Shown: positions 1-64,000 of the stretch, piece by piece
How positions within the stretch are numbered: the stretch's first letter is position 1
Layout of the letters: each line of letters begins with the position of its first letter
Assembly (NCBI GenBank): GCA_012517765.1
Contig: JAAYUI010000010.1
Coordinates: 1 to 64,000 of the forward strand
Origin: Caldisericales bacterium
GTDB lineage: Bacteria > Caldisericota > Caldisericia > JAAYUI01
Direction of reading: 5' to 3'
DNA length: 64,000 nt
The notes under the pieces: model-generated
The model's database searches: none
Seen by the model: only the letters and a program-made list of their open reading frames with translations
Told to the model about the DNA's origin: nothing
Position numbers and translations under genes: made by a program

Positions 1-85
1 AAACAGGGCCATTTGGCCAGATGATTGTTTCGAGGTAGTTTCTGGTCTCTTCTTCGGTAAGTTGTCCAAGTTCTATCAGGTTCAT
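1..85 (-). CDS. IS1595-type transposase, N-terminal fragment (runs off window)
   Basis: Only the first 28 codons are inside the window, reading leftward from ATG at 85. The peptide starts MNLIELGQLTEEE and ends in IIWPNGPV. The W-P-x-G-P-V stretch is the one that normally leads into the first CPxC of the zinc ribbon at the N-terminus of IS1595-family transposases; the cysteines themselves would lie beyond position 1. If correct, an insertion sequence or its remnant borders the window. No terminal inverted repeat is recognisable between here and the tRNA gene. The call rests on a short match, so family assignment is moderate. Confidence 0.55.
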   Translation of the reverse strand, partial: MNLIELGQLTEEETRNYLETIIWPNGPV

Positions 86-282
86 GATTGTATGATAACA
101 GGTTTACTGTAATTGTCAAGTATATAATGCCGAATTATAATAATAGTCAATCACTTGTTTAGGTTTCTGGTAAGAACAACAAGAGAAGTTAATCCAGGAG
201 ATTTTTTATATAAACAAACCCATTTTTGAAAAACCATCGATATTAAAAAAATTTATTATGGGGGTATTTGTTGTTTTATTAC

Positions 283-360
283 TGGGGTGGATGAGGGGAT
301 TTGAACCCCCGGCCTCCAGTTCCACAGACTGGCGCTCTAACCAACTGAGCTACATCCACC
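283..360 (-). tRNA. tRNA-His (GUG)
   Basis: On the minus strand a full cloverleaf is visible: 7-bp acceptor GTGGATG/CATCCAC, D arm GCTC, anticodon stem CCAGT/ACTGG with loop CTGTGGA (anticodon GTG), and T arm with GGTTCAAAT. The histidine identity elements are present: an extra G at position -1 (360) opposite discriminator C73 (286). The 3' CCA is encoded (283-285). A consensus promoter lies immediately upstream (372-400). Confidence 0.95.
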
Positions 361-371
361 GCGCGGCAAAC

Positions 372-400
372 ATAATATATATTGTTTGGGAGCCTGTCAA
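372..400 (-). promoter_or_regulatory. sigma70-type promoter of tRNA-His
   Basis: Reading on the minus strand, TTGACA (395-400) and TATTAT (372-377) are separated by 17 nt. Predicted transcription start is about 365, a few bases before the mature tRNA 5' end. It faces away from the grpE promoter 20 bp further on. Confidence 0.75.
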
Positions 401-418
401 GGCTAAATTTTGGAGGGC

Positions 419-446
419 TTGACAAAAATATTCGACGGTTTAGAAT
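419..446 (+). promoter_or_regulatory. sigma70-type promoter of the grpE-dnaK-dnaJ operon
   Basis: TTGACA (419-424), 16-nt spacer, TAGAAT (441-446). Predicted start near 453, inside the left arm of the CIRCE-like operator. Confidence 0.75.
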
Positions 447-450
447 CATT

Positions 451-477
451 TTGGCAGTTGAAACCAGAGAGTGCTAA
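451..477. promoter_or_regulatory. CIRCE-like operator (HrcA binding site)
   Basis: The right arm GAGTGCTAA (469-477) is a perfect CIRCE half-site. The left arm TTGGCAGTT (451-459) matches the consensus TTAGCACTC at 6 of 9 positions. The arms are 9 nt apart, exactly as in CIRCE. The element overlaps the predicted transcription start, the usual place for HrcA repression of heat-shock operons. No hrcA gene is present in the window, so HrcA itself is inferred. Confidence 0.7.
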
Positions 478-488
478 AGGCGGAAAAT

Positions 489-1049
489 ATGCAGGAAAAA
501 CCAGATTGTGGAAACAACACACCGGAACAGGAAACCGGTGCACCAGAACAGATGACCCGGCTCCTTGAAGCTTTGGAGAAAGTAAAAACACTCGAAGAAG
601 AGATTGAAAAACTCAAATCTTCTCTTTCTGCCCAGCTGATGGACAACGCCCGCATAATCCAGATTGCCAACAGGGAAAAGGAAAATATGGCCCAAAAAAC
701 TCGCAAAGAGGTGGGTAATTTGCTAATACCCGTGGCAGACGATCTGGAAAGGGCAATGTCCATGCTTGGAGAAACCGGGCAAGATGCAAGCTGCAGGGCC
801 CCAGTTGAATTCATCTTGAAAAGTCTTTCAAATGCTCTCTCGCAGATGGGCCTAAAGGCCATCGACCCGATAGGCGAAAAGTTCGACCCACACAAGTTCG
901 AGCTTGGCGGGCAAGAGGAAGGTAAAGGAGAAGAAAACACGGTTTGCCGGGTACTTCGAAAAGGCTACAGTATTGGAGAGGAAATCATCAGACCAGCACT
1001 GGTCGTCTGCACCACCAAAAGCAACCACCAAAAGGAGGAAAATCAATGA
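489..1049 (+). CDS. grpE: GrpE nucleotide exchange factor
   Basis: This is the co-chaperone that releases ADP from DnaK. The 186-residue protein has a charged, low-complexity N-terminus, then a long coiled-coil helix (about residues 30-75). The C-terminal beta domain carries the family signature around [20 protein letters not shown]. The ATG at 489 is chosen because AAAGGCGG lies just upstream; a GTG at 471 in the same frame falls inside the CIRCE arm and is unlikely. It is the first gene of a heat-shock operon and its TGA overlaps the dnaK start (ATGA), so translation is coupled. Confidence 0.93.
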
Positions 1050-2905
1050 GCAAAATAATAGGAATTGATCTTGGAACTTCAAACAGCGCTTCTGCTGTGG
1101 TAATTGGAGGAAAACCAACAATCATACCAGCGGCAGAGGGTGTCTCTGTTGGAGGAAAGACCGTCCCGTCGTATGTGGCTTTCACAAAAGATGGGCAGAT
1201 GCTGGTTGGAGAGCCAGCCAGAAGGCAGGCTGCACTTAACCCGGAAAACACCATCACGGCCATCAAGAGGAAGATGGGTACCAACTACAAAGTCAACGTG
1301 TTTGGCAAGGAATACACGCCACAACAAATATCAGCATTCATTCTTCAGAAGATTAAGAGGGACGCCGAAGCATACCTTGGCGAACCGGTCAGCAAGGCAG
1401 TAATCACTGTTCCAGCTTACTTCAATGACGACCAAAGACAGGCAACAAAGGATGCTGGAGCAATTGCCGGTCTTGAAGTCCTGAGGCTAATCAATGAGCC
1501 AACAGCCGCTGCATTCGCCTATGGCGTAGACAAGGGAGACAAAGAACAGAAGATCATGGTCTTTGACTTCGGCGGCGGAACGCTTGATGTAACAATAATG
1601 GATTTTGGGCGTGGAGTTTTCGAGGTAAGGTCAACGTCTGGCGACACACAGCTTGGTGGCACCGACATGGACAATATTCTCATCAACTACATCATGGACG
1701 AGTTCAAACACGACACGGGAATTGATCTCAGGGGCAACAAAGATGTGACTTACAGATTAAAGGAAGCTGCAGAAAAGGCAAAAATCGAGCTCTCCACAAC
1801 CCTGGAGACACAAATCAATCTTCCATTCATCGCATCCGATGCTTCTGGCCCAAAACACCTCATGCTCACAATCACCAGAACAAAACTTGAGCAGCTGGTA
1901 AGACCAATCATCGAAAAATGCAGGGCCCCAATGGAACAGGCCATCAGAGACGCAAACCTGACGCCAAGCCAGATAGACAAGATCCTGCTCGTTGGCGGAC
2001 CAACCAGGATGCCGATAACGCAGAAATTTGTCGAAGACTTTATGGGCAAAGCGCCGGAACGCGGCATTGATCCAATGGAATGTGTTTCACTCGGTGCAGC
2101 AATACAGGGTGCCGTCCTTGCCGGAGAGGTAAAAGATGTCATTCTTGTTGACGTTACACCTCTTACACTTGGAATAGAAACACTTGGTGGCGTCCTCACA
2201 AAGATGATTGACAGAAACACGCCTGTTCCCACCAAACAAACACAGGTTTTCTCAACGGCAGCCGACAATCAGACCCAGGTAGAAATCCATGTCCTTCAGG
2301 GCGAAAGGCCAATGGCAGGTGACAATCTCTCACTTGGAAAATTCATTCTTGACGGCATACCACCGGCACCAAGAGGCATACCACAAATCGAAGTCACCTA
2401 TGAGATAGACTCAAATGGAATCGTCAATGTCTCTGCCGTGGACAAAGCATCTGGCAAGAAGCAGTCAATCCGCATAGAAAATGCCAACAAGCTCGACAAA
2501 AATGACATCGAGAAGATGAAGAAAGAAGCTGAAACCTATTCCGATGCTGATAAGGCCAGGAGAGAGAAGGTCGAGCTTAAAAACAAAGCCGACACTCTCA
2601 TATATACCGCCAGAAAATCGGCAAAAGATGCCGAGGGCAAGGTGGATGCGGAAAAGATCAAAAGGGTCAACGATCTTGCCGATGATGTCGAAAAGATGAT
2701 CAAGGAAGACCAGACAGATAATCTGCAATCAAGGGTTTCGGAGCTTGAATCCGCCCTCTCGGAGCTTGGCCAGCAGATGTACCAGCAGGCACAACAGGGC
2801 CAGCAAACGCAACAGGAACAGCCAGGGCCTGGAACCCAGGACCAGGGCGACAATGACAATGGAGAAGGACCGACCATAAATGGAGAGGGCAGGGTAAAGG
2901 AATAA
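1046..2905 (+). CDS. dnaK: Chaperone DnaK (Hsp70)
   Basis: ATP-dependent protein-folding chaperone of 619 residues. The actin-like ATPase domain shows phosphate loop 1 [11 protein letters not shown], phosphate 2 [12 protein letters not shown] and the adenosine motif [11 protein letters not shown]. The substrate-binding domain starts at about residue 380 and contains [10 protein letters not shown]. The lid is followed by a Q/P/G/N-rich tail that ends without the proteobacterial-like acidic motif. The start ATG follows AAAGGAGGAA by 5 nt and overlaps the grpE stop. The region after the first phosphate loop reads [15 protein letters not shown], slightly longer than the common PNAEG-TPS form. The gene is in operon with grpE and dnaJ under the CIRCE-like operator. 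Confidence 0.97.
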
Positions 2906-2940
2906 TCAATCCTGTCTTTTTCATGTGAATTTGGAAGTTG

Positions 2941-2979
2941 CAAGGATGCAGTCTTTCCCTGAGAGGAACTGCATCCTTG
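2941..2979 (+). promoter_or_regulatory. Strong hairpin between dnaK and dnaJ
   Basis: A perfect 12-bp inverted repeat, CAAGGATGCAGT (2941-2952) and ACTGCATCCTTG (2968-2979), with a 15-nt loop. No U-tract follows, so it is not a standard terminator. Position suggests an mRNA processing or stabilising hairpin, or partial attenuation between dnaK and dnaJ. Its right edge overlaps TTGACA (2977-2982), with a poor -10 candidate AAACTA 17 nt later, so a weak internal dnaJ promoter is also possible. Confidence 0.6.
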
Positions 2980-3013
2980 ACATTATACAAGCGCGAAGCA
3001 AACTAGGAAAACA

Positions 3014-4096
3014 ATGGCTGCCAAAGATTATTACGATGTTTTGGGTGTTGGAAGAAACGCCACAGAAGACGAGATAAAAGACGCCTACCGCAAGCTGGTC
3101 AGGCAGTACCACCCTGATACAAACAAGGACAATCCGGATGCCGAAAAAAAGATGGCAGAAATCAACGAGGCTTACACGGTGTTGTCCAACAAGGAAAAAA
3201 GGGCGAAATATGACCAGTTTGGACAGGTTCCACCAGAAGGGGCAGGGTTCCCGGGTGGCGGGTATGGCGTAAATTTTACCGATGATCTGGGGTCGTTTGC
3301 TGACATTTTTGACACCATGTTTGGCGGTGGTGGCAGGAGCCAGAGACCAAGGGGGCAGGTTGTATACGAGGGCGCAGACATAAGGACAGACATATCGATA
3401 ACCCTCCAGGAGGCCTTTAGCGGCAAAACGATTCTTATCGACCTGCAAAGGTTTGACAAGTGCCCAGAGTGTGAAGGTACAGGTGCCGCCAAAGGCACAA
3501 AACCAGAAACATGCCCGGATTGCAAAGGCTCCGGCCAGGTCAAACGTACCCAGCAGACATTCCTGGGTACGTTCCAGACAGTCGGCACATGCCCGAAATG
3601 TGGCGGCTCCGGAAAAGTAATCAGTTCCCCATGCCCAAAATGCAAGGGCGAGACGCTCATCAAGGCAACCCACAAAATTGAAGTAAAAATCCCCGCAGGT
3701 GTAGAAGACGGGATGAGAGTCAGGCTTGCGGGCCAGGGTGATTCTGGCAAAAACGGGGGCAGACCTGGCGACCTATATGTAATGGTCCATGTCAAATCAG
3801 ACAAGATATTCACAAGAGAAGGGGCAAATATTTATTCCCAGGTAACAATTTCCATGTACGAGGCGGCCCTTGGCGCCGAAATCACGATATACACCATTGA
3901 CGGCAAGGAAAAAATAACCATCAAACCGGGCACCCAGCCTGGTGACACGATGACCCTGAGAGGCAAGGGAATGCCCTATCTCAACTCCAGCAGAAGGGGC
4001 GACCACATCATCAACTTCAAGGTGACGGTTCCCAAAAAGCTTTCACAAAAAGAAAAATCCCTGCTAAAACAAATTATGGGTATAAAGGAAGAATAA
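3014..4096 (+). CDS. dnaJ: Chaperone DnaJ (Hsp40)
   Basis: Co-chaperone that stimulates DnaK ATPase activity. The 360-residue protein has a J domain (residues 4-70) with the essential HPD in YHPDTN, a short G/F linker (FPGGGYG), and a zinc domain of four CxxC units: CPECEGTG, CPDCKGSG, CPKCGGSG and CPKCKGET. The fourth unit lacks the terminal G-x-G of the consensus but keeps both cysteines. Two C-terminal beta domains follow. It lies downstream of dnaK after a 108-nt gap that contains a long hairpin, and is followed at 1 nt by nfo. Confidence 0.96.
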   Translation: MAAKDYYDVLGVGRNATEDEIKDAYRKLVRQYHPDTNKDNPDAEKKMAEINEAYTVLSNKEKRAKYDQFGQVPPEGAGFPGGGYGVNFTDDLGSFADIFDTMFGGGGRSQRPRGQVVYEGADIRTDISITLQEAFSGKTILIDLQRFDKCPECEGTGAAKGTKPETCPDCKGSGQVKRTQQTFLGTFQTVGTCPKCGGSGKVISSPCPKCKGETLIKATHKIEVKIPAGVEDGMRVRLAGQGDSGKNGGRPGDLYVMVHVKSDKIFTREGANIYSQVTISMYEAALGAEITIYTIDGKEKITIKPGTQPGDTMTLRGKGMPYLNSSRRGDHIINFKVTVPKKLSQKEKSLLKQIMGIKEE

Positions 4097-4097
4097 C

Positions 4098-4937
4098 TTG
4101 GAAAAACTGCTCTTTGGCACCGGAGGTGCTCCGCTCTCAACTACTGGTTCCGGCAGTGAAGCCGGAATAAAGAGGATCAGGGAGCTAGGACTCTCCTGCA
4201 TGGAGATTGAATGGGTGCAGAGCAGTCCTTCTGCAAAAGAATCCAAGACACTTTCCGGGATCAGGGAAGAGGCAGAAAAAGGACCAAAAGTTGTCCTTTC
4301 ATGCCATGCGTCATACTACATCAATCTGGCCGGAGAACCTGAAGTCATCGGTGCGTCAAGGGACAGGATCCAGCGATCGGCGAAAGCGCTCTCGATTACA
4401 GGCGGAAGGAATGTGGTTTTTCACCCCGCATTCTACAAAGGGATGACAAGTGAACAAACGCTTGGGATTGTGGTTGAAAACCTTCTCAAGGTAACAAAGT
4501 GGCTCGAAGAGAACAACGTGAAAGGTGTTTGTCTACGCCCGGAAACAACGGGGAAACCAACACAATTCGGTTCCCTGGAGGAAATCATCAAAATTTGCCT
4601 CGAGGTCCCAAACACGTTGCCATGTATTGACTTTGCCCATCTTCATGCAAGAACAGGCGGCAAAAATAACTCCTACAAAGAATTTGCAGAGTCTCTTGAG
4701 ATGATAGGAAAAAAACTCGGAGATAATGCCCTGAAGGACATCCATATCCACATGTCAGGAATTGAATATTCAGACAAAGGCGAAAGAAAACATCTTAAAC
4801 TGGATGAATCTGACATGAATTACAAGGAACTGATGAAGGCACTGAAAGACTTCGAGATCGCAGGAACATTGATCTGCGAGAGTCCTGTGCTCGAAGAAGA
4901 CGCACTAATAATGAAGACCTGCTACGAGTCCCTCTAA
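4098..4937 (+). CDS. nfo: Endonuclease IV-like AP endonuclease (archaeal type)
   Basis: A 279-residue TIM barrel of the xylose-isomerase-like AP endonuclease 2 family, which cuts DNA at abasic sites with a metal cluster. The start LLFGTGGAPLS resembles archaeal endonuclease IV. Metal ligands can be placed in SCHASYY, VVFHPAF, CLRPETTGK, CIDFAHLHAR, DIHIHMSG and LICESPV. The start is TTG at 4098, supported by AAGGAAGAA 5 nt upstream and only 1 nt after dnaJ; no ATG fits. Co-transcription with the heat-shock genes would link base-excision repair to stress. A hairpin TCCCTC-TAA-GAGGGA (4929-4943) brackets the stop codon. Confidence 0.85.
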   Translation: MEKLLFGTGGAPLSTTGSGSEAGIKRIRELGLSCMEIEWVQSSPSAKESKTLSGIREEAEKGPKVVLSCHASYYINLAGEPEVIGASRDRIQRSAKALSITGGRNVVFHPAFYKGMTSEQTLGIVVENLLKVTKWLEENNVKGVCLRPETTGKPTQFGSLEEIIKICLEVPNTLPCIDFAHLHARTGGKNNSYKEFAESLEMIGKKLGDNALKDIHIHMSGIEYSDKGERKHLKLDESDMNYKELMKALKDFEIAGTLICESPVLEEDALIMKTCYESL

Positions 4938-4992
4938 GAGGGAACCCGGCAGGCCTTCATTTTCCATCTAATTTGACTGGATTGATTACGGT

Positions 4993-7752
4993 CTATCTTA
5001 AAACGCTGAGTATTGCATCTACGATTTTACCAACGAAACTGTAGTATGATGCTTTTGTCTTGAAGCTGTATGGTGAAGTCCAGTCAGATGAACCGGCCGC
5101 ATTGACAGATTTTATTCTCCAGTAATATGTTGTTGATGTATTCAGGGTGGGGCAAACATACGAAGTTGTGGTTATGCCAGTTACATCAACCACAGTGCTT
5201 GAGAACATCATTGAGGTGGAAATCTGGAGATTGTAGGATGTTGCCCTGTCGCCCGAGCTCCACTGCAGTGTTGGAGTGAGACTTGAAACTGTTGAGCCGT
5301 AGGTTGGCGAGGACGGGAATGGTAGTCCTGGAGGAAGCGGGAGTGTTTTCGCACTTGCCTCAGTGCAATAGATTGAAGCACCATTCTCGTTGATTGCCCT
5401 GACCCTGTAGAAATATTCCGTGTCAGCAGTAAGAGCGGTATTGCTGTAGGAAGTAACATCCTTGTCAACAGAGGCGATCTTTGAATAACTCCCAAGACCG
5501 TTTCTGCGCTCAATCTCAAACCCTGTTTCGTTGGAAGAATTGTCTTTCCAGGATATGTTGATCTGCGACGAAGAAACAGCTGTTGCGACAAGGTTTGAAG
5601 GTGGATTTGGTGTGGGATCAGAGGTCTGGAAATCCCAAACGGACGACCATGCGGATCCAACATCCACGGAATTGAAAGCTTTTACTCTCCAGTAGTATTT
5701 TGTCTTCCAGTTTATCGTGCCGGCCGTTATGTCATAGGATGTTCCTGTAATGTTGTTTTTGTCCACCACGGTCGTGCTGAAATCGGATGCGGTTGAAACC
5801 TGCAACCTGTAATAGGAAGCATAATTTGCCGTGTTCCATTCAAGTTTTGGCGTCAAATACTGGAAAACTGTTCCTGAGGTCGGGGTTTTGAGTGTTGGCG
5901 TGTCAGGGTCTGGCGGGAATGTCTTTGCGTTTGCGATATTGCTGTAATCAGAATAGGAGTTGACATTGACAGATCTGATTCTGAAATAATAGACCGTTGT
6001 GTGGTTGAGGTTTTTTACGGAGTACGAAACAACGTCGGGCTGGAGGTTGGTTACAAGCTCCCATGTACCGGACAGTCCTTCTCTCTTTTCAAGCGAGAAC
6101 CCCGTCTCATTGTTTGAATTATCGCTCCATGTCAAGTTTATCTGGGACGTTGACACTGCAGTTGCGGCAAGATTGGATGGCGGGTTTGGTGGTGGTGCCG
6201 AGGCGGTCCTGAAGCTCCAGATATCCGACCACGAGGAGACGACATTCTGTGCGTTGACTGATGCTGCACGCCAGTAATAGAGGCTGTTCCAGAACAGGGT
6301 TGCATCATTTACTTCATAATAGCTGCCCGAAATATTGCTTGCATCAACAACTTTTGTTGCAAAATCAGAGCTGTCGGATACCTGCACTTTGAAAGTAACA
6401 TCGCCCGGAATGGCATCCCATTCAAGTTTTGGGTGTTGGGTTGAAACTGTTGACTCGTTTGCAGGTGCCTTGAGGTTTGGCGTGATTGGTGGAACAGCAT
6501 TTGTTGCAATAAAGTACATCTCCTGCCCGTAGCTTGTACCGGAGCCACCAGTGGCTTTTGCCCTGAAATAATATTTCGTCCCATTACTCAAACCACTCAC
6601 CATTGCATAGAAATTGCAGGTTGCAGTCTTTGTTTCGCCTGTGGTTGACCAGCTGTATGGCCCTCCAGCTTTTGTTCCATATTCAAATTTTACTGTTACC
6701 GAGCTTTCAGTTCCCAGGCTTGTCAGCTTTCCATTGAGTTGTGCACTTGAGGCACCAACCCTCGTGGCCTGGGCAGTTTCCACAGTGGGTGGTGTTGCCG
6801 ACTTTAGCTTGAGGACCGTCACGCCAAGGTGCTGGAGCCTCATCGAGCTGTATGTTCCGCCCCAGGTCATCGTATGCGCTGCATGGTCCCAGGTGTCCCT
6901 GATATATATCTTGTTTGTTCCATCAGAAGTGTCATATCCATACCCAAGCATCGAATGGCTTGTGACCTGGATCATGACAGGCCTTCCTGCATCAATCTCG
7001 GCCTTGAAGTCGTCAAATGTAAAACCTTTGGCCGGATCGTTTCCCTGCCCCTTGATTCTCTGGGTAAAGTTCTCGAGAACAGTGTAACCCCTGGACTGGA
7101 CAAAAAGCTTCATTCCATGGCAACCGTCTCTATAGGTTGGCTCTGAGCCTGTATAATCAGACAGCTTGTCACCAGCATCATCTTCCCAGAACATGGTTCC
7201 ACCATCAATATTGCCATATCTTGACTGGTTGGTGCCCATATAGTCACCGGTACAATCACCAAGTGCATGCATGACCCACTTGTTAGTGATGTACGGGTCA
7301 GGCTCGGAGCTGTAGGTGTCCACCCAGAAATCATCGACATGGCCTCTGCTCATTCTCTGGTCAACACTCTGCATGGTAGCGGAAAGCGGGCACTTGCCAG
7401 CCCCCCACGTCTGGTTTGTCATCGGGCAAACTCCGCCATTGGCGGGCCCCTTGTACATGTCAGGATAACCGTTGTTGTCGTAGTAGCCCATCATCATTGC
7501 AGCGCTTGTTGCAGAGCAACCATAACACCAGTCAAAAGCTGGAACACCAGATAAAATTTTGGATACTCCCTGGATTTCAGAAGTTGGCTCTCTGGCAGGA
7601 GGCTCAAGCACTGGCGGTGGTGTACCATCAATTATGATGGCTCCAATGCTGCCTTCAGTTTTATAACCCCATGAAGTCCCTGTGCCATAAAAGGACATTC
7701 CCAAGATTGAAATTGCAAGAACCAGGGTCAGTAGAAGTTTTTTCCCTTTCAT
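4993..7752 (-). CDS. Secreted C39-like peptidase domain protein with six FN3-type repeats
   Basis: A 919-residue exported protein. A signal peptide occupies residues 1-29. A papain-like C39_2-type domain follows (about 65-325): candidate nucleophile Cys in DWCYGCSATSAAM, candidate His in SHSMLGYGYD, candidate Asp in YIRDTWDH. Six fibronectin type III-like modules follow, alternating two types: PPSNL-A-TAVS repeats and LKxPxxGSTVS-LxPxLxW repeats with YYWRVKA strands. The tail SYYSFVGKIVDAIL is hydrophobic but carries no recognisable sorting motif. ATG at 7752 is chosen because GGAAAGGAAG precedes it and because the upstream in-frame TTG at 7830 is the -35 box of the promoter. Substrate unknown; peptidase activity is inferred. 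Confidence 0.8.
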   Translation of the reverse strand: MKGKKLLLTLVLAISILGMSFYGTGTSWGYKTEGSIGAIIIDGTPPPVLEPPAREPTSEIQGVSKILSGVPAFDWCYGCSATSAAMMMGYYDNNGYPDMYKGPANGGVCPMTNQTWGAGKCPLSATMQSVDQRMSRGHVDDFWVDTYSSEPDPYITNKWVMHALGDCTGDYMGTNQSRYGNIDGGTMFWEDDAGDKLSDYTGSEPTYRDGCHGMKLFVQSRGYTVLENFTQRIKGQGNDPAKGFTFDDFKAEIDAGRPVMIQVTSHSMLGYGYDTSDGTNKIYIRDTWDHAAHTMTWGGTYSSMRLQHLGVTVLKLKSATPPTVETAQATRVGASSAQLNGKLTSLGTESSVTVKFEYGTKAGGPYSWSTTGETKTATCNFYAMVSGLSNGTKYYFRAKATGGSGTSYGQEMYFIATNAVPPITPNLKAPANESTVSTQHPKLEWDAIPGDVTFKVQVSDSSDFATKVVDASNISGSYYEVNDATLFWNSLYYWRAASVNAQNVVSSWSDIWSFRTASAPPPNPPSNLAATAVSTSQINLTWSDNSNNETGFSLEKREGLSGTWELVTNLQPDVVSYSVKNLNHTTVYYFRIRSVNVNSYSDYSNIANAKTFPPDPDTPTLKTPTSGTVFQYLTPKLEWNTANYASYYRLQVSTASDFSTTVVDKNNITGTSYDITAGTINWKTKYYWRVKAFNSVDVGSAWSSVWDFQTSDPTPNPPSNLVATAVSSSQINISWKDNSSNETGFEIERRNGLGSYSKIASVDKDVTSYSNTALTADTEYFYRVRAINENGASIYCTEASAKTLPLPPGLPFPSSPTYGSTVSSLTPTLQWSSGDRATSYNLQISTSMMFSSTVVDVTGITTTSYVCPTLNTSTTYYWRIKSVNAAGSSDWTSPYSFKTKASYYSFVGKIVDAILSVLR

Positions 7753-7801
7753 ATAAAACTTCCTTTCCGTCAACAGTGTGGGATTGTTGACATTTGTTTT
7801 A

Positions 7802-7830
7802 AATATAGAAAATTTTAAATGAAAAGTCAA
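7802..7830 (-). promoter_or_regulatory. sigma70-type promoter of the C39-like/FN3 protein
   Basis: On the minus strand TTGACT (7825-7830), 17-nt spacer, TATATT (7802-7807). Start near 7795 gives a leader of about 43 nt with a normal Shine-Dalgarno. Confidence 0.7.
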
Positions 7831-8048
7831 ATTAAATCGTTGCCAGAATGGCGTTTATTTGATATTAGTTTTTAATTGTGACAAAGAAATAAATCCAGAT
7901 AAGCAATTGTTAATATAATACCAATAAAAAATATTCTAGATGGAAAAATATTTTGAGTAATAAATCGCCAGCTTGAAGCAAATCATTCCAGAGAAAAATT
8001 AAATGTGGATTATTTTGAACGTTAACGATATCACCACAAGCACTCTTC
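7831..8048. other. AT-rich intergenic region
   Basis: The stretch between the divergent promoters at 7802-7830 (minus) and 8049-8078 (plus) is AT-rich. I see no open reading frame, repeat or hairpin in it that I can support. Confidence 0.5.
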
Positions 8049-8078
8049 TTGACTTTTTGGATTTTTTTCTGCTATCAT
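8049..8078 (+). promoter_or_regulatory. sigma70-type promoter of the methyltransferase/dehydratase operon
   Basis: TTGACT (8049-8054), 18-nt spacer, TATCAT (8073-8078). Predicted start near 8085, about 17 nt before the first helix of the structured leader, giving a leader of roughly 175 nt. Confidence 0.7.
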
Positions 8079-8101
8079 GCTTGCAAATTCTAAAAGAAAG
8101 A

Positions 8102-8254
8102 GGCGGGAAATGTACTCAAGGAACGTCAATCACAGAAGTCTTTGAGCCGGGCGCCAAGCCGTCAGTCTGACGGTTCCGCATAATAATCCGGACGCGTCCC
8201 GCCAGCCAAAAATCTAGATCCTTTTTGTTTGGTGGCCGCGCCACACAAAAAGGA
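8102..8254 (+). ncRNA. Candidate riboswitch-like structured leader with SD-sequestering hairpin
   Basis: A closing helix GGCGGGA (8102-8108) pairs perfectly with TCCCGCC (8197-8203). Inside are a 7-bp helix CTCAAGG/CTTTGAG (8115-8121 with 8140-8146), a possible CCGG/CCGG pairing (8147-8150 with 8188-8191), and a 6-bp hairpin CCGTCA/TGACGG (8159-8164 with 8168-8173). After a short linker comes a second domain: TCCTTTTTGT (8219-8228) pairs perfectly with ACAAAAAGGA (8245-8254), and GTGGC (8232-8236) with GCCAC (8240-8244). The latter helix buries the AGGAGG of the first gene. This aptamer-plus-expression-platform layout is typical of translational riboswitches. I do not recognise the class; the TPP, cobalamin, SAM-I, glycine, lysine, FMN and c-di-GMP cores are absent. 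Confidence 0.6.
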
Positions 8255-8257
8255 GGA

Positions 8258-9064
8258 ATGATTTTGGAACACAGCAAATTTACACTAAAAGATGTACAGA
8301 ATGTCTATTCCGGGGCTGAAAAAGACCTCTGGGAGCTCGTCATGGGAGAACAAATCCATATCGGCGGTTTTGCTTCTTCAATGGAACTGGCACAGAGGGC
8401 CGGAATCAAGGAGGGGATGAAAGGCGTTGACCTGTGCTGCTGCGTTGGTGCAGGCATGAGGTTCCTGTCAAGAAATTTCAAGGTCAGCATGGCAGGTGTT
8501 GATGCAACGGACAGGGTCCTTGGCGAGGCTGCGGAGCGGGCCAAAAAAGAGGGGCTTGAAGCAAAACTGGAATTCAAGAAAGGCGACGTCACAGCAGTTC
8601 CGTATCCGAACTCAACATTCGATTTCGTGTGGGGCGAGGATGCATGGTGCTATGTCGAAGACAAGGGGAAACTCGTCTCTGAAGCTGCAAGAATATTAAA
8701 ACCAGGTGGGACAATTGCTTTCACCGATTGGATCGAGGGGCACAACAAATTGACGAAGGACGAGGCCTCAAGAATTTTTGACTTCATGAAATTCCCATAT
8801 ATGGAGACTCTTGAGGGTTACAAAAACCTCCTTGAAAAAAATGGCTTTGAAGTAATTGAGGCAACCGATCAAAATCAGTATTTTGCAGACCACATTGCAC
8901 TCTACATTGACATGCTCACAAAACAATTCACTTACGATGCGCTCAGGATTATGGGAAACGATGCGAACATGATGCAGGCCATGGGTGGAGAAATGGCCTT
9001 CATGAGAGACATGGCCCGTGCTGGTCGTTTCAGCAGGGGAAGGTTCATAGGAAGAAAAAAGTAG
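8258..9064 (+). CDS. SAM-dependent methyltransferase (class I, UbiE/sarcosine-type)
   Basis: About 268 residues. Rossmann motif I is KGVDLCCCVGAGMRF (residues 55-69). Motif II is AGVDATDRV, motif III VTAVPYPNSTFDFVWGEDAW, and the post-motif is ARILKPGGTIAFTDW. Such proteins transfer a methyl group from S-adenosylmethionine to small molecules; the substrate is unknown. Three consecutive cysteines in the SAM loop are unusual. Start choice is open: AGGAGGA touches ATG 8258 directly, whereas TTG 8264 lies 7 nt from GGAGG, the better spacing. The site is hidden in the leader hairpin, so translation is probably controlled. It is the first gene of a four-gene operon with dehydratase-like Fe-S proteins, 1 nt before the next gene. 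Confidence 0.8.
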   Translation: MILEHSKFTLKDVQNVYSGAEKDLWELVMGEQIHIGGFASSMELAQRAGIKEGMKGVDLCCCVGAGMRFLSRNFKVSMAGVDATDRVLGEAAERAKKEGLEAKLEFKKGDVTAVPYPNSTFDFVWGEDAWCYVEDKGKLVSEAARILKPGGTIAFTDWIEGHNKLTKDEASRIFDFMKFPYMETLEGYKNLLEKNGFEVIEATDQNQYFADHIALYIDMLTKQFTYDALRIMGNDANMMQAMGGEMAFMRDMARAGRFSRGRFIGRKK

Positions 9065-9065
9065 A

Positions 9066-10124
9066 ATGAAAGAAGTTTTCCAGAACCCCATTTTTATTGA
9101 TGTGCTCGAAGCAAGGCAAAGTGCGAAAAATGCAATAAAATATGCCTGCTCATGGGTGCCAAGGGAGCTCCTGGAAAGCTTTGGCTTAAAAACAGCAAGA
9201 CTGATGGGCTGTGGAACGCCATCCCATGAGTCTGCTGGAGAAAGAAAATTAAGCGGAGAGGTATGTTCTTTCTGTAAAACCATCACAGGTGCGCCTGGAA
9301 GTGGCGCACCTGTGATTGGCTGCACCTCATGCGACCAGATGAGAAGATTGTCCGAGATCATTCTTTCAGAAAGAAGCGATGCAGAATTTATGGTCAACGT
9401 TCCAAAAACTTGCACAGATAATTCAAGAGAACTCTATCGCAGTGAAATAAGGGCCCTTTGCTCACACCTCGAATCGTTGACTGGTGAGTCATTGACTGAT
9501 AAGTCATCCAACGCCGGCAAGTTAAAAAGTGTTTGTGGCAAAAGAAATTTCATCAGGTCAGAACTGAGGTCGCTCAGAGAATCCTTAGGTGCTGTTGATT
9601 TTCACTGCCTTGTCCATCTGGAATCCCAGACCGATCCTGATTTTATGATTTCCTATCTCGGAAGATCTTTTAAAACAAAAACCTCTTCAAAGAAAAAAAC
9701 TATGCTGGCAGGAAGTCCGTTGACACTTGAAGACGCAGCTTTTCTAAAACTCCTGGAAGATTCAGGTTTTGAAATTGTTTTCAATACTACGTGCACCGGC
9801 GACAGAAGTATTGATTTTGATATTTCCATAAAAGATGACCCGATTGCCGACCTGGCCGATTCATATTTCAATCGTCCCCCTTGCATATGGAAGAGGCCAA
9901 ACGATTCTTTTTATTCCTATGTTTCCAAAAAAATCTTGGAGACAGGCGCAACTTCAGTGATCTGGAGATCAGTGAGATATTGCGATCTGTGGAACATTGA
10001 GGCCCAGCGGGCAAAACAGATAATCAATCTGCCAATGCTTGTGCTTGACATGAACTACTCAGACACCTGCTCTCCAAGGACTGCAACAAGAGTAGAGGCG
10101 TTCAGAGAGAGTCTGCCACAATGA
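9066..10124 (+). CDS. 2-hydroxyacyl-CoA dehydratase (HgdB/BcrC-like) family subunit
   Basis: A 352-residue protein of the HgdB/HgdC, BcrB/BcrC and double-cubane-protein superfamily, which carries Fe-S clusters reduced by an ATP-driven activase. Visible cysteine sites are CSFCK (about residue 67), GCTSCDQMRR (about 84), VPKTC, TTCTG and RYCDLW near the C-terminus. The SWVPRELLESFGLK start segment is the family's usual 'P-x-E-L-L/I' helix. It overlaps the next gene by 4 nt (ATGA). A long perfect palindrome (9282-9316) lies inside the gene and encodes the sequence around ITGAPGSGAPVI. Substrate unknown; the family does CoA-ester dehydration, ring reduction or small-molecule reduction. Confidence 0.75.
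   Translation: MKEVFQNPIFIDVLEARQSAKNAIKYACSWVPRELLESFGLKTARLMGCGTPSHESAGERKLSGEVCSFCKTITGAPGSGAPVIGCTSCDQMRRLSEIILSERSDAEFMVNVPKTCTDNSRELYRSEIRALCSHLESLTGESLTDKSSNAGKLKSVCGKRNFIRSELRSLRESLGAVDFHCLVHLESQTDPDFMISYLGRSFKTKTSSKKKTMLAGSPLTLEDAAFLKLLEDSGFEIVFNTTCTGDRSIDFDISIKDDPIADLADSYFNRPPCIWKRPNDSFYSYVSKKILETGATSVIWRSVRYCDLWNIEAQRAKQIINLPMLVLDMNYSDTCSPRTATRVEAFRESLPQ
9282..9316. repeat. Perfect 14-bp inverted repeat inside a dehydratase-like gene
   Basis: ATCACAGGTGCGCC (9282-9295) and GGCGCACCTGTGAT (9303-9316) are exact reverse complements with a 7-nt loop. No U-run follows. It would form a very stable mRNA hairpin about 215 nt into the coding region. Confidence 0.8.
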
Positions 10125-11572
10125 GACAATACTGGCCCGATCCGAAACCAGAGAGAATAACCTACGATCAGTGGAACTCCCAGTTCAGGATGATGCCTGA
10201 AAGCCAAAAGAAGGCCTTTTGCTATTTGGAGGGAACCTCCAAAGAAACCCAGTATCTGGAAGAACCCAGGTGCTTTGCCGAAGACCAGGGAGACTTGAGG
10301 CTAAAATCGCTCAAGTATGACAACTCGCTTGCTTCAATAAGACTCTGGTCTTTCCTGCTTTCTGAGGAGGAGAGACTCCACAAGGCAAGACTCGCAGGAA
10401 AAAAGATAATCGGGACACTCAAGGATCTTGGTACAATGCCAGTCCTGACCTACTCATCACCAGACACAATTGCGTTTTATCCCGACGGGGCATGGTGGAT
10501 ACCATGCATCATGGAGATGTCGGAAGGGCTGCTCAAAATGGCCGACTCGCTTGGCCTTGGTGAGGAAGTGTGCCCCTCAAGGGCCACCCTTTCTGCCTAC
10601 ATATCAAACAACCATTTTCCAAGGCCGGACTACCTGATTGCCGCAGTTGGGTGCTGTTGCGACGATTTCTCGGCAATCATGCAGAGACTGGCCGACATGG
10701 GAACAAAAACGAGCTGGTGGGAGCTCCCGTTCAGGGGCAGTCCATCTGCTGGCGAGGAAGTTGAATTGCTCCCGACAGGATTTTATGCCCCAAAAAGGAC
10801 AGCCGATTTCTTGGAAAGGGAATTCGACAGGATAAGAAACGAGCTTTCAGAGTTTCTCGGGCACCCCATAACCGACAACATGGTTTCGGAGGGCATAGAG
10901 AAAGCCAACAGGTTCAGGCAAATAATTGGCGAGGTAAGGGACCTTTGCTATGGCTCTTCGCCATGCCCCTTCCCTGCACTGGAAACCCAGATCTGTGAAA
11001 TGATAGCCATCCACTTCTGTTCAGACAGGGAAGAGGCAACAAATGTGCTTGCCCATGTCCTGGAAACGGTCAGAAAAAGGGTGGAAAGTGGTGCTGGCGT
11101 ACTCCCAAAAGAAAACTGCAGGGCGGTCTGGGTAAACCCGGTTGCAGACCTGAGGGTCATGAACCTCTTTGAGGACCTTGGCGGTGCAATCGCCGGAACA
11201 GAATATCTTTTCAGGCATGCACTCGTCCAGATTCCCACCAATGTCAGCCCGATGAGGGCCCTGGCGTTGACAGCACTTTCTGACCCCATGATAGGCCCGG
11301 CATTGCAGAGGGCAAAAATTGTTATTGACGAAGTAAAAAAATACAAAGCAGAGGGCATCGTTGTAAGCAACATCCCTGGCGCTTCCCACAGCGCAACCGA
11401 AGGAAACATCATCAGGGAACTGGCATCAAAAGAGGGAATTCCGGTGCTCCAGATATCGGTGCCACCTCTCACTGATGCAACATCATCACAGCTGGGCACA
11501 AGATTTGAGGCATTTTTCGAGCTGATAAGAAGCAGGAGGAAACAAAAGTGGCAACCTACACCCTTGGCATAG
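10121..11572 (+). CDS. 2-hydroxyacyl-CoA dehydratase (HgdB-like) family subunit, second
   Basis: A 483-residue member of the same superfamily as its upstream neighbour, longer by an N-terminal region. Cysteine sites include EEVCPSR, AAVGCCCDDF and SSPCPFPALE. The family helical segment GHPITDNMVSEGIEKANRFRQ and the C-terminal Rossmann-like half (GIVVSNIPGASHSATEGNIIRE) are present. The last segment, PVLQISVPPLTDATSSQLGTR, is where family members end with a polar D-Y/T segment before the C-terminal helix. It is translationally coupled at both ends: 4-nt overlap with the previous gene and 25-nt overlap with the next. Probably forms a heteromeric Fe-S enzyme with the neighbours; the substrate is not evident. 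Confidence 0.72.
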   Translation: MRQYWPDPKPERITYDQWNSQFRMMPESQKKAFCYLEGTSKETQYLEEPRCFAEDQGDLRLKSLKYDNSLASIRLWSFLLSEEERLHKARLAGKKIIGTLKDLGTMPVLTYSSPDTIAFYPDGAWWIPCIMEMSEGLLKMADSLGLGEEVCPSRATLSAYISNNHFPRPDYLIAAVGCCCDDFSAIMQRLADMGTKTSWWELPFRGSPSAGEEVELLPTGFYAPKRTADFLEREFDRIRNELSEFLGHPITDNMVSEGIEKANRFRQIIGEVRDLCYGSSPCPFPALETQICEMIAIHFCSDREEATNVLAHVLETVRKRVESGAGVLPKENCRAVWVNPVADLRVMNLFEDLGGAIAGTEYLFRHALVQIPTNVSPMRALALTALSDPMIGPALQRAKIVIDEVKKYKAEGIVVSNIPGASHSATEGNIIRELASKEGIPVLQISVPPLTDATSSQLGTRFEAFFELIRSRRKQKWQPTPLA

Positions 11573-13890
11573 ATCTCGGCAGCAGGACTGCAAAAGCTGT
11601 TCTCTACAACATAAACGAAAAGAAGATCGCGTCGGCAATAGTCACCGATACAACCGCCAATTCAAAAAGTGACGCAAAAAGGGTGCAGGAACTTGCTCTT
11701 GAGTATGCAGGCGTATTGCCTTCTGATTTGAAAAGAACAATTGCAACCGGCTATGGCAGGGGTCTCGTCGATTTCGCATGCGATACAACGACAGAGATCA
11801 CATGCCATGCGGTTGGTGTCCATCTCCTTGTGCCACAGGCAAGAACAATTATCGACATTGGCGGACAGGACAGCAAATCTATCCATCTCAATGCCGACGG
11901 TACCATAAGAGACTTCTCCATGAACGATAGGTGCGCGGCAGGAACAGGGAGATTTCTCGAAGTGGTTTCAAAGCTCCTCGGGACCAACCTCGATGGAATG
12001 GCAAAACTGGCCGGGATGGCAACAGATGTACCTGAGATAAGCTCAATGTGCGTCGTCTTTGCAGAAAGCGAAGTGATAGGAATGCTCGCAAAGGGCATCA
12101 GGAGAGAGGAGCTTTCGGCAGGCATCCACAAATCAATCGCCAGGAGAGTCGCTGGGCTCGCAGAGAGAGGAAGGATTGAACCTCCGGTTGCTTTCACCGG
12201 CGGTGTTGCCAAAGATATGGCAATGATAAGGGCGCTGGGCGCAGAGCTCCATGAAAAACTGCTCATTCCGCCAGACCCAAGAATAACAGGCGCACTTGGT
12301 GCGGCAATCATAGCGGCAAGGCAACTCGGCGAAAAAGGTAATCTCACTTGCACCGAATTTAAAACCATCAACCTCCAGCAGTCATTTTCAGATGTGTCCC
12401 AAAAACGGGAGGAACAGGACATGCTGATTGTTGACAGCATAAAGGGCGATTGTTGCCCGTGGCCACCACCAGTAAAAAATTCGTCAGAGTGCCACCACCA
12501 GGAGGAACAACAGGTTTGCTGTGGCTCTGAAACCCAAAAACAAGCGAATTGTAATGGTAATGAAGAAGCATCATGTTGCAGCTCTGCGAGTGTGAATGAA
12601 GCAAAACAGTCATACTGCGAGGAAGCAGAACCAGCTCCATGTTGTGGAGGGAGCCAGCCAGAGCCATGCCGCTCATCTGAAAAAGAGAGCACATGCGAAA
12701 GCGGGCCAGCTAAAACACAGCAATGCAGTTCGACAACGCCACAGGGTGGCATGCATTCCGTGCCGTCACTTTCACACTTCGACCGCATGATATCAGACTG
12801 CATTGAGCTTGCCAGGCAGGCAAAATCGGACAGCAAAAAGGTGGTTTCCATTTTCTGCGAGTACACGCCAAGGGAGCTGATACTTGCCGCGGGAGCGATA
12901 CCCGTGTGCGCATGCGGAGGCAACCATTCAATGGCCGTGGCATCCGAAAAGGAGCTCCCTGCCAACCTTTGCCCGCTCATCAAGTCATCTTACGGCTACC
13001 ACACCGAGAGGGCCAACCCGATATTCAACGAATCAGATTTGATTGTGTGCGAAACAACCTGCGACGGCAAAAAGAAGATGTATGAGCTGATGTCAAAAAC
13101 AAAGCCCATGCACATTCTTGAGCTGACCCAGAAACCGGATGAAGAGGCAGCATTCGAGCACTGGCTGCTGGAAGTAAAGGCGCTCAAAAAGAGGCTTGAA
13201 GAGCTGACCGGAAACGAAATCACCGAAGAGAGGCTCAGGGCAGCAATCAGGACAATGAACAGGGAGAGGACGCTCAGGTCAAGGATCGCAGATTTTGGCG
13301 GGAAATGCCTTACCGGAATGGAAGTGCTCCACGCCAAAAGCATCATCTCCTGCCAGGAGAGAGACTTCAAGGCATACGAAAAAATTATATCGGAAGCTGA
13401 AAACTCCGGTGATAGATACTCACACAAGCCAAGGATGCTCCTTACCGGTGTGCCGTTACCGCACCAGGCAGAGAAAGTCCTAAAACTGATTGAGGAGGCG
13501 GGGGCAGTGGTTGTGGCACAGGAAAACTGCACCGGACTCAAACCAATCGTCGACCCCGTCAGCGAAGAGGGCGATCTCCTGGAAAATATTGCCAGAAAAT
13601 ACTTCAAACTGCCGTGTTCGGTCATGATGCCGAACAAAGACAGGTTTGGACTGCTTGACAGCCTGATTGAAAAATTCAGGCCCCATGGCATCATCGACCT
13701 GGTGTGGCAAGCTTGTCACACATACAACATCGAATCAGTACTGGTCAAAAAACATGTCCAGGAAAAATGGGGGCTCCCTTTCCTTAAAATCGAGACTGAC
13801 TATTCACCTTCGGACACAGAACAGCTAAGGGTCAGGATTGAGGCATTTTTGTCGGTTGCATCACAAAACAACCAGAAAAAATCCTACTAA
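11548..13890 (+). CDS. Fusion: ASKHA activase + CC-repeat linker + double-cubane/2-hydroxyacyl-CoA dehydratase-like domain
   Basis: A 780-residue three-part protein. Residues 1-265 form an ATPase activase of the HgdC/BadF type: LGIDLGSRTAK, IDIGGQDSK, C129 in DRCAAGTGRF and C168 in SSMCVVFAESE, the last two being the bridging [4Fe-4S] ligands. Residues 302-393 are a hydrophilic linker with 14 cysteines in four repeats. Residues about 410-775 are a second dehydratase-superfamily domain with CACGG, NLCPLIK, CETTCDGKKKMYE and WQACHTY. Such activases deliver electrons at very low potential using ATP. GTG at 11548 follows AGGAGGAAACAAAA. Having activase and acceptor in one chain is uncommon and suggests a self-contained low-potential reductase. 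Confidence 0.8.
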   Translation: MATYTLGIDLGSRTAKAVLYNINEKKIASAIVTDTTANSKSDAKRVQELALEYAGVLPSDLKRTIATGYGRGLVDFACDTTTEITCHAVGVHLLVPQARTIIDIGGQDSKSIHLNADGTIRDFSMNDRCAAGTGRFLEVVSKLLGTNLDGMAKLAGMATDVPEISSMCVVFAESEVIGMLAKGIRREELSAGIHKSIARRVAGLAERGRIEPPVAFTGGVAKDMAMIRALGAELHEKLLIPPDPRITGALGAAIIAARQLGEKGNLTCTEFKTINLQQSFSDVSQKREEQDMLIVDSIKGDCCPWPPPVKNSSECHHQEEQQVCCGSETQKQANCNGNEEASCCSSASVNEAKQSYCEEAEPAPCCGGSQPEPCRSSEKESTCESGPAKTQQCSSTTPQGGMHSVPSLSHFDRMISDCIELARQAKSDSKKVVSIFCEYTPRELILAAGAIPVCACGGNHSMAVASEKELPANLCPLIKSSYGYHTERANPIFNESDLIVCETTCDGKKKMYELMSKTKPMHILELTQKPDEEAAFEHWLLEVKALKKRLEELTGNEITEERLRAAIRTMNRERTLRSRIADFGGKCLTGMEVLHAKSIISCQERDFKAYEKIISEAENSGDRYSHKPRMLLTGVPLPHQAEKVLKLIEEAGAVVVAQENCTGLKPIVDPVSEEGDLLENIARKYFKLPCSVMMPNKDRFGLLDSLIEKFRPHGIIDLVWQACHTYNIESVLVKKHVQEKWGLPFLKIETDYSPSDTEQLRVRIEAFLSVASQNNQKKSY
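12451..12726 (+). repeat. Cysteine-rich repeat segment inside the activase fusion
   Basis: The encoded residues 302-393 contain CC pairs at 302/303, 324/325, 343/344 and 365/366, i.e. one every 19-22 residues. Single cysteines follow at 315, 335, 357, 374, 383 and 393. Intervening residues are mostly E, Q, S, N, K and P. The DNA is not repetitive, so the cysteine spacing appears conserved by function and not by recent duplication. Confidence 0.75.
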
Positions 13891-13952
13891 AAAGCAATAT
13901 CCAAAAATTTAAATGGCCAATTGAAAAAACTATGGGAATTATAAGCTGAAGA

Positions 13953-14552
13953 CTATAGTGTCAGCGCAAGAAGGGGTATTTTTTCGTCCTCGTCCATGGT
14001 TTGCGCAAGGCCGACAGTTATGCAGGTTTTCAGCTTGTTGTTTTTGAGGACCACCAGCTCATAGCCCTCCGGGAAGTCCTTGAGAAAAGGCCCCGTTACC
14101 CCCTTGCAAAACTGCGGTGGCGGCTCCGAGCCAAGGCTCCACTGATAAAGGGCCGTTGAAAGCTGTCTTTTGTATTGGTCAAAAATGTATATGGTCCTCT
14201 CGCCAAAATCAGGCCAGGTAATGACTAGTATGACATTTCCACAATGGCCAAATGCCCGTATTGATTCCTTCGGGTTTCCCTCTATCATTTCAGGGTCGGC
14301 CAAAACACCGCCCTTGTCGATCTGGATCGCCTTGCCTGTCACCCATTTACCATCTGCAAATTCCCACGGCAAAAGGACGGTCCCTCCGGCATAAGAATAT
14401 AGCCTTGATGGCATCTGGGGCTCCCCACCCCTGCCTGTCCACCCCGACTCGAAGCGTTCATAAATGCCCCTGCCAGGCCAAACAAGTACATGTTTCTGGA
14501 GCTGGTTGCCCTCCCCATCAAAAATAAAAGCAGTCTCCGTTCTTTTGTCCAT
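13953..14552 (-). CDS. Hypothetical protein
   Basis: A 199-residue soluble protein that I do not recognise. It begins MDKRTETAFIFDGEGNQLQ and is rich in short beta-strand-like runs (NVILVITWP, RTIYIFDQYKR, YELVVLKNNKL), suggesting a small all-beta or propeller-like fold. No signal peptide, lipobox or membrane segment. A good promoter ends 8 nt before the ATG and there is no Shine-Dalgarno, so it is probably leaderless and separate from the lipoprotein gene upstream. Confidence 0.6.
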   Translation of the reverse strand: MDKRTETAFIFDGEGNQLQKHVLVWPGRGIYERFESGWTGRGGEPQMPSRLYSYAGGTVLLPWEFADGKWVTGKAIQIDKGGVLADPEMIEGNPKESIRAFGHCGNVILVITWPDFGERTIYIFDQYKRQLSTALYQWSLGSEPPPQFCKGVTGPFLKDFPEGYELVVLKNNKLKTCITVGLAQTMDEDEKIPLLALTL

Positions 14553-14560
14553 TTGAATAA

Positions 14561-14588
14561 ATTATAACGCCTTGTGGGGTTTTGCCAA
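14561..14588 (-). promoter_or_regulatory. Promoter placing a leaderless start at 14552
   Basis: Minus strand TTGGCA (14583-14588), 16-nt spacer, TATAAT (14561-14566), then 8 nt to the ATG. Lies in the 39-nt gap after the upstream lipoprotein gene. Confidence 0.6.
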
Positions 14589-14591
14589 GAC

Positions 14592-16082
14592 CTATTTTCC
14601 CAGATATGCCTTTTTGGAGGAGAGAAGTTTTTCTATGGCCCAGTTCTTTTGGCCAAAAACCTGCAAGAAAAGCCTTGAGGTGTCACGAAGGTCATTGTAG
14701 GTGAGATCCGTATAATCCTCGCGGTCATACTTTTGCCATGCCGGGAAATACCCATACCAGAGGTCACCGTTGCTCCTTATCCAGTTGTCACAGGTTTCCT
14801 CAAGACCGGCTACAAGCTTCAATGCGAGCTGCTTGACAGACTCATCTTCATTCAGAAGATAAAGCTCCAGGAGATAATTGATTTCACAGAGAGTATGGTT
14901 TAATGACGTATGTATGGGGATCTTCGGCTCTCCTTCAAACCAGATGTAATCTTCAAACAAAAAACCGTCCCCAAACTTTATGGTGTGCCCAGGTGCAAGC
15001 CTCTGGTATGCTTTCGCCAGCATTGGCGCTTTTTCCAGCGCGCCCTTGCAGCTAAAAATCTGGGCACAATTTATCAGAAACCTGGAACAGTCAGTTGAGA
15101 ACCTGGTATCAAGATAATTTGGTCCAAGCCCGTACCAAGATTCGAAAAGCTCTGAAATAACAGGCATTTTATTGTAACCAACATCGGGCGTTGTTTCTAC
15201 GGCAATTTTCATCGTCGTCAGAAGGATGTCTATCAGCAGACGATTTTCCTGCTGGCAATACCATTTTAGTATGCTGTTCGAGGTGTAAAAACCAGGGTTG
15301 GGATAAAAAGAATCCTCGACGCAACCATCATAATCACCTATCTGCGTGATAAACCAGAAACCATCCTGTCTCAGTATCTTCACCCTTCCAAGATCGCTGG
15401 CAAGCAAAGCCTCATTGCTCCTCTGATTTGTCATGTCGTGAAGGAGTTGTTTGGAAATAACAACAAACCCGTCCTCCCACTCATCATCGGTTTTGTCAAG
15501 GTTGATTTCCAGCTGTGCAGAACTCTTTCCTGACGAGAAGAAAATGCCGCTTGGTGGCGCCACCCTCCTTATCATTCCAGTGTCCTGCTTCCTGTAGCGG
15601 CCATTTGAGCAAACAAAGACCGACCTGTTGTTTTTCCCGTAGTCAATAAGACAGGGGCCATCAGGGACCCTGATCGTCCCTGAACCAAAACCTGGCACAT
15701 ATTCTGACTTTATCGGGTCACCGGCATAATTTGATCTGGACTCGTATGTGTGTGTCCAGTATGTAAAAGATTCTGGCCCCTCTATATTTATGCTCAGAAA
15801 CAGCTTTGTTTTTGGCGAGAACTGTGGCTGGAAAAACCAGAAAATCACATCACCATTCAGGAGGGTCTGGACAGCAGCCAGCTTGTTCCTGCCATCCAGC
15901 GTATACGACTCTTCCTTTATAAAATCCTCAAAAGAAACAGGTTTAGAACTCCACGGATTGACCTGCTTGCCATCCACACTGGCCGAAAAGCTTACAAGTG
16001 GCTGCTCGACTATACTTTCTCCCTTGGCAAGCGTGCAACCGGCAAGGACAACCACAAGCAGAAATGCAAATGCCCTTCTCAC
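14592..16082 (-). CDS. Lipoprotein of unknown function (alpha-helical C-terminal half)
   Basis: A 496-residue protein starting at GTG 16082, whose GTGA overlaps the ccmF stop. The N-terminus RRAFAFLLVVVLAGC is a lipoprotein signal with lipobox LAGC. The first half looks beta-rich (WFFQPQFSPKTKLFLSINIEG, SCRYRKQDTGMIRR-type strands). The second half, from about residue 300, is helical with DCSRFLINCAQIF, THE-like HTSLNHTLCEINYLLELYLL and DLWYGYFP followed by LTYNDLRDTSRLF. This resembles the alpha/alpha-toroid region of D-glucuronyl C5-epimerase-like proteins; that similarity is a weak inference. Co-transcribed with the ccm genes. Confidence 0.6.
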   Translation of the reverse strand: MRRAFAFLLVVVLAGCTLAKGESIVEQPLVSFSASVDGKQVNPWSSKPVSFEDFIKEESYTLDGRNKLAAVQTLLNGDVIFWFFQPQFSPKTKLFLSINIEGPESFTYWTHTYESRSNYAGDPIKSEYVPGFGSGTIRVPDGPCLIDYGKNNRSVFVCSNGRYRKQDTGMIRRVAPPSGIFFSSGKSSAQLEINLDKTDDEWEDGFVVISKQLLHDMTNQRSNEALLASDLGRVKILRQDGFWFITQIGDYDGCVEDSFYPNPGFYTSNSILKWYCQQENRLLIDILLTTMKIAVETTPDVGYNKMPVISELFESWYGLGPNYLDTRFSTDCSRFLINCAQIFSCKGALEKAPMLAKAYQRLAPGHTIKFGDGFLFEDYIWFEGEPKIPIHTSLNHTLCEINYLLELYLLNEDESVKQLALKLVAGLEETCDNWIRSNGDLWYGYFPAWQKYDREDYTDLTYNDLRDTSRLFLQVFGQKNWAIEKLLSSKKAYLGK

Positions 16083-18220
16083 TGCGCCACGACACCAATC
16101 CTTTTGTCTTTTACAAGAGCAGACGCAATCATACCGCCTCTTGTCGAACGCAACCTTCCAAGAAACGCCCATAAAAGACCCAAAAGAGTTATTATCATGC
16201 CAAGCCACACGAATAGCATGCAGTATTTCACCATGACGGTCATTGTAAATCTAACCGTATTCCTGTCAGGGTTTCTAAGATCAACAAGCCTGAATGTGAC
16301 TGTATTGCTTCCCATTGTATCAATCGACAGGAAATATGACTTGCCATCAATCTTTGCAACAGACCCGGGAACCATGTTGTCTTTGTCGAATATGATTTCT
16401 TTTGCTGAATCTGGGCCATCTGAAACCAGGACCTTGATGAAGTCCTCATTGTATTCCAGGAGTTTGACGGTGTATCCGCCCTGCAACACAGAGCTTCCCT
16501 TTCCAACAATAAATTCCATGTCTTCCCTGATGTTTGAGACATAGACCATAACATCCCTGATAAATGATCTGTGGATGAATGGTTTTGTAAAATAGGCCTG
16601 TGACCTTGTATCCCACTTGGCACTGATTTTGCCTTTTATCTCAGAGTCCTTGTGGGTAAGAACATACATGGTCTCAAATGACTGGCCATCGCTTTTTACA
16701 TATTCAAGCCCGACGCCAAAATCAAGGCATTCCTTGTTTTGTGACGACACTCCCAGGGAAACCGATTCCTGCCCAAAAAATATCGAGCTTCCCACTACAC
16801 CCATCAACAGGAGGCAAACGCCCATATGTGAAACAAAAGCGCCCCACTTTTGTACACTGTACTTTAACATTGCCTGGAAGTTTGAAATGAGCATTATTGA
16901 GGCAAGTGCACCTGTAATCATAAAAAGGGGATCGGCCATTCCAGCTTCGACAGCCAGCACGACAAAAACAAGCCCAAAAAACAGCGGAGCAATAAGCTGT
17001 TTTATAAGGTATTTTATGTTTGTTTTTCTCCATGCCATTAAAGGGGTAAGTGCACCACCAACACACATTATGATGGCTACGGGGACTGATATTGCCTGAT
17101 AGAATGACTGCGAGATGACTGCAGGCGAACCAAAAATCTGGGTAATAGCCGGCAACAGGGTCGCGGCAAGTATGAATATGGCATAAACAGACAGCACTAT
17201 GTTGCCAATGCTCATCATGAAATATCTTGAGGTGTAATGGCTCTCAAGGCCATGGGGAACAAACTTCCACGAACGGACGCACAAAAATACCGACAATCCG
17301 ATAGAAGTCAGAAGCATGACCAGATACAAAAAAAGCATCGACGAGCCAGCAAAAGAGTGGACGGACACATCGGAGAGCACGCCTGATCTGGTCAAAAAAA
17401 CCGCCATTACGACAAGGCAGAAGGAGGAGAGCACGGCAACAACAACCGACCTGGCGTTGCCGTTGCCATTCTCGTCATTGAGTGCCGCATGTATTGCAAC
17501 CGTCTGGATGAGCCATGGAACCAGCGAGGCGTTTTCCACAGGGTCCCAGCCCCAGTATCCGCCCCACCCAAGCGTTTCATAGGCCCAGATGGAACCCATG
17601 GCGATGCCAAGGCCAAGCAGGAACCAGGATGCTACAAGCCATGGCGTCATCCTTGAGAGCCAGATCTGGTGGTTCTGCTCGCATGGCCTGAAAAGGTAGG
17701 CAACTGTCATCGCAAAGGGAACGGCCATCAAGGCGTAGGACAGGAATATCACTGGGGGGTGGAAGGCCATCCACGGGCTTTTCAGGAGAACATTCAACCC
17801 AAGGCCATCAGGTGCTGTTTGCGCAAGGACATCAAAGGTTGACGAGCCGATTACAAAAATCGCCAGAAAGGCCTGTATGGCAAAGAGGACGACGAGAAAG
17901 CTCTTCTGTGATTGTGGCTTGAAGGAGAGAATGGCGGTAACAATCGAGATTGCAAGCAGCCAGAGGAGCATCGATCCGCCCTTGTCGGCCCAAAAGGCCG
18001 ATATCTTGTACCAGAAGGAAAGTGAAATGGAGCTGTTATGGAAAACATAGGAAAGCTGGAAGTTGTTGTTCAGTATCGAAAGCATGAGGTATGACGATGC
18101 CAGCATTGCCGACAGCATGGAAGAAATGGCAAGTATTTTCTGGGACCTTGGTCTCGTGCAAAGTATTGCAGCAAGAACAGAAAAACCCAGGCAAAACCAC
18201 ATCAATACATTACCAGCCAT
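16079..18220 (-). CDS. ccmF: Cytochrome c-type biogenesis protein CcmF (heme lyase subunit)
   Basis: A polytopic membrane protein of about 713 residues that ligates heme to apocytochrome c in System I. The WWD signature GGYWGWDPVENASLVPW is intact, flanked by conserved helices (SPWMAFHPPVIFLSYA upstream). A large periplasmic domain precedes the last helix. The start is uncertain: TTG 18253 lies 13 nt beyond the AGGAGA that overlaps the ccmE stop, while ATG 18220 begins MAGNVLMW, the usual family start, and sits at the end of a 16-codon ORF (18210-18260) that has the ideal spacing. I use 18220. Confidence 0.92.
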   Translation of the reverse strand: MAGNVLMWFCLGFSVLAAILCTRPRSQKILAISSMLSAMLASSYLMLSILNNNFQLSYVFHNSSISLSFWYKISAFWADKGGSMLLWLLAISIVTAILSFKPQSQKSFLVVLFAIQAFLAIFVIGSSTFDVLAQTAPDGLGLNVLLKSPWMAFHPPVIFLSYALMAVPFAMTVAYLFRPCEQNHQIWLSRMTPWLVASWFLLGLGIAMGSIWAYETLGWGGYWGWDPVENASLVPWLIQTVAIHAALNDENGNGNARSVVVAVLSSFCLVVMAVFLTRSGVLSDVSVHSFAGSSMLFLYLVMLLTSIGLSVFLCVRSWKFVPHGLESHYTSRYFMMSIGNIVLSVYAIFILAATLLPAITQIFGSPAVISQSFYQAISVPVAIIMCVGGALTPLMAWRKTNIKYLIKQLIAPLFFGLVFVVLAVEAGMADPLFMITGALASIMLISNFQAMLKYSVQKWGAFVSHMGVCLLLMGVVGSSIFFGQESVSLGVSSQNKECLDFGVGLEYVKSDGQSFETMYVLTHKDSEIKGKISAKWDTRSQAYFTKPFIHRSFIRDVMVYVSNIREDMEFIVGKGSSVLQGGYTVKLLEYNEDFIKVLVSDGPDSAKEIIFDKDNMVPGSVAKIDGKSYFLSIDTMGSNTVTFRLVDLRNPDRNTVRFTMTVMVKYCMLFVWLGMIITLLGLLWAFLGRLRSTRGGMIASALVKDKRIGVVAQ

Positions 18221-18270
18221 GTTCACCACTGCCATGTTTTGAGAAACTTTCAAAAACCATTGTCTTTCTC

Positions 18271-18663
18271 CTATTTTCCATTACCACCAGGCCCCTTTTC
18301 ATCTTTATTTTCATACTTGCTTGGACACTTGACCAACAGCTGGCCCGCATAAAAACTTCCATCCCTGTAAGACCCGACTGCAACCCCTTTTTGGGCCCCG
18401 GCAAAATTTTGTGGCAGAACACCGTCCAGGACAACCGGCAAAACCTCGCCTTTTTCATCCACCATGTTGAAGTAGCTGAGGTTGCCTTCCTGCCTCAGGC
18501 CATTCTGGTCAAGCGCTCCGTAAATCTGGTACGCTTTGCCATTTTTTGCCTCGCTGAAATCAGACGTAAAGGGCACAATGGAGGACAGGAAAAACCATAT
18601 TGACACCCCAGAGAGAACGACAATTGCAATGATTCCAGCTACGAGGGAGGTTTTTCTGTTCAT
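18271..18663 (-). CDS. ccmE: Heme chaperone CcmE, CxxxY variant
   Basis: A 130-residue membrane-anchored OB-fold heme chaperone. One N-terminal helix (residues 8-27) is followed by the beta barrel (AYQIYGALDQNGLRQEG, LPVVLDGVLPQNFAG). The heme attachment site is C113-P-S-K-Y117 in place of the classical H-x-x-x-Y. The cysteine form is known from archaeal and some deltaproteobacterial CcmE proteins. Its ATG overlaps the ccmD stop. The tail KYENKDEKGPGGNGK is short and polar. Confidence 0.9.
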   Translation of the reverse strand: MNRKTSLVAGIIAIVVLSGVSIWFFLSSIVPFTSDFSEAKNGKAYQIYGALDQNGLRQEGNLSYFNMVDEKGEVLPVVLDGVLPQNFAGAQKGVAVGSYRDGSFYAGQLLVKCPSKYENKDEKGPGGNGK

Positions 18664-18761
18664 TTTTTCTTCAACAACTTCCCAATTCTGGCTTCAAGTG
18701 ACATCAGATATGCAAAAATACCCAAAAAAACAACCAACACCACAACAAGAACCGGTATCAT
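18660..18761 (-). CDS. ccmD: CcmD-like small membrane protein
   Basis: A 33-residue peptide with a single helix (MIPVLVVVLVVFLGIFAYL) and a basic C-terminal tail (RIGKLLKKK), the size, topology and position of CcmD, which helps release holo-CcmE from CcmABC. Start ATG overlaps the ccmC stop (ATGA) and stop TGA overlaps the ccmE start. GGAGGAAAT lies within the end of ccmC as ribosome binding site. Confidence 0.8.
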   Translation of the reverse strand: MIPVLVVVLVVFLGIFAYLMSLEARIGKLLKKK

Positions 18762-19390
18762 ATTTCCTCCATATCAAGCCTTTGGGACAAAGACAATATC
18801 CATAGATACAGGGACGTAAAACCAGCAAGCATGCCAAATACCCCGTAAAGCATTGGCTTTGTGAGCCCAAGGCCGCCAACCTGTTCAGGGTGCAAAGAGC
18901 TGGTTATTCTCGGCATCACAAAAACAAGAAACGGTGTGGCAAGAAAGGCAACGATTGAATATCCTGCAGAAATGGCCGCCTTTTTGTCCCTGTCTTCTAT
19001 GAGCCACCTGAGAAGCAGATAGGCGATGTAGATCATCAGAAGAAAGACAATCGATGTCTCCCTTGGGTCCCAGTTCCATGGCGAGCCCCAGGTGTAGGTG
19101 GCAAAAATGGAGCCTGTAATGGTTGCCAGAACACAAAACACGAGCCCTGCCTCCGAGCTTCTGTGGGCAACAGAATCATATACAGCTTTTCTCTTCGCAA
19201 GATAGGCTATCGAGAAGATAAAGGAGATGAAAAATGCAAGCGTTGCAACCCATGCGCATGGGATGTGGAAATAAATTATCCTGTAAAGGTCCCCCATCGT
19301 TGCCTCTTTTGGGGCAAACATGAGGCAGTAAATGATCGAAGGTATCATCGTAAGGGGTGTCAGCACCGATAAAATGCGGCCAAAAAGCAT
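18758..19390 (-). CDS. ccmC: Heme transporter CcmC
   Basis: A 210-residue, six-helix membrane protein of the heme-handling family. It carries the WWD motif TWGSPWNWDPRETS (about residues 99-112) and a conserved histidine in YFHIPCAW. It passes heme to CcmE. The gene starts 3 nt after ccmB with GAGGA upstream and overlaps ccmD by 4 nt. Confidence 0.93.
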   Translation of the reverse strand: MLFGRILSVLTPLTMIPSIIYCLMFAPKEATMGDLYRIIYFHIPCAWVATLAFFISFIFSIAYLAKRKAVYDSVAHRSSEAGLVFCVLATITGSIFATYTWGSPWNWDPRETSIVFLLMIYIAYLLLRWLIEDRDKKAAISAGYSIVAFLATPFLVFVMPRITSSLHPEQVGGLGLTKPMLYGVFGMLAGFTSLYLWILSLSQRLDMEEI

Positions 19391-19393
19391 TGT

Positions 19394-20047
19394 CTATTCC
19401 TCCTCAATATACGGCACCAACACAAAACCGGCCACCAGCGCCGCCAGAGATTCGCTAATTATCACGACAACAAGGTTAATCGAAAATGTCCCCTCTGCCA
19501 AGGCTTGGGAGGTGGCCAGGACAAGGCAGACCAGCAAGGGAAGTATTACGGGCATGACGATCACGGGGTAAGCGGCACTCAGGGCCCTTCCGCGTGACAT
19601 GAGGTAGCCTACAAAACCTTGTGCAAAAGACAGGGCGGGGCACCCGATCAGCACCAGAAGGCCAACAAGGGGCAAGGCCGAAAGCTTGACACCAAGCCAG
19701 AAACACAAAAGCGGAAAAACCACACAGGCAACCAACAGAACAAAAAACGCGTTTGCAACTGTTTTGGCAAGAAAAACGGAAGGCATTGGAACTCTAAGCC
19801 TCAACTGATCAGCCGTTCCCTCATCCTCCTCTTTTGCAAAAGACCTGGAGAGTGTGTCAGAAGAGGAAAACATGACAATAATCCAGAGGAGCGAGGCTAT
19901 GGCCCTTTCGCTGACCTTTGTTCCGGCAAGCGAAAACCCGAGCGTGGCAGAGAGAACAATCGCGAGCCCAAAACCAACCCCGACAAGGTGCCTCCCCCTG
20001 AAAGCAACCCTTATCTCCTTTGCCAGAAGTGCCCTAAAACTGCGCAA
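19394..20047 (-). CDS. ccmB: Heme exporter CcmB (ABC permease)
   Basis: A 217-residue permease with six predicted membrane helices. It is partner of CcmA and has the family features FRALLAKEIRVAFRGR and SLLWIIVMFSSSDTLSRSFAKEEDEGT. TTG at 20047 is the best start: GGAG lies 6 nt upstream and the overlap with ccmA is only 14 nt. A longer reading to 20089 would overlap ccmA by 56 nt. Confidence 0.88.
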   Translation of the reverse strand: MRSFRALLAKEIRVAFRGRHLVGVGFGLAIVLSATLGFSLAGTKVSERAIASLLWIIVMFSSSDTLSRSFAKEEDEGTADQLRLRVPMPSVFLAKTVANAFFVLLVACVVFPLLCFWLGVKLSALPLVGLLVLIGCPALSFAQGFVGYLMSRGRALSAAYPVIVMPVILPLLVCLVLATSQALAEGTFSINLVVVIISESLAALVAGFVLVPYIEEE

Positions 20048-20609
20048 TTTTTCTCCAGTCTCTCCAGGGATTGTTTGTGGCAACCACAACTAGCCCACTA
20101 AATGACGAGACCATATTGTCCAGAATTGCTTTTCCCCCAGCATCCAGGTGTTGCTCCGGTTCATCAAGCAAAATGACATCCCGGGCCACTGCAAAGGCTG
20201 TCATTAGCTTGGCCCTCTGCTTGAGGCCTGCCGAAAGCTCGTGGTAGCGTTTCCCAAGATGGTCGGACAGACCCCATGCCCCGAAGTCAGGCACGGGCAC
20301 CCTAGCCAGGTCTGCAAAAAACCTGGCATTTTCAAAAACAGTCATTTCCTTGTAAAGGCCAAGGTCGGGGGAGCACATGGCAACCCTGCCGGGCAACTGG
20401 AACTTCTCATACTTCTTCTCTTTGTCAAACCACTCCATTGCTCCGGAAGAAGCCTTGAGGAGGCCAGCCATTATCCTCAACAGAGTTGTTTTTCCCGAAC
20501 CATTAGGCCCAACGATTGCCCATGCACCATCTTTTATATCAAAAGACACGCCAGCAAAAACTGTTTTTGACCCGAAAGATTTTGACAGATTGCTGGCAAC
20601 CATTCGCAT
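20034..20609 (-). CDS. ccmA: Heme exporter ATP-binding protein CcmA
   Basis: A 191-residue ABC ATPase with Walker A GPNGSGKTT, signature LSAGLKQRAKL (S-A-G, not S-G-G) and Walker B VILLDEPEQHLD. The usual switch histidine region after Walker B is TNNPWRDW, so the canonical H is not evident; this is common in CcmA. First gene of the ccmABCDEF operon. No ribosome binding site precedes the ATG, and the promoter -10 box ends 8 nt before it, pointing to leaderless translation. Confidence 0.9.
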   Translation of the reverse strand: MRMVASNLSKSFGSKTVFAGVSFDIKDGAWAIVGPNGSGKTTLLRIMAGLLKASSGAMEWFDKEKKYEKFQLPGRVAMCSPDLGLYKEMTVFENARFFADLARVPVPDFGAWGLSDHLGKRYHELSAGLKQRAKLMTAFAVARDVILLDEPEQHLDAGGKAILDNMVSSFSGLVVVATNNPWRDWRKIAQF

Positions 20610-20617
20610 AACAAAAG

Positions 20618-20645
20618 ATTATAGGAGTGTTGCAAAATGAATCAA
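20618..20645 (-). promoter_or_regulatory. Promoter of the ccm operon (leaderless start)
   Basis: Minus strand TTGATT (20640-20645), 16-nt spacer, TATAAT (20618-20623), 8 nt to the ccmA ATG. Confidence 0.6.
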
Positions 20646-20700
20646 ACCAGGCTAACCTTTTTCTGTTAAAGTTGTCAATTATTTCACAAAAGGAGGAGTC

Positions 20701-21876
20701 ATGTCAAAAGGCTATATCTTGAGTGCCGCAAGGACACCCATTGGCAAATTTTTGGGTAGCCTTTCGCCGTTTTCCGCACCAAAACTTGGCGGTTTTGCCA
20801 TCAAGGCGGCCGTGGAAAGGGCCGGCGTAGAAAAAGAGAGGATTGACGAGGTAATAATGGGCCAGGTGGTCCAGGCAGGCTGCGGCCAGAACCCGGCAAG
20901 GCAGGCACTTGTCCACGCAGGCCTAAACCCAGAAACAAACGCCCTCACAATCAACAAGGTGTGCGGCTCGGGACTGAAGGCAATCATGCTTGCTTCACAA
21001 TCAATCCAGCTCGGCGAGGCAGACATTGTCGTGGCAGGCGGAATGGAGTCCATGACAAATGCACCATACTACCTGGACAAGGCAAGAACAGACGGGTACA
21101 GGTATGGCGATGGGGTCCTCGTCGATGGGGTCATAAAAGATGGCCTCTGGTGCGCATTCAACGGGTCCCACATGGGAAACCTCGCAGAATATACCGCAAA
21201 GAAGGGCAATGTAACCAGGGAAGAAGCTGACCTTTTTGCCTTCAACTCTCAGGACAGGGCAATCAAAGCCATAGAAACAGGAATTTTTGACGAAGAAGTA
21301 GCGCCAATTGCAATACCACAGAAAAAAGGCGATCCGGTAATATTTTCAAAGGACGAGACCCCGAGACCAACTACGATGGACACCCTGCAGAAGCTCAAAC
21401 CGGCCTTTGACAAGGAAGGGATCGTGACCGCAGGCAACGCCCCTGGCCTCTCTGATGGCGGTTCGGCAGTTGTTGTCGCATCCGAAAATGTAGCTAAGAA
21501 CCACAAACCGCTTGCTTCAATAATCGATTACGCAACTGCACACACAGAGCCAAAAGAGCTTTTCTGGGCACCAGTTTTTGCTGTCAAAAAGCTGATGGAG
21601 AAAACAGGCCTGAAAATCTCGGATTTTGACCTCATCGAAGCCAATGAAGCTTTTGCTGTCCAGTGCATAGTTGACGGCAGGGGACTCGAATGGGACCCAA
21701 ACGCAGTAAATATCTCTGGTGGCGCCATAGCACTCGGGCACCCGATAGGCTCCTCCGGTTCAAGGATTATTGCAACACTGATCTACAACCTGAAGAGGAA
21801 CGGCAAGAAGCGCGGACTTGCAACACTCTGCCTTGGAGGCGGAGGCGCCGTTGCAATGGCAATCGAACTTGTGTGA
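20701..21876 (+). CDS. Acetyl-CoA C-acetyltransferase (thiolase II)
   Basis: A 391-residue biosynthetic-type thiolase that condenses or cleaves acetoacetyl-CoA. Active-site residues are C88 in [11 protein letters not shown]347 in [12 protein letters not shown] and C377 in [16 protein letters not shown] is also present. ATG follows AAGGAGGAGTC. Followed after 10 nt by 3-hydroxybutyryl-CoA dehydrogenase, so the pair interconverts acetyl-CoA and 3-hydroxybutyryl-CoA (butyrate-, PHB- or ketone-type metabolism). No crotonase or acyl-CoA dehydrogenase is adjacent. Confidence 0.95.
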
Positions 21877-21886
21877 GGAGGAAGCA

Positions 21887-22747
21887 ATGGAGATAAAAAA
21901 AGTTGGTGTCATAGGCGCAGGTGTAATGGGAAACGGGATTGCCCATGTATTTGCACAGACCGGATACGACGTTGTTCTTGCAGAAGCAAACATCCAGCTT
22001 GCTGAAAAAGGCAAGGCAACTATCCAGAAAAACCTCGGCAGGATGGTCCAGAAAGGCACAATCACACAGGAAGTCGCAGATGCAACGCTTGCGAGAATAA
22101 AAACCACCGAAAACCTTGAAGACCTCAGGGATTGTCAGATCGTTGTCGAGGCTGTCACTGAAAACAGGCAGGTCAAAAACCAGATATACGACAAATTGAA
22201 TGGCATCCTGCAGGGAGACGCAATTCTGGCCTCAAACACTTCCACAATTTCAATCACCGAGCTGGCCGCAAAATACAAGAACCCAGGAAAATTTATCGGC
22301 ATGCATTTCATGAACCCGGTCCCCCTCATGAAACTTGTTGAAGTGATAAGAGGAATGCTCACGACCGACGAAACCTACAATATTGTGAATGATCTTTCAA
22401 TCAAACTGGGAAAAACACCAGCAGTTGCAAATGACTATCCAGGATTTGTCAGCAACAGGATACTAATGCCAATGATAAACGAGGCAGTCTACTGCCTCAT
22501 GGAGGGCGTTGCCGACAAGGAATCGATAGACACAGTAATGAAACTCGGCATGAACCACCCAATGGGCCCTCTTGCACTTGCAGACCTTATCGGCCTTGAC
22601 ACCTGCCTGGCAATCATGGAAGTGCTTTATGAAGGACTTGGCGACTCAAAATACAGGCCATGTCCACTGCTTAGGAAAATGGTTGCAGCGGGCCTTCTTG
22701 GAAGGAAATCCGGAAAAGGTTTCTACGATTACACCGAACAGAAATAA
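21887..22747 (+). CDS. hbd: 3-hydroxybutyryl-CoA dehydrogenase
   Basis: A 286-residue NAD(P)-dependent dehydrogenase that reduces acetoacetyl-CoA. Rossmann glycines in [14 protein letters not shown]. The catalytic serine region is ASNTSTISI, and catalytic H140 lies in [17 protein letters not shown]. The C-terminal dimer domain contains [16 protein letters not shown]. Start ATG at 21887 follows GAGGAGGAAGCA. The transcript ends at the strong terminator at 22787. Confidence 0.95.
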
Positions 22748-22786
22748 CCATAAAATCTGACCTAAAGATCAGATTTAAATCAAATT

Positions 22787-22818
22787 AAAAAAGCCCCGCC
22801 TGAAAGCGGGGCTTTTTT
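22787..22818. terminator. Bidirectional rho-independent terminator
   Basis: GCCCCGC (22793-22799) and GCGGGGC (22806-22812) form a 7-bp GC stem flanked by six A on the left and six T on the right, so it can end both hbd and the convergent giant surface protein gene. Confidence 0.9.
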
Positions 22819-22847
22819 AATTCATCAGTTATGACAAGGATTGTTTG

Positions 22848-25800
22848 CTATTTTACCCTTATCTTTTTGGTATAAGTGCATGAGTGCGCATAGTAGTCGG
22901 TTGTCTTCAATACTATGCTGTAATCCCCGGACGAGTAAGAATAATCGAATTCCCTTGTGGCATCATTTTCAATGTTGAACGTCTTGTCTATTTTGCCATC
23001 GCCCTCGAAATCAAGCTCCACGACGTATGGGCCACACCCGCCAAATGGGCTTACCTTGATGGTCATTTTGCCAGAAGCAGGTATGACATAGACATTGTCT
23101 TTGTCGGGTTTTGCTTCTGGAACAATGATCGAAATGTCAGGACACTCGCATACCACAGGTTCCTTTGCGCCACCTCTCAGGACTATTACTGCAGTGTCCT
23201 GGTCCCTGAGTCCTTCAGCCGAGGTGGCAATGGCCGTATTAATCATGTTTATGCCAGGATTGAGGCTTATGTCCTTCCTGACCCTCAACGTAAGCTCAAT
23301 GATTTTCACTTCTCCAGGGTTCATTATTCCAAAAGACCACAGTATTTTTTGCAATCCTAGCGAACCGGAAGGTATCGAGGCAACATACTCCAGTTCTCTC
23401 GGCAGGATATCAACCACAACGACATTGGTCGCTTCCCTGGTGCCAACATTTTTTACCACTATTGTGTAGTTGACTTTCTCGCCTTGCTGGGCCATGAATT
23501 TTTTGGTTGTCTTTGTGATTGTGATAAGGGGTTCGCCAAGAACTTCAACGGTGCACTGGGCAAATTCCGGGTTTGGTGCAGTATCAGCATAGGTAATGAC
23601 GTTATTGGTAAGTTTGGTGCCTTTTGAGAGATGGCCAACTTTTACCCTTACAACAACCACGAATGTTTCATGTGGTGCCAGATTGCCATTTCCAGCGATG
23701 CCAACGGATGTTGTCCATCTGTTGTTGTCAATGTCCGGTGGCGGATTGGCATCATAGAATGTTACACCCTTCGGATAATTTTCAACGATGTTGACGTTTG
23801 TCTGTGTGTACGGTGTATCATTTGTGACCGTTATTGTATAAATGAGGAGGCTGTCTGGAAGGACAGGGTCCGGGACACATTTTTTTGTTATCTTGAGCGA
23901 TGGCACAACTGGGACCTGAAGAATGAAGCCGTGCATGTGGCCCCTTTCTTCAGAACGCGGGTAATATGGGTTTGGCCATGGCCCGCCTGGCGGTGAACCG
24001 GCACAAGTCCAGGAGTTGCCATTTGGCGGGCAACGGTTCCCCCATTCAGTGGATACGCATGGTCCCTGGCCGTCATCAATAGTGTTTGGGTCTGATCCGC
24101 CGGCATTTGTGCAAACAAGATATGGCCTGAGCAAGACCGATGAATCTTCACCGGCAAGGTAAGTTCTCGTTGGCCTGTGAAGGGCCTTTGTATCATAGTC
24201 CTGGTTTACATAGTCCCACCACTGGTCGGGTCTCCAGTGGATGGCTGTCTTTGCGGCAACAACCGTGAAGTTGCGGTGCCAGAACCATGAACAGCTGTAC
24301 TGCTTTGCGGTTGCGGCATAATTTGGGTTCATGGCTTTTGGGCTCCAGAGATAGCCGGCAGGGAAACCAGAAGGTAAAGTCGGGGCGGTCTCCGCTCCAC
24401 CATTTGAACCTGTCCAGCCATTTGCCCACCATGGACCACCCTGTCCAGCTGTTGGATCGGCAGGCTGTGGGTTGAGCCAGAACTGGTCTGTTGGAACCTT
24501 GTTGGTGCCACATGCCCAGAAATCCCATTCAGTTGTAAACCTGCCAACAGGACTTCCTCCGCACGCACCATCATCGGCCGAGTTTCCAATTATTCCAACA
24601 TAGGCACCTGCATTGGCACCATCAACAGGCCATGTTGAAGGGTCTGGCGGTGTCCTGAAACCGGAGAACATGGTTTGCGAGTTTTGCCTGTCATTGTTGC
24701 AAAGCGTCAAGGCACCATCTGCGATCATTATCTGGGAGAGCGGGAGAGTGGAGTTCTCGAATATCATCACTATTTCAAACCCGTAGTACTGAGGGTTTCC
24801 AGGCTCGAAATCCTGATACACCCTTGAAACCGTAATCAAATCATAAGGGTCGGTTATGTAGGGTGTGATATTGAAGCGGAATGTTGATTGCATCTGACCC
24901 CAGCCCCTGCAACCACAATCTGGCCTGTAGCCACTATCATTATTTCTTCCAAGGAAAGAGCCGGTGCAAAGAATGGACTGTGGGTTGCCAGGCCTTCCAG
25001 CATTTATAAGGATTGGCTCGTGCTGGAAATTGCCTCCGCCTATGTCCCTTCCAACCGAGTTGGCATACAGATAGCAAGCAACAAGCCTGGAATTGTCTGG
25101 TAGATAGTCCGGGCGATATTTGAGGCGTGTTATTCCAGCAGCACCAGGTGACGTGTCATGGACAAACTGGCAGAAATATGTCCTGTTGGCACCGCCACCA
25201 CCAAAATCGGTCGACTGGGCAATCATTGCAAAACCATATTTTCCAACGAATGGCGGAATATCCTGGTTTAGTCTGTTAAAAGATGTGGTGAATTGGTGGA
25301 TATAATAGAACCTTCCAGTATTTGCATAGTCATAATCGGGATATGGAGCACCAGCGCCAAAATACTGGTATCCGATAACCACTCCATCAGTGAACGGGGA
25401 GTGATTGAATGCGGCATCGCCACCAAAACCGGCAAGAGGGGTAAACGGGGAATTGTTGTAGGAGAAAGCTATTCTGTCGCCACCATTTGTTCCTCCACCA
25501 ATCATGACTCCACTGTGTATTGACGGACCAATCTGCTCCCTGCTGGCAAAATACGCAGTCAGGCTTGTTGTCACAGGAGGAATAGTGCTGGTGGATGCAT
25601 TAAAGTTGATCTGATAGCCACCTGTTGGAAGTGGCTGGACTGGGCCAGCTCCATCAGGATCAAACCTGAAATAGAGGGCGGCCGGGTATGTTGCCCCGCT
25701 GCCAAAAGGAGCAAGCCTGCCATCAGTACCAAATGTCAGTGTCGGGTTTGGTGCAACATTACAAGCAGTCCAGCCCGTTGGCGCACCACTGTAAGCATCA

Positions 25801-27386
25801 TGGAAACCCACCCTTGAAGTGACATCCTGACCAATTGTTACACCACCCTGGCCATGCAAGGAAAATGCTGTTATAGTCGCTGTTCCAGCAAGCGGTGCCT
25901 CAAAACCACCGGAAAGGGTCTGGTAGAAAACCGGGCCAAAATCAAGTCCAAAATTAAAACTTGCTCCAGCGTAGTTAAAGAGATGGGAGCCGATATCACA
26001 AATCCCTGTTCTATCATCACCAGGCATGTATGGAATTCCACCATCAGGGGTAACCGGACCGTTTGGGACATAAAGCTTGCCACCGGTCGAGGTGCCAATA
26101 CCCAGAATGTTCTGGGCACCATGCCATGTTGTTATGTAATCTTTATTTTCAACATTGCTGTTTGCCTTGTCCGTATAAAGGACATCAGAGATGATCTGGT
26201 TAAGCACAGGTACATCGCCCCTGATTCCAGGATATCCGGGTGCATAGATAAGATACCTGTTGTAGTATTCGGAGTTAAAATCTACAAAGAAAGTTCCTGC
26301 ACCATAGGTGGCTATCTGGCCATCGTTGATGATTCCGGGTGTAGTTTCTCTCCATACCTTGTACCAGGCCGCAGCAGCCATCTGATACCTTGTTGGCGCA
26401 AGGACAAGCATGCGCTCGCCTGGCGTGCTGGTATAGAAGAAGCCTCCACCTGGCTGCAATGATGTCTGGTTGCAGTTCTCATAAAGGGGCAGCGTTACGG
26501 GGGTTCCCCATTCAAGGTTTGGCCTGCTTGCTGGGGAGTATCCATTGCGTTGACACCACAATCTTCTTGCAAGAATTGACTGCATTTCGGTCATGCCCTC
26601 GACCCACGCGTGGAAGTAAAGATTGAGGTCGTCATAGTATGCATGGACCATTTCATGCGTAAGAGCATCAAGCCTTGCTTCTTGTGCTGTCATGTTCCAG
26701 GCTGGAACAAAATAGATTGGAGGACGTGCCATGTCTGTCGGCATGTCAATATATCCAATTGTTCCAACACCAGATTGTGTGTACTGGGCAAAAGTCCCTG
26801 TGGGCAGGTTGTCGTCCCTTCTAAAATAGACCTCTATTGAAAACATCGGGGCGCCAAAAACATCCTGGATGCAATTTTTCATTCCAACCGGGAAACCAGG
26901 GCCACCATCAACAAAGGTCTGGATGTTGGGCATTTCTGTTGCGCAGTTCCAGTATGAGTCAGGAGGGGTAGCTCCAGACTGGCACGAACCTGTGAATTTC
27001 CAGTCGATTATTCCAGATGGTGCAATTTTTTGTGTTGGAAGAACGGGAGTTTCGGTACGGTAAGTATTCTGTGGGATAGGATCAGCCATTATCTTTCCAT
27101 TGTGTTTATAGATCACCAGGGGATCAAAATTGAAACCTGCCGGGACACCTCTTGAAATCTCTTTCAGGGCCCTGTCTGCGATCCCTCTGATCTTCTTCTG
27201 GTTTTCTCTTGTGTAAATCTGGACAAAAGGTGTTTTTTCGCCAATAATTGGCGTCACGTCCACCACAATTGCTCCAGGGTTCGATTCGTTTACCTTGCCT
27301 GTGATGTTTGTTTCAGAGGCAAAAACGTAACCGAGTCCGATTTGCGCAACAATTAGAACAGTCAGAACCAATGAAAGTTTTTTCAT
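22848..27386 (-). CDS. Giant secreted protein with HExxH zincin-like region, DUF11 repeats and PKD-like end
   Basis: A 1512-residue exported protein. Signal peptide MKKLSLVLTVLIVAQIGLGYVFA. Residues about 230-290 carry THEMVHAYYDD (H244, E245, H248) followed by HAWVEGMTEM (E263/E267), the geometry of a gluzincin active site. A long aromatic, N/G/P-rich middle follows. Near the C-terminus are two DUF11-type domains (each with TITVTN or TIVVKN plus VxDxxPxxL) and a final PKD-like module (PFGGCGPYVVELDFEGDG) ending TKKIRVK. Paired cysteines are frequent, so disulfides outside the cytoplasm are likely. ATG 27386 follows GGGAG by 6 nt. Function unknown; adhesin or surface protease are inferences. 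Confidence 0.75.
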   Translation of the reverse strand: MKKLSLVLTVLIVAQIGLGYVFASETNITGKVNESNPGAIVVDVTPIIGEKTPFVQIYTRENQKKIRGIADRALKEISRGVPAGFNFDPLVIYKHNGKIMADPIPQNTYRTETPVLPTQKIAPSGIIDWKFTGSCQSGATPPDSYWNCATEMPNIQTFVDGGPGFPVGMKNCIQDVFGAPMFSIEVYFRRDDNLPTGTFAQYTQSGVGTIGYIDMPTDMARPPIYFVPAWNMTAQEARLDALTHEMVHAYYDDLNLYFHAWVEGMTEMQSILARRLWCQRNGYSPASRPNLEWGTPVTLPLYENCNQTSLQPGGGFFYTSTPGERMLVLAPTRYQMAAAAWYKVWRETTPGIINDGQIATYGAGTFFVDFNSEYYNRYLIYAPGYPGIRGDVPVLNQIISDVLYTDKANSNVENKDYITTWHGAQNILGIGTSTGGKLYVPNGPVTPDGGIPYMPGDDRTGICDIGSHLFNYAGASFNFGLDFGPVFYQTLSGGFEAPLAGTATITAFSLHGQGGVTIGQDVTSRVGFHDAYSGAPTGWTACNVAPNPTLTFGTDGRLAPFGSGATYPAALYFRFDPDGAGPVQPLPTGGYQINFNASTSTIPPVTTSLTAYFASREQIGPSIHSGVMIGGGTNGGDRIAFSYNNSPFTPLAGFGGDAAFNHSPFTDGVVIGYQYFGAGAPYPDYDYANTGRFYYIHQFTTSFNRLNQDIPPFVGKYGFAMIAQSTDFGGGGANRTYFCQFVHDTSPGAAGITRLKYRPDYLPDNSRLVACYLYANSVGRDIGGGNFQHEPILINAGRPGNPQSILCTGSFLGRNNDSGYRPDCGCRGWGQMQSTFRFNITPYITDPYDLITVSRVYQDFEPGNPQYYGFEIVMIFENSTLPLSQIMIADGALTLCNNDRQNSQTMFSGFRTPPDPSTWPVDGANAGAYVGIIGNSADDGACGGSPVGRFTTEWDFWACGTNKVPTDQFWLNPQPADPTAGQGGPWWANGWTGSNGGAETAPTLPSGFPAGYLWSPKAMNPNYAATAKQYSCSWFWHRNFTVVAAKTAIHWRPDQWWDYVNQDYDTKALHRPTRTYLAGEDSSVLLRPYLVCTNAGGSDPNTIDDGQGPCVSTEWGNRCPPNGNSWTCAGSPPGGPWPNPYYPRSEERGHMHGFILQVPVVPSLKITKKCVPDPVLPDSLLIYTITVTNDTPYTQTNVNIVENYPKGVTFYDANPPPDIDNNRWTTSVGIAGNGNLAPHETFVVVVRVKVGHLSKGTKLTNNVITYADTAPNPEFAQCTVEVLGEPLITITKTTKKFMAQQGEKVNYTIVVKNVGTREATNVVVVDILPRELEYVASIPSGSLGLQKILWSFGIMNPGEVKIIELTLRVRKDISLNPGINMINTAIATSAEGLRDQDTAVIVLRGGAKEPVVCECPDISIIVPEAKPDKDNVYVIPASGKMTIKVSPFGGCGPYVVELDFEGDGKIDKTFNIENDATREFDYSYSSGDYSIVLKTTDYYAHSCTYTKKIRVK

Positions 27387-27975
27387 ACCAACTCCCTTTT
27401 TTGAGGAATAACCAGAATAAAAAACCACCCGAATACTGACCAGCAAACAACTTGATGATTTTAATGTAAACACATTAAGGTACAGAAAAGGTATTTGCCC
27501 GATTCAAATCTAACGATAACAGGCAAGTTGTCAAGTAGTTATTTTTGCACTATCCAGAGCATTGTTTTTCTCATCTGCATGTTATTTCGCCATGAGCCAA
27601 TAGCTCCGAGAAAGTCAAATTTGAGATAAATTATTACATATTAAATGATTAGAGTTACATATATGTATACTATATTCATTAAACATTTGATTCGTATCAA
27701 ATTGCACATAAAATCATTTTCCATATTAAATGTTTTTACATATATAAGAATACATATTTATTAACTATATAAAAATTTATAATTAAACTATTACAATTTA
27801 TGTATCTAAATACAATTAGGTGACTGATTTGATAAATACTAAACATAAATAATATTAATAATTTTTATCAATAATATGTGCAATTCTTATCGAATATTTT
27901 TTGAAGAGGGTATTATTGGTTTACCAAAAAATACACTTTTTTAATTTTGCACCCATACAAGACAGAAAAGATAAC
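27387..27975. other. Long AT-rich intergenic region with short repeats
   Basis: Nearly 600 nt without a supportable gene; the part 27620-27900 is extremely AT-rich. It holds two copies of CATATTAAATG (27637-27647 and 27722-27732), several TACATAT units, and a 7-bp palindrome ATTTGAT-TCGT-ATCAAAT-type hairpin (27685-27702). No DnaA-box cluster or tRNA is visible. It lies upstream of both the surface protein gene (minus) and the ferredoxin (plus). Confidence 0.5.
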
Positions 27976-28003
27976 TTGACACACAAACTCCCAAAAATAT
28001 ACT
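27976..28003 (+). promoter_or_regulatory. sigma70-type promoter of the ferredoxin gene
   Basis: TTGACA (27976-27981), 16-nt spacer, TATACT (27998-28003). Start near 28010; leader of about 23 nt with AAGGAGGAACC before the ATG. Confidence 0.75.
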
Positions 28004-28032
28004 ACGCATGCATTGCAAATTAAGGAGGAACC

Positions 28033-28215
28033 ATGAAGCCAACAGTCGACAAAGAGACTTGCATCGGTTGCGGAGTTTGCGCCTCGGTTTGCCCGGACGT
28101 TTTTGAAATCGGAAGCGATGGTCTTGCAGACGTCATCAGCGGCTCGGATTGCGGTGGTTGCGGTTGCTGCGAAGAAGCTTCCGAAAATTGCCCGGTCAAC
28201 GCCATAAAGCTCTGA
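28033..28215 (+). CDS. Small ferredoxin
   Basis: A 60-residue electron carrier. Motif I is CIGCGVCASVCP (C-x2-C-x2-C-x3-C-P) and the second set is CGGCGCCEEASENCP. The second half is rearranged relative to a clostridial 2[4Fe-4S] ferredoxin: the final CP supplies the partner cysteine for cluster I, and the CGGCGCC run gives extra cysteines. So it is a mono-cluster ferredoxin with a disulfide, or it may hold a second cluster. Own promoter and terminator, hence monocistronic; strong Shine-Dalgarno. It may feed electrons to low-potential enzymes such as the dehydratase activase, but no linkage is shown. Confidence 0.9.
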   Translation: MKPTVDKETCIGCGVCASVCPDVFEIGSDGLADVISGSDCGGCGCCEEASENCPVNAIKL

Positions 28216-28230
28216 ATCTGACAAGAAAAC

Positions 28231-28264
28231 AAAAAGCGGCCCCACTAGGAGGCCGCTTTTTTTA
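28231..28264. terminator. Bidirectional rho-independent terminator
   Basis: GCGGCC (28236-28241) pairs with GGCCGC (28251-28256), with A-run to the left and T-run to the right. Serves the ferredoxin and the convergent CYTH operon. Confidence 0.88.
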
Positions 28265-28281
28265 TTTATTTTGAAAGGACC

Positions 28282-28992
28282 CTACAGGAGCTCTATCCCC
28301 CTGCTCATTTTTGAAACTGAAGAAAAGCTCGAATTTATGCCAGTTATGTCCCTTACTCCAATACTTATCGCTTCCATTATTTTGGTGGCCAAATCAAACA
28401 GCTCGTTTGAATAGTAGTCAATTTCGATCTGCGTAAAAACCTCTTTTGGTCTTGCCTTGTAGGTTACCCTGTCGATTTTGATCTTGACCTGGTCTGTGGG
28501 TTGGTCACTATAAGAAATGGGGTAAATGCACCTTTCGCACTTCAGCCTGATGATCTCGGACAGACCCATCGATTCAAGGTGTTCCACCGCGCCTATTGCC
28601 TCCTGGCTTGGTGGAAAAAGCTTCTCCGGATGGTCTTTGAGGAGCTCAGTGATGATCTCATTTGTTTTGAGGACAGATATCTCGTTGTCATATATCTCGG
28701 CAGGTTTGCCATAGCTTGCCTCGTTGAGTTTCCTGTAAGCTATAAATTCAGCTTCTCTCAATTTCTGTGGCCATACAGACTTCCTTACCCTGACATAGGC
28801 GTCCTGGCCATGCAAAAGGAACAGACCGGACGGCTGGAGCTGGTCAAAATACCTGTCGTAATTGAACATGTCTATTCTTGCCCTCACTGGCCATTTGTAT
28901 TTCTCGATGAGATCAGACACAAGGGCAGAAATTTTTGGCGATGCATCGGCATTGATGTCAAGCTTGAGCTCTCTTTCAGTGGTCGGATTCAT
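28282..28992 (-). CDS. CYTH-domain-like protein, second of pair
   Basis: A 236-residue protein. The pattern ERELKLDI near the start, YFDQLQPSGLFLLHGQDAYVRVRKS, and alternating E-x-K/R strands (RLKCERCIYPISYSD, VKIKIDRVTYKAR, FTQIEIDYYS) fit the CYTH/triphosphate tunnel metalloenzyme fold, whose members act on triphosphates or polyphosphate. The EXEXK-type start is modified (E-R-E-L-K). Its ATG overlaps the stop of the upstream CYTH gene (ATGA). Divergent; the substrate cannot be predicted. Confidence 0.6.
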   Translation of the reverse strand: MNPTTERELKLDINADASPKISALVSDLIEKYKWPVRARIDMFNYDRYFDQLQPSGLFLLHGQDAYVRVRKSVWPQKLREAEFIAYRKLNEASYGKPAEIYDNEISVLKTNEIITELLKDHPEKLFPPSQEAIGAVEHLESMGLSEIIRLKCERCIYPISYSDQPTDQVKIKIDRVTYKARPKEVFTQIEIDYYSNELFDLATKIMEAISIGVRDITGINSSFSSVSKMSRGIELL

Positions 28993-29639
28993 TGTTCTCC
29001 TTCACCATCAAGACCCGTGAGAAATTTGCTTTTTTTTGTCGGGCCAAGTGCGGGGTTTTTATTTTTTACAAACTTTTTCTCAATTGCCTGCCTGAGAGAG
29101 TCAAGAAAAGACGGCCCCTCAATTTCTATCTCTTTAAACACATTGCTGGTCTTAGGAAATATATATGTATAGGTATCAAAGGCAAACTGCCCGCAACCTT
29201 TGCTGCAGGATATTTCTCTGGTTTTTCTACCCTTGGTCAGCACCACAACCGGAACAAGCTTTTCTGGATCAGAGAGCACTTTCAATGCAGTCTCGTCTGC
29301 GGGGTCCTGAAAAATTGATTTCAGTTTTTTGGTCACTTTGCCCATGAGATCTTTATATGTTGAAGATTCCTCTTCAATCCTGATATGGTTTTTTTCATCA
29401 AGCGTTTCCAGGGTTTTCAGTGTGATTTTCTTCAAAACTCCGCCCTCATAACGGTTTCTCAATGAATAGCCAGAATTTTTCAAAACAAAATCATGGTCCA
29501 GGTAGACGTCAAGCTGGTCTACAAAGCTGGGTTCACCCAAAATAAAACCAAGTTCTACGGAAAGCTTGCCAATTGCTTCTTCAACGGCCTTCCCATTTTT
29601 TTTGACCATATATTTTGATTCATTTTCGAACTGTACCAT
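28989..29639 (-). CDS. CYTH-domain protein, first of pair
   Basis: A 216-residue protein beginning MVQFENESKYMV, which corresponds to the CYTH ExExK opening. Tunnel strands follow: QLDVYLDHDFVLKNSGYSLRNRYEGG, KKITLKTL, HIRIEEE, KGRKTREI and VFKEIEIEGPSF. The family includes adenylate cyclase IV, thiamine triphosphatase and tripolyphosphatase. First gene of a two-gene operon; the promoter -10 box ends 11 nt before the ATG and no Shine-Dalgarno is visible, so the leader is at most a few bases. Confidence 0.7.
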   Translation of the reverse strand: MVQFENESKYMVKKNGKAVEEAIGKLSVELGFILGEPSFVDQLDVYLDHDFVLKNSGYSLRNRYEGGVLKKITLKTLETLDEKNHIRIEEESSTYKDLMGKVTKKLKSIFQDPADETALKVLSDPEKLVPVVVLTKGRKTREISCSKGCGQFAFDTYTYIFPKTSNVFKEIEIEGPSFLDSLRQAIEKKFVKNKNPALGPTKKSKFLTGLDGEGEQ

Positions 29640-29650
29640 CTTTTAATGGT

Positions 29651-29678
29651 AATATAATGCCGCTTTCAGCCAAGTCAA
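29651..29678 (-). promoter_or_regulatory. Promoter of the CYTH gene pair
   Basis: Minus strand TTGACT (29673-29678), 16-nt spacer, TATATT (29651-29656), 11 nt to the ATG. Divergent from the next promoter. Confidence 0.7.
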
Positions 29679-29689
29679 CGACTGATGCC

Positions 29690-29717
29690 TTGATTTGACA
29701 GTGATCGCAATTAAAAT
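29690..29717 (+). promoter_or_regulatory. Promoter of the polyprenyl synthase-pduL operon (leaderless start)
   Basis: TTGATT (29690-29695), 16-nt spacer, TAAAAT (29712-29717), 8 nt to GTG 29726. Confidence 0.6.
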
Positions 29718-29725
29718 GACCGTTT

Positions 29726-30748
29726 GTGAATCCAGATTCCGATTATATGTCCAAGGGCCTGGCTGGTGTGGAAGAAACCCTGTCAGAGGCCGCTTCATAT
29801 CCAATAGAGCGTGCCATGGAACTAGCCATTTCTCTTGTTCCTTTGGGACTGCCGGTGGATTCACGCTTCTGGTTTGAGAAGCTGTCCAGAATGTCAAAAA
29901 ACAGCCAGAGTTCCGGCAAAAGGTTCAGGGCAAAACTGGCCATTGCATCATCGCAAGCCGTTGGCCTGCCACTGGATACCGCAGTCAGTCTTGGCTCATT
30001 TGTGGAAATGATACAGGCGGCGAGCCTTGTGCATGACGATGTTGTTGACGAAGCTTCATTGAGACGAAACGAGCCAACCGTAAACAGCCTTTTGGGGAAC
30101 CGTTTCGCTGTGCTTACTGGTGACTACATCCTTTCACTTGCCCTCGCAAAGCTGGGCCTGTTGAAAAATCATGACTTGACAATACGCTTCTCCGAGGTCG
30201 TTTCCCAGATGACCTTCGGGGAGGCAATGGAAATTGAAATAGCTTTCAGTAGCACAAGATCAACAGACCATTATCTCACCACGATATCACTTAAAACAGC
30301 ATCACTCCTGTCATTCTGTTGCCAGAGCGCCTGTTTCATGGCCAATGCCGACATGCAAACAACCGATATATTTACAGAATTCGGGGCGAACCTTGGAATG
30401 GCCTTTCAACTGGTAGACGACGCACTTGACTTCGTCGGGCCAGATGGAAAGGAAAAATGCCAGGATTTCAGGGAAGGCTTGCTGACACTGCCAATACTAC
30501 TGCTTGGCATCAAAGACAATCCGTTCGACAAAAAAATTGATGAGATCCAGACTTTGATATCAGAAAAAGGTGCAATCCCAAAAACGGTGGACAAGGCCAG
30601 GGAATATTCAACAAAGGCCATAAGATGCCTGGAAAAAATGAAAAATCTTGTTCCGGATCATTGCCTGCAAGCATTCACCGATATAAGCACTGGCATCTAT
30701 GAAAGACTTCCAAACAGCCTTAACCCATTTTCAAGGAGACAGACATGA
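29726..30748 (+). CDS. Polyprenyl diphosphate synthase
   Basis: A 340-residue trans-isoprenyl diphosphate synthase that elongates allylic diphosphates with isopentenyl diphosphate. The first aspartate-rich motif is LVHDDVVDEASLRR and the second is QLVDDALDFVG. Other helices match (GNRFAVLTGDYILSLAL). Chain length cannot be set from sight: residues before the first motif (SFVEMIQAAS) are small, which favours a long product such as a quinone side chain. The start is GTG 29726 (leaderless reading) or ATG 29747; neither has a Shine-Dalgarno. It overlaps pduL by 4 nt and opens a five-gene coupled operon. Confidence 0.88.
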   Translation: MNPDSDYMSKGLAGVEETLSEAASYPIERAMELAISLVPLGLPVDSRFWFEKLSRMSKNSQSSGKRFRAKLAIASSQAVGLPLDTAVSLGSFVEMIQAASLVHDDVVDEASLRRNEPTVNSLLGNRFAVLTGDYILSLALAKLGLLKNHDLTIRFSEVVSQMTFGEAMEIEIAFSSTRSTDHYLTTISLKTASLLSFCCQSACFMANADMQTTDIFTEFGANLGMAFQLVDDALDFVGPDGKEKCQDFREGLLTLPILLLGIKDNPFDKKIDEIQTLISEKGAIPKTVDKAREYSTKAIRCLEKMKNLVPDHCLQAFTDISTGIYERLPNSLNPFSRRQT

Positions 30749-31353
30749 ACATAGATGAGATAATCCAAAAAACATGGAACAACTGCAATGGCCTGGACAT
30801 CAATGTTGGCGTAAGCTCAAGACATGTCCATTTGCATGAAGATCATGTAAAGGCACTATTTGGCCACGACCTGACATGCTACAAGGACCTGACCCAGCCA
30901 GGGCAATACGCATGCAATGAAAAGGTGGATCTTATTGGCCCAAAGGGAACAATAAAGGGCGTCAGGGTGTTGGGTCCAACCAGGAGGGCCACGCAGGTGG
31001 AAGTTTCAAAAACAGATTCTATAATTCTTGGTTTGGATGTGCCGCTGAGAATGTCGGATGATATAGAAGGGACACCTGGAATAAAACTGGTGGGAGAAAA
31101 AGGCGAAATCATGCTCGACAAGGGCGTGATCGTGGCAAAAAGACATATCCACATGTCACCGGAGGACGCCCAGAAAGCCGGGGTCGTTGATGGCGAGACA
31201 GTCTGGGTGTCTGCAAACACACCCAGAAAATTCGTAATGGGCGATATTGTAGTGAGGGTTTCAGGCAAATTTGCACTCGATTTCCATGTTGACACAGACG
31301 AGGCAAATGCAGCCTGGCTCAAAAGTGGAGACAAGATCAGGATAGTGAGGTAA
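30745..31353 (+). CDS. pduL: PduL-type phosphate acyltransferase
   Basis: A 202-residue PduL-family enzyme that interconverts acyl-CoA and acyl phosphate, non-homologous to Pta. It shows two beta-barrel halves, each with a metal-binding signature: SSRHVHLHEDH near the start and AKRHIHMSPEDA in the second half, plus GPTRRATQVEVS. Before the first barrel is a short amphipathic segment (MNIDEIIQKTWNN). In microcompartment PduL proteins this region is an encapsulation peptide; here it is only similar in position. It sits in operon with a BMC-domain-like gene two genes downstream. Confidence 0.9.
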   Translation: MNIDEIIQKTWNNCNGLDINVGVSSRHVHLHEDHVKALFGHDLTCYKDLTQPGQYACNEKVDLIGPKGTIKGVRVLGPTRRATQVEVSKTDSIILGLDVPLRMSDDIEGTPGIKLVGEKGEIMLDKGVIVAKRHIHMSPEDAQKAGVVDGETVWVSANTPRKFVMGDIVVRVSGKFALDFHVDTDEANAAWLKSGDKIRIVR

Positions 31354-31356
31354 TCA

Positions 31357-32559
31357 ATGCCAAAAGAGCAAACAGAAAACATGCAACAGGAAACCAGCAC
31401 CCATCAGGTGCAATACGGCAAGAACCAGATTGATATCAACGGAGTGCGCTTTTCAACACTCTTGCTTGCATTAAAATATGGAGTTATTGGCCTGTTGATA
31501 TTTTTGACCTATATTACTGGCTTTGCCAGATACATAGGCGATTGGGCAGTTGCCCTCGGCAGTAATGCCGGCAATTTTGCAGTGTGGTTCGGTTTTGGTT
31601 TCGCCTACTCGCTCTGCCTTCTGGTGGTTGTTTTCCCGATTGACTGGTACAGAGAAGCGGTCGTGCAGGTAAAATCTGGTGTCCATGGAATGCCGTGGAC
31701 AAGCACTCTCGGCAGGATTCTTCGCAGGGATGTTCTCGAAGCACTGCTTTGGGGTGGCCTGAACTATTTCTTCCTTTTGATGTATTTCTCACTCTCCACG
31801 ACCGGAAGACAGGGCCCTCTGGGCGGAAACACCCCACAATGGTGGATAATTTCAGCCCTCTGGGGTTTGCTCCTTGTGCCGGCCTGGTTCATAATAACCG
31901 ATTTCCTGAGGCTGGTTGCTGGCAATTCGGTTGGGCAGGTACCATCAGGCCCAGACAGAAGGATCATTAAGGAACTCGGGAGAAAATTCAGGATAACCAT
32001 CCTTGATATTTTCTACTACAATCTCGGTGGTGATTTCAATGCTGAAACAAAGCTTTTTGGGCTCTTCGGAGTCTACTTTGTCTTTGTGCCGGCCAAGCTG
32101 AAAGGCAAGGATGTCATAATAGCTTCTGTGGCAAAAGCAATGGCAAGGGCCGATGTATTGAAAGGTACAGTCATCAACATCACAAGATGGGTCTTTTTTG
32201 TGGCTGGCTCCTACATCATGTATCTTGCGTTCAACTGGGTTTATGTAAACAATGTCTTTTCATGGTTCTCCGAGCAGGGCGGGACTGGCGATCCGGCGGT
32301 GGGAATCATTTTGATGTTTGTTTTTGGCACTCTTTATCTGATTGCCACTCCACTGGTTAATTTGATATCAAAGAAAATGGACGTTGGGGCAGACAAACTG
32401 GCTTCAAGGGCCATCGGAAGGCCGGAGGTTTATTCAAACTACCTCAAAATGGCAGATTCCGGGAAAGGGCTATCTGAAGCAACGGATGGCATGACAAAAA
32501 CATGCCTAATGGACACATATGACTCGCAAGAAATCGAGAGACACCTGGCCAATAGATGA
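31357..32559 (+). CDS. Membrane protein resembling an inactive M48 peptidase
   Basis: A 400-residue protein with four to six membrane helices (about 35-55, 72-95, 130-145, 165-185, 272-290, 315-335). The region DFNAETKLFGLFGVYF, then KGKDVIIASVAKAMARADVLKG, aligns by pattern with the stretch of Ste24/HtpX-type M48 peptidases that holds the HExxH helix, but reads KAMAR (260-264) instead. MDVGADKLASRAIG near the end recalls the family's ExxAD motif. No zinc-binding histidines remain, so I infer a pseudoprotease. It starts 3 nt after pduL and overlaps the BMC-like gene by 4 nt. Alternative: an unrelated polytopic protein. Confidence 0.5.
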   Translation: MPKEQTENMQQETSTHQVQYGKNQIDINGVRFSTLLLALKYGVIGLLIFLTYITGFARYIGDWAVALGSNAGNFAVWFGFGFAYSLCLLVVVFPIDWYREAVVQVKSGVHGMPWTSTLGRILRRDVLEALLWGGLNYFFLLMYFSLSTTGRQGPLGGNTPQWWIISALWGLLLVPAWFIITDFLRLVAGNSVGQVPSGPDRRIIKELGRKFRITILDIFYYNLGGDFNAETKLFGLFGVYFVFVPAKLKGKDVIIASVAKAMARADVLKGTVINITRWVFFVAGSYIMYLAFNWVYVNNVFSWFSEQGGTGDPAVGIILMFVFGTLYLIATPLVNLISKKMDVGADKLASRAIGRPEVYSNYLKMADSGKGLSEATDGMTKTCLMDTYDSQEIERHLANR

Positions 32560-33080
32560 ACATAGGTATAATAAGGATTTCAACAAAAGCTGACAGATAC
32601 CGTCTGAAGCAGGCAATTGAATCAACTGGAGTGCAGGTGGTTCAGACGATTGATAGCGCAAGCATGCCGCCAACAGTTGTTTTCGTTGGCACCGAAGACC
32701 AGACACTCATGGCTTTCAAGCAGGCCGAAGGTCTTGGAGCCGAATACGCAAAAGTGCTGACCCACATAAGGGAAGTTTCACCCAAATTGATAAAAACCCT
32801 GAAAGAAAGCCCTAAATTCAAACCAGGGCAACCATTCGGAGTTCTTGAAACTGCTGGCCCCGAAGCAATTCTGGCCTGTGCAAATCTGGCGGCAATGTTT
32901 GATGGAATAGAACTGGCAGAAATCCAGCTGACAAGTATGCCAAACGAGAAATCACTCGTGGTCATAACGGGTGATAAGAAATTGATTGAAAGTGTTCTTG
33001 AGAGTGCAGAGATGGTTTGCGAAAAAACACAATTCAAGGTGCCTGGAAAACCGGGCCAGAACGACGGAAGGCAAAACTGA
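32556..33080 (+). CDS. Tandem BMC-domain-like protein (BMC-T type)
   Basis: A 174-residue protein. The second half (residues about 93-160) follows the bacterial microcompartment shell pattern: PFGVLETAGPEAILACANL, then IELAEIQL, then SLVVITGDKKLIESVL (compare family pattern aLGxIExxGxxxAixaaDa, then VxVxGdxxaVxxAv). The first half (2-80) has the same order: IGIIRIST, helix, TVVFVGTEDQTLMAFKQA, and THIREVSPKLIKTL at the position where shell domains have their HxIPRPH-like strand. Length matches PduT/BMC-T proteins (about 180). The domains are divergent and no BMC-H or BMC-P gene is nearby. Coupled to both neighbours by overlaps; PduL two genes upstream supports the link. Confidence 0.55.
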   Translation: MNIGIIRISTKADRYRLKQAIESTGVQVVQTIDSASMPPTVVFVGTEDQTLMAFKQAEGLGAEYAKVLTHIREVSPKLIKTLKESPKFKPGQPFGVLETAGPEAILACANLAAMFDGIELAEIQLTSMPNEKSLVVITGDKKLIESVLESAEMVCEKTQFKVPGKPGQNDGRQN

Positions 33081-33565
33081 AAAGCATTTTCACTCCGTGG
33101 AGAATGGATTTCATAAAGTCCAGGAAACCTGATCACTGCGTTTTCTGCAAGGCAGGCGCAAACATAAGCGGTGAAGACAAGGACTTTATTGTTTACCGTG
33201 GAGAGAAATGTTTTGTTATTCTCAACCGCTACCCTTATGCAACAGGGCACATAATGATAATCCCTTACAGGCACTGCAAGAATTTTGAAATCCTGGATGA
33301 TGAAGAGCTCTCGGAAATGATGGTTCTGGCAAAAAAATTCATATCAGTCCTGAAATGTGCATTCGAACCAGACGGATTCAACATTGGGATGAACCTTGGC
33401 AATGTTGCTGGTGCAGGAATCGCCGATCACATTCACCTTCATGTCGTGCCAAGGTGGGCTGGCGATACCAACTTTATGCCAGTTTTCGCCGGAGTAAAAA
33501 TACACCCGACAGACCTTGAGGGAGCATATAAGGCAATAATGCAGGCCCTTGAAGCTACCTCCTGA
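33077..33565 (+). CDS. HIT-family protein (AP4A phosphorylase/hydrolase-like)
   Basis: About 162 residues. Nucleotidyl hydrolase or transferase of the histidine-triad family, with HIHLHVVPRW as the active-site triad and CVFC near the start as the zinc pair. The opening KSIFTPWRMDFI is the usual family N-terminus. The start appears to be CTG 33077: GGAAGG lies 5 nt upstream, CTGA overlaps the stop of the BMC-like gene, and no ATG precedes the conserved N-terminus. TTG 33017 would add 20 residues without a Shine-Dalgarno. Last gene of the five-gene operon; its 3' end overlaps the convergent small membrane gene by 11 nt. Confidence 0.85.
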   Translation: MKSIFTPWRMDFIKSRKPDHCVFCKAGANISGEDKDFIVYRGEKCFVILNRYPYATGHIMIIPYRHCKNFEILDDEELSEMMVLAKKFISVLKCAFEPDGFNIGMNLGNVAGAGIADHIHLHVVPRWAGDTNFMPVFAGVKIHPTDLEGAYKAIMQALEATS

Positions 33566-33830
33566 AACTTATCACAAGACCAAAAACTACCAGCGCATAA
33601 CCGGTAATTCTGACAATAACAAGCACAGCACTTAAAAAATCATTGCCTGTAACCGGATATCCGATTAAGAATTCTCCGAGCTTTACGGCATGCGAAAGTG
33701 CAAAACACAAAAAAGCAAGGCCTATCACAAAAAAAGCCCTTGCCCCATGCCTCCTGTATGCCATCGCCCCAAGAAAAACAATTAGAAGACTGAATGCAAG
33801 ATTAACTAGGCTCTCAATCCATTGCGGCAT
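33555..33830 (-). CDS. Small three-helix membrane protein
   Basis: A 91-residue hydrophobic protein with three predicted membrane helices (about 8-25, 30-52, 63-88) and a basic end SFRR. Conserved-looking features are an RRHGARAF loop and FALSHAVKLGEFLIG. I do not recognise the family. It starts 6 nt after the upstream DUF4388 gene on the same strand, so it shares its transcript and may act with it. Confidence 0.55.
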   Translation of the reverse strand: MPQWIESLVNLAFSLLIVFLGAMAYRRHGARAFFVIGLAFLCFALSHAVKLGEFLIGYPVTGNDFLSAVLVIVRITGYALVVFGLVISFRR

Positions 33831-33836
33831 CCTTTT

Positions 33837-34886
33837 TCAATCTCCTTTCGCGTTTGGAAAACACACCACGCGTTTCCCCTCTTTAAGATCAAATCTTGTC
33901 GCATCTATTGGGGCAAACATTACCTTTCCGTCAAGATTCTTCATCCTGGTAACATCAAAAACTGGCTTGTAATAAACATTTCTTAGTTCAATGGTTTCAA
34001 CCTTGCGTCCCCTCGCCCTCATGGTCCACATTTCATAAAGGTATTCATCGACAAGCACCTGGCCACGTTTGGCAGTTGCCGAGTTGTTTATACCTACTGA
34101 TAACTCTTTCTGGCAAGTAATCCCGTGCAAACCAAGAACATCATAAAGCTTCATCAGATCAAGTGGTTTTGAATATTCATCCATTATCGAAACTGCACCT
34201 TTAAGACAAAGCATGCACAAGGTGTCTGCAAAACCATCAAGAGACATTGCCATACCTTCAAAAAGGGTGGCAAGTTTCATTCCTTTTGTTATCTTCAGTA
34301 AAACCTCGGATTCACCAGCATCAAGTTTTACCCTGGTAGCTTTCGGTATCAAAAAAATGTCTTTTTTTATCTCGGCTTTCCTTGCCGCTATTGTTCCTTC
34401 TTCAAGCATCTCCATGACAAGCCTTCTGGTTTCCCCCTCTGGAAAAGGCAATGATGAAACAAGGTTTGAGTATGTTGTTCCACTCCCGATAATCACGGCG
34501 ATCAGCAATTTGTCAGAATCAATTGTTATCTGGCTGCCTTCACCAAGAGAGTTTCTTGAAAGTATGGTGCCTTGACCAAATCTGTCCTGCATTTCTGTAT
34601 AAATCGATGCTGTCTTCAAAAGGCTTTCGGTTAGCTTTGTTATGTTTGTCTCAAGGGAATCACCCTGTTCAAAGGCAAATTTCAGCGAGTCGAGTTTTAT
34701 TATTTCATAAAAAGCCTGTTCGGCAAGCTTGTCCTGCCATCTGGCAAAAATTATCTCACCCATTCTTATTCTTATAAAACCAGATCCGGAGATACATGAC
34801 ACCGTAACTGTTCCAGCCTGGTTTTGGGATATAAGAAACCTCAGGAGTTCAAGCAGGCCTGCGCCATTGATTTCGCCAGAAAGCAT
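33837..34886 (-). CDS. DUF4388 (PATAN-type) domain protein
   Basis: A 349-residue protein whose N-terminal 90 residues show the DUF4388 pattern: GEINGAGLLELLRFLISQNQAGTVTV, then GEIIFARWQDKLAEQAFYEII, then KFAFEQG. This domain is found in signalling proteins linked to two-component, gliding or polarity systems. The rest has helical segments with a winged-helix look (EGETRRLVMEMLEEGTI), a conserved block with KLYDVLGLHG, then a small beta domain ending in KRVVCFPNAKGD. Paralogue of the next gene. It lacks a Shine-Dalgarno and is probably leaderless. Confidence 0.7.
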   Translation of the reverse strand: MLSGEINGAGLLELLRFLISQNQAGTVTVSCISGSGFIRIRMGEIIFARWQDKLAEQAFYEIIKLDSLKFAFEQGDSLETNITKLTESLLKTASIYTEMQDRFGQGTILSRNSLGEGSQITIDSDKLLIAVIIGSGTTYSNLVSSLPFPEGETRRLVMEMLEEGTIAARKAEIKKDIFLIPKATRVKLDAGESEVLLKITKGMKLATLFEGMAMSLDGFADTLCMLCLKGAVSIMDEYSKPLDLMKLYDVLGLHGITCQKELSVGINNSATAKRGQVLVDEYLYEMWTMRARGRKVETIELRNVYYKPVFDVTRMKNLDGKVMFAPIDATRFDLKEGKRVVCFPNAKGD

Positions 34887-34892
34887 GGGAAC

Positions 34893-34921
34893 AGGTTACC
34901 AGCAATAAAAAAGGTTGTCAA
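34893..34921 (-). promoter_or_regulatory. Promoter of the DUF4388-membrane protein pair (leaderless start)
   Basis: Minus strand TTGACA (34916-34921), 17-nt spacer, TAACCT (34893-34898), then 6 nt to the ATG at 34886. Confidence 0.6.
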
Positions 34922-34944
34922 TTTTTTGACATTTTTATATTTTC

Positions 34945-35979
34945 TTAATATTTCGGTTTGAGGTCCAGAAAAGTCCCTTCTGGAAGACTGATCAATTTTT
35001 GATCATTGGGACTCACATAAAAAGAATCTTTCAGCACCCTCCCCTTTTCCACAAGAAACACCACCTTGCCATTCGGACAGTCAAGCTCTACCGTATTGAC
35101 TTTTATTCCAAAAAGCTGGTTCTCCCACATTCCAATAACAAACTCGTCAATGGTGACTGTGTTGGGTCTGACACAGAGGGAATTGTCAATTGCAAGCCTT
35201 AGTGATACCGGCCTGGCATTTTTTTCAAATCCAATGGATTTATATATGTGCCATGGTGGCATTATCTTCCCGTTATCATCGGACACGGCAACCATCTTCT
35301 TGAGAACAAGCAGAACAAGCGTATCGGCAATCAGTACTGTCTGGTTCTCATACCGGGAAAGGAATTCGCCCAGTGGCATTCCATTTGTTATTGAGCCAAA
35401 AATTTGCCTCTCCCTGCCAGAAAGCCCAAGCGAACTTTCTTTTGGAAACAAAAAAAGGTTGTCCACAATAAATCTTGGCCTTATAAAAACAAAACCCTCC
35501 TCGACCATTGAGGCCAGCACCTCTTGCAGGTATGGCAAAGAAAGTTTTGTCAAAACAGCAAGCTGTGCAACACTTGAAGGGGAATGCAAGGAGTTGAGGA
35601 TGCTTTTCTTTTGAACAGGCAGATCCGCTTCCAGTACCTTGTCTGGTTTCTGGATTGTTGCTTCAGGAAAGAAACGCTCAACCGGTGGTTTTTTGTTCAT
35701 TACGGACAAAGATTGAACCGGTACTGGTATTGGTTTCTCCAGTGGTTTCTTCGCCGATCTGGCAAAACTGAATTTTAAATGTCCAAGATTTGATAATGCA
35801 GATAGTGCATCTTTACCGATCAATCCATTGAAACTGGCCATTGGAATACTATTTTCCAAAATAACAATATTGCCATTTTTTGAATCTGATTCAATGTTGA
35901 TAGTTCCAGAATGTCCCTGCCCCAGAAAAAACATAAGCAGATCATAAAGTCCGTTTCCGGTAATCTCGCCTGAATACAT
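34945..35979 (-). CDS. DUF4388 domain protein, paralogue
   Basis: A 344-residue protein. The N-terminus GEITGNGLYDLLMFFLGQGHSGTINI gives the DUF4388 domain, followed by a proline-rich linker (about 95-125). A winged-helix-like block (SSVAQLAVLTKLSLPYLQEVLASMVEEGFV) comes next, then a conserved C-terminal part with HIYKSIGFEKNA, ITIDEFVIGMWENQLFGIKV-like and LPEGTFLDL segments that parallels the neighbouring paralogue. Likely a signalling adaptor; output unknown. Separate promoter from the downstream paralogue; leaderless start. Confidence 0.7.
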   Translation of the reverse strand: MYSGEITGNGLYDLLMFFLGQGHSGTINIESDSKNGNIVILENSIPMASFNGLIGKDALSALSNLGHLKFSFARSAKKPLEKPIPVPVQSLSVMNKKPPVERFFPEATIQKPDKVLEADLPVQKKSILNSLHSPSSVAQLAVLTKLSLPYLQEVLASMVEEGFVFIRPRFIVDNLFLFPKESSLGLSGRERQIFGSITNGMPLGEFLSRYENQTVLIADTLVLLVLKKMVAVSDDNGKIMPPWHIYKSIGFEKNARPVSLRLAIDNSLCVRPNTVTIDEFVIGMWENQLFGIKVNTVELDCPNGKVVFLVEKGRVLKDSFYVSPNDQKLISLPEGTFLDLKPKY

Positions 35980-35985
35980 GATAGA

Positions 35986-36014
35986 TTTATATCGTGATTA
36001 AGCTTTTGTGTAAA
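35986..36014 (-). promoter_or_regulatory. Promoter of the second DUF4388 gene (leaderless start)
   Basis: Minus strand TTTACA (36009-36014), 17-nt spacer, TATAAA (35986-35991), then 6 nt to the ATG at 35979. Confidence 0.6.
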
Positions 36015-36072
36015 TAGAACATTAACGGCCCCAATTGATACATTGTTGCCATTAAAATCCACCCAAGTTTGC

Positions 36073-36100
36073 TTGACTTGCGTACGTTCAAGCATAATTT
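36073..36100 (+). promoter_or_regulatory. Probable promoter of tdh-kbl
   Basis: TTGACT (36073-36078), 16-nt spacer, TAATTT (36095-36100). The -10 is weak. Downstream leader of about 60 nt contains a short ORF. Confidence 0.5.
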
Positions 36101-36123
36101 ATTTGAGGAGTCGAAGGAGAAAG

Positions 36124-36192
36124 ATGCACCTCCCCCGGCACAAGCTTACAGACCCACAAGGAGGATCAAATGAAGGCCGTCCAGAAGATTGA
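36124..36192 (+). CDS. Possible leader ORF overlapping the tdh start
   Basis: ATG 36124 preceded by GAAGGAG at 4 nt opens a 22-residue frame (MHLPRHKLTDPQGG then SNEGRPED) that runs 20 nt into tdh in another frame. CCTCC (36129-36133), early in it, can pair with GGAGG (36160-36164), the tdh ribosome site, so ribosomes on the leader could open that site. There is no run of regulatory codons. Could be chance. Confidence 0.3.
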   Translation: MHLPRHKLTDPQGGSNEGRPED

Positions 36193-37273
36193 ACCAAAAG
36201 TTGGCGCCAAACTTGTTGAAGCACCAGTTCCAAATAACCTCAAGCCAGGATGGGTTCTTGTCAAGGTAAGGGCAACGTCCATTTGTGGAACAGACGTCCA
36301 CATCTGGAATTGGGACCAATGGTCGCAGGGGAGGATAGGCGAAAAAGCATTGCCACAGATACTTGGCCATGAGTTTTCCGGGGAGGTGGTCGAATTGGGG
36401 CCAAACTGTAACAGGATCAAAATAGGCGATTATGTATCAGGCGAAACACATATATATGATCCAGGGGACCTGACCTCAATGCTCGGGATCTTTCATGTCG
36501 GCAACAACATGAAGATTCTGGGTGTTGATACCGATGGTTGCTTCGCTGACTATGTTGCAATCCCGGAAATAATCCTTTGGAAAAACGACAAGTCAATGCC
36601 GCCTGAATACGCATCAATTCAAGAACCGCTTGGCAATGCCTGTTATGCTGTAATGGGTGAAGACAATGATGTTTATGGAAAAACGATCCTGATAACCGGT
36701 GATGGCCCGATATCACTTTTTGCAATCGGCGTCGCGAGAGCAGCTGGTGCATCAAAAATAATCCAGTTTGGCATGGCAGATTACAACATGGAGATCGGGC
36801 GCAAGATGGGTGTCGATATACAAATCGACGTAACAAAAACCACCCCTGATGAAAGATATAAAATGGTCATGGACCACACCGGAGGATGGGGATGCGATCT
36901 CGTCTGTGAAATGATAGGCGCCCAGAGCTCCCTTGATGACGCTTTCCGCTGTATAAGAAAAGGCGGAAGACTCTCCGCATTTGGCATACCTTCAAAGTCA
37001 CCGTCACAGATAAATTATGCTGACCAGATTGTTTTCAAGGGCATCCAGATACACGGCATTTCTGGAAGAAAGATTTTTGACACCTGGTACCGCAATGGAA
37101 ACATGCTGGCAAACCGCAAGCTTGATCCGACACCGGTTGTGACTCATCTAATGGCCCTGGAAGACTACCAGAAAGCATTTGAAATGCTGACAGCACCAAC
37201 AAGACTGTGCGCAAAGATTGTCATGTTCCCCGACAAGCAGGAACTGAATGCGGCCCTGGCCCGCAGAAAATAA
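36170..37273 (+). CDS. tdh: L-threonine 3-dehydrogenase-like zinc alcohol dehydrogenase
   Basis: A 367-residue medium-chain dehydrogenase. The catalytic zinc site is C39 in SICGTDVH and H67-E68 in LGHEFSG. The nucleotide-binding segment is [16 protein letters not shown]. The function call (threonine to 2-amino-3-ketobutyrate) rests on C-G-T-D-x-H-I-x-x-W, a Tdh hallmark, and on kbl directly downstream. The structural zinc lobe normally holding four cysteines (about residues 90-108) reads [15 protein letters not shown] and has none, so this protein lacks structural zinc. It is about 25 residues longer than E. coli Tdh. Strong AAGGAGGATC before the ATG. Confidence 0.88.
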
Positions 37274-37284
37274 GGAGGAAACAA

Positions 37285-38535
37285 GTGTCATACGGAAAGA
37301 TAAAAGATTTTTTGACAAACGAGCTCAAGGGGATAAGGGACGCCGGACTGTATAAAGAAGAGCGTATAATTGTTACCCCCCAGGCCGCAGACATCAAGGT
37401 CCAGTTTCCTGAAAACGCACCGGTAAGAGAAACCCTGAACTTTTGCGCAAACAATTATCTTGGTCTCTCTTCCCATCCAGATGTTTTAAAAGCTGCAAGT
37501 GAAGGACTGCAGATGAGAGGTTACGGTCTTTCATCCGTTCGATTCATCTGTGGAACACAGGACATCCACAAGAAACTGGAGAGGAAACTTTCAGAATTTC
37601 TAGGAGTTGAAGATTCGATACTTTATTCATCATGTTTTGATGCAAATGGTGGCCTTTTCGAGACCCTGATGAAAGAAGAGGACGCCATTATCACAGAAGA
37701 GCTCAACCATGCTTCAATAATTGATGGCGTCAGGCTCTCAAAGGCAAAAAGGTACGTCTTCAAACACTCCGACATGAATGACCTCGAGGCAAAATGCAAG
37801 GAAGCCAGGGACGCTGGCGCAAGGCACATGATAATTGCCACCGATGGCGTTTTTTCCATGGATGGTGATATCGCCAACCTGAAGGGCATCTGTGATGTTG
37901 CAGACAAATATGATGCCCTCGTCATGGTTGATGATTCCCATGCAACAGGCTTCATTGGAAAAACTGGCAGGGGGACACATGAATACAATGGTGTCATGGG
38001 GAGAATTGACGTAATAACAACCACGCTGGGCAAAGCCCTTGGCGGTGCATCTGGTGGAGCAACATGTGGAAGGAAAGAGATTATTGACATACTTCGTCAG
38101 AGATCCAGGCCATATCTGTTCTCCAACACCATTCCGCCGGTCGTGGCCAATGCGGCCCTCAAAGTAATGGAAATACTCACCTCTACTACCGAGCGCAGGG
38201 ACAAGCTTGAGAGAAACACCATGTACTTCAGGGAAAAGATGACATCTGCCGGTTTTGACATAAAACCAGGCGTCCACCCAATCGTTCCGATAATGCTCTA
38301 CAACGCAAAGCTAAGCCAGGACATGGCAAAAGACCTCTACGAGAAAGGCATATATGTCATAGGGTTCTACTACCCTGTCGTGGCCAAGGGACAGGCAAGA
38401 ATAAGGGTCCAGATTTCAGCAGGACATGAAATGGAACATCTCGACAGGGCGATAAAGGCCTTTACCGAGGTTGGAGAAAAATACGGCATTCTCCACAAAA
38501 ACAAAGACCAGATAATCGAAAAATACGGATTGTAA
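37285..38535 (+). CDS. kbl: Glycine C-acetyltransferase (2-amino-3-ketobutyrate CoA ligase)
   Basis: A 416-residue PLP enzyme of the alpha-oxoamine synthase family that splits 2-amino-3-ketobutyrate with CoA into glycine and acetyl-CoA. PLP lysine K250 in [14 protein letters not shown]; cofactor aspartate and histidine in [11 protein letters not shown]; substrate loop [14 protein letters not shown] at 37285 follows TAAGGAGGAAACAA by 5 nt and lies 11 nt after tdh. With Tdh it forms the threonine-to-glycine plus acetyl-CoA route. Ends before a bidirectional terminator. Confidence 0.95.
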
Positions 38536-38557
38536 TCGCACAGTCAATCCTTGCATG

Positions 38558-38597
38558 AATCAAAAAGGGCCACCATTTAGGTGGCCCTTTTTGATTC
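38558..38597. terminator. Bidirectional rho-independent terminator
   Basis: A 16-bp perfect stem, GAATCAAAAAGGGCCAC-type left arm (38558-38573) with its complement (38581-38597), short loop, A-run left and T-run right. Ends kbl and the convergent giant surface gene. Confidence 0.9.
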
Positions 38598-38614
38598 AAA
38601 TCGTCTCTTCTCTC

Positions 38615-41600
38615 TTATTTGACCAGAATCTTTCTTGTGACCCTCACGCTTCTTGCAAGATTGTCGGTGAGTGTTATCGTTATACCCATTTCACCTGTCT
38701 GGCCGTATGTGTGCTTGAACATGGTCTTTTCACCATCGGTATATTGCTTCGAAACATTTCCATCACCCCATTCAATCCTGATTTCATAAGGACCAGTTCC
38801 ACCCTCGGGGAGGATCTGGAGTTCTATTTCTTCCCCAGATTTCACCTCTCCCTTCTTTATGTCTATACCAAGCCATTTTATGTCAAGCTTGAGATCTTTG
38901 CCCTTGTCTTTCTCAACGATATGTACAGATGCACCATCGGATTTCTGTGGCAAACCATCAGCACTGACCGTTGCCCTGTTTTCAACATAAAGTCCGTCGT
39001 CAGGCAATTTCCCGGCTTTCACCCTGAAAGCGACCACAAATCTGGCCTTTTCTCCAGGCTGGAGCTGCGCAATCTGCCATGCCAAATTTGACAGCCCAGC
39101 AACGCCTTCTGGCTGGGCAGATACGAACTCAAGTTCTCTCGGGAACACGTCATTTATCTTCAGGTTGTAAGCCATGTCTCTACCAGTGTTTTCAACCACA
39201 ATGACAAACTTTGCAATTCCATTCTTCTGGACATTCATGCTTTCGGCTGTTTTCCTGATTTCGATTCTTGGCCTTAGAATTGAGAACCTGACTGAACTCC
39301 TGATCGATGGCATCTCCATGCATGTGCATTCTGAAACATTGTCCCTGATGAAGGTTTCCTCGCCTGTAATTTTGGACTGGTTGATGCTAAAGGTTGCTGA
39401 AGCAGTAAAAACCTGTCCAGGCACAAGTGTGCCAACATCAATCATAAAACCGGCCGGGGAAGGAGAGGTTGGAGAAGTGCAAGATTCAAGCACAAGAACA
39501 TCAGGAACCATGTCTTTTATCTTCACATAATTTATTGGATCAGTGCCCCTGTTTTCAACTCTGAAGTTGAACACCGGTTTATCTTTTGTCACAAACTCCT
39601 TTTTTGTTGCCGTCTTTTCAAAATAGTAATCAAGTTTGTGAATGGCAGTGCTGGCTTGGGCAAAGACGGGTCTAAACTCCGTTGTTGTGGCATCTGAAAA
39701 ATTGGTCACCGTTATCGGGGTCAGACCAAACAGATATCCTTCTTTCATTCTGAACCTGAAAGTGAGGACAAGCGTCGTAAATGGAGGAATTGAACCTGCA
39801 TTGTATGTAATCACATTTCCAGAGACAGCAATTGATCCGGATGGCACCACCTCAACAAACTGGAGCTCCTGTGGGAAAGTATCATTTATAATAGCATTGC
39901 TTGCATACATGCCTGTCGGGTTCTCAACTTCAACGACAAATTCGATCATTTCATCGTGCTGGTAGTCAGCTTTAACCGCCTTCTTTCGCATATATATCTC
40001 GCCAACATCAACGCATACGCTGTTTGAGTAAATGGGCCCCTGGTCATACTTGTGCCTGAACCATCCAGAGTTGCAAATTGGAGTGTATTGATAGTTGAAA
40101 GGTACATCCACCCTGACGCTAAAATTGAAAGCCAGATCAGTCGGGCCAGCTTGCCAGTGGATATAAAGGAGGTCATAACTGCTCGCGGTAAAAATCTCCG
40201 ATGAAAATGTGATGTGCGGATTGTTGTTCCAGTCGATAATTACAGATGCAATTGAATCGTCCCAATTGCGGTGCTTTGAAATGTTTTCTGATTGCATCAA
40301 CGGAACGTATGTTCTTCCATCCTGGAGCACCCAATCAGTTTTTGCACTGTTCCATCTGACAAAATGGACCTCACTGTAACCACCTGTCTCATAAACTCCA
40401 TCACGCCATGCTACACATGGAAGCCCATTATTGTCCAGTGCAAAATCATAACACACGGAGGTTGCAGTTGGAGTGCGTGAAACATTGATGTCAGACGGCT
40501 GGGCAATATTGGGAACATAGACTGTGCCATTCATGCCAGCCCATGTGGTCCCATTCAGGCGGACTATGAAGACTTCAGTGCTTCCATAAGTTGTATCGTC
40601 TGCCCATACTACATAGGGAATATTAGATGAGTCCAGTTCCAGACAGGGGGTGGAGGAGTTGCCAGTGCTCCTGGAAACATTTGCATTGAGTGTGCCGGGG
40701 TTGTAAACGGCATTTGAGGCATTGACCCAGTTGTTTTGGGCCGTTGACCATCTCACATAATCGATGTCCCACGGCGAACCGGAGGTTGTTTGCGCCCTGC
40801 TGTAAACAATATGGGGATTGTTTGAGGAATCCAGCTTGAGGTCGACCTGGTAACACGCCAGATTTGTTGTCCTGGCGACCCTTTCATTGCCGGCACCGGA
40901 AACATAATTCACACCATTTGCACAAACCCAGTTTCCGGTTGATGAATTGAACCTCACATACATGACATCGGTTGTTCCATACTGGATGCTTGTGTAGGCA
41001 ATATGTGGATTGTCATTTGCATCAAGCTCGAGCTGGAAATTGGAAGCTGTTGAAGTGGACAAAGGGGCTATCATCGTGTTTGGAGTACCTGGAGTGTATG
41101 TGGCTCCATTTGCATTGACCCAGTTTGAAATGGCAGGGTTCCACCTCATGTAGCACAATCCTGTGGTCATGGCGTATGCAATATGCGGATTGTCATTGGA
41201 GTCCAGTTCTAGGCTTGGACTTGTTGTGTAGATATTCGGGTTTTGAGCAAAATCAATGTCGTATGGCTGTGCAGCAGTTGGATTGTAAACAGACCCGTTG
41301 GCACCCACCCAGTTCTGGATCGTTGGATCCCATCTCAGGTACCGTAGCGTATATGTTCCAGAGACCCTCCTTGTCCAAGCCACATGAGGATTACCACGTG
41401 AATCAAGTTTTACTGACTGGTATGAATATGTACTGACTGATGCTGTCTGGTGCCTGGAAACATTTATATCGAGCGGGAGAGGTGAAGCTGCAGCACTTGT
41501 ATAGTTTGAACCACCGGCGCCCTTCCATGACGAGCCAGTATATGGGCCCCACCTGAGCAGTGTTCCAGCAGGCGATCCGTTTGGTGGTTCACCAGGCGTC

Positions 41601-43357
41601 CATGTTGCACCGCCATTGGTTGAGTAACTCAGAAGCGTAGTCGGGTTTGCCGTTCCAGAAACATAATTCGTCCCCAGTGGGACACTGTCATAAATGTATG
41701 CATCCTCAAGGGGGTCATTGTTTGGATTGTTGAAGTGCCAGCCAAGTCTGTAGGAGAGCGTTGCGCCTGGAACAACGGTATCCCCGTCATTGTCAAACAC
41801 ACCGTCACCATTTGTATCGACACCTTTTGTGAGGATTGCGCTTCCATCAAATCTCATGCCCCACTTGAGATATAGAATTTCTGTGAGACCAGTAAAGGAC
41901 CCGTCCCCAAAAACAATGTGTGGGGCTGAACTGGAATCGATGCAAAGGAATGGGAATTGCGAGAGGCCTGAACTGTTTGATACATTTATGCTGGCAAAAT
42001 TTCCTGCAACATATGGAAGACCACCCTGTCCATACCATTCAACAAGGTTCCATCTGGCGAACATAATATCAGTAACACCACTTGAACCACCAGAAAACGA
42101 TTCGTTCCAGGTGATGCATGGGTTGCCTGACTGGTCCAGTCTCAAATGTGGATTGAAGGAGACAGTGGATGAAGATCTTGTCACATTTGCATTTGCACCA
42201 GTTGATATATTGTAAAGAAGGCCATTTGCGCCATACCAGTCTGCGGTAGTACCAGAACCCATGTAGTGGGCATAATACAAATCATACCCTGAACCTGGAT
42301 CCTCCTGCCAGGCAACATACGGCCCCTGGCCGACAACATAGGCCATAGAAGGATTTGCAGACGTGCTTGTTGTCCTGCTTATGTTAACGTGCTGCCCCTG
42401 GCTTGTACTTGTTGGCGAATAGGTGCTGTTGCTCAGGGACACCCAGCCGGTGCCAGGTAGATATTGCAAAATCAGAATTTCATAATTGTAGGTCGACCCC
42501 TGCCTGAATGAGTTGTCCCACCAGCAAACAAGCGGGTTTCCGCTTGAATTTATTGCTATGAGATCATTGCCTTCCGATCTCGAATCGCCACTGTTGCGGC
42601 TTACATTTATGTCAGATGGTGGCGTGCCGGCTGGATTGTAGACGCTATTATTTGCACCCACCCAGTTCGAACCACTCCATTTAAGGAACATGACATCCTG
42701 GGCGCCAATGTCGGTGTAAAAGAAATTCGGCCTATTGCCCGAATCAAGGACCATATGGACATAGTCCTGATTTCCTGTTCTTCTGGTGACATTGATGTCA
42801 GAAGGCTGCGGAAGCACCACAGGATTGTATGCCGAACCATTGGCCCCGACCCAGTCACTGCCATTCCACCTTACATAATAGATGTCCCTGTTTTCAGGCG
42901 AACTTGCAACCCTCTCGACCCAGGCAATATGGGGGTTGCCAGCAGAATCAAGCCTCAATATCGGGTTTGTGCTAGGGTTCGAGCTCCTTGAAACGTTAAT
43001 GTCTGCAGGTTGGGTGGTAGCAGACGGATTGTAAACAGAGCCTGCGGCGCCCACCCACAGGGTGCCGTTCCAGCGAACATAAAAAATCTCGTAAGATCCT
43101 GTTGAAACATATGTGAAATCTGACCAGACAATATGTGGGCGTCCAAAACTGTCCAGAACCATCTTTGGAGATCCTGAGTTTCCGGAATTACCAGAAACGT
43201 TTATATCTGAAGGTTGTGTGGGAGCAGAAAAATTGTAGACTGAGTTTGCAGCACCAAGCCAGCCGGTTACTGAAAAAACATTGTTTTTGTGTGAGGGGGA
43301 AACAACAAAAGTAATCGCAACAAGAATGCTCAGAGTCAAAGAAAAAATTTTCTTCAT
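38615..43357 (-). CDS. Giant secreted protein: two seven-repeat propeller-type blocks plus DUF11 and PKD-like domains
   Basis: A 1580-residue exported protein with signal peptide MKKIFSLTLSILVAITFVVS. Fourteen repeats of 55-72 residues follow the pattern VYNPxxxxPSDINVSR, then LxLDSxGNPHIAW, then EIxYVRWNGxxWVGANGS. Seven come first (about residues 30-500). A DUF11-like insert with TKGVDTNGDGVFDNDGD follows (about 510-620), then seven more. This suggests two seven-bladed beta-propellers. After that come further DUF11-type domains (VxVENPTGMYAS, FRVENRGTDPIN, IVVENTGRDMAY) and a PKD-like end with GGTGPYEIRIEWGDG finishing TRKILVK. ATG 43357 follows AGGAGGAATT. Probable adhesin, S-layer or substrate-binding surface protein; function unknown. 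Confidence 0.78.
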   Translation of the reverse strand: MKKIFSLTLSILVAITFVVSPSHKNNVFSVTGWLGAANSVYNFSAPTQPSDINVSGNSGNSGSPKMVLDSFGRPHIVWSDFTYVSTGSYEIFYVRWNGTLWVGAAGSVYNPSATTQPADINVSRSSNPSTNPILRLDSAGNPHIAWVERVASSPENRDIYYVRWNGSDWVGANGSAYNPVVLPQPSDINVTRRTGNQDYVHMVLDSGNRPNFFYTDIGAQDVMFLKWSGSNWVGANNSVYNPAGTPPSDINVSRNSGDSRSEGNDLIAINSSGNPLVCWWDNSFRQGSTYNYEILILQYLPGTGWVSLSNSTYSPTSTSQGQHVNISRTTSTSANPSMAYVVGQGPYVAWQEDPGSGYDLYYAHYMGSGTTADWYGANGLLYNISTGANANVTRSSSTVSFNPHLRLDQSGNPCITWNESFSGGSSGVTDIMFARWNLVEWYGQGGLPYVAGNFASINVSNSSGLSQFPFLCIDSSSAPHIVFGDGSFTGLTEILYLKWGMRFDGSAILTKGVDTNGDGVFDNDGDTVVPGATLSYRLGWHFNNPNNDPLEDAYIYDSVPLGTNYVSGTANPTTLLSYSTNGGATWTPGEPPNGSPAGTLLRWGPYTGSSWKGAGGSNYTSAAASPLPLDINVSRHQTASVSTYSYQSVKLDSRGNPHVAWTRRVSGTYTLRYLRWDPTIQNWVGANGSVYNPTAAQPYDIDFAQNPNIYTTSPSLELDSNDNPHIAYAMTTGLCYMRWNPAISNWVNANGATYTPGTPNTMIAPLSTSTASNFQLELDANDNPHIAYTSIQYGTTDVMYVRFNSSTGNWVCANGVNYVSGAGNERVARTTNLACYQVDLKLDSSNNPHIVYSRAQTTSGSPWDIDYVRWSTAQNNWVNASNAVYNPGTLNANVSRSTGNSSTPCLELDSSNIPYVVWADDTTYGSTEVFIVRLNGTTWAGMNGTVYVPNIAQPSDINVSRTPTATSVCYDFALDNNGLPCVAWRDGVYETGGYSEVHFVRWNSAKTDWVLQDGRTYVPLMQSENISKHRNWDDSIASVIIDWNNNPHITFSSEIFTASSYDLLYIHWQAGPTDLAFNFSVRVDVPFNYQYTPICNSGWFRHKYDQGPIYSNSVCVDVGEIYMRKKAVKADYQHDEMIEFVVEVENPTGMYASNAIINDTFPQELQFVEVVPSGSIAVSGNVITYNAGSIPPFTTLVLTFRFRMKEGYLFGLTPITVTNFSDATTTEFRPVFAQASTAIHKLDYYFEKTATKKEFVTKDKPVFNFRVENRGTDPINYVKIKDMVPDVLVLESCTSPTSPSPAGFMIDVGTLVPGQVFTASATFSINQSKITGEETFIRDNVSECTCMEMPSIRSSVRFSILRPRIEIRKTAESMNVQKNGIAKFVIVVENTGRDMAYNLKINDVFPRELEFVSAQPEGVAGLSNLAWQIAQLQPGEKARFVVAFRVKAGKLPDDGLYVENRATVSADGLPQKSDGASVHIVEKDKGKDLKLDIKWLGIDIKKGEVKSGEEIELQILPEGGTGPYEIRIEWGDGNVSKQYTDGEKTMFKHTYGQTGEMGITITLTDNLARSVRVTRKILVK

Positions 43358-43392
43358 AATTCCTCCTGTAAAAAGAATGCACAAACGCAAAA

Positions 43393-43420
43393 ATTTTATC
43401 GATTTTATAGATGGAGTCAA
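43393..43420 (-). promoter_or_regulatory. Promoter of the giant propeller-repeat protein
   Basis: Minus strand TTGACT (43415-43420), 16-nt spacer, TAAAAT (43393-43398). Start near 43386, leader about 29 nt with AGGAGG. Confidence 0.65.
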
Positions 43421-43519
43421 ATTCGTTAATTTTTATACATGATGTGGGCAAGAAATGATGTATAAATAATTAATTTATTTATAGAATTAACTTTTATTTT
43501 ATATTGCAGATTGAATTTA

Positions 43520-44326
43520 TTATTTATTTTTTATCTCTCTATCAGACCATTCCATATGAATTTTTCTGGATAATTCATCTGGAGAAAGTTTGCCGTCAAG
43601 CAAAGTGGAAATATTTTTAAAATCCGTTTTTACAAAAAATTTTCTTGCTCCATCATCAACACTTGCCTCAATGCCAGACAAAAAACATTTTGTACTTTTC
43701 GAGGCGACCAGAAGCATGCAACAATACTTTGAAAACTGCTTTTGCCAGCCCTGGCACTTTATATAAAATTTGGCATTGTTGTTCTCGTCAATTGTCAACC
43801 CTGAAAACCCCAGTGCCGCGCAAAAAGCAATCATGTCCTGCTTTTTACTGGATATCCCAGCCACGCTCAAAGGGTTTGGAGACATGTTGTATATTTTGTT
43901 CCAGAAAGACCTGGAACTGATTGTCCTTGAAAAAATCCCTTCCACGAGCTCTTTCGAAAAAACCTTTACCTCGCTAAAATCACCAGATTCCAAAATAAAT
44001 CTCACACTGGAGTAATTAAAGCCAGCCTTTGTGACGCACTGAAAAATATCCCTGGCTTTTGACAAGGAAAGAAGGGCCGCCTCTTCCTCCGTTGCAGGAT
44101 TACATTTGAAATATACATCGATGGTATCTTCGCTGGATTTATTCTGGGTTATCCTGCAATCTGGAAGCATTTTGGCAAGCCCTGATAAATCAACAGTTTT
44201 GGTGCCAAGATATGGCGGTGATTTCCCCAATATTATCCCAATTGTAAAAAAAATTGTTATCCCAAGAAAAACCGATAAAAAGGCCAGAATCTTCTTTTTC
44301 GTCACCATCCCCATCTCCACCTGCAC
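43520..44326 (-). CDS. Membrane-anchored protein of unknown function
   Basis: About 264-268 residues. A basic N-terminus (TKKKILAF) and one helix (LSVFLGITIFFTIGIILG) anchor it, probably with the remainder outside. The soluble part is mixed alpha/beta with scattered cysteines (PDCRITQN, YFKCNPA, IQC-like, FYIKCQGW, KYCCMLL). No family recognised. Start is unclear: GTG 44326, GTG 44320, ATG 44314 and ATG 44308 are in frame behind a GGAGGGAGG site; GTG 44320 or ATG 44314 has the best spacing. Unrelated to the convergent or divergent neighbours as far as I can see. Confidence 0.6.
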   Translation of the reverse strand: MQVEMGMVTKKKILAFLSVFLGITIFFTIGIILGKSPPYLGTKTVDLSGLAKMLPDCRITQNKSSEDTIDVYFKCNPATEEEAALLSLSKARDIFQCVTKAGFNYSSVRFILESGDFSEVKVFSKELVEGIFSRTISSRSFWNKIYNMSPNPLSVAGISSKKQDMIAFCAALGFSGLTIDENNNAKFYIKCQGWQKQFSKYCCMLLVASKSTKCFLSGIEASVDDGARKFFVKTDFKNISTLLDGKLSPDELSRKIHMEWSDREIKNK

Positions 44327-44436
44327 CTCCCTCCAGAACCTGTGGTTCTTTTTTGCCTTGTCTTTGTTTTACCTTTATTGTGGATTTCACAATTGGTTAT
44401 AGTATAGGTTGTACAAAATTTCTAGGAGGTAGAAAA

Positions 44437-45420
44437 ATGAAGAGATTTGCAGGAATTCTCGCGATCGTTCTTCTTGCAGGGACACTGCTCTCAGCAATAC
44501 CGACTTCCGCCGCCCCGTCACTGTACGGAGACCTCGGCAGGACGTTCTTTTTCAAACCAACAGCAAAATTCAAGCCAAGCAACGACGTCAAGGCCGACAA
44601 CCATGTCTGGTTCCATTTCACAAACACCGACACCAGGGACCACAAGTTCATTGGTGTCATAACCAATCTTGGACCATCAGACGAGAACAACGATTGGGAA
44701 ATAGTCCAGTATTGCTTCTCTGATGCCTGCTATCCGCCATTGGTCGAGGGCAGGACAAACAGGGAACTCAAACCGGGCGAGAAAGAAGAAATGTCAGCAC
44801 AGTTTGCCCCACACGACAAAAAGTCCAGGGGCAAGTTCGGCATGATGGGAACTGCAAGGGTCGATGTCTGGGCAACAGACAACAAGGACCTTCGCGACAA
44901 GATGTACATCGGCGAAGTATTCATCCCGTTCACCAGGGCCTCGATGATCATCAATAACAAGACAATGAAGCTTGAGAAATGCCTTGAATGGGACCCGGCC
45001 AACAAAGACAGGACCAAGAGATATCCACTCACGGTGACCGATGAAACACTTACTGTTCCACCAGTTCTTCTTGGTGGTTCAACATTCCTCCCGTTCCGCT
45101 CAATGGGTGAAAAGCTCCTCGGTGCAAAGGTCGACTGGGACGCAAAGAACAAGGTTGCAATGTACACAATCGGTGATGACAGGGCATACTTCAAGATGAT
45201 GCTTCCAATCAACAAGAAAGAAGCCACTCTCATCCTCAAGTGCGGCGATGGCACCACCCTCACCGACAAAGTCGCCCTCAAGGTTGCCCCGACAATTTAC
45301 CAGGGCAGCACCGTTGTTCCACTCAGGGGCGTAGTTGAGCTCTTTGGTGGATACGTCGATTGGACCCAGGCCGAAAAGAAGGCCACAATCATCCTCCCGC
45401 CACCAGAAAAAGAAGAATAA
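44437..45420 (+). CDS. Secreted protein with copper amine oxidase N-like (stalk) domain
   Basis: A 327-residue exported protein with signal peptide MKRFAGILAIVLLAGTLLSAIPTSA. The middle region (25-175) is beta-rich with one Cys pair (QYCFSDACYPP). The C-terminal part (about 195-320) has the CuAO_N1 stalk pattern twice: LLGGSTFLPFRSMGEKLLGAKVDWD and YQGSTVVPLRGVVELFGGYVDWTQ, each followed by KKAT-type strands. Such domains are found in surface and cell-wall proteins and are not enzymes. Very strong AGGAGGT site. Ends in a bidirectional terminator; high use of preferred-looking codons suggests strong expression (impression only). Confidence 0.8.
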   Translation: MKRFAGILAIVLLAGTLLSAIPTSAAPSLYGDLGRTFFFKPTAKFKPSNDVKADNHVWFHFTNTDTRDHKFIGVITNLGPSDENNDWEIVQYCFSDACYPPLVEGRTNRELKPGEKEEMSAQFAPHDKKSRGKFGMMGTARVDVWATDNKDLRDKMYIGEVFIPFTRASMIINNKTMKLEKCLEWDPANKDRTKRYPLTVTDETLTVPPVLLGGSTFLPFRSMGEKLLGAKVDWDAKNKVAMYTIGDDRAYFKMMLPINKKEATLILKCGDGTTLTDKVALKVAPTIYQGSTVVPLRGVVELFGGYVDWTQAEKKATIILPPPEKEE

Positions 45421-45453
45421 ATCCAGCCCTTCAAAACTATCATCATCGTATAT

Positions 45454-45484
45454 AAAAAGCCGGCCCTTTTGGGCCGGCTTTTTT
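45454..45484. terminator. Bidirectional rho-independent terminator
   Basis: GCCGGCCC (45459-45466) and GGGCCGGC (45471-45478) form an 8-bp GC stem with a 4-nt loop, five A to the left and T-run to the right. Confidence 0.92.
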
Positions 45485-45507
45485 GTTGTTGTACTCAAAA
45501 ATTCTAA

Positions 45508-46143
45508 CTACTTCCTGAAAGGGAAAACAGGGCATCCCTCACACATTGGTTTTGTCCTGCAATGCTCCTTCCCGAGTCTTACGATTAAAGCGTGATATTC
45601 ATTGAACAGTTTTGGATCTCTCTCAAACTCTGATTCAAAAACAGCCTTCAAATCGTCATAGTCCTGGTCAGGATCAATGCCGATACAGCCCGCAAGTCTT
45701 CTCGTATAGGCATCAATGACAAAGATGGGGTGACCACCAGCGTAAAGAAGGATCGAGTCCGCAGTCTCCCTGCCTATACCCTTGAGTGACAACAACTCAC
45801 TCCTGACCCTGAGCGTCTCGCCATCCAGCATCTTTTCTATTTTGCCGTAGCGGTTTTTTACATAAAGCGCAAAATCCATCAACCTGGCAGTTTTCTGGTT
45901 ATAAAACCCGACGGGCCTGACAAGCTCTTTTATGGTTTCTGCATCGGCGCTGACCATCTCATCGATATCAAGAAGATTGCTTTCCTTCAAGGCAGAAATT
46001 GCCTTCTCCACATTTTTCCAGGCCACCTGTTGTGTGAGTATTGCACCAACGGCAATCTCCCATGGTGAGTCCCCCGGCCACCAGTGCTGTGGTCCAAACT
46101 TGTCAAAAAGGGCCTGATAAACAGGCCCCAACTTATTATTCAT
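45508..46143 (-). CDS. HhH-GPD DNA glycosylase, endonuclease III-related (MagIII-like)
   Basis: A 211-residue base-excision repair protein. Helix-hairpin-helix LLSLKGIGRETADSILLYA and catalytic aspartate in FVIDAYTRRLAG. The catalytic lysine of true endonuclease III (in GVGRKTA) is Glu here, as in monofunctional glycosylases. The opening KFGPQHWWPGDSPWEIAVGAILTQQVAW matches the MagIII/HP0602 type that removes 3-methyladenine. The C-terminal cluster loop has C-x5-C-x2-C (HCRTKPMCEGCPV) and lacks a fourth cysteine, so a [4Fe-4S] cluster is uncertain. Start ATG 46143; 16 nt after the VOC gene. Confidence 0.82.
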   Translation of the reverse strand: MNNKLGPVYQALFDKFGPQHWWPGDSPWEIAVGAILTQQVAWKNVEKAISALKESNLLDIDEMVSADAETIKELVRPVGFYNQKTARLMDFALYVKNRYGKIEKMLDGETLRVRSELLSLKGIGRETADSILLYAGGHPIFVIDAYTRRLAGCIGIDPDQDYDDLKAVFESEFERDPKLFNEYHALIVRLGKEHCRTKPMCEGCPVFPFRK

Positions 46144-46159
46144 GATATTTGGCTTCTTG

Positions 46160-46528
46160 CTAAGATTGTTGTCTTGGCAGGCTCTCGAAAAGATTGATTG
46201 TGTTGCCATCAAAATCTTTCAGGACAGCAAAAAATCCCACGCCGGTGATTGGCATCTTGCCTTCCACAATTTCCCAGCCAATCTCTTTCAGCTTTGGCAA
46301 CTCCACATTGATGTCCCCAACAATGATGTAAGGAAACATGTTCTGGTTTGGCATCGGTTTTTGTGATTTCATGATTCCACCGCCAATACCCTGCTCGTTT
46401 GGTGGCATAAAAAGCATGTAGTCCTCGCCCCAATCTGTGAACTTCCAGTTGAATGGTGCATAGAACTTCTTGAATTTTTCAAAATCGGTCGTGTAAAACT
46501 CCAGATGTACTATATCTCCGGCTGGCAT
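46160..46528 (-). CDS. VOC (glyoxalase/bleomycin-resistance) family protein
   Basis: A 122-residue protein with the beta-alpha-beta-beta-beta fold in two halves: IVHLEFYTTDFEKFKKFYAPF-type opening, then FPYIIVGDINVELPKLKEIG in the second half, and GFFAVLKDFDGNTINLFES at the end. Metal-ligand positions H (VHLEF) and E (LFES) are plausible. Substrate unknown; often detoxification. ATG 46528 follows AGGAGGTATCAA. Probable operon with the MagIII-like gene. Confidence 0.85.
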   Translation of the reverse strand: MPAGDIVHLEFYTTDFEKFKKFYAPFNWKFTDWGEDYMLFMPPNEQGIGGGIMKSQKPMPNQNMFPYIIVGDINVELPKLKEIGWEIVEGKMPITGVGFFAVLKDFDGNTINLFESLPRQQS

Positions 46529-46587
46529 TTGATACCTCCTTTTCAAATTTAAAAAATAGTGATTTTCAAAACTGAAATTGATTCTAA

Positions 46588-46612
46588 CAAAAAAAGGCGC
46601 CCTCGGGCGCCC
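46588..46612 (-). terminator. Terminator of the comB-aldehyde dehydrogenase operon
   Basis: On the minus strand GGCGCC-CGAG-GGCGCC followed by seven T (A-run at 46589-46595). Lies just after the aldehyde dehydrogenase stop. Confidence 0.85.
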
Positions 46613-46620
46613 TCATACTC

Positions 46621-48102
46621 CTACTTATTGTCTATCTGTGCCTTCTGGACATGCCCGGAGAAATCAAAAGTAACGGTTTTCCACTCTGAGAAGGCATCAA
46701 GCACCTGCACGCCACCCTCACGATGGCCGTTGCCTGTTCCCCTCGTTCCACCAAATGGTGTCGAGACCTCCGCGCCGATTGTTCCAGCATTGATATAAAC
46801 AAGGCCAGTTGTGATGTCTCTTGCGGCAACCATTGCGTTGTTCACGTTGTTGGTAATTATCGCCGAGGAGAGGCCAAAAGCCGTGTTGTTGTTGATCTGG
46901 ATTGCCTCTTCAAGTGTGTCAAATGGGATTATTGTGGCAACTGGGCCAAAAATCTCTTCCTGGCAGACCCTCATGTTTGGAGTGCAATCAGTGAAGAGGG
47001 TCGGTTTGTAGAAGGAACCCTTTGCAAGCTCGCCTTCTGTGGCATTTTCTCCACCAACAAGGAGCTTTGCACCTTCATTTTTGCCAATCTGGACGTACTC
47101 GTCAATCTTGCGCCTTGCACCCATATTGATGACCGGGCCGACATCTGATTTGAGCCCGTGGCCCAGTTTCAGCTTCGAGATTGCCTCAATCATCAATTTC
47201 TCAAACTCTGCCTTCACCTTCCTGTGGACAATGAGCCTCGAACAGGCAGTGCAGCGCTGGCCAGTGGTCCCGTATGCGGACCAGATCGCAGAATCAACCG
47301 CAAGGTGCAGGTCGGCATCGTCCATGACGATGATGGCGTTTTTTCCACCCATCTCAAGCGAGCTCCTCTTCAAGGTCTCGCCACAGACAGTGGCAATCCT
47401 GCGGCCAACATCGGTCGAACCGGTGAAGCTTATCATCGAGATGTCCTTGTTGGCAAGGATCGCCTCTCCAACCTCACCGCCGCCACCCAGGACAAGGTTT
47501 ATGACGCCAGGGTAATCTTTAAGGCCAGCATCAATCAGGGCCTCAAAAATTCTCACCATGCACCTTGGTGTTTCGGTTGCCGGTTTTACAACAACGGTAT
47601 TTCCACAGACGAGTGCTGGTGCTATCTTCCATGTCGGAATGGCTGTCGGAAAGTTCCAGGGTGTGATAAGACCACAAACGCCGATGGAATCCCTCACCAC
47701 ATAGATGGTCTTGTTTGGCATTTCAGACGGAACAGTTTCCCCCCTGAGCCTTCTGCCTTCACCACCTATGAGGTTGAACATGTCTATTGCTTCCTGGACG
47801 TCGCCCCTTGCTTCGGCTATGACCTTGCCCATTTCGCAGGTCAGCTCCCTGGCAATGTCTTCTTTGCGTTCTTCTATTATTCTGGCCGCTTTCATCAGAA
47901 TATCGCCCTTCACGGGGGCCGGAACGAGTCTCCACTGCTGGTGGGTCTTTTTGGCTGCAGAAACGGCTTCATTGACATCTGCGGCACTTGAAAGCGTTAC
48001 GGTCGCAAGAAGGTCACCATTCGCAGGATCATGGTCCTCGAAGGTCCTTCCAGTAACAGAATCCTTCCACATTCCATTGATGTAGTTTTTTAAATGCATC
48101 AT
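46621..48102 (-). CDS. NAD(P)-dependent aldehyde dehydrogenase
   Basis: A 493-residue ALDH superfamily enzyme. Catalytic C284 in [11 protein letters not shown], general base E250 in LEMGGKN, N150 in ITPWNFP, K173 in VVKPATETP, and EEIFGPV near the C-terminus. It resembles the semialdehyde and glycolaldehyde/lactaldehyde types more than acylating ones. Start ATG 48102 (a second ATG follows) after AAAGGAGGAGGGC, 13 nt after the lipoprotein gene, so it is the last gene of the comB operon. The substrate is not evident; a C2-C4 hydroxy or keto aldehyde would fit the neighbours. Confidence 0.92.
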
Positions 48103-48115
48103 GCCCTCCTCCTTT

Positions 48116-48793
48116 TTAGAATTTCATGGTTGAGACAATATTTTCAAGCATTTCCCTATCTGCATTGCCAATAGACCCTGACACAACCGATATTGAGTAG
48201 AACTGTGTGGCCACTGCATCGACAAGTGGCCTCTGTTGCCCGTAAACGACCCACATGATCGCACTGCCAGGAAATTTCAGTACCGGCGCATCAAGGATGG
48301 CCTGGCAGGCATCATATTTTTTGTCACCAATCTTGTGGGCCATTTTCTGGTAGTCTTTTACTTCGCCATCATAAAAAGTCATTCTTGGAAGGTCTATCCC
48401 CTGCAGGCCATACCTCGTAGTTGAACCCTTCATGAAGACAACAAGTGTTCTTCCACCGATATTCAAATCCTGGTATCTATAATCACCAAGTTGGAGTGCT
48501 GGCAGCAGATCGTCCATCTTCTGGTCTTCTGGCCAGAAAACAACCTCCATGTTTGCTTTTACGAGATCAGGCGTGCTGTCCCTGAACTTCAACACTTGGG
48601 ATTTCCAGCCTTTCGGCACAAAAAAGCTGACCTGGTCAATTTTATATGCTTCCATCCCGGGAACACTCTCGGCACCACCAGTGACAATTTCCGTGCCCTT
48701 ATCGTTGCCATTGTCTTTTTGATCAGGGCTAGCACTTCCGCCGCACGATGCAAGCATCAAAACACAAAGAACTACAAGCAATATTTTCTTCAA
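48116..48793 (-). CDS. Lipoprotein of unknown function
   Basis: A 225-residue lipoprotein with lipobox LMLASC after a basic start LKKILLVV, then a G/D/N/K-rich linker and a compact mixed domain (VSFFVPKGWKSQVLKFRDSTPDL; VEVVFWPEDQ-like; DREMLENIVSTMKF). TTG at 48793 is the start: GGAGG lies 7 nt upstream, overlapping the end of the FeS subunit gene. Function unknown; located in an oxidoreductase operon. Confidence 0.7.
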   Translation of the reverse strand: MKKILLVVLCVLMLASCGGSASPDQKDNGNDKGTEIVTGGAESVPGMEAYKIDQVSFFVPKGWKSQVLKFRDSTPDLVKANMEVVFWPEDQKMDDLLPALQLGDYRYQDLNIGGRTLVVFMKGSTTRYGLQGIDLPRMTFYDGEVKDYQKMAHKIGDKKYDACQAILDAPVLKFPGSAIMWVVYGQQRPLVDAVATQFYSISVVSGSIGNADREMLENIVSTMKF

Positions 48794-48794
48794 A

Positions 48795-49880
48795 CTATAC
48801 CTCCAGAGCTTCTTCAAGCAGTTGCCAAATGTCCTTACTCTTGATCTTTCTTCCGGTTCCCTTTTCCTTCTCTTCCCTGGAGCAGGCAAGGGCCGCTCTG
48901 AAAAGCGTGGATTCACAAGTCGGGCAAATGGTTGTTATGTAATCGGCGCCAGTATCCATAGCTTCCCTGATCCTTCTTTTCGCCGTCTCCTTGACTGTGT
49001 CGGTCGCTGTGGCCTGAAGGCCACCGCCGCCTCCACAACATTGTGAAAATTCCCTGTTGAGCCTCATTTCGACAAGCTCATATCCAAGGGCTTTTATTAT
49101 GTCCCTCGGCTGGTCAAACATTCTCTCACCCCTGCCAAGATGGCATGGATCATGGTAAGTAACCTTGGAGCCAGTCTTTTTTATCTGGGCATTCGGGAGG
49201 AGCTCTCTGATCAGCTCGGAGGCATGGACCACCTTGGGCAATTTGTAATATTCGCGGAGCGTGAGCGTACATGATGGGCAAACGGTTATTATGGTATCAT
49301 TGATGTACGGGCCATAGACCTTCATAAAATTTTCTCTGGCCTTTTCAAATTCTTTTGCGTAGCCGGTATTGTAAAGGGCATTTGCACAACAGGTTTCCTC
49401 GACTATCCTGGGTTTGATGCCAAGCTTTGTGAGGACTTTGACTATCCTTTCGGTGTCAGTCGGCCTGTCCCTGTATGAACAACCCAGGTAAAGTGTCACT
49501 TCGCCCTCAATTTTTGTCTGCCTGCCAGAGCCAAGTGGGTCACCTTTTTCTATGATGTTCTTGGCCACAAGGTCATTGCCTGGCATTGTAAAGCCTGCCT
49601 CTACCAAAGTCTCTCTTAAAGCTTTGAAGATATCAACATTGTGAAGGGCGCACTTTGCCTCGCACCAGCCGCACATGGCACAGAAAAACACAGATTCTGC
49701 AAGCTCCTGGGAGAGTTTTATTTCGCCCTCTAAAAGCCCTTTTGCCTGCATCATCTTTCCCCTGGAGGCAAAGCTCTCGATGAGCCCGTCCCTGTATGTG
49801 GGGCACTCCTGGGTGCAGAAACCACATCTGGTTCTTACACAGGTGTATATGTCGTCTTTGAACTGTTCCAGTTTTTTCAT
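48795..49880 (-). CDS. GlcF-like iron-sulfur (CCG domain) oxidoreductase subunit
   Basis: A 361-residue electron-transfer subunit. Two [4Fe-4S] motifs are CVRTRCGFCTQECPTY and CAMCGWCEAKCALH. Two cysteine-rich CCG domains follow: LGCSY, EETCCANALY, CPSC; then YHDPCHLGRG, SQCCGGGGG, CPTCES. This is the architecture of glycolate, lactate and glycerol-3-phosphate oxidase Fe-S subunits that hand electrons from a flavoprotein to quinone or a hetero-disulfide-type acceptor. ATG 49880 overlaps the stop of the FAD subunit gene (ATGA), so the two are partners. Confidence 0.92.
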   Translation of the reverse strand: MKKLEQFKDDIYTCVRTRCGFCTQECPTYRDGLIESFASRGKMMQAKGLLEGEIKLSQELAESVFFCAMCGWCEAKCALHNVDIFKALRETLVEAGFTMPGNDLVAKNIIEKGDPLGSGRQTKIEGEVTLYLGCSYRDRPTDTERIVKVLTKLGIKPRIVEETCCANALYNTGYAKEFEKARENFMKVYGPYINDTIITVCPSCTLTLREYYKLPKVVHASELIRELLPNAQIKKTGSKVTYHDPCHLGRGERMFDQPRDIIKALGYELVEMRLNREFSQCCGGGGGLQATATDTVKETAKRRIREAMDTGADYITTICPTCESTLFRAALACSREEKEKGTGRKIKSKDIWQLLEEALEV

Positions 49881-51328
49881 TTTATCCACCTGCTCTCAAA
49901 CTTCTTTCCAGGATTCATGATGTTTTTCGGGTCAAACATGCTTTTGAGTTTTTTCATGTACCCAAATGAGTCGCCGTGCTCAATCTGGTTGAAACCACCA
50001 AGCCTGTCTCCATCACCAATGTACGTGCTCATGGTGCCTTCCAATCTTATGGCCTCAAGGGACATCTCTTTGACAAATTTGTAAAAATTGTCCATGTTTG
50101 TCTGATCATGATCATCAACAAAAATAGCGAAAGAAATTGAAGGGGAGATCTTCTGGGGACACTCATTGTAAACAGTCATTCCAAGTATCTTCTGGTTGTA
50201 CTTCTCTGATAAACTTACAAAAGCATCGTGCATCTTTTCCAGATTTCCTATTGGAACACCAACATCTGCGGCACCAAATTTTCTTTCCCTCTGGGAATCG
50301 GGCCACTTCTGCTTGAATGGCTCAAACTGGAGCGTGTGTTTTGAGGCCCAGTAGCCAGTTACAATCTCCTCTTCTTTTACCTCAGAGGCTACATCCTTCA
50401 CTTTGTCCCTTATTTTGGCAGAAAAGAAATCAACAACATCCTGGTCTCCTGCGACTGAAACAAACATGATTGCCTCTGCCCATTCCGGGACTTCAGGCTC
50501 CCTGTTGTATTTGACCCTGTAGGAGTGCGTGTAAAAATGAAGGCGCTGTTTGTCGTTGACGTGCAGGGACTCAAGCTGCACTCCTGACGTCATCAACTGC
50601 TCGCAGGCAAAGCATGCATCCTCGATGGTGCGGACATAAAACCCCATTACGGCCCTTGTTTTTGGCAGATAGTTTACCCTCAGCTGCGCCTCGGTGACAA
50701 TACCAAGCGTGGCCTCCGAGCCGACAAAAAGATGGTGGAGCTTGTACCCGGTGGAAGACATGCTGGCCTTGCGGTGGCCGAACTCTATTGCTTCACCGGT
50801 GCCAACAACAACTTTGGCCGATGTCAGGCATTCCAAGACTTTTCCATACTTGATGCCAAATGTTGAATCATTGTCACAGCCAATGGCCGCACCGATTGTT
50901 GAGGCCTGCTTGGACTCGGGCTGGTGGGGAAACCACATGCCATGCTTTGCAAGGAATTCGTTGAGGTGCCATATTGTAATGCCGGCACCAACCCTGACAG
51001 ACATGTTTTTTTCATCAAATTCGATGATCTGGTCCATGCCCTTGGTGTCGACCATTATTCCACCCTTCCAGGCCTGGACACCACCACCCATTCCGGTGCC
51101 TCCGGCAAAGGCAACAACGGGAATACCAAGATCGTAAGCAACTTTGACGATTTCCTGGCATTCTTCAGTGTTCCTCGGAACTGCAACCATCTCCGGGATG
51201 TTGTCATCGCCATACATCCTTGGGCTCCAGTCCCTGCCGTAGCTCATTCTGTGGGCCTCAAGTATGGAAACCCTTTTGCCCAGAATAGGTTTTAGCCGCT
51301 TCTCAGCTTCCAAAATTTTGTCCTGCAT
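49877..51328 (-). CDS. FAD-linked 2-hydroxyacid oxidase, GlcD-like
   Basis: A 483-residue flavoprotein of the VAO/PCMH family. The N-terminal FAD_binding_4 domain contains VVAFAGGTGMGGGVQAWKGG and SVRVGAGITIWHLNEFLAKHG. The C-terminal FAD-oxidase domain ends with the typical LKSMFDPKNIMNPGK. Members oxidise glycolate, D-lactate, sulfolactate-like or sn-glycerol phosphate substrates. It lies between comB and a GlcF-like subunit, each joined by 4-nt overlaps, with AGGAGG before the ATG. Context suggests that the ComB product (a 2-hydroxyacid) is its substrate; this is inference. Confidence 0.9.
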   Translation of the reverse strand: MQDKILEAEKRLKPILGKRVSILEAHRMSYGRDWSPRMYGDDNIPEMVAVPRNTEECQEIVKVAYDLGIPVVAFAGGTGMGGGVQAWKGGIMVDTKGMDQIIEFDEKNMSVRVGAGITIWHLNEFLAKHGMWFPHQPESKQASTIGAAIGCDNDSTFGIKYGKVLECLTSAKVVVGTGEAIEFGHRKASMSSTGYKLHHLFVGSEATLGIVTEAQLRVNYLPKTRAVMGFYVRTIEDACFACEQLMTSGVQLESLHVNDKQRLHFYTHSYRVKYNREPEVPEWAEAIMFVSVAGDQDVVDFFSAKIRDKVKDVASEVKEEEIVTGYWASKHTLQFEPFKQKWPDSQRERKFGAADVGVPIGNLEKMHDAFVSLSEKYNQKILGMTVYNECPQKISPSISFAIFVDDHDQTNMDNFYKFVKEMSLEAIRLEGTMSTYIGDGDRLGGFNQIEHGDSFGYMKKLKSMFDPKNIMNPGKKFESRWIK

Positions 51329-52077
51329 CAAGCCTCCTGTTTGTCGTCGCAAACAACATAGTATGAATGATCATCCTTTTTCACCTTTGGAACAAAATTC
51401 ATAAGGTCCTGTTTCGCACAGAGCGCAATATCAGAAGAGAAGCCAAGGGCAGTGAGGTTCCTGCCCGATTCAGAGGCGAGAAGGGCGTCAAGCGGGCGCG
51501 AAAAACCTCCATGCACCATCTTTGCGACCCTCGAGGCATCATCCAGGTCAAAGCCCCTGATTTTGCCTGTCATTATCGATTTATTGATTATGGCACCAGC
51601 GGCATAAAGATCATCAATCACAGGGTTTCCGTCAACACCCGAGCACAGCATTGCAATGTCTTTTCCGGTCTGCCTGACAAGTCGTGCAATCTCCTCGCAA
51701 ACAGCAGTCATGTTTATTATCGAGCCTACGAGCACTGTTTCAGATTCACACGCCTGGATCATGGCCTTGGTGCCATTTGTTGTTGTGAGTGCTACTTCCC
51801 TGCCTTTTATTTTTGCGGAGAGGGTTTCCGAGGGTGAATTGCCCATCTCGAATCCTTTTATTTTTTCACAATTTCTTTCGCCGGCAATTGCCATGTTCGG
51901 GTAATAAAGCTTCTGCGATCTTGCTTCTTCTTCATTCTCGTAAAGTAACACCCTGGTGGCGCCTCTGTCAAACATCGTCACAACATTGCTTGTGGCCCTT
52001 AAAACATCGACCACAACAACAATATCGTTTTCTATCCCCTTTTGTGTGCCCTGGGCCAAAAAAGTTTTTATCTTCAC
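51328..52077 (-). CDS. comB: ComB-family 2-phosphosulfolactate phosphatase
   Basis: A 249-residue protein. Family landmarks: VVVVDVLRATSNVVTMFDRGA, AGERNCEKIKGFEMGNSPSE, LTTTNGTKAMIQAC, and the C-terminal SGRNLTALGFSSDIALCA. ComB dephosphorylates 2-phospho-3-sulfolactate to sulfolactate in coenzyme M synthesis and also occurs widely in bacteria. Here it heads an operon with a FAD hydroxyacid oxidase, its Fe-S subunit, a lipoprotein and an aldehyde dehydrogenase. The GTG start has no Shine-Dalgarno and lies 8 nt after the -10 box, so it is probably leaderless. Confidence 0.85.
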   Translation of the reverse strand: MKIKTFLAQGTQKGIENDIVVVVDVLRATSNVVTMFDRGATRVLLYENEEEARSQKLYYPNMAIAGERNCEKIKGFEMGNSPSETLSAKIKGREVALTTTNGTKAMIQACESETVLVGSIINMTAVCEEIARLVRQTGKDIAMLCSGVDGNPVIDDLYAAGAIINKSIMTGKIRGFDLDDASRVAKMVHGGFSRPLDALLASESGRNLTALGFSSDIALCAKQDLMNFVPKVKKDDHSYYVVCDDKQEA

Positions 52078-52085
52078 AAAAAACT

Positions 52086-52114
52086 AGTTTATTATTGTAA
52101 AAGTTTAAGTTCAA
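52086..52114 (-). promoter_or_regulatory. Promoter of the comB operon (leaderless start)
   Basis: Minus strand TTGAAC (52109-52114), 17-nt spacer, TAAACT (52086-52091), 8 nt to GTG 52077. Confidence 0.55.
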
Positions 52115-52130
52115 CCACGAGCATGGCCAG

Positions 52131-53381
52131 CTACTTGCCAATCATGAGCCTGACATGCGTCCAGTAAGACACAGGGCTCTTTTCTCCTGCCCCAGGAACA
52201 CCTGTTATTTCGGGAGGAGTTCTCCATGTTCTCCCAAAATCTTCGGAAACAAAAAATCTAAAAGAAGACTCATAATTGTTTTCATCAAAATAAGGCCTTA
52301 TGTACCCGGAAAAGATTGGCGGGAGACCTTCAATTGGGTCAATCAACAACTTCCCGTCCTCGGTATATGAAGGATTTTTGAGGTCCTCCTGTGTAGAATT
52401 TACGGGCCCAACTATCATCCAGGCACCACCACCAATAAACCAGCTTTGTCCAAGATTGTAATGAAGGTATTTTACATGGTTTGCAGGAACTATCTGGACA
52501 CCACCCCTCAGGTTTTCATCATCAGTCTTGCCCCTCCACCTTGTGGTGGAAAGTTCAAGCACGCCTGGATGGGTTGCCCTCACTCTTCCGATATCGGCAT
52601 ATTCTGAACCAATAAACCTGCCAGTCTGGGTTGCCCGCTGGAGAACTCTCCCAATCTGGTACCTTTTCTCGGTCTCGTCCATCACATAGATCCCGCCATA
52701 GTCCTCCATCTGTACACCATTTACGACGTCGCCCTTGGACCAGTTCTCAAACTCTATGTATCTGACATTGTCCCTTGGTCTTCTGACGTCAATGAACAGG
52801 AATTGTGGCGGAATGCGTGTCGGGTCCGTAAAATAGGAATCAAGCGGCACCCAGGAACCCCTGTCCAGGGCATAAACAGGATTACCAACATAGGGTGACC
52901 ATTCATTAAAAATCCCGTATCCTCCAGGATTACTTACCACTATATCGCCTGTTCCGCCCTCTTCGGTGAAAGGGATTATCGAAAGCTCAGACGCGTTCCA
53001 GTTTGTTGGTTTTGCAGGATCATACTGTCTTTTTGGCCCGCACCTCATATGGATTGCATTGACCGCAGATGCAACAATTGCCCCTTTTGTTCCGTTCTGT
53101 GCACAAACATAGTGCGATGCCCAGAAGCCGTCCGAGGCCCTTGTGGCCTGGGTGGCAGGGGTGACAACCTCGCCTATCTCCCTGGAGCGGCCATCTGTAT
53201 AGATAGTTATTTTCCCACCAGCACTGTTGTCAATGAGCACAGAAAAAAGCCTTATCGTGGAAACATCAAACCTTTTGGCCTCTGGCGGGACATCAGCCTT
53301 AATGTCGAAAGCCTTCAGCGTTGCGGTCACAGACAAAAGCAGGGCCAGAAGAAACGCCACTATGTGCATTGGGTAAATCAT
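52131..53381 (-). CDS. Secreted protein of unknown function
   Basis: About 416 residues with a signal peptide (MHIVAFLLALLLSVTATLKAF). The mature part is beta-rich, with repeated W/Y/G/N segments (YIEFENWSKGD, YLHYNLGQSWFIGGG, FRFFVSEDFGRTWRTPPEITG). The S-E-D-F-G-R-T-W element is an Asp-box, common in propellers and glycosidase-like surface proteins, but only one is seen. Start uncertain: ATG 53381 has a weak AAGAG site, while ATG 53369 lies 7 nt after a possible -10 TATGAT, with TTGAGG 17 nt before it. No family recognised. Confidence 0.65.
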   Translation of the reverse strand: MIYPMHIVAFLLALLLSVTATLKAFDIKADVPPEAKRFDVSTIRLFSVLIDNSAGGKITIYTDGRSREIGEVVTPATQATRASDGFWASHYVCAQNGTKGAIVASAVNAIHMRCGPKRQYDPAKPTNWNASELSIIPFTEEGGTGDIVVSNPGGYGIFNEWSPYVGNPVYALDRGSWVPLDSYFTDPTRIPPQFLFIDVRRPRDNVRYIEFENWSKGDVVNGVQMEDYGGIYVMDETEKRYQIGRVLQRATQTGRFIGSEYADIGRVRATHPGVLELSTTRWRGKTDDENLRGGVQIVPANHVKYLHYNLGQSWFIGGGAWMIVGPVNSTQEDLKNPSYTEDGKLLIDPIEGLPPIFSGYIRPYFDENNYESSFRFFVSEDFGRTWRTPPEITGVPGAGEKSPVSYWTHVRLMIGK

Positions 53382-53435
53382 AACAAGACTCTTGCAACAC
53401 CTCAAGAAAACATTTAGCCACAACAAATGTTCAGC

Positions 53436-53464
53436 TTGACAACAAATCAATAGTAAATTAACTT
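53436..53464 (+). promoter_or_regulatory. Promoter of the DUF4388-cysS operon
   Basis: TTGACA (53436-53441), 17-nt spacer, TAACTT (53459-53464); then GGAGG (53475-53479) before ATG 53486. Confidence 0.55.
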
Positions 53465-53485
53465 AATTGTTTGCGGAGGTGCGCA

Positions 53486-54424
53486 ATGTATGCAATTACC
53501 GGAACTATAGAGAACCTTGATTTGGCAGTAATTCTGCAGACAATGAATATAAGCAAGAAAACTGGCTGTATGGAAGTGAAGACCGGCGAAGAAACCTCCC
53601 GCATTTTTTTTGAGCAGGGCGCAATAGTACATGCGCTCACAAAAAACCTCGAGGGCGAGACAGCCTTTTATGACTTGCTGACGGTAGAACAGGGTACATG
53701 GGGTTTCATACCCGATATGACCCCGCCAAAGAGGACGATAAGGAACAAGATTGAGGGCCTGCTTCTCAACTGGAGCAACCTCATGGATGAGTGGAATTCA
53801 ATCAAGGACAAACTCCCCCAGCAAGACGCTATCCTGAGGATGGTGGATGTCCCAGAGGACGAAAGGGAACATCTGGTGTTCAACATGGACGAGTGGGAAG
53901 TCCTCGAGCTGATAAAAAGGTATGGCTTGACATCCAAAGTGTTCGAAGAAAGCAAGGTAGGAAGGTTCAAAACGGGCAAGGCAATTTTGAAGTTTCTCTC
54001 AATAGATTTGATAAAAATTGAGAAACAGGACAAAGAGAACATTGAAAAAATCATGAATTTTCTCAATGACGTGGGAAGTGAACTCGGCGAAAGAAACCTG
54101 GGAGCAAACCACTTCAGGCGCATAGTTGACAAGTTTACAGTTGAAACGGCAAAGCGCTACAAGTTCATGAATGACCTAAGGCTTGATGAAAACCTCAAGT
54201 TTACGGGTCTTAAGACAAAAGGACTGCTTAACGAGAACGTCATCGAGGCACTGAAAGACCTTCTCTGGAACATAATTGACTATGTCAACAGCCTGGTCGG
54301 GACACCACTTGCATTTGACCAGATGTCAAAGGTCATAGGCAGGCATTTCAAACCGGGCGACGAAATAATGAGGACCCTCAAACTCGATGAATACATTGCC
54401 TCGGAAGGAAGAGTAAGAAGATGA
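53486..54424 (+). CDS. DUF4388 domain protein, third paralogue
   Basis: A 312-residue cytosolic protein. Residues 1-85 form the DUF4388 domain: ITGTIENLDLAVILQTMNISKKTGCMEV, then ISRIFFEQGAIVHALTKNLEGETAFYDLL and TWGFIPD. The rest is charged and mostly helical, with a winged-helix-like middle (VLELIKRYGLTSKVFEESKVGRFKTGKAILKFL) and a C-terminal alpha region. The order DUF4388 plus transcription-factor-like helices suggests a signalling role. It overlaps cysS by 4 nt (ATGA). ATG 53486 is set by GGAGG 6 nt upstream. Confidence 0.72.
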   Translation: MYAITGTIENLDLAVILQTMNISKKTGCMEVKTGEETSRIFFEQGAIVHALTKNLEGETAFYDLLTVEQGTWGFIPDMTPPKRTIRNKIEGLLLNWSNLMDEWNSIKDKLPQQDAILRMVDVPEDEREHLVFNMDEWEVLELIKRYGLTSKVFEESKVGRFKTGKAILKFLSIDLIKIEKQDKENIEKIMNFLNDVGSELGERNLGANHFRRIVDKFTVETAKRYKFMNDLRLDENLKFTGLKTKGLLNENVIEALKDLLWNIIDYVNSLVGTPLAFDQMSKVIGRHFKPGDEIMRTLKLDEYIASEGRVRR

Positions 54425-55818
54425 AGCTTTTCAACACGATGACCAGAGCAAAAGAAGAGTTCATGCCAGTGCATGATAACGAAGTAAGGCTTTACACTTG
54501 CGGGCCAACGGTCTATTCAAGAATACATATAGGCAACTTCAAGACATTCCTCTTTGAGGACATTCTGGTCAGGTATTTCATTTATAAGGGCTACAAGGTA
54601 AAACAGGTGATGAACATTACCGATATTGACGATAAAACCATAAGGACCAGCAGACAAAGGAATGTTCCGTTAAAAGAAGTCACTGATCCTTATATTGAGT
54701 TGTTCCACAGGGACAGGAAAGCCCTCCATATAATCGATGCTACAAATTACCCAAGGGCGACAGAGCACGTCCCACAGATGGTGGAAATCGTCCAGAAGCT
54801 CATGGACAACGGCCACGCATACAGGGCCGCTGACAACTCGATCTATTATTCAATTTCATCCTTTAAAGATTACGGCAAACTTGCCCATCTCGAAATAAAC
54901 ACCCTCCAGTCCGGGGCATCGGGAAGGGTGGCCTCTGACGAATACGAGAAAGATTCTATCTCTGATTTTGCTTTATGGAAGGCATGGGACGAAAACGACG
55001 GAGAAGTGTATTGGGAGACCCAGCTTGGGAAGGGACGCCCCGGCTGGCACATAGAGTGCTCTGCAATGTCAATGGAATACCTTGGTGAAACCCTCGATAT
55101 TCACACAGGTGGCATTGACAACATCTTCCCGCACCACCAGAACGAGATTGCGCAGTCGGAAGGCTTCACCGGCAAGACATTCTCAAAATACTGGATGCAC
55201 TCGTACCATCTCATGGTTGATGGCGCAAAAATGAGCAAATCGCTGGGGAATTTCTACACACTGGAGGACCTCGAAAAGAAGGCAATAACTCCGGAAACAT
55301 TCCGCTTCTTCGTGGTAACAAACCACTACAGAACGAGTCTAAATTACACTGATGAGGCCGCAAGGGCCGCTGGAAAGGCGAGAGACAGCCTTATTGAATT
55401 TGTCGACAGGGTAAGAAACATACCCGATGGCCCCGATAAATTTGATGTTGGGCCAACAATCGAAGGGATGTTCAGGGAGTTTGAAGCCGGGATGGATGAT
55501 GACCTGAACACACCGCAGGCAATTGCCGCGGTATTTGACATGACGCGCCCTATAAACAGGGCAATAGATGAAGGCAAGATCGGCACACTGGGAAGGGAAA
55601 ACCTCTTAAAGGCCATCGAAAAGGTAAACACCGTCTTTGCATTTCTTGAAGGCTCGCAAACTACTATTCCGGAGGAAGTTACAGAGCTGATGAAACAAAG
55701 GGAGCAAGCGAGAAAAGAAAAAAATTGGGCCATGTCGGACCAGCTCAGAGACAAAATACTGGAGCTAGGCTTCATCGTAAAAGATACGCCCCAAGGCCAG
55801 CGCGTGACAAAAAAATAA
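54421..55818 (+). CDS. cysS: Cysteinyl-tRNA synthetase
   Basis: A 465-residue class Ia aminoacyl-tRNA synthetase charging tRNA-Cys. Zinc ligand C27 and the opening LYTCGPTVYSR; HIGN signature (residues 36-39); zinc ligands in WHIECSAMS and the HHQNEIAQSE block; KMSKS loop in GAKMSKSLGNF. The C-terminal anticodon region ends QRVTKK. No T-box or leader is seen because the gene begins inside the upstream DUF4388 gene. Length is normal. Confidence 0.97.
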   Translation: MKLFNTMTRAKEEFMPVHDNEVRLYTCGPTVYSRIHIGNFKTFLFEDILVRYFIYKGYKVKQVMNITDIDDKTIRTSRQRNVPLKEVTDPYIELFHRDRKALHIIDATNYPRATEHVPQMVEIVQKLMDNGHAYRAADNSIYYSISSFKDYGKLAHLEINTLQSGASGRVASDEYEKDSISDFALWKAWDENDGEVYWETQLGKGRPGWHIECSAMSMEYLGETLDIHTGGIDNIFPHHQNEIAQSEGFTGKTFSKYWMHSYHLMVDGAKMSKSLGNFYTLEDLEKKAITPETFRFFVVTNHYRTSLNYTDEAARAAGKARDSLIEFVDRVRNIPDGPDKFDVGPTIEGMFREFEAGMDDDLNTPQAIAAVFDMTRPINRAIDEGKIGTLGRENLLKAIEKVNTVFAFLEGSQTTIPEEVTELMKQREQARKEKNWAMSDQLRDKILELGFIVKDTPQGQRVTKK

Positions 55819-55860
55819 GGCCATACAAGAGCCCCCAAGAGGGCAGAAAGCGAATTTAAA

Positions 55861-57435
55861 GTGGAAAACGAAAGGGGCCGCGACAGAAAAGGCGGCTTTG
55901 GAAAAAGCAATTTCAGGGACAATGGTCCTTCAAGAAGATCTTTTGGAGACAAAAAACCCTTTGGTGAAAGAAAGTCTTTTGGTGGAGACAGGAAACCATA
56001 CGGAGAAAACAAACCATTTGGTGAGAGAAAGTCCTTTGGTGAAAGAAGATCGTATGGCGATAGAAAACCCTATGGAGACAAACCCTACGAACCAAGGAAA
56101 AGGTTTGGTGAAGACAGGCCTTTTGGTGAAAGGAAGCCCTATGGAGACAGAAAACCATATGGCGAGAACAAGCCTTTCGGTGAAAGAAGATCGTATGGCG
56201 ATAGGAAGCCATACGGTGACAGAAAACCGTATGGAGAAAACAAGCCCTTTGGTGAAAGAAGATCGTATGGCGATAGAAAACCCTATGGAGACAAACCCTA
56301 CGAACCAAGGAAAAGGTTTGGTGAAGACAGGCCTTTTGGTGAAAGAAAACCTTATGAAAGAAGACCCCCAAGGGACGATTCTGATGGTGACGGGAGCCCA
56401 AAACTTTCCTGGCAAAAAAAAGAATGGTCAGGCCCATCAGATAGAAGGTTTGGCAGAAGAGATGACGATGGTGGTCACAGGCCGAGGTTTCCAAGACAGG
56501 ATAGCGATGGCGAATTCAGGAGAGAGCACGTATACGAAAGACCGCCGTCACGCACAGGAAGCAAGTTTCAGAGAAGACCCTTTGAAGAAAGGGAAGTTCA
56601 GGACCTGGAATATGCCGAGGAGCTCCCATTTGCCAATGAGGTAACCCTAGAAGAAACAGACAACGCAATCATAGGCAAAAACGCCGTGCTTGAGGCAATC
56701 AGGGCAGGTACCAGTATAAACAAAGTCCTCATCAGGAAAACCCTCAAGATCAACACTGTCCTGAAAGCAATCATGGATGAAAGCAAGGACAGAGGCATAA
56801 GATACGACCTAGTTTCTGATTTTGAAATCGGAAAATATGGCAGCAGGGACGTGGTTGCGCTTGCCTCACCAACACAGTATGCTGAAATCGAAGATCTAAT
56901 TAGTCCAGAGAACACCATATCCATGATCGCCATCCTCGACGGGATTGAAGATCCGCAAAATCTCGGTGCAATCATAAGATCTTCCGAGTGTTTTGGGGCT
57001 TCTGGTGTCATAATCCCGAAACATGGTGCCGCACCAGTCACCTCAACTGTGACAAAAACCTCTGCAGGCGCTGCGCTCAGGCAAAAAATAGCCAGGGTGG
57101 CAAACATCAAGATAGCAATTGAGAAGCTCAAGGAGGCAGGGTACTGGATCTATGGCTCATCGCCGGATGCCACCTCGGAATCACAATCAGTGGAGTTTCC
57201 TGACAAGTGCTGTTTCATCATTGGTTCCGAAGGTGACGGTATGCACAAGACAGTCGCAGAACACTGTGACGAGATAATCAAGATCCCCATGAAGGGAAAA
57301 CTCGGCTCGCTGAATGCTTCAGTTGCCGCAGCAATCCTCATGTACGAGTGGGCAAAAAAGCACCCACAGCAGCCAGACAAAAAGGTTGATGAGAAGGCTG
57401 ATGAAAAGGTTGACCAACCCACAATAGAGCAGTAA
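55861..57435 (+). CDS. rlmB: SpoU-class rRNA 2'-O-methyltransferase (RlmB-like) with long FG/YG-repeat arm
   Basis: A 524-residue protein. Residues about 20-165 are a basic, disordered arm of [R/K]-x-[F/Y]-G-[D/E]-[R/K/N] units: 21 FG or YG dipeptides. Residues 165-255 are a charged linker with D/R/E patches. From about 265 to 505 lies a TrmH/RlmB enzyme: substrate domain IIGKNAVLEAIRAG, then SPOUT motifs DGIEDPQNLGAIIRS, IIGSEGDGMH and IPMKGKLGSLNASVAAAILMYE, which make the knot and bind SAM. RlmB methylates a 23S rRNA guanosine ribose. GTG 55861 is the only start before the repeats and has a poor ribosome site. The tail is rich in K, D and E. The arm is not part of E. coli RlmB. Confidence 0.9.
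   Translation: MENERGRDRKGGFGKSNFRDNGPSRRSFGDKKPFGERKSFGGDRKPYGENKPFGERKSFGERRSYGDRKPYGDKPYEPRKRFGEDRPFGERKPYGDRKPYGENKPFGERRSYGDRKPYGDRKPYGENKPFGERRSYGDRKPYGDKPYEPRKRFGEDRPFGERKPYERRPPRDDSDGDGSPKLSWQKKEWSGPSDRRFGRRDDDGGHRPRFPRQDSDGEFRREHVYERPPSRTGSKFQRRPFEEREVQDLEYAEELPFANEVTLEETDNAIIGKNAVLEAIRAGTSINKVLIRKTLKINTVLKAIMDESKDRGIRYDLVSDFEIGKYGSRDVVALASPTQYAEIEDLISPENTISMIAILDGIEDPQNLGAIIRSSECFGASGVIIPKHGAAPVTSTVTKTSAGAALRQKIARVANIKIAIEKLKEAGYWIYGSSPDATSESQSVEFPDKCCFIIGSEGDGMHKTVAEHCDEIIKIPMKGKLGSLNASVAAAILMYEWAKKHPQQPDKKVDEKADEKVDQPTIEQ
56033..56345 (+). repeat. Direct repeats of 213-nt offset in rlmB
   Basis: A block of about 100 nt (56033-56132) recurs almost unchanged 213 nt later (56246-56345), with a third partial copy from about 56175. 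Offset is a multiple of three, so the encoded arm is duplicated in frame (71 residues). It indicates recent expansion and likely length variation. Confidence 0.8.
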
Positions 57436-57438
57436 AAT
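57410..57438 (+). promoter_or_regulatory. Promoter inside the end of rlmB for the hydroxyacid dehydrogenase (leaderless start)
   Basis: TTGACC (57410-57415), 17-nt spacer, TAAAAT (57433-57438), then 6 nt to the ATG at 57445. Confidence 0.6.
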
Positions 57439-57444
57439 CAATCT

Positions 57445-58425
57445 ATGAAAATAGTCTTCGATGTGAAGACGGCAGGTTCGTTTCACTCGATGCCGGAATG
57501 GGCACTTTCTGAAACAAGGAAGGCCCTTCCGGCGCACGAAATATTTTCTGTAACACGTGATGAGCTCCCAAGTTATGTGGAGAATGCAGACGTCATTGTA
57601 TGCTATTCCCTTCCAAGGGAGCTTTTCCTTCAGGCACACGACCTTAAAATGTTGGTGTTTGCCGTTGATGGCATTGGCCCGCAAAGACTCTATCCGGAAC
57701 TGAGAAGCTCACCAGTACCCGTCATAAATTCAAAAGGTTGCAGAAGTCAGGCCATTGCAGAACACGCATTTTCACTCCTCCTCGCATGCTCCAGAAAAAT
57801 AATTCCAATGGGCAAAACACTCACACCTGAAGGATGGTGGGGTAATGGAGTGACAGAAGGTCACCCGCCAATGGAGATCTCAGGGAAAACCATCGGGATA
57901 CTCGGTCTTGGCAATATTGGCAAGAGGGTCGCAAAAATAGCCAGGAATGGTTTTGGCATGAAAGTTCTTGGAATGAGGCGTGGCAAAGGGAGCGTTGAAA
58001 ATGTGGACGAGGTTTTTGGGCCAGACGGGCTTGACCACATACTCGAGAATTCCGACGTAATTGTATTGTGTCTCCCTGAAACAGAGAACACTCAGTGTTT
58101 TATTGGGCAAAAAGAATTTGCACTCATGAAGCATGGGGTGATCATCATAAATATTGCCAGGGGCTCCCTCATCGACACACAGGAGTTGGTGAGCGCGATA
58201 AAAAGTGGCAAAGTGGCAGCTGCGGGGCTCGATGTGTTTGAAAAAGAGCCACTGCCTGCAGATTCGCCTTTGAGAACACTTCCACAGGTCGTGGCAACTC
58301 CACACGCTGCAGGTGTCACGCCACATTTCTGGGAAAGGTTCATTAAAATAATCATCGAGAACGTCAAAAGACTTGAGTCCGGGGAGCAACTGCTTAATAT
58401 TACTGACAAAGTACTCGGGTATTAA
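57445..58425 (+). CDS. D-isomer-specific 2-hydroxyacid dehydrogenase
   Basis: A 326-residue NAD(P)-dependent dehydrogenase. Nucleotide fold TIGILGLGNIGKRVAKIA. Catalytic Arg in NIARGSLIDTQELV, Glu in AAGLDVFEKEPLPADSPL, and His in VATPHAAGVTPHF. It belongs to the phosphoglycerate/glyoxylate/hydroxypyruvate reductase group; the short form (no ACT domain) argues against a classic SerA. The substrate is not clear. Upstream sequence has no Shine-Dalgarno but an internal promoter fits a leaderless start. Confidence 0.9.
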   Translation: MKIVFDVKTAGSFHSMPEWALSETRKALPAHEIFSVTRDELPSYVENADVIVCYSLPRELFLQAHDLKMLVFAVDGIGPQRLYPELRSSPVPVINSKGCRSQAIAEHAFSLLLACSRKIIPMGKTLTPEGWWGNGVTEGHPPMEISGKTIGILGLGNIGKRVAKIARNGFGMKVLGMRRGKGSVENVDEVFGPDGLDHILENSDVIVLCLPETENTQCFIGQKEFALMKHGVIIINIARGSLIDTQELVSAIKSGKVAAAGLDVFEKEPLPADSPLRTLPQVVATPHAAGVTPHFWERFIKIIIENVKRLESGEQLLNITDKVLGY

Positions 58426-58434
58426 GCCAGAAAA

Positions 58435-59337
58435 GTGGTGACCATGCTCCTTGACTGGGTTTTCTGCCCCTACAACTCAAAAGGTGCTTTTGCCAGAGAG
58501 GCCGAGGCTTGTTTTGATCTGGTTTTGCGCAGATGGGACATAACACAAATCAGGGACGCCTCAATCTCGTTGTTGCCAAAACATATTGCCGGTTGCATAA
58601 AATCAGTAAGATCAAACAACGAAAGAAAAGAAACCCAGGGTGCCAAACCATGTTTTTTCCTCGAGGGTGAAGAACTCCCATGCTACCAGAATATCCATGA
58701 TTTTTTTGCAGCAATAGAACAAAGAAACATGGCAAGGAGCAGAGAACCTGTCATCAACGAACTATTTGTCCACCCAAGACTCCCATGGGAGAGAAGGGAC
58801 CAGCACGTTCTTGTGTTGCCTGTCACAGCAAAAGATATTGCAGGATACGGTCTTCCAACACCAAGTATGAAGGAGGATGTCAGGTTTGGTGATATTGGAA
58901 ATCCGGAAACACTCGAATTCATGACGCTTGCGACCAGGAATTATGGCAAAATGATGTCCATTGCTTTTATTGGTTCTGATGTTGCCGGGTATATAACGCA
59001 TGTACCAAAACCTCTGGCCAACAGAATGGGCTGCAAGTTTGTGGACGAAATACAGGACAAGGGCGTCATGCAAATTATCGACCTTTACGTGTATCCGCAA
59101 TTTAGGGGAGGTGGCGTTGAAAAATCACTGATTGGCAACCTTGCAGAATTTTGCAGAAAAAACAGACATCAAAAGATAGAAGTCTACACACTGGAGACAT
59201 CTGTGGAAGATTATATGCCATCAACCGGCCACTCGGCGATGTATGATGGTTCAGGGTTCAAGACAAAAAAATCTATAAAACAGAAAAACCAGGAAAACAA
59301 AGAATATGACTTTGTCCTGATGACCATGGAGACCTGA
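58435..59337 (+). CDS. GNAT-family acetyltransferase-like protein with N-terminal extension
   Basis: A 300-residue protein. The last 110 residues show a GNAT acyl-CoA binding core: IIDLYVYPQFRGGGVEKSLIGNL (the R-G-G-G pyrophosphate loop), KIEVYTLE, and an aromatic end YDGSGFKTKK. The first 170 residues are not recognised and contain cysteines (FCPYNSKG, AGCIKS, LPCYQN). GTG 58435 may be replaced by ATG 58444; no clear Shine-Dalgarno. Directly followed by a zincin gene with no gap. Confidence 0.7.
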   Translation: MVTMLLDWVFCPYNSKGAFAREAEACFDLVLRRWDITQIRDASISLLPKHIAGCIKSVRSNNERKETQGAKPCFFLEGEELPCYQNIHDFFAAIEQRNMARSREPVINELFVHPRLPWERRDQHVLVLPVTAKDIAGYGLPTPSMKEDVRFGDIGNPETLEFMTLATRNYGKMMSIAFIGSDVAGYITHVPKPLANRMGCKFVDEIQDKGVMQIIDLYVYPQFRGGGVEKSLIGNLAEFCRKNRHQKIEVYTLETSVEDYMPSTGHSAMYDGSGFKTKKSIKQKNQENKEYDFVLMTMET

Positions 59338-59718
59338 GTGGAACGTGAAGAATTTGACCTGATTGTCGAACAATGCTGGAATGAACTGCCAGAAGAATGG
59401 AAAAAAGAACTTGAGGAAGCAAACATCTCCTACGAGATAATCGACCTGGCAACAAATGAAATCGCGGCAAAAGCCGGAACGAGTCCGTGGAACCTGCTGG
59501 GATTATTTTCCGGGGTCCCAAAAACAGTCAGGCACAAGGGTTTTGAGCCAATGGCTTTTCCTGACAGGATAACTGTTTTCAGGTTGCCAATCATGTCAAG
59601 AGTTTTTGACATTGAAAATCTCAGGAAGACGATAAAACATGTCCTGTATCACGAAATAGGGCACTACTTCGGTCTGTCAGAGGACGAGCTCAGGCAGGCC
59701 CAGGGCGACCCGCTGTAA
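59338..59718 (+). CDS. Minimal zincin-type metallopeptidase (HEIGHYFG)
   Basis: A 126-residue protein of the short metallopeptidase family (Zincin_1, PF06262-like). Zinc motif YHEIGHYFGLSEDEL (HExxHxxGxxxxE). The opening EEFDLIVEQCWNELPEEW is typical of the family. GTG 59338 begins one nucleotide after the upstream stop codon TGA. Its 3' end overlaps the convergent helicase gene by 29 nt. Substrate unknown. Confidence 0.85.
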   Translation: MEREEFDLIVEQCWNELPEEWKKELEEANISYEIIDLATNEIAAKAGTSPWNLLGLFSGVPKTVRHKGFEPMAFPDRITVFRLPIMSRVFDIENLRKTIKHVLYHEIGHYFGLSEDELRQAQGDPL

Positions 59719-61966
59719 GCATTTTTAAAAGTCTTATTGTCTGGAGCTTGGTTCCCAATTCTGAATCGCCGGCAGGACCAACGCATGATGGGCAACCATT
59801 CTCGCACGGGCACTTCTGGAGCGTGTCAAGTGCAAGCATAAGCGGTGATATTCCCATATCAAGCATGTGTTCCGAAAGACCAACCCCTCCAGCCACTCTC
59901 TCATAGATGAAAACCGTCGGCGCCTCAAAATGGGGTGATTTTACCTCAACATACATCCCCAAATCCCTGGGGTCACACATGAGTGGCAACGGCATGATTC
60001 CAATAAGAATATTTCCAAGCCCCTTTAATGCCTTCTCAAGGTCATTTTTCGAGAATTCCGAAACAACCTTCTCGCCAACAGTCACCCACCATGACATGGT
60101 GTCCATAGACATTTCCGGAAGGTGTACTTCACCATAGCCAAGGTTCTGGTGCGTGGTCAGCTGGATTTTTTTAAACACTGTCGTCAATGCAGTTACAGTG
60201 ACCTCGCCCGCACCAAGCTTGCAGTTTCCAATGTCATTATTTTCAGCTTCCGAGAGTACTCTGAGGCTGATCTGCAAATTTGCGTCTGTATACCAATCAA
60301 CCGGAACTTTTCTGACAAAAGCTTTTCTCTCCTTGAAGTCAAGCCGATCAACATGATATGTGACCCCGTCGTGCATGTAGATTGCCTGGTCATGCACAAG
60401 CATTGGTGCAGAAAACAAATCTATTTCACCAATGGTTCTGACGTGTGGTGAACCTGTGACATCGATTATGGCAACATTCCCTTCGGTTGCATTCCTGAGA
60501 GATATTTCATCAGCAGGGTAAGAATCTGTCATCCAGAACCATCTCCCCTGGTCGTGATTGACTATCCCCTCCTTTTCAAAATGCGAAAGAACCGGCCCAA
60601 TCTCCGCCCTGCCAAATGATTCTCCATCCACAAAAGGAAGCTCGAATGCCGCACACTTCACATGGGAGACCATAATGTAGAGGTTGTCAGGGTTTACTAA
60701 CCCTGATTCCGGAGGTGTCGATAACAGATAGTCAGGGTTCTGGGCTATATACTGATCAAGTGGGTTACCAGATAGTACCAGAATGCCAAGGCTGGTCTGC
60801 TGTTTTCTCCCAGCCCTGCCAGCCTGCTGCCTCATGCTTGCTATTGTGCCTGGGTAGCCAACCATTACTGATGCTTCAAGTCTTCCTATGTCTATCCCAA
60901 GCTCAAGGGCATTGGTTGAAACAACACCCATTATTTTGCCTTCTCTCAGTCCTTTTTCAATCTCCCTGCGCTCAAGGGGCAGATATCCACCCCTGTAGCC
61001 CCTGATTGAATCAGGACTAAATCCAGCCCTTGCAGCGTGGTCCTTCAGGAGTTTCAGGACGTTCTCGACAGTGGTCCTTGCCCTTGCAAAAACAATGGTT
61101 TGTATACCAGACTGGACAAGCTGGGAGGCAAACCGCTCTGCTTCAAAAATAGAGGATTTGCGCAAACCAAGCTGCTTGTCGACAACCGGTGGATTGTACA
61201 CCACAAAATATTTATCACCGCTTGGAGAACCATCCTCGGTTATTGCCTCAACATCGCCCTCGATAATTCTGGATGCAAGATCGGCAGGGTTTGCAATTGT
61301 TGCCGAAGACATGATGAAAGTTGGGTGGCTCCCGTAAAAAGCGCAAATTCTATTTAATCTTCTTATAACATTCGCCATGTGCGAACCAAAAACACCCCTG
61401 TACTGGTGGAGCTCATCGATGACAACATACTTCAGGTTCTCAAAAAGGTGCACCCATTTTGTGTGGTGTGGCAAAATTCCTGCGTGGAGCATGTCCGGGT
61501 TCGTAAGGATTATGGAGCCTTCTACTTTGAGGATTTTTCTTTTGCCCACATCGGTGTCACCGTCATAAGTGTGAAATTTTACACCAAGTCCTGTTGCTTC
61601 AACTAGCTCCGAAAGCCCGGTTTGCTGGTCGAATGAAAGCGCCTTGGTTGGAAAAAGGTAAATCGCCCTTGCTGCTGGGTCTTTGGAGATCGCAGACAAA
61701 ACTGGAACATTGTAGCAGAGGGTCTTTCCGGAGGCAGTCGGTGTCGCCACAACAACATTTTTGCCGGACAAAACACTTTCAATAGCTTCTGACTGGTGCG
61801 AATAGAGTTTTTCGATACCAATTTTTCTGAGGCCAGCCGAAACAGTTTCGGGCACACAAAGCGGAATGTCTGAAAAAGTCCCTTTTCTTCCCTCAAAATG
61901 TATCAGGGTCAACTCTTTTCCGGACTCATTCCTGTAAATCTGGGAGACAATCTCTTCTATGGACAC
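59690..61966 (-). CDS. DEAD/DEAH-box helicase with C-terminal DUF1998 zinc site (MrfA/YprA-like)
   Basis: A 758-residue superfamily 2 helicase. Q-motif region YSHQSEAIES, Walker A in VVATPTASGKT (GK at 80-81), DExH as VVIDELHQY, SSATIANP, VVSTNALELGIDIG and QQAGRAGRK in the second helicase domain. C-terminal DUF1998 ends with CPCENGCPSC, the four-cysteine site of MrfA-type DNA repair helicases. Size matches B. subtilis MrfA. GTG at 61966 is leaderless (promoter 61973-62001); TTG at 61912 is a possible alternative. Confidence 0.88.
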   Translation of the reverse strand: MSIEEIVSQIYRNESGKELTLIHFEGRKGTFSDIPLCVPETVSAGLRKIGIEKLYSHQSEAIESVLSGKNVVVATPTASGKTLCYNVPVLSAISKDPAARAIYLFPTKALSFDQQTGLSELVEATGLGVKFHTYDGDTDVGKRKILKVEGSIILTNPDMLHAGILPHHTKWVHLFENLKYVVIDELHQYRGVFGSHMANVIRRLNRICAFYGSHPTFIMSSATIANPADLASRIIEGDVEAITEDGSPSGDKYFVVYNPPVVDKQLGLRKSSIFEAERFASQLVQSGIQTIVFARARTTVENVLKLLKDHAARAGFSPDSIRGYRGGYLPLERREIEKGLREGKIMGVVSTNALELGIDIGRLEASVMVGYPGTIASMRQQAGRAGRKQQTSLGILVLSGNPLDQYIAQNPDYLLSTPPESGLVNPDNLYIMVSHVKCAAFELPFVDGESFGRAEIGPVLSHFEKEGIVNHDQGRWFWMTDSYPADEISLRNATEGNVAIIDVTGSPHVRTIGEIDLFSAPMLVHDQAIYMHDGVTYHVDRLDFKERKAFVRKVPVDWYTDANLQISLRVLSEAENNDIGNCKLGAGEVTVTALTTVFKKIQLTTHQNLGYGEVHLPEMSMDTMSWWVTVGEKVVSEFSKNDLEKALKGLGNILIGIMPLPLMCDPRDLGMYVEVKSPHFEAPTVFIYERVAGGVGLSEHMLDMGISPLMLALDTLQKCPCENGCPSCVGPAGDSELGTKLQTIRLLKMLTAGRPGPA

Positions 61967-61972
61967 GGGTGA

Positions 61973-62001
61973 ATTCTAGAACAAGCAAAACCGCATGTCA
62001 A
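61973..62001 (-). promoter_or_regulatory. Promoter of the helicase gene (leaderless start)
   Basis: Minus strand TTGACA (61996-62001), 17-nt spacer, TAGAAT (61973-61978), 6 nt to the GTG. Near-consensus; strongest of the leaderless set. Confidence 0.65.
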
Positions 62002-62031
62002 CGAACAGGAGGATTTAACTTGTCTTCTCTA

Positions 62032-62059
62032 TTTACATTTAAGGGTTTTGCAATAAAAT
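62032..62059 (+). promoter_or_regulatory. Promoter of ribosomal protein S1 gene
   Basis: TTTACA (62032-62037), 16-nt spacer, TAAAAT (62054-62059). Leader about 38 nt with GAGGTGA before the start codons. Confidence 0.6.
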
Positions 62060-62103
62060 CAGTCACTAGTGTCCAATGATGGGCGCAATATACGATGAGG
62101 TGA

Positions 62104-63420
62104 ATGATGGTAGTCTTTGAGTTCGATGAAGAAACGGGAAAAGCCGTGGAGCAACCCCAGGAGAAAAAAGAAGTCCAGCCAGAAGTAAAATCTGAGTCAT
62201 CCAAGCTGGAAAAAGCTGTCAACGACTTCGAAATGAAGTCTGTCAAAAGAGGGCAGCTTGTAAACGCGACAGTAGTGAAAGTCACGTCTGATGGTCTCCT
62301 GGTTGATGTCGGCCAGAAGTCGGAGGGATTTATCCCCAGGGCAGAGGCATCTACAAGAGACGACGTGGATCTAGTGTCCACGTTCAAAACAGGAGACGTG
62401 ATCCAGTGCCGCGTTGTCAAGATTGGCGATGACGATGGCATGATAATACTCTCCAAAAAGCGTGCCGATTTCGAGCTTGTCTGGGACAGGCTCAAAGAGG
62501 CAAAGGACAACAAGGAAATCCTCACAACGGTCGCCACAAAGGCCGTCAAGGGTGGACTTCTTGTTGATGTCGGCGTACCGGCTTTTGTACCGAGATCACA
62601 GATTGACCTTAACCGCAATGCCGATCCGACAAAGTGGGTTGGCAAGGAACTCAAAGTCAGGATTATAGAGGTTGACCGTCCGACAAGACGTGTCGTCTGC
62701 TCCCAGAAGGAAGTCCTGGAAGAGGACCGCGAAAGAAGGCGTGAAGAATTCATCTCCAACCTCAAGGTTGGAGAAATCTATGAAGGCACAGTTGTTGGCC
62801 TCGTGGAATTCGGCGCTTTTGTTGACCTCGGCGAAGGCGTGGAAGGACTTATTCACCTTTCAGAGCTTTCCTGGGGCGGAAGAAAGACCCCGCAGCAGGT
62901 GCTCAAGAAACGCCAGAAAGTCAACGTCAAAGTCATCAAGATCGCTGGAGAAGAGGGCAGAATAAGTCTTTCTCTCAGGCAGGCACAGCCACATCCATGG
63001 GAACTTGTCCCGTACAAATACTCTGTTGGTGACGTTGTCGAAGGCACAATAACCAGACTGCTGAAGTTTGGCGCTGTTGTAGAGCTTGAAGAAGGTGTCT
63101 CGGGTCTTCTCCACATCTCCCAGGTTTCAAACCACAGGGTCGAGAGGATAGACACTGAAATCAAGGAAGGCCAGACAGTCCAGTGCAAGATTCTCGAAAT
63201 CAGGGTCCCCGACCGCAAGATAAGGCTTTCCATCAAGGCAACGCTCCCCGAGGAACCAAGGCCGGAGCGCCAGCCAAGGAAACGCTTTAACGCTTATGAA
63301 GACGAAGAAGAACAGTACCTCAGGGAATTCGCCCAGGAATCGGCAGATCCGTCCGTAAGACTCATCTCGGAGAACGACCTCGAGAGGGAAAACCGCGAAG
63401 TCTTCAACGTCAACGAGTGA
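62104..63420 (+). CDS. rpsA: 30S ribosomal protein S1-like (four S1 domains)
   Basis: A 438-residue RNA-binding protein that helps the 30S subunit bind mRNA. Four S1 OB-fold repeats: about 48-118 (VKRGQLVNATVVKVTSDGLL), 135-205 (TKAVKGGLLVDVG), 217-285 (VGEIYEGTVVGLVEFGAFVDLG) and 302-372 (VGDVVEGTITRLLKFGAVVEL). The number is that of Gram-positive-type and many non-proteobacterial S1 proteins (E. coli has six). Acidic N- and C-terminal tails. Start ATG 62104 or 62107. In a genome with leaderless mRNAs its role would concern the leadered ones. Confidence 0.93.
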   Translation: MMVVFEFDEETGKAVEQPQEKKEVQPEVKSESSKLEKAVNDFEMKSVKRGQLVNATVVKVTSDGLLVDVGQKSEGFIPRAEASTRDDVDLVSTFKTGDVIQCRVVKIGDDDGMIILSKKRADFELVWDRLKEAKDNKEILTTVATKAVKGGLLVDVGVPAFVPRSQIDLNRNADPTKWVGKELKVRIIEVDRPTRRVVCSQKEVLEEDRERRREEFISNLKVGEIYEGTVVGLVEFGAFVDLGEGVEGLIHLSELSWGGRKTPQQVLKKRQKVNVKVIKIAGEEGRISLSLRQAQPHPWELVPYKYSVGDVVEGTITRLLKFGAVVELEEGVSGLLHISQVSNHRVERIDTEIKEGQTVQCKILEIRVPDRKIRLSIKATLPEEPRPERQPRKRFNAYEDEEEQYLREFAQESADPSVRLISENDLERENREVFNVNE

Positions 63421-63456
63421 TATAGATACCCAAATAAACAAGGAGAAATTCAAAAA

Positions 63457-64000
63457 ATGAAAAAATACTTGGCAATAGTAGCCATTTTGGCACTTGGAAT
63501 CACCTTCATGGCCGCTTGCGGTTCAAAAAATGAAGAGACCACCCCAGCTGATCAGGGAACAACCACTGACCAGTACAACACCGACAATCAGACAACCGAC
63601 CAGACCACAACAACCCCGACTGACAACGCAACCGACAAGACTGGCACAGAAACCCCGGCAGAGGGAGAGAGCAAAGACATGGGAACAACAAATACTGATC
63701 TTGGAAAGACCATTGTATTCGAAACTAATTATGGCATCTTTGAAATCGCCCTTTACAGCGATGCCCCGATAGCATCAAAGAACCTCATTGACAAAGCAAA
63801 TTCCGGCTTCTACAACGGGCTCACCTTCCACCGTGTTGTAAAAGGTTTCGTCATCCAGGGCGGCGACCCGCTTGGAAACGGCACCGGCGGCAACACAATG
63901 GGCCTTGATCCAAGGGGACTCCACCAGAGCAAGAGGGGAACGATCTCCATGGCATCTGCCAATATTGAAGTAAATCAGTCCGATGCACAATTCTTTATTA
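63457..64000 (+). CDS. Cyclophilin-type peptidyl-prolyl isomerase lipoprotein (cut by window end)
   Basis: Starts at ATG 63457 after AAGGAGA and runs past the window. Signal and lipobox [21 protein letters not shown] give a lipoprotein. A 60-residue linker of T, D, N, Q and P follows, then a cyclophilin domain: [32 protein letters not shown] and GTISMAS with SDAQFFI. It catalyses proline isomerisation in exported proteins, acting outside the inner membrane. Close to rpsA and probably downstream of it. Confidence 0.93.

Follow-up and report, generated by a model that had tools for sequence, protein, structure and literature searches.

The leader of the methyltransferase operon in the window, that is, in the whole 64,000-nt stretch of Caldisericales DNA that was analysed, is a real, conserved and structured element. 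It carries a short ORF that runs into a UGA codon, and the hairpin following this UGA has the geometry of a bacterial SECIS with a covarying stem. The best explanation, and in our judgement probably the right one, is a selenocysteine-dependent translational switch, in which the fate of the ribosome at the UGA would decide whether the Shine-Dalgarno (SD) sequence of the methyltransferase gene is exposed; we infer that the leader regulates and in which direction. The features of the leader are listed below, G002 being a congener of the window organism and L049 a locus of its sister genus.

8049-8078, + strand: promoter, TTGACT and TATCAT with an 18-nt spacer and extended TG (10 of 12 consensus matches)
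8100-8103, + strand: SD of the leader ORF, GAGG (from the sequence; AGGAG at the matching place in L049)
8102-8108, + strand: 5′ arm of the closing helix P1, GGCGGGA (in the MFE fold; analogous GCGGGAU/AUCCCGC helix in L049)
8110-8217, + strand: leader ORF through the UGA, MYSRNVNHRSL-U-AGRQAVSLTVPHNNPDASRQPKI, with stop UAG at 8215-8217 (frame open in 14 of 14 homologous leaders)
8143-8145, + strand: UGA, proposed selenocysteine codon (invariant in the aligned leaders, open frame beyond)
8157-8175, + strand: SECIS-type hairpin, stem 8157-8163/8169-8175, loop AGUCU at 8164-8168, conserved G23 at 8165 (7 of 7 pairs covary)
8197-8203, + strand: 3′ arm of P1, UCCCGCC (in the MFE fold; counterpart in L049)
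8219-8254, + strand: SD-sequestering hairpin of 10 bp, 8219-8228/8245-8254 (5′ arm beginning 1 nt past the UAG; hairpin of different sequence at the same place in L049)
8250-8256, + strand: SD of the methyltransferase gene, AAGGAGG (by comparison with G002 and L049)

A conserved and structured leader

The minimum free energy (MFE) of the 196-nt leader is -68.2 kcal/mol (z = -4.7 relative to 200 dinucleotide shuffles, all of which were higher), and the corresponding fold contains both the closing helix and the 10-bp hairpin that captures the AAGGAGG of the methyltransferase gene. An earlier note, made from the sequence alone, had described a promoter, a structured leader, this closing helix and this SD-hiding hairpin, all of which were recovered here. 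P1 pairs bases at or beside the SD of the leader ORF itself, as does its counterpart in L049. Comparison with G002 (the congeners being Caldisericia and Caldisericales MAGs) gave 100% identity over 8085-8109, 95% over 8110-8217 and 96% over 8218-8264, versus 86% in the methyltransferase gene; the promoter is 87% identical, versus 53% for the DNA farther upstream. Two more congeners share about 99% identity with the window over 8190-8264. The comparison with G002 and L049 also indicated that the methyltransferase starts at TTG 8264, which is conserved, and not at ATG 8258, which is not. Transcription attenuation was ruled out, since no terminator-like site was found at 7900-8330. As a side observation, the contigs carrying L003 and L004 (from the congeners G003 and G001) both end at one and the same leader base, corresponding to window position 8190 and lying within the palindrome GGACGCGTCC, which possibly reflects an assembly break at a structured or repeated element.

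A short ORF with an in-frame UGA codon

The region that the earlier note had taken for an aptamer is traversed by a short ORF, which that note overlooked. That is, from AUG 8110, preceded by the SD GAGG at 8100, the frame encodes MYSRNVNHRSL up to UGA 8143 and then goes on to UAG 8215, the read-through stop, which abuts the SD hairpin. Similar short ORFs are present in 13 homologues, some of them without an obvious SD. Over the 18 codons past the UGA in the 14 leaders (252 codons), the UGA frame contains no stop codon, while the other two frames contain 12 and 19; as about 12 stops would be expected in random sequence, their complete absence is very unlikely to be due to chance, the frame having been set by the UGA and not picked for its openness.

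The encoded peptides are 29-41 aa long and their sequences diverge between groups. Between G002 and the window, one of the three changes before the UGA is synonymous and two are conservative (V to I and R to K), and both changes after it replace a residue, and one of these two preserves a base pair of the stem (G-U to A-U). In addition, the element AAAGGAGG occurs in both L044 and L129, but in a different frame in each. Taken together, the frame difference and the G002 substitutions suggest that it is the RNA rather than the peptide that appears to be conserved. Decoding of UGA 8143 as selenocysteine is well supported by computation, through the open frame together with the SECIS hairpin and the decoding machinery described below, and from this we infer incorporation in vivo.

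A SECIS-type hairpin follows the UGA

The hairpin downstream of the UGA consists of 7 bp closed by the 5-nt loop AGUCU, with the loop G at position 23 counting from the U of the UGA. Twelve leaders could be aligned without gaps from the UGA to +36, and the only invariant columns in this stretch are the UGA and G23. In this alignment positions 15-21 pair with 27-33 around a 5-nt loop of which G23 is the second position, and all seven stem pairs show two-sided changes. Of the cells, 89% are paired; shuffles gave 58% and slid controls 27-37%. The stem scores 0.84 for covariation, compared with 0.24 after shuffling. Covariation, which the earlier note had proposed as a check on its helices, is borne out for this internal stem. 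The closing helix is present in the two Caldisericota genera, and was not found as a feature common to the Calditrichota leaders.

Altogether, 12 of the 14 leaders have G23. As for exceptions to the pattern, L040 has its G at 24, L049 has a candidate loop GGUCU with G at 20-21 (GGUC at 20-23), and L051 has a poor stem. In a blind pattern scan, 8 of 12 leader regions matched against an expectation of 0.12, compared with 3 of 66 homologues without the leader against an expectation of 2.0; the signature occurs once in the 64-kb window, both strands having been searched.

Homologous leaders and selenocysteine machinery in the carrier genomes

A single search for the methyltransferase across 84,980 species genomes yielded 80 loci. 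Fourteen leaders, first spotted by eye and so open to some selection bias, share the features described above and come from Caldisericota, Calditrichota and one unassigned bacterium (L040). Besides Caldisericota, comparable leaders occur at nine Calditrichota-type loci and at L040, and L129 comes from a tenth Calditrichota genome. The sister genus (G004; L025/L049) has a leader whose sequence is for the most part unrelated but whose layout is the same, namely an AGGAG, an AUG, nine codons, the UGA, and a second stop just 5′ of a different hairpin hiding AAGGAGG. No such leader was detected above chance at the other 66 homologues, mostly from Planctomycetota, Verrucomicrobiota and Myxococcota, or at 13 further Planctomycetota loci.

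SelB scored above the cut-off in all 16 leader genomes and tRNA-Sec was found in 15 of them; the exception is G002, where tRNA-Sec is missing from the assembly and the SelB match spans only model positions 2-343. In G000 and G004 the selB gene adjoins the tRNA-Sec gene. Within Caldisericota, tRNA-Sec is present in four of the five genomes of the leader-bearing family versus none of 49 others. The background is high elsewhere (32 of 39 genomes in Calditrichota, 159 of 246 in Planctomycetota), and because tRNA-Sec is common there anyway, the machinery in those phyla is necessary for the proposal but weak evidence for it. The methyltransferase operon itself was also considered as a marker of selenium use, and this is not supported by the tRNA-Sec counts among operon carriers (10/12 in Planctomycetota, 10/10 in Calditrichota) set against the same overall figures. 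Several Calditrichota genomes carry more than one copy of these components: tRNA-Sec scored above the Rfam cut-off twice in G063, G064, G067, G070, G127 and G128, and a full-scoring selB occurs twice in G061, G063, G064, G065, G067, G069 and G128. A second set for decoding selenocysteine is possible in Calditrichota with duplicate tRNA-Sec or selB. In G067, selB shares a contig with the methyltransferase operon.

Ribosome position and access to the methyltransferase SD

Accessibility of the methyltransferase SD was computed with an energy model in which a ribosome footprint was stepped codon by codon along the leader ORF. In the window, the modelled probability that the SD is open stays below 1e-6 along nearly the whole ORF, a ribosome on the UGA giving 1e-8. 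It crosses 0.04 two to three codons ahead of UAG 8215, and no more than one codon away from this stop it is 0.4-0.66; footprints with a leading edge of 9, 12 or 15 nt behave alike. Since the modelled opening is confined to the vicinity of the UAG, termination at the UGA would leave the operon off and insertion of selenocysteine would open the hairpin. An anti-sequestor helix (8200-8209/8226-8234), freed by melting of P1 during translation of the leader, was discarded for the window, as the probability does not rise above about 1e-6 when P1 is blocked.

The proposed sequence of events is as follows. Ribosomes would initiate at AUG 8110 and meet UGA 8143 ahead of the SECIS hairpin. When Sec-tRNA-Sec and SelB are lacking, RF2 would terminate translation at the UGA, so that the ribosome stops short of the hairpin at 8219-8254, leaving the methyltransferase operon off. 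When both are available, the UGA would be read as selenocysteine and the ribosome would continue to UAG 8215, where its footprint is predicted to cover the 5′ arm of the hairpin, thereby freeing AAGGAGG for initiation.

The same model gave other outcomes for other leaders. In L049 the rise is smaller, from 1.8e-4 to 0.005-0.05; in L052 the SD is less open with a ribosome at the second stop, which is the opposite sign to the window; and in L043 and other Calditrichota leaders the modelled opening follows no clear trend. In several Calditrichota leaders an AAGGAGG in the read-through part is able to pair with a CUUCCUCC-type stretch located downstream, and this stretch is also able to pair with the methyltransferase SD. 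In the model, the sign of the switch is clear only for the window; it appears weak in the sister genus and may be reversed in Calditrichota.

The main rival to the switch is a functional selenopeptide, that is, the leader ORF would be a tiny selenoprotein gene, the first of the operon, whose product is the 29-41 aa selenocysteine peptide, often with a CxU redox motif. The UGA, the SECIS and the open frame do point to a translated selenopeptide, and a Cys at -2 from the U is present in 6 of the 14 leaders. We nevertheless regard it as unlikely, for the peptides differ in sequence from group to group and matched no NCBIfam family, the post-UGA changes in G002 alter residues and in one case spare a stem pair, AAAGGAGG is read in different frames in L044 and L129 as if the RNA were the conserved entity, and in both Caldisericota genera the ORF extends just as far as the SD hairpin.

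Alternatively, the leader could be an attenuator in which the UGA is an ordinary stop and ribosome occupancy or stalling at that point controls the SD hairpin. The short ORF, which has an SD of its own, and the roughly central position of the UGA in the leader would fit such a device, but the hairpin stays closed in the model with a ribosome at the UGA, the frame beyond is open in every leader, and a covarying SECIS hairpin at a fixed distance is given no role, which makes this reading very improbable. We give least credence of all to a translational riboswitch responding to a small molecule (SAM, a CoA ester or a redox ligand), as the earlier note had proposed. Its idea of a regulatory leader with an SD-sequestering hairpin holds, and the closing helix and multi-helix fold are what a riboswitch might display; its aptamer does not, as apart from the UGA and the G23 loop the homologues have no conserved unpaired core, and the leader is occupied by an open reading frame that has an SD and a start codon. 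The note was also right that no known class is represented: Rfam searches of the window, of the leader (up to E = 10) and of the 14 homologous loci gave no match at the gathering threshold, and none that was meaningful in the extended search of the leader.

Relation to known systems

Selenocysteine insertion is known as a way of building enzymes. In the SECIS of E. coli fdhF, the loop motif G23-U24-C25-U26-G27 was confirmed in 5389 E. coli genomes; the window element resembles it in having an in-frame UGA with a hairpin directly 3′ and the identical motif in the same register. The two differ in that the window loop has 5 nt and that of fdhF 6 nt, in that the bulged U17 is absent from the window, and in their setting, which is a short, poorly conserved leader ORF in the window and an enzyme active site in fdhF. 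A SECIS RNA was reportedly described in the E. coli selAB 5′ leader by Thanbichler and Boeck in 2002, with translational control dependent on SelB and Sec-tRNA as the proposed function. That leader, which likewise has a SECIS-type hairpin in the mRNA leader, is said to act by SelB binding and not by UGA decoding in a leader ORF, whereas the window leader has a UGA codon and an open frame.

In attenuators of the erm/cat type, translation of a short leader ORF opens a hairpin that hides a downstream SD. The same arrangement is proposed for the window, except that the decision would lie between selenocysteine insertion and termination at the UGA and not in whether sense codons or a drug stall the ribosome. 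Translational riboswitches share with the window a structured leader and an SD-sequestering hairpin; the window leader differs from them in being translated and in lacking a conserved aptamer core or Rfam class. No precedent for a leader switch based on selenocysteine decoding was found in the largely open-access part of the literature that was searched.

We lean towards the view that these leaders represent a class of regulator in which decoding of UGA as selenocysteine in a short leader ORF, otherwise not conserved, serves as the sensor, the supply of Sec-tRNA and SelB deciding whether the ribosome gets to and remodels the structure that governs a methyltransferase/double-cubane reductase operon. 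This class would span at least two phyla, with outputs wired differently. If this is true, a recoding signal would be used as a switch that reports the supply of Sec-tRNA to a non-selenoprotein gene, and would amount to a direct genetic selenium sensor in bacteria. It would also link a widespread methyltransferase/double-cubane operon to selenium, and mean that ordinary annotation conceals such signals, the leader ORF looking like a short ORF with a stop.

The downstream operon and neighbouring genes

The operon downstream of the leader consists of the following genes.

8264-9064, + strand: gene 1, class I SAM methyltransferase (Pfam Methyltransf_11, 8.8e-18)
9066-10124, + strand: gene 2, HGD-D or double-cubane-like subunit (PF06050, 8.7e-45)
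10121-11572, + strand: gene 3, HGD-D subunit (PF06050, 5.4e-39)
11548-13890, + strand: gene 4, BadF/BcrA-type ATPase activator fused to a double-cubane reductase (PF01869, 1.4e-56; PF06050, 1.3e-98; NF040772 above cut-off)

The two halves of the gene 4 fusion are joined by a Cys-rich linker and are separate genes in most other phyla. At the two leader-bearing loci that were examined for this (L040 and L043), the operon also has corrinoid (B12-binding) and MtaA-like URO-D proteins. An operon of the order methyltransferase-DCC-HGD-HGD-activator is widespread in Planctomycetota, Verrucomicrobiota, Myxococcota and others (L055-L115). On the other side of the leader, the divergent gene at 4993-7752 (- strand) encodes a large fibronectin type III protein, secreted and including a C39-like peptidase region.
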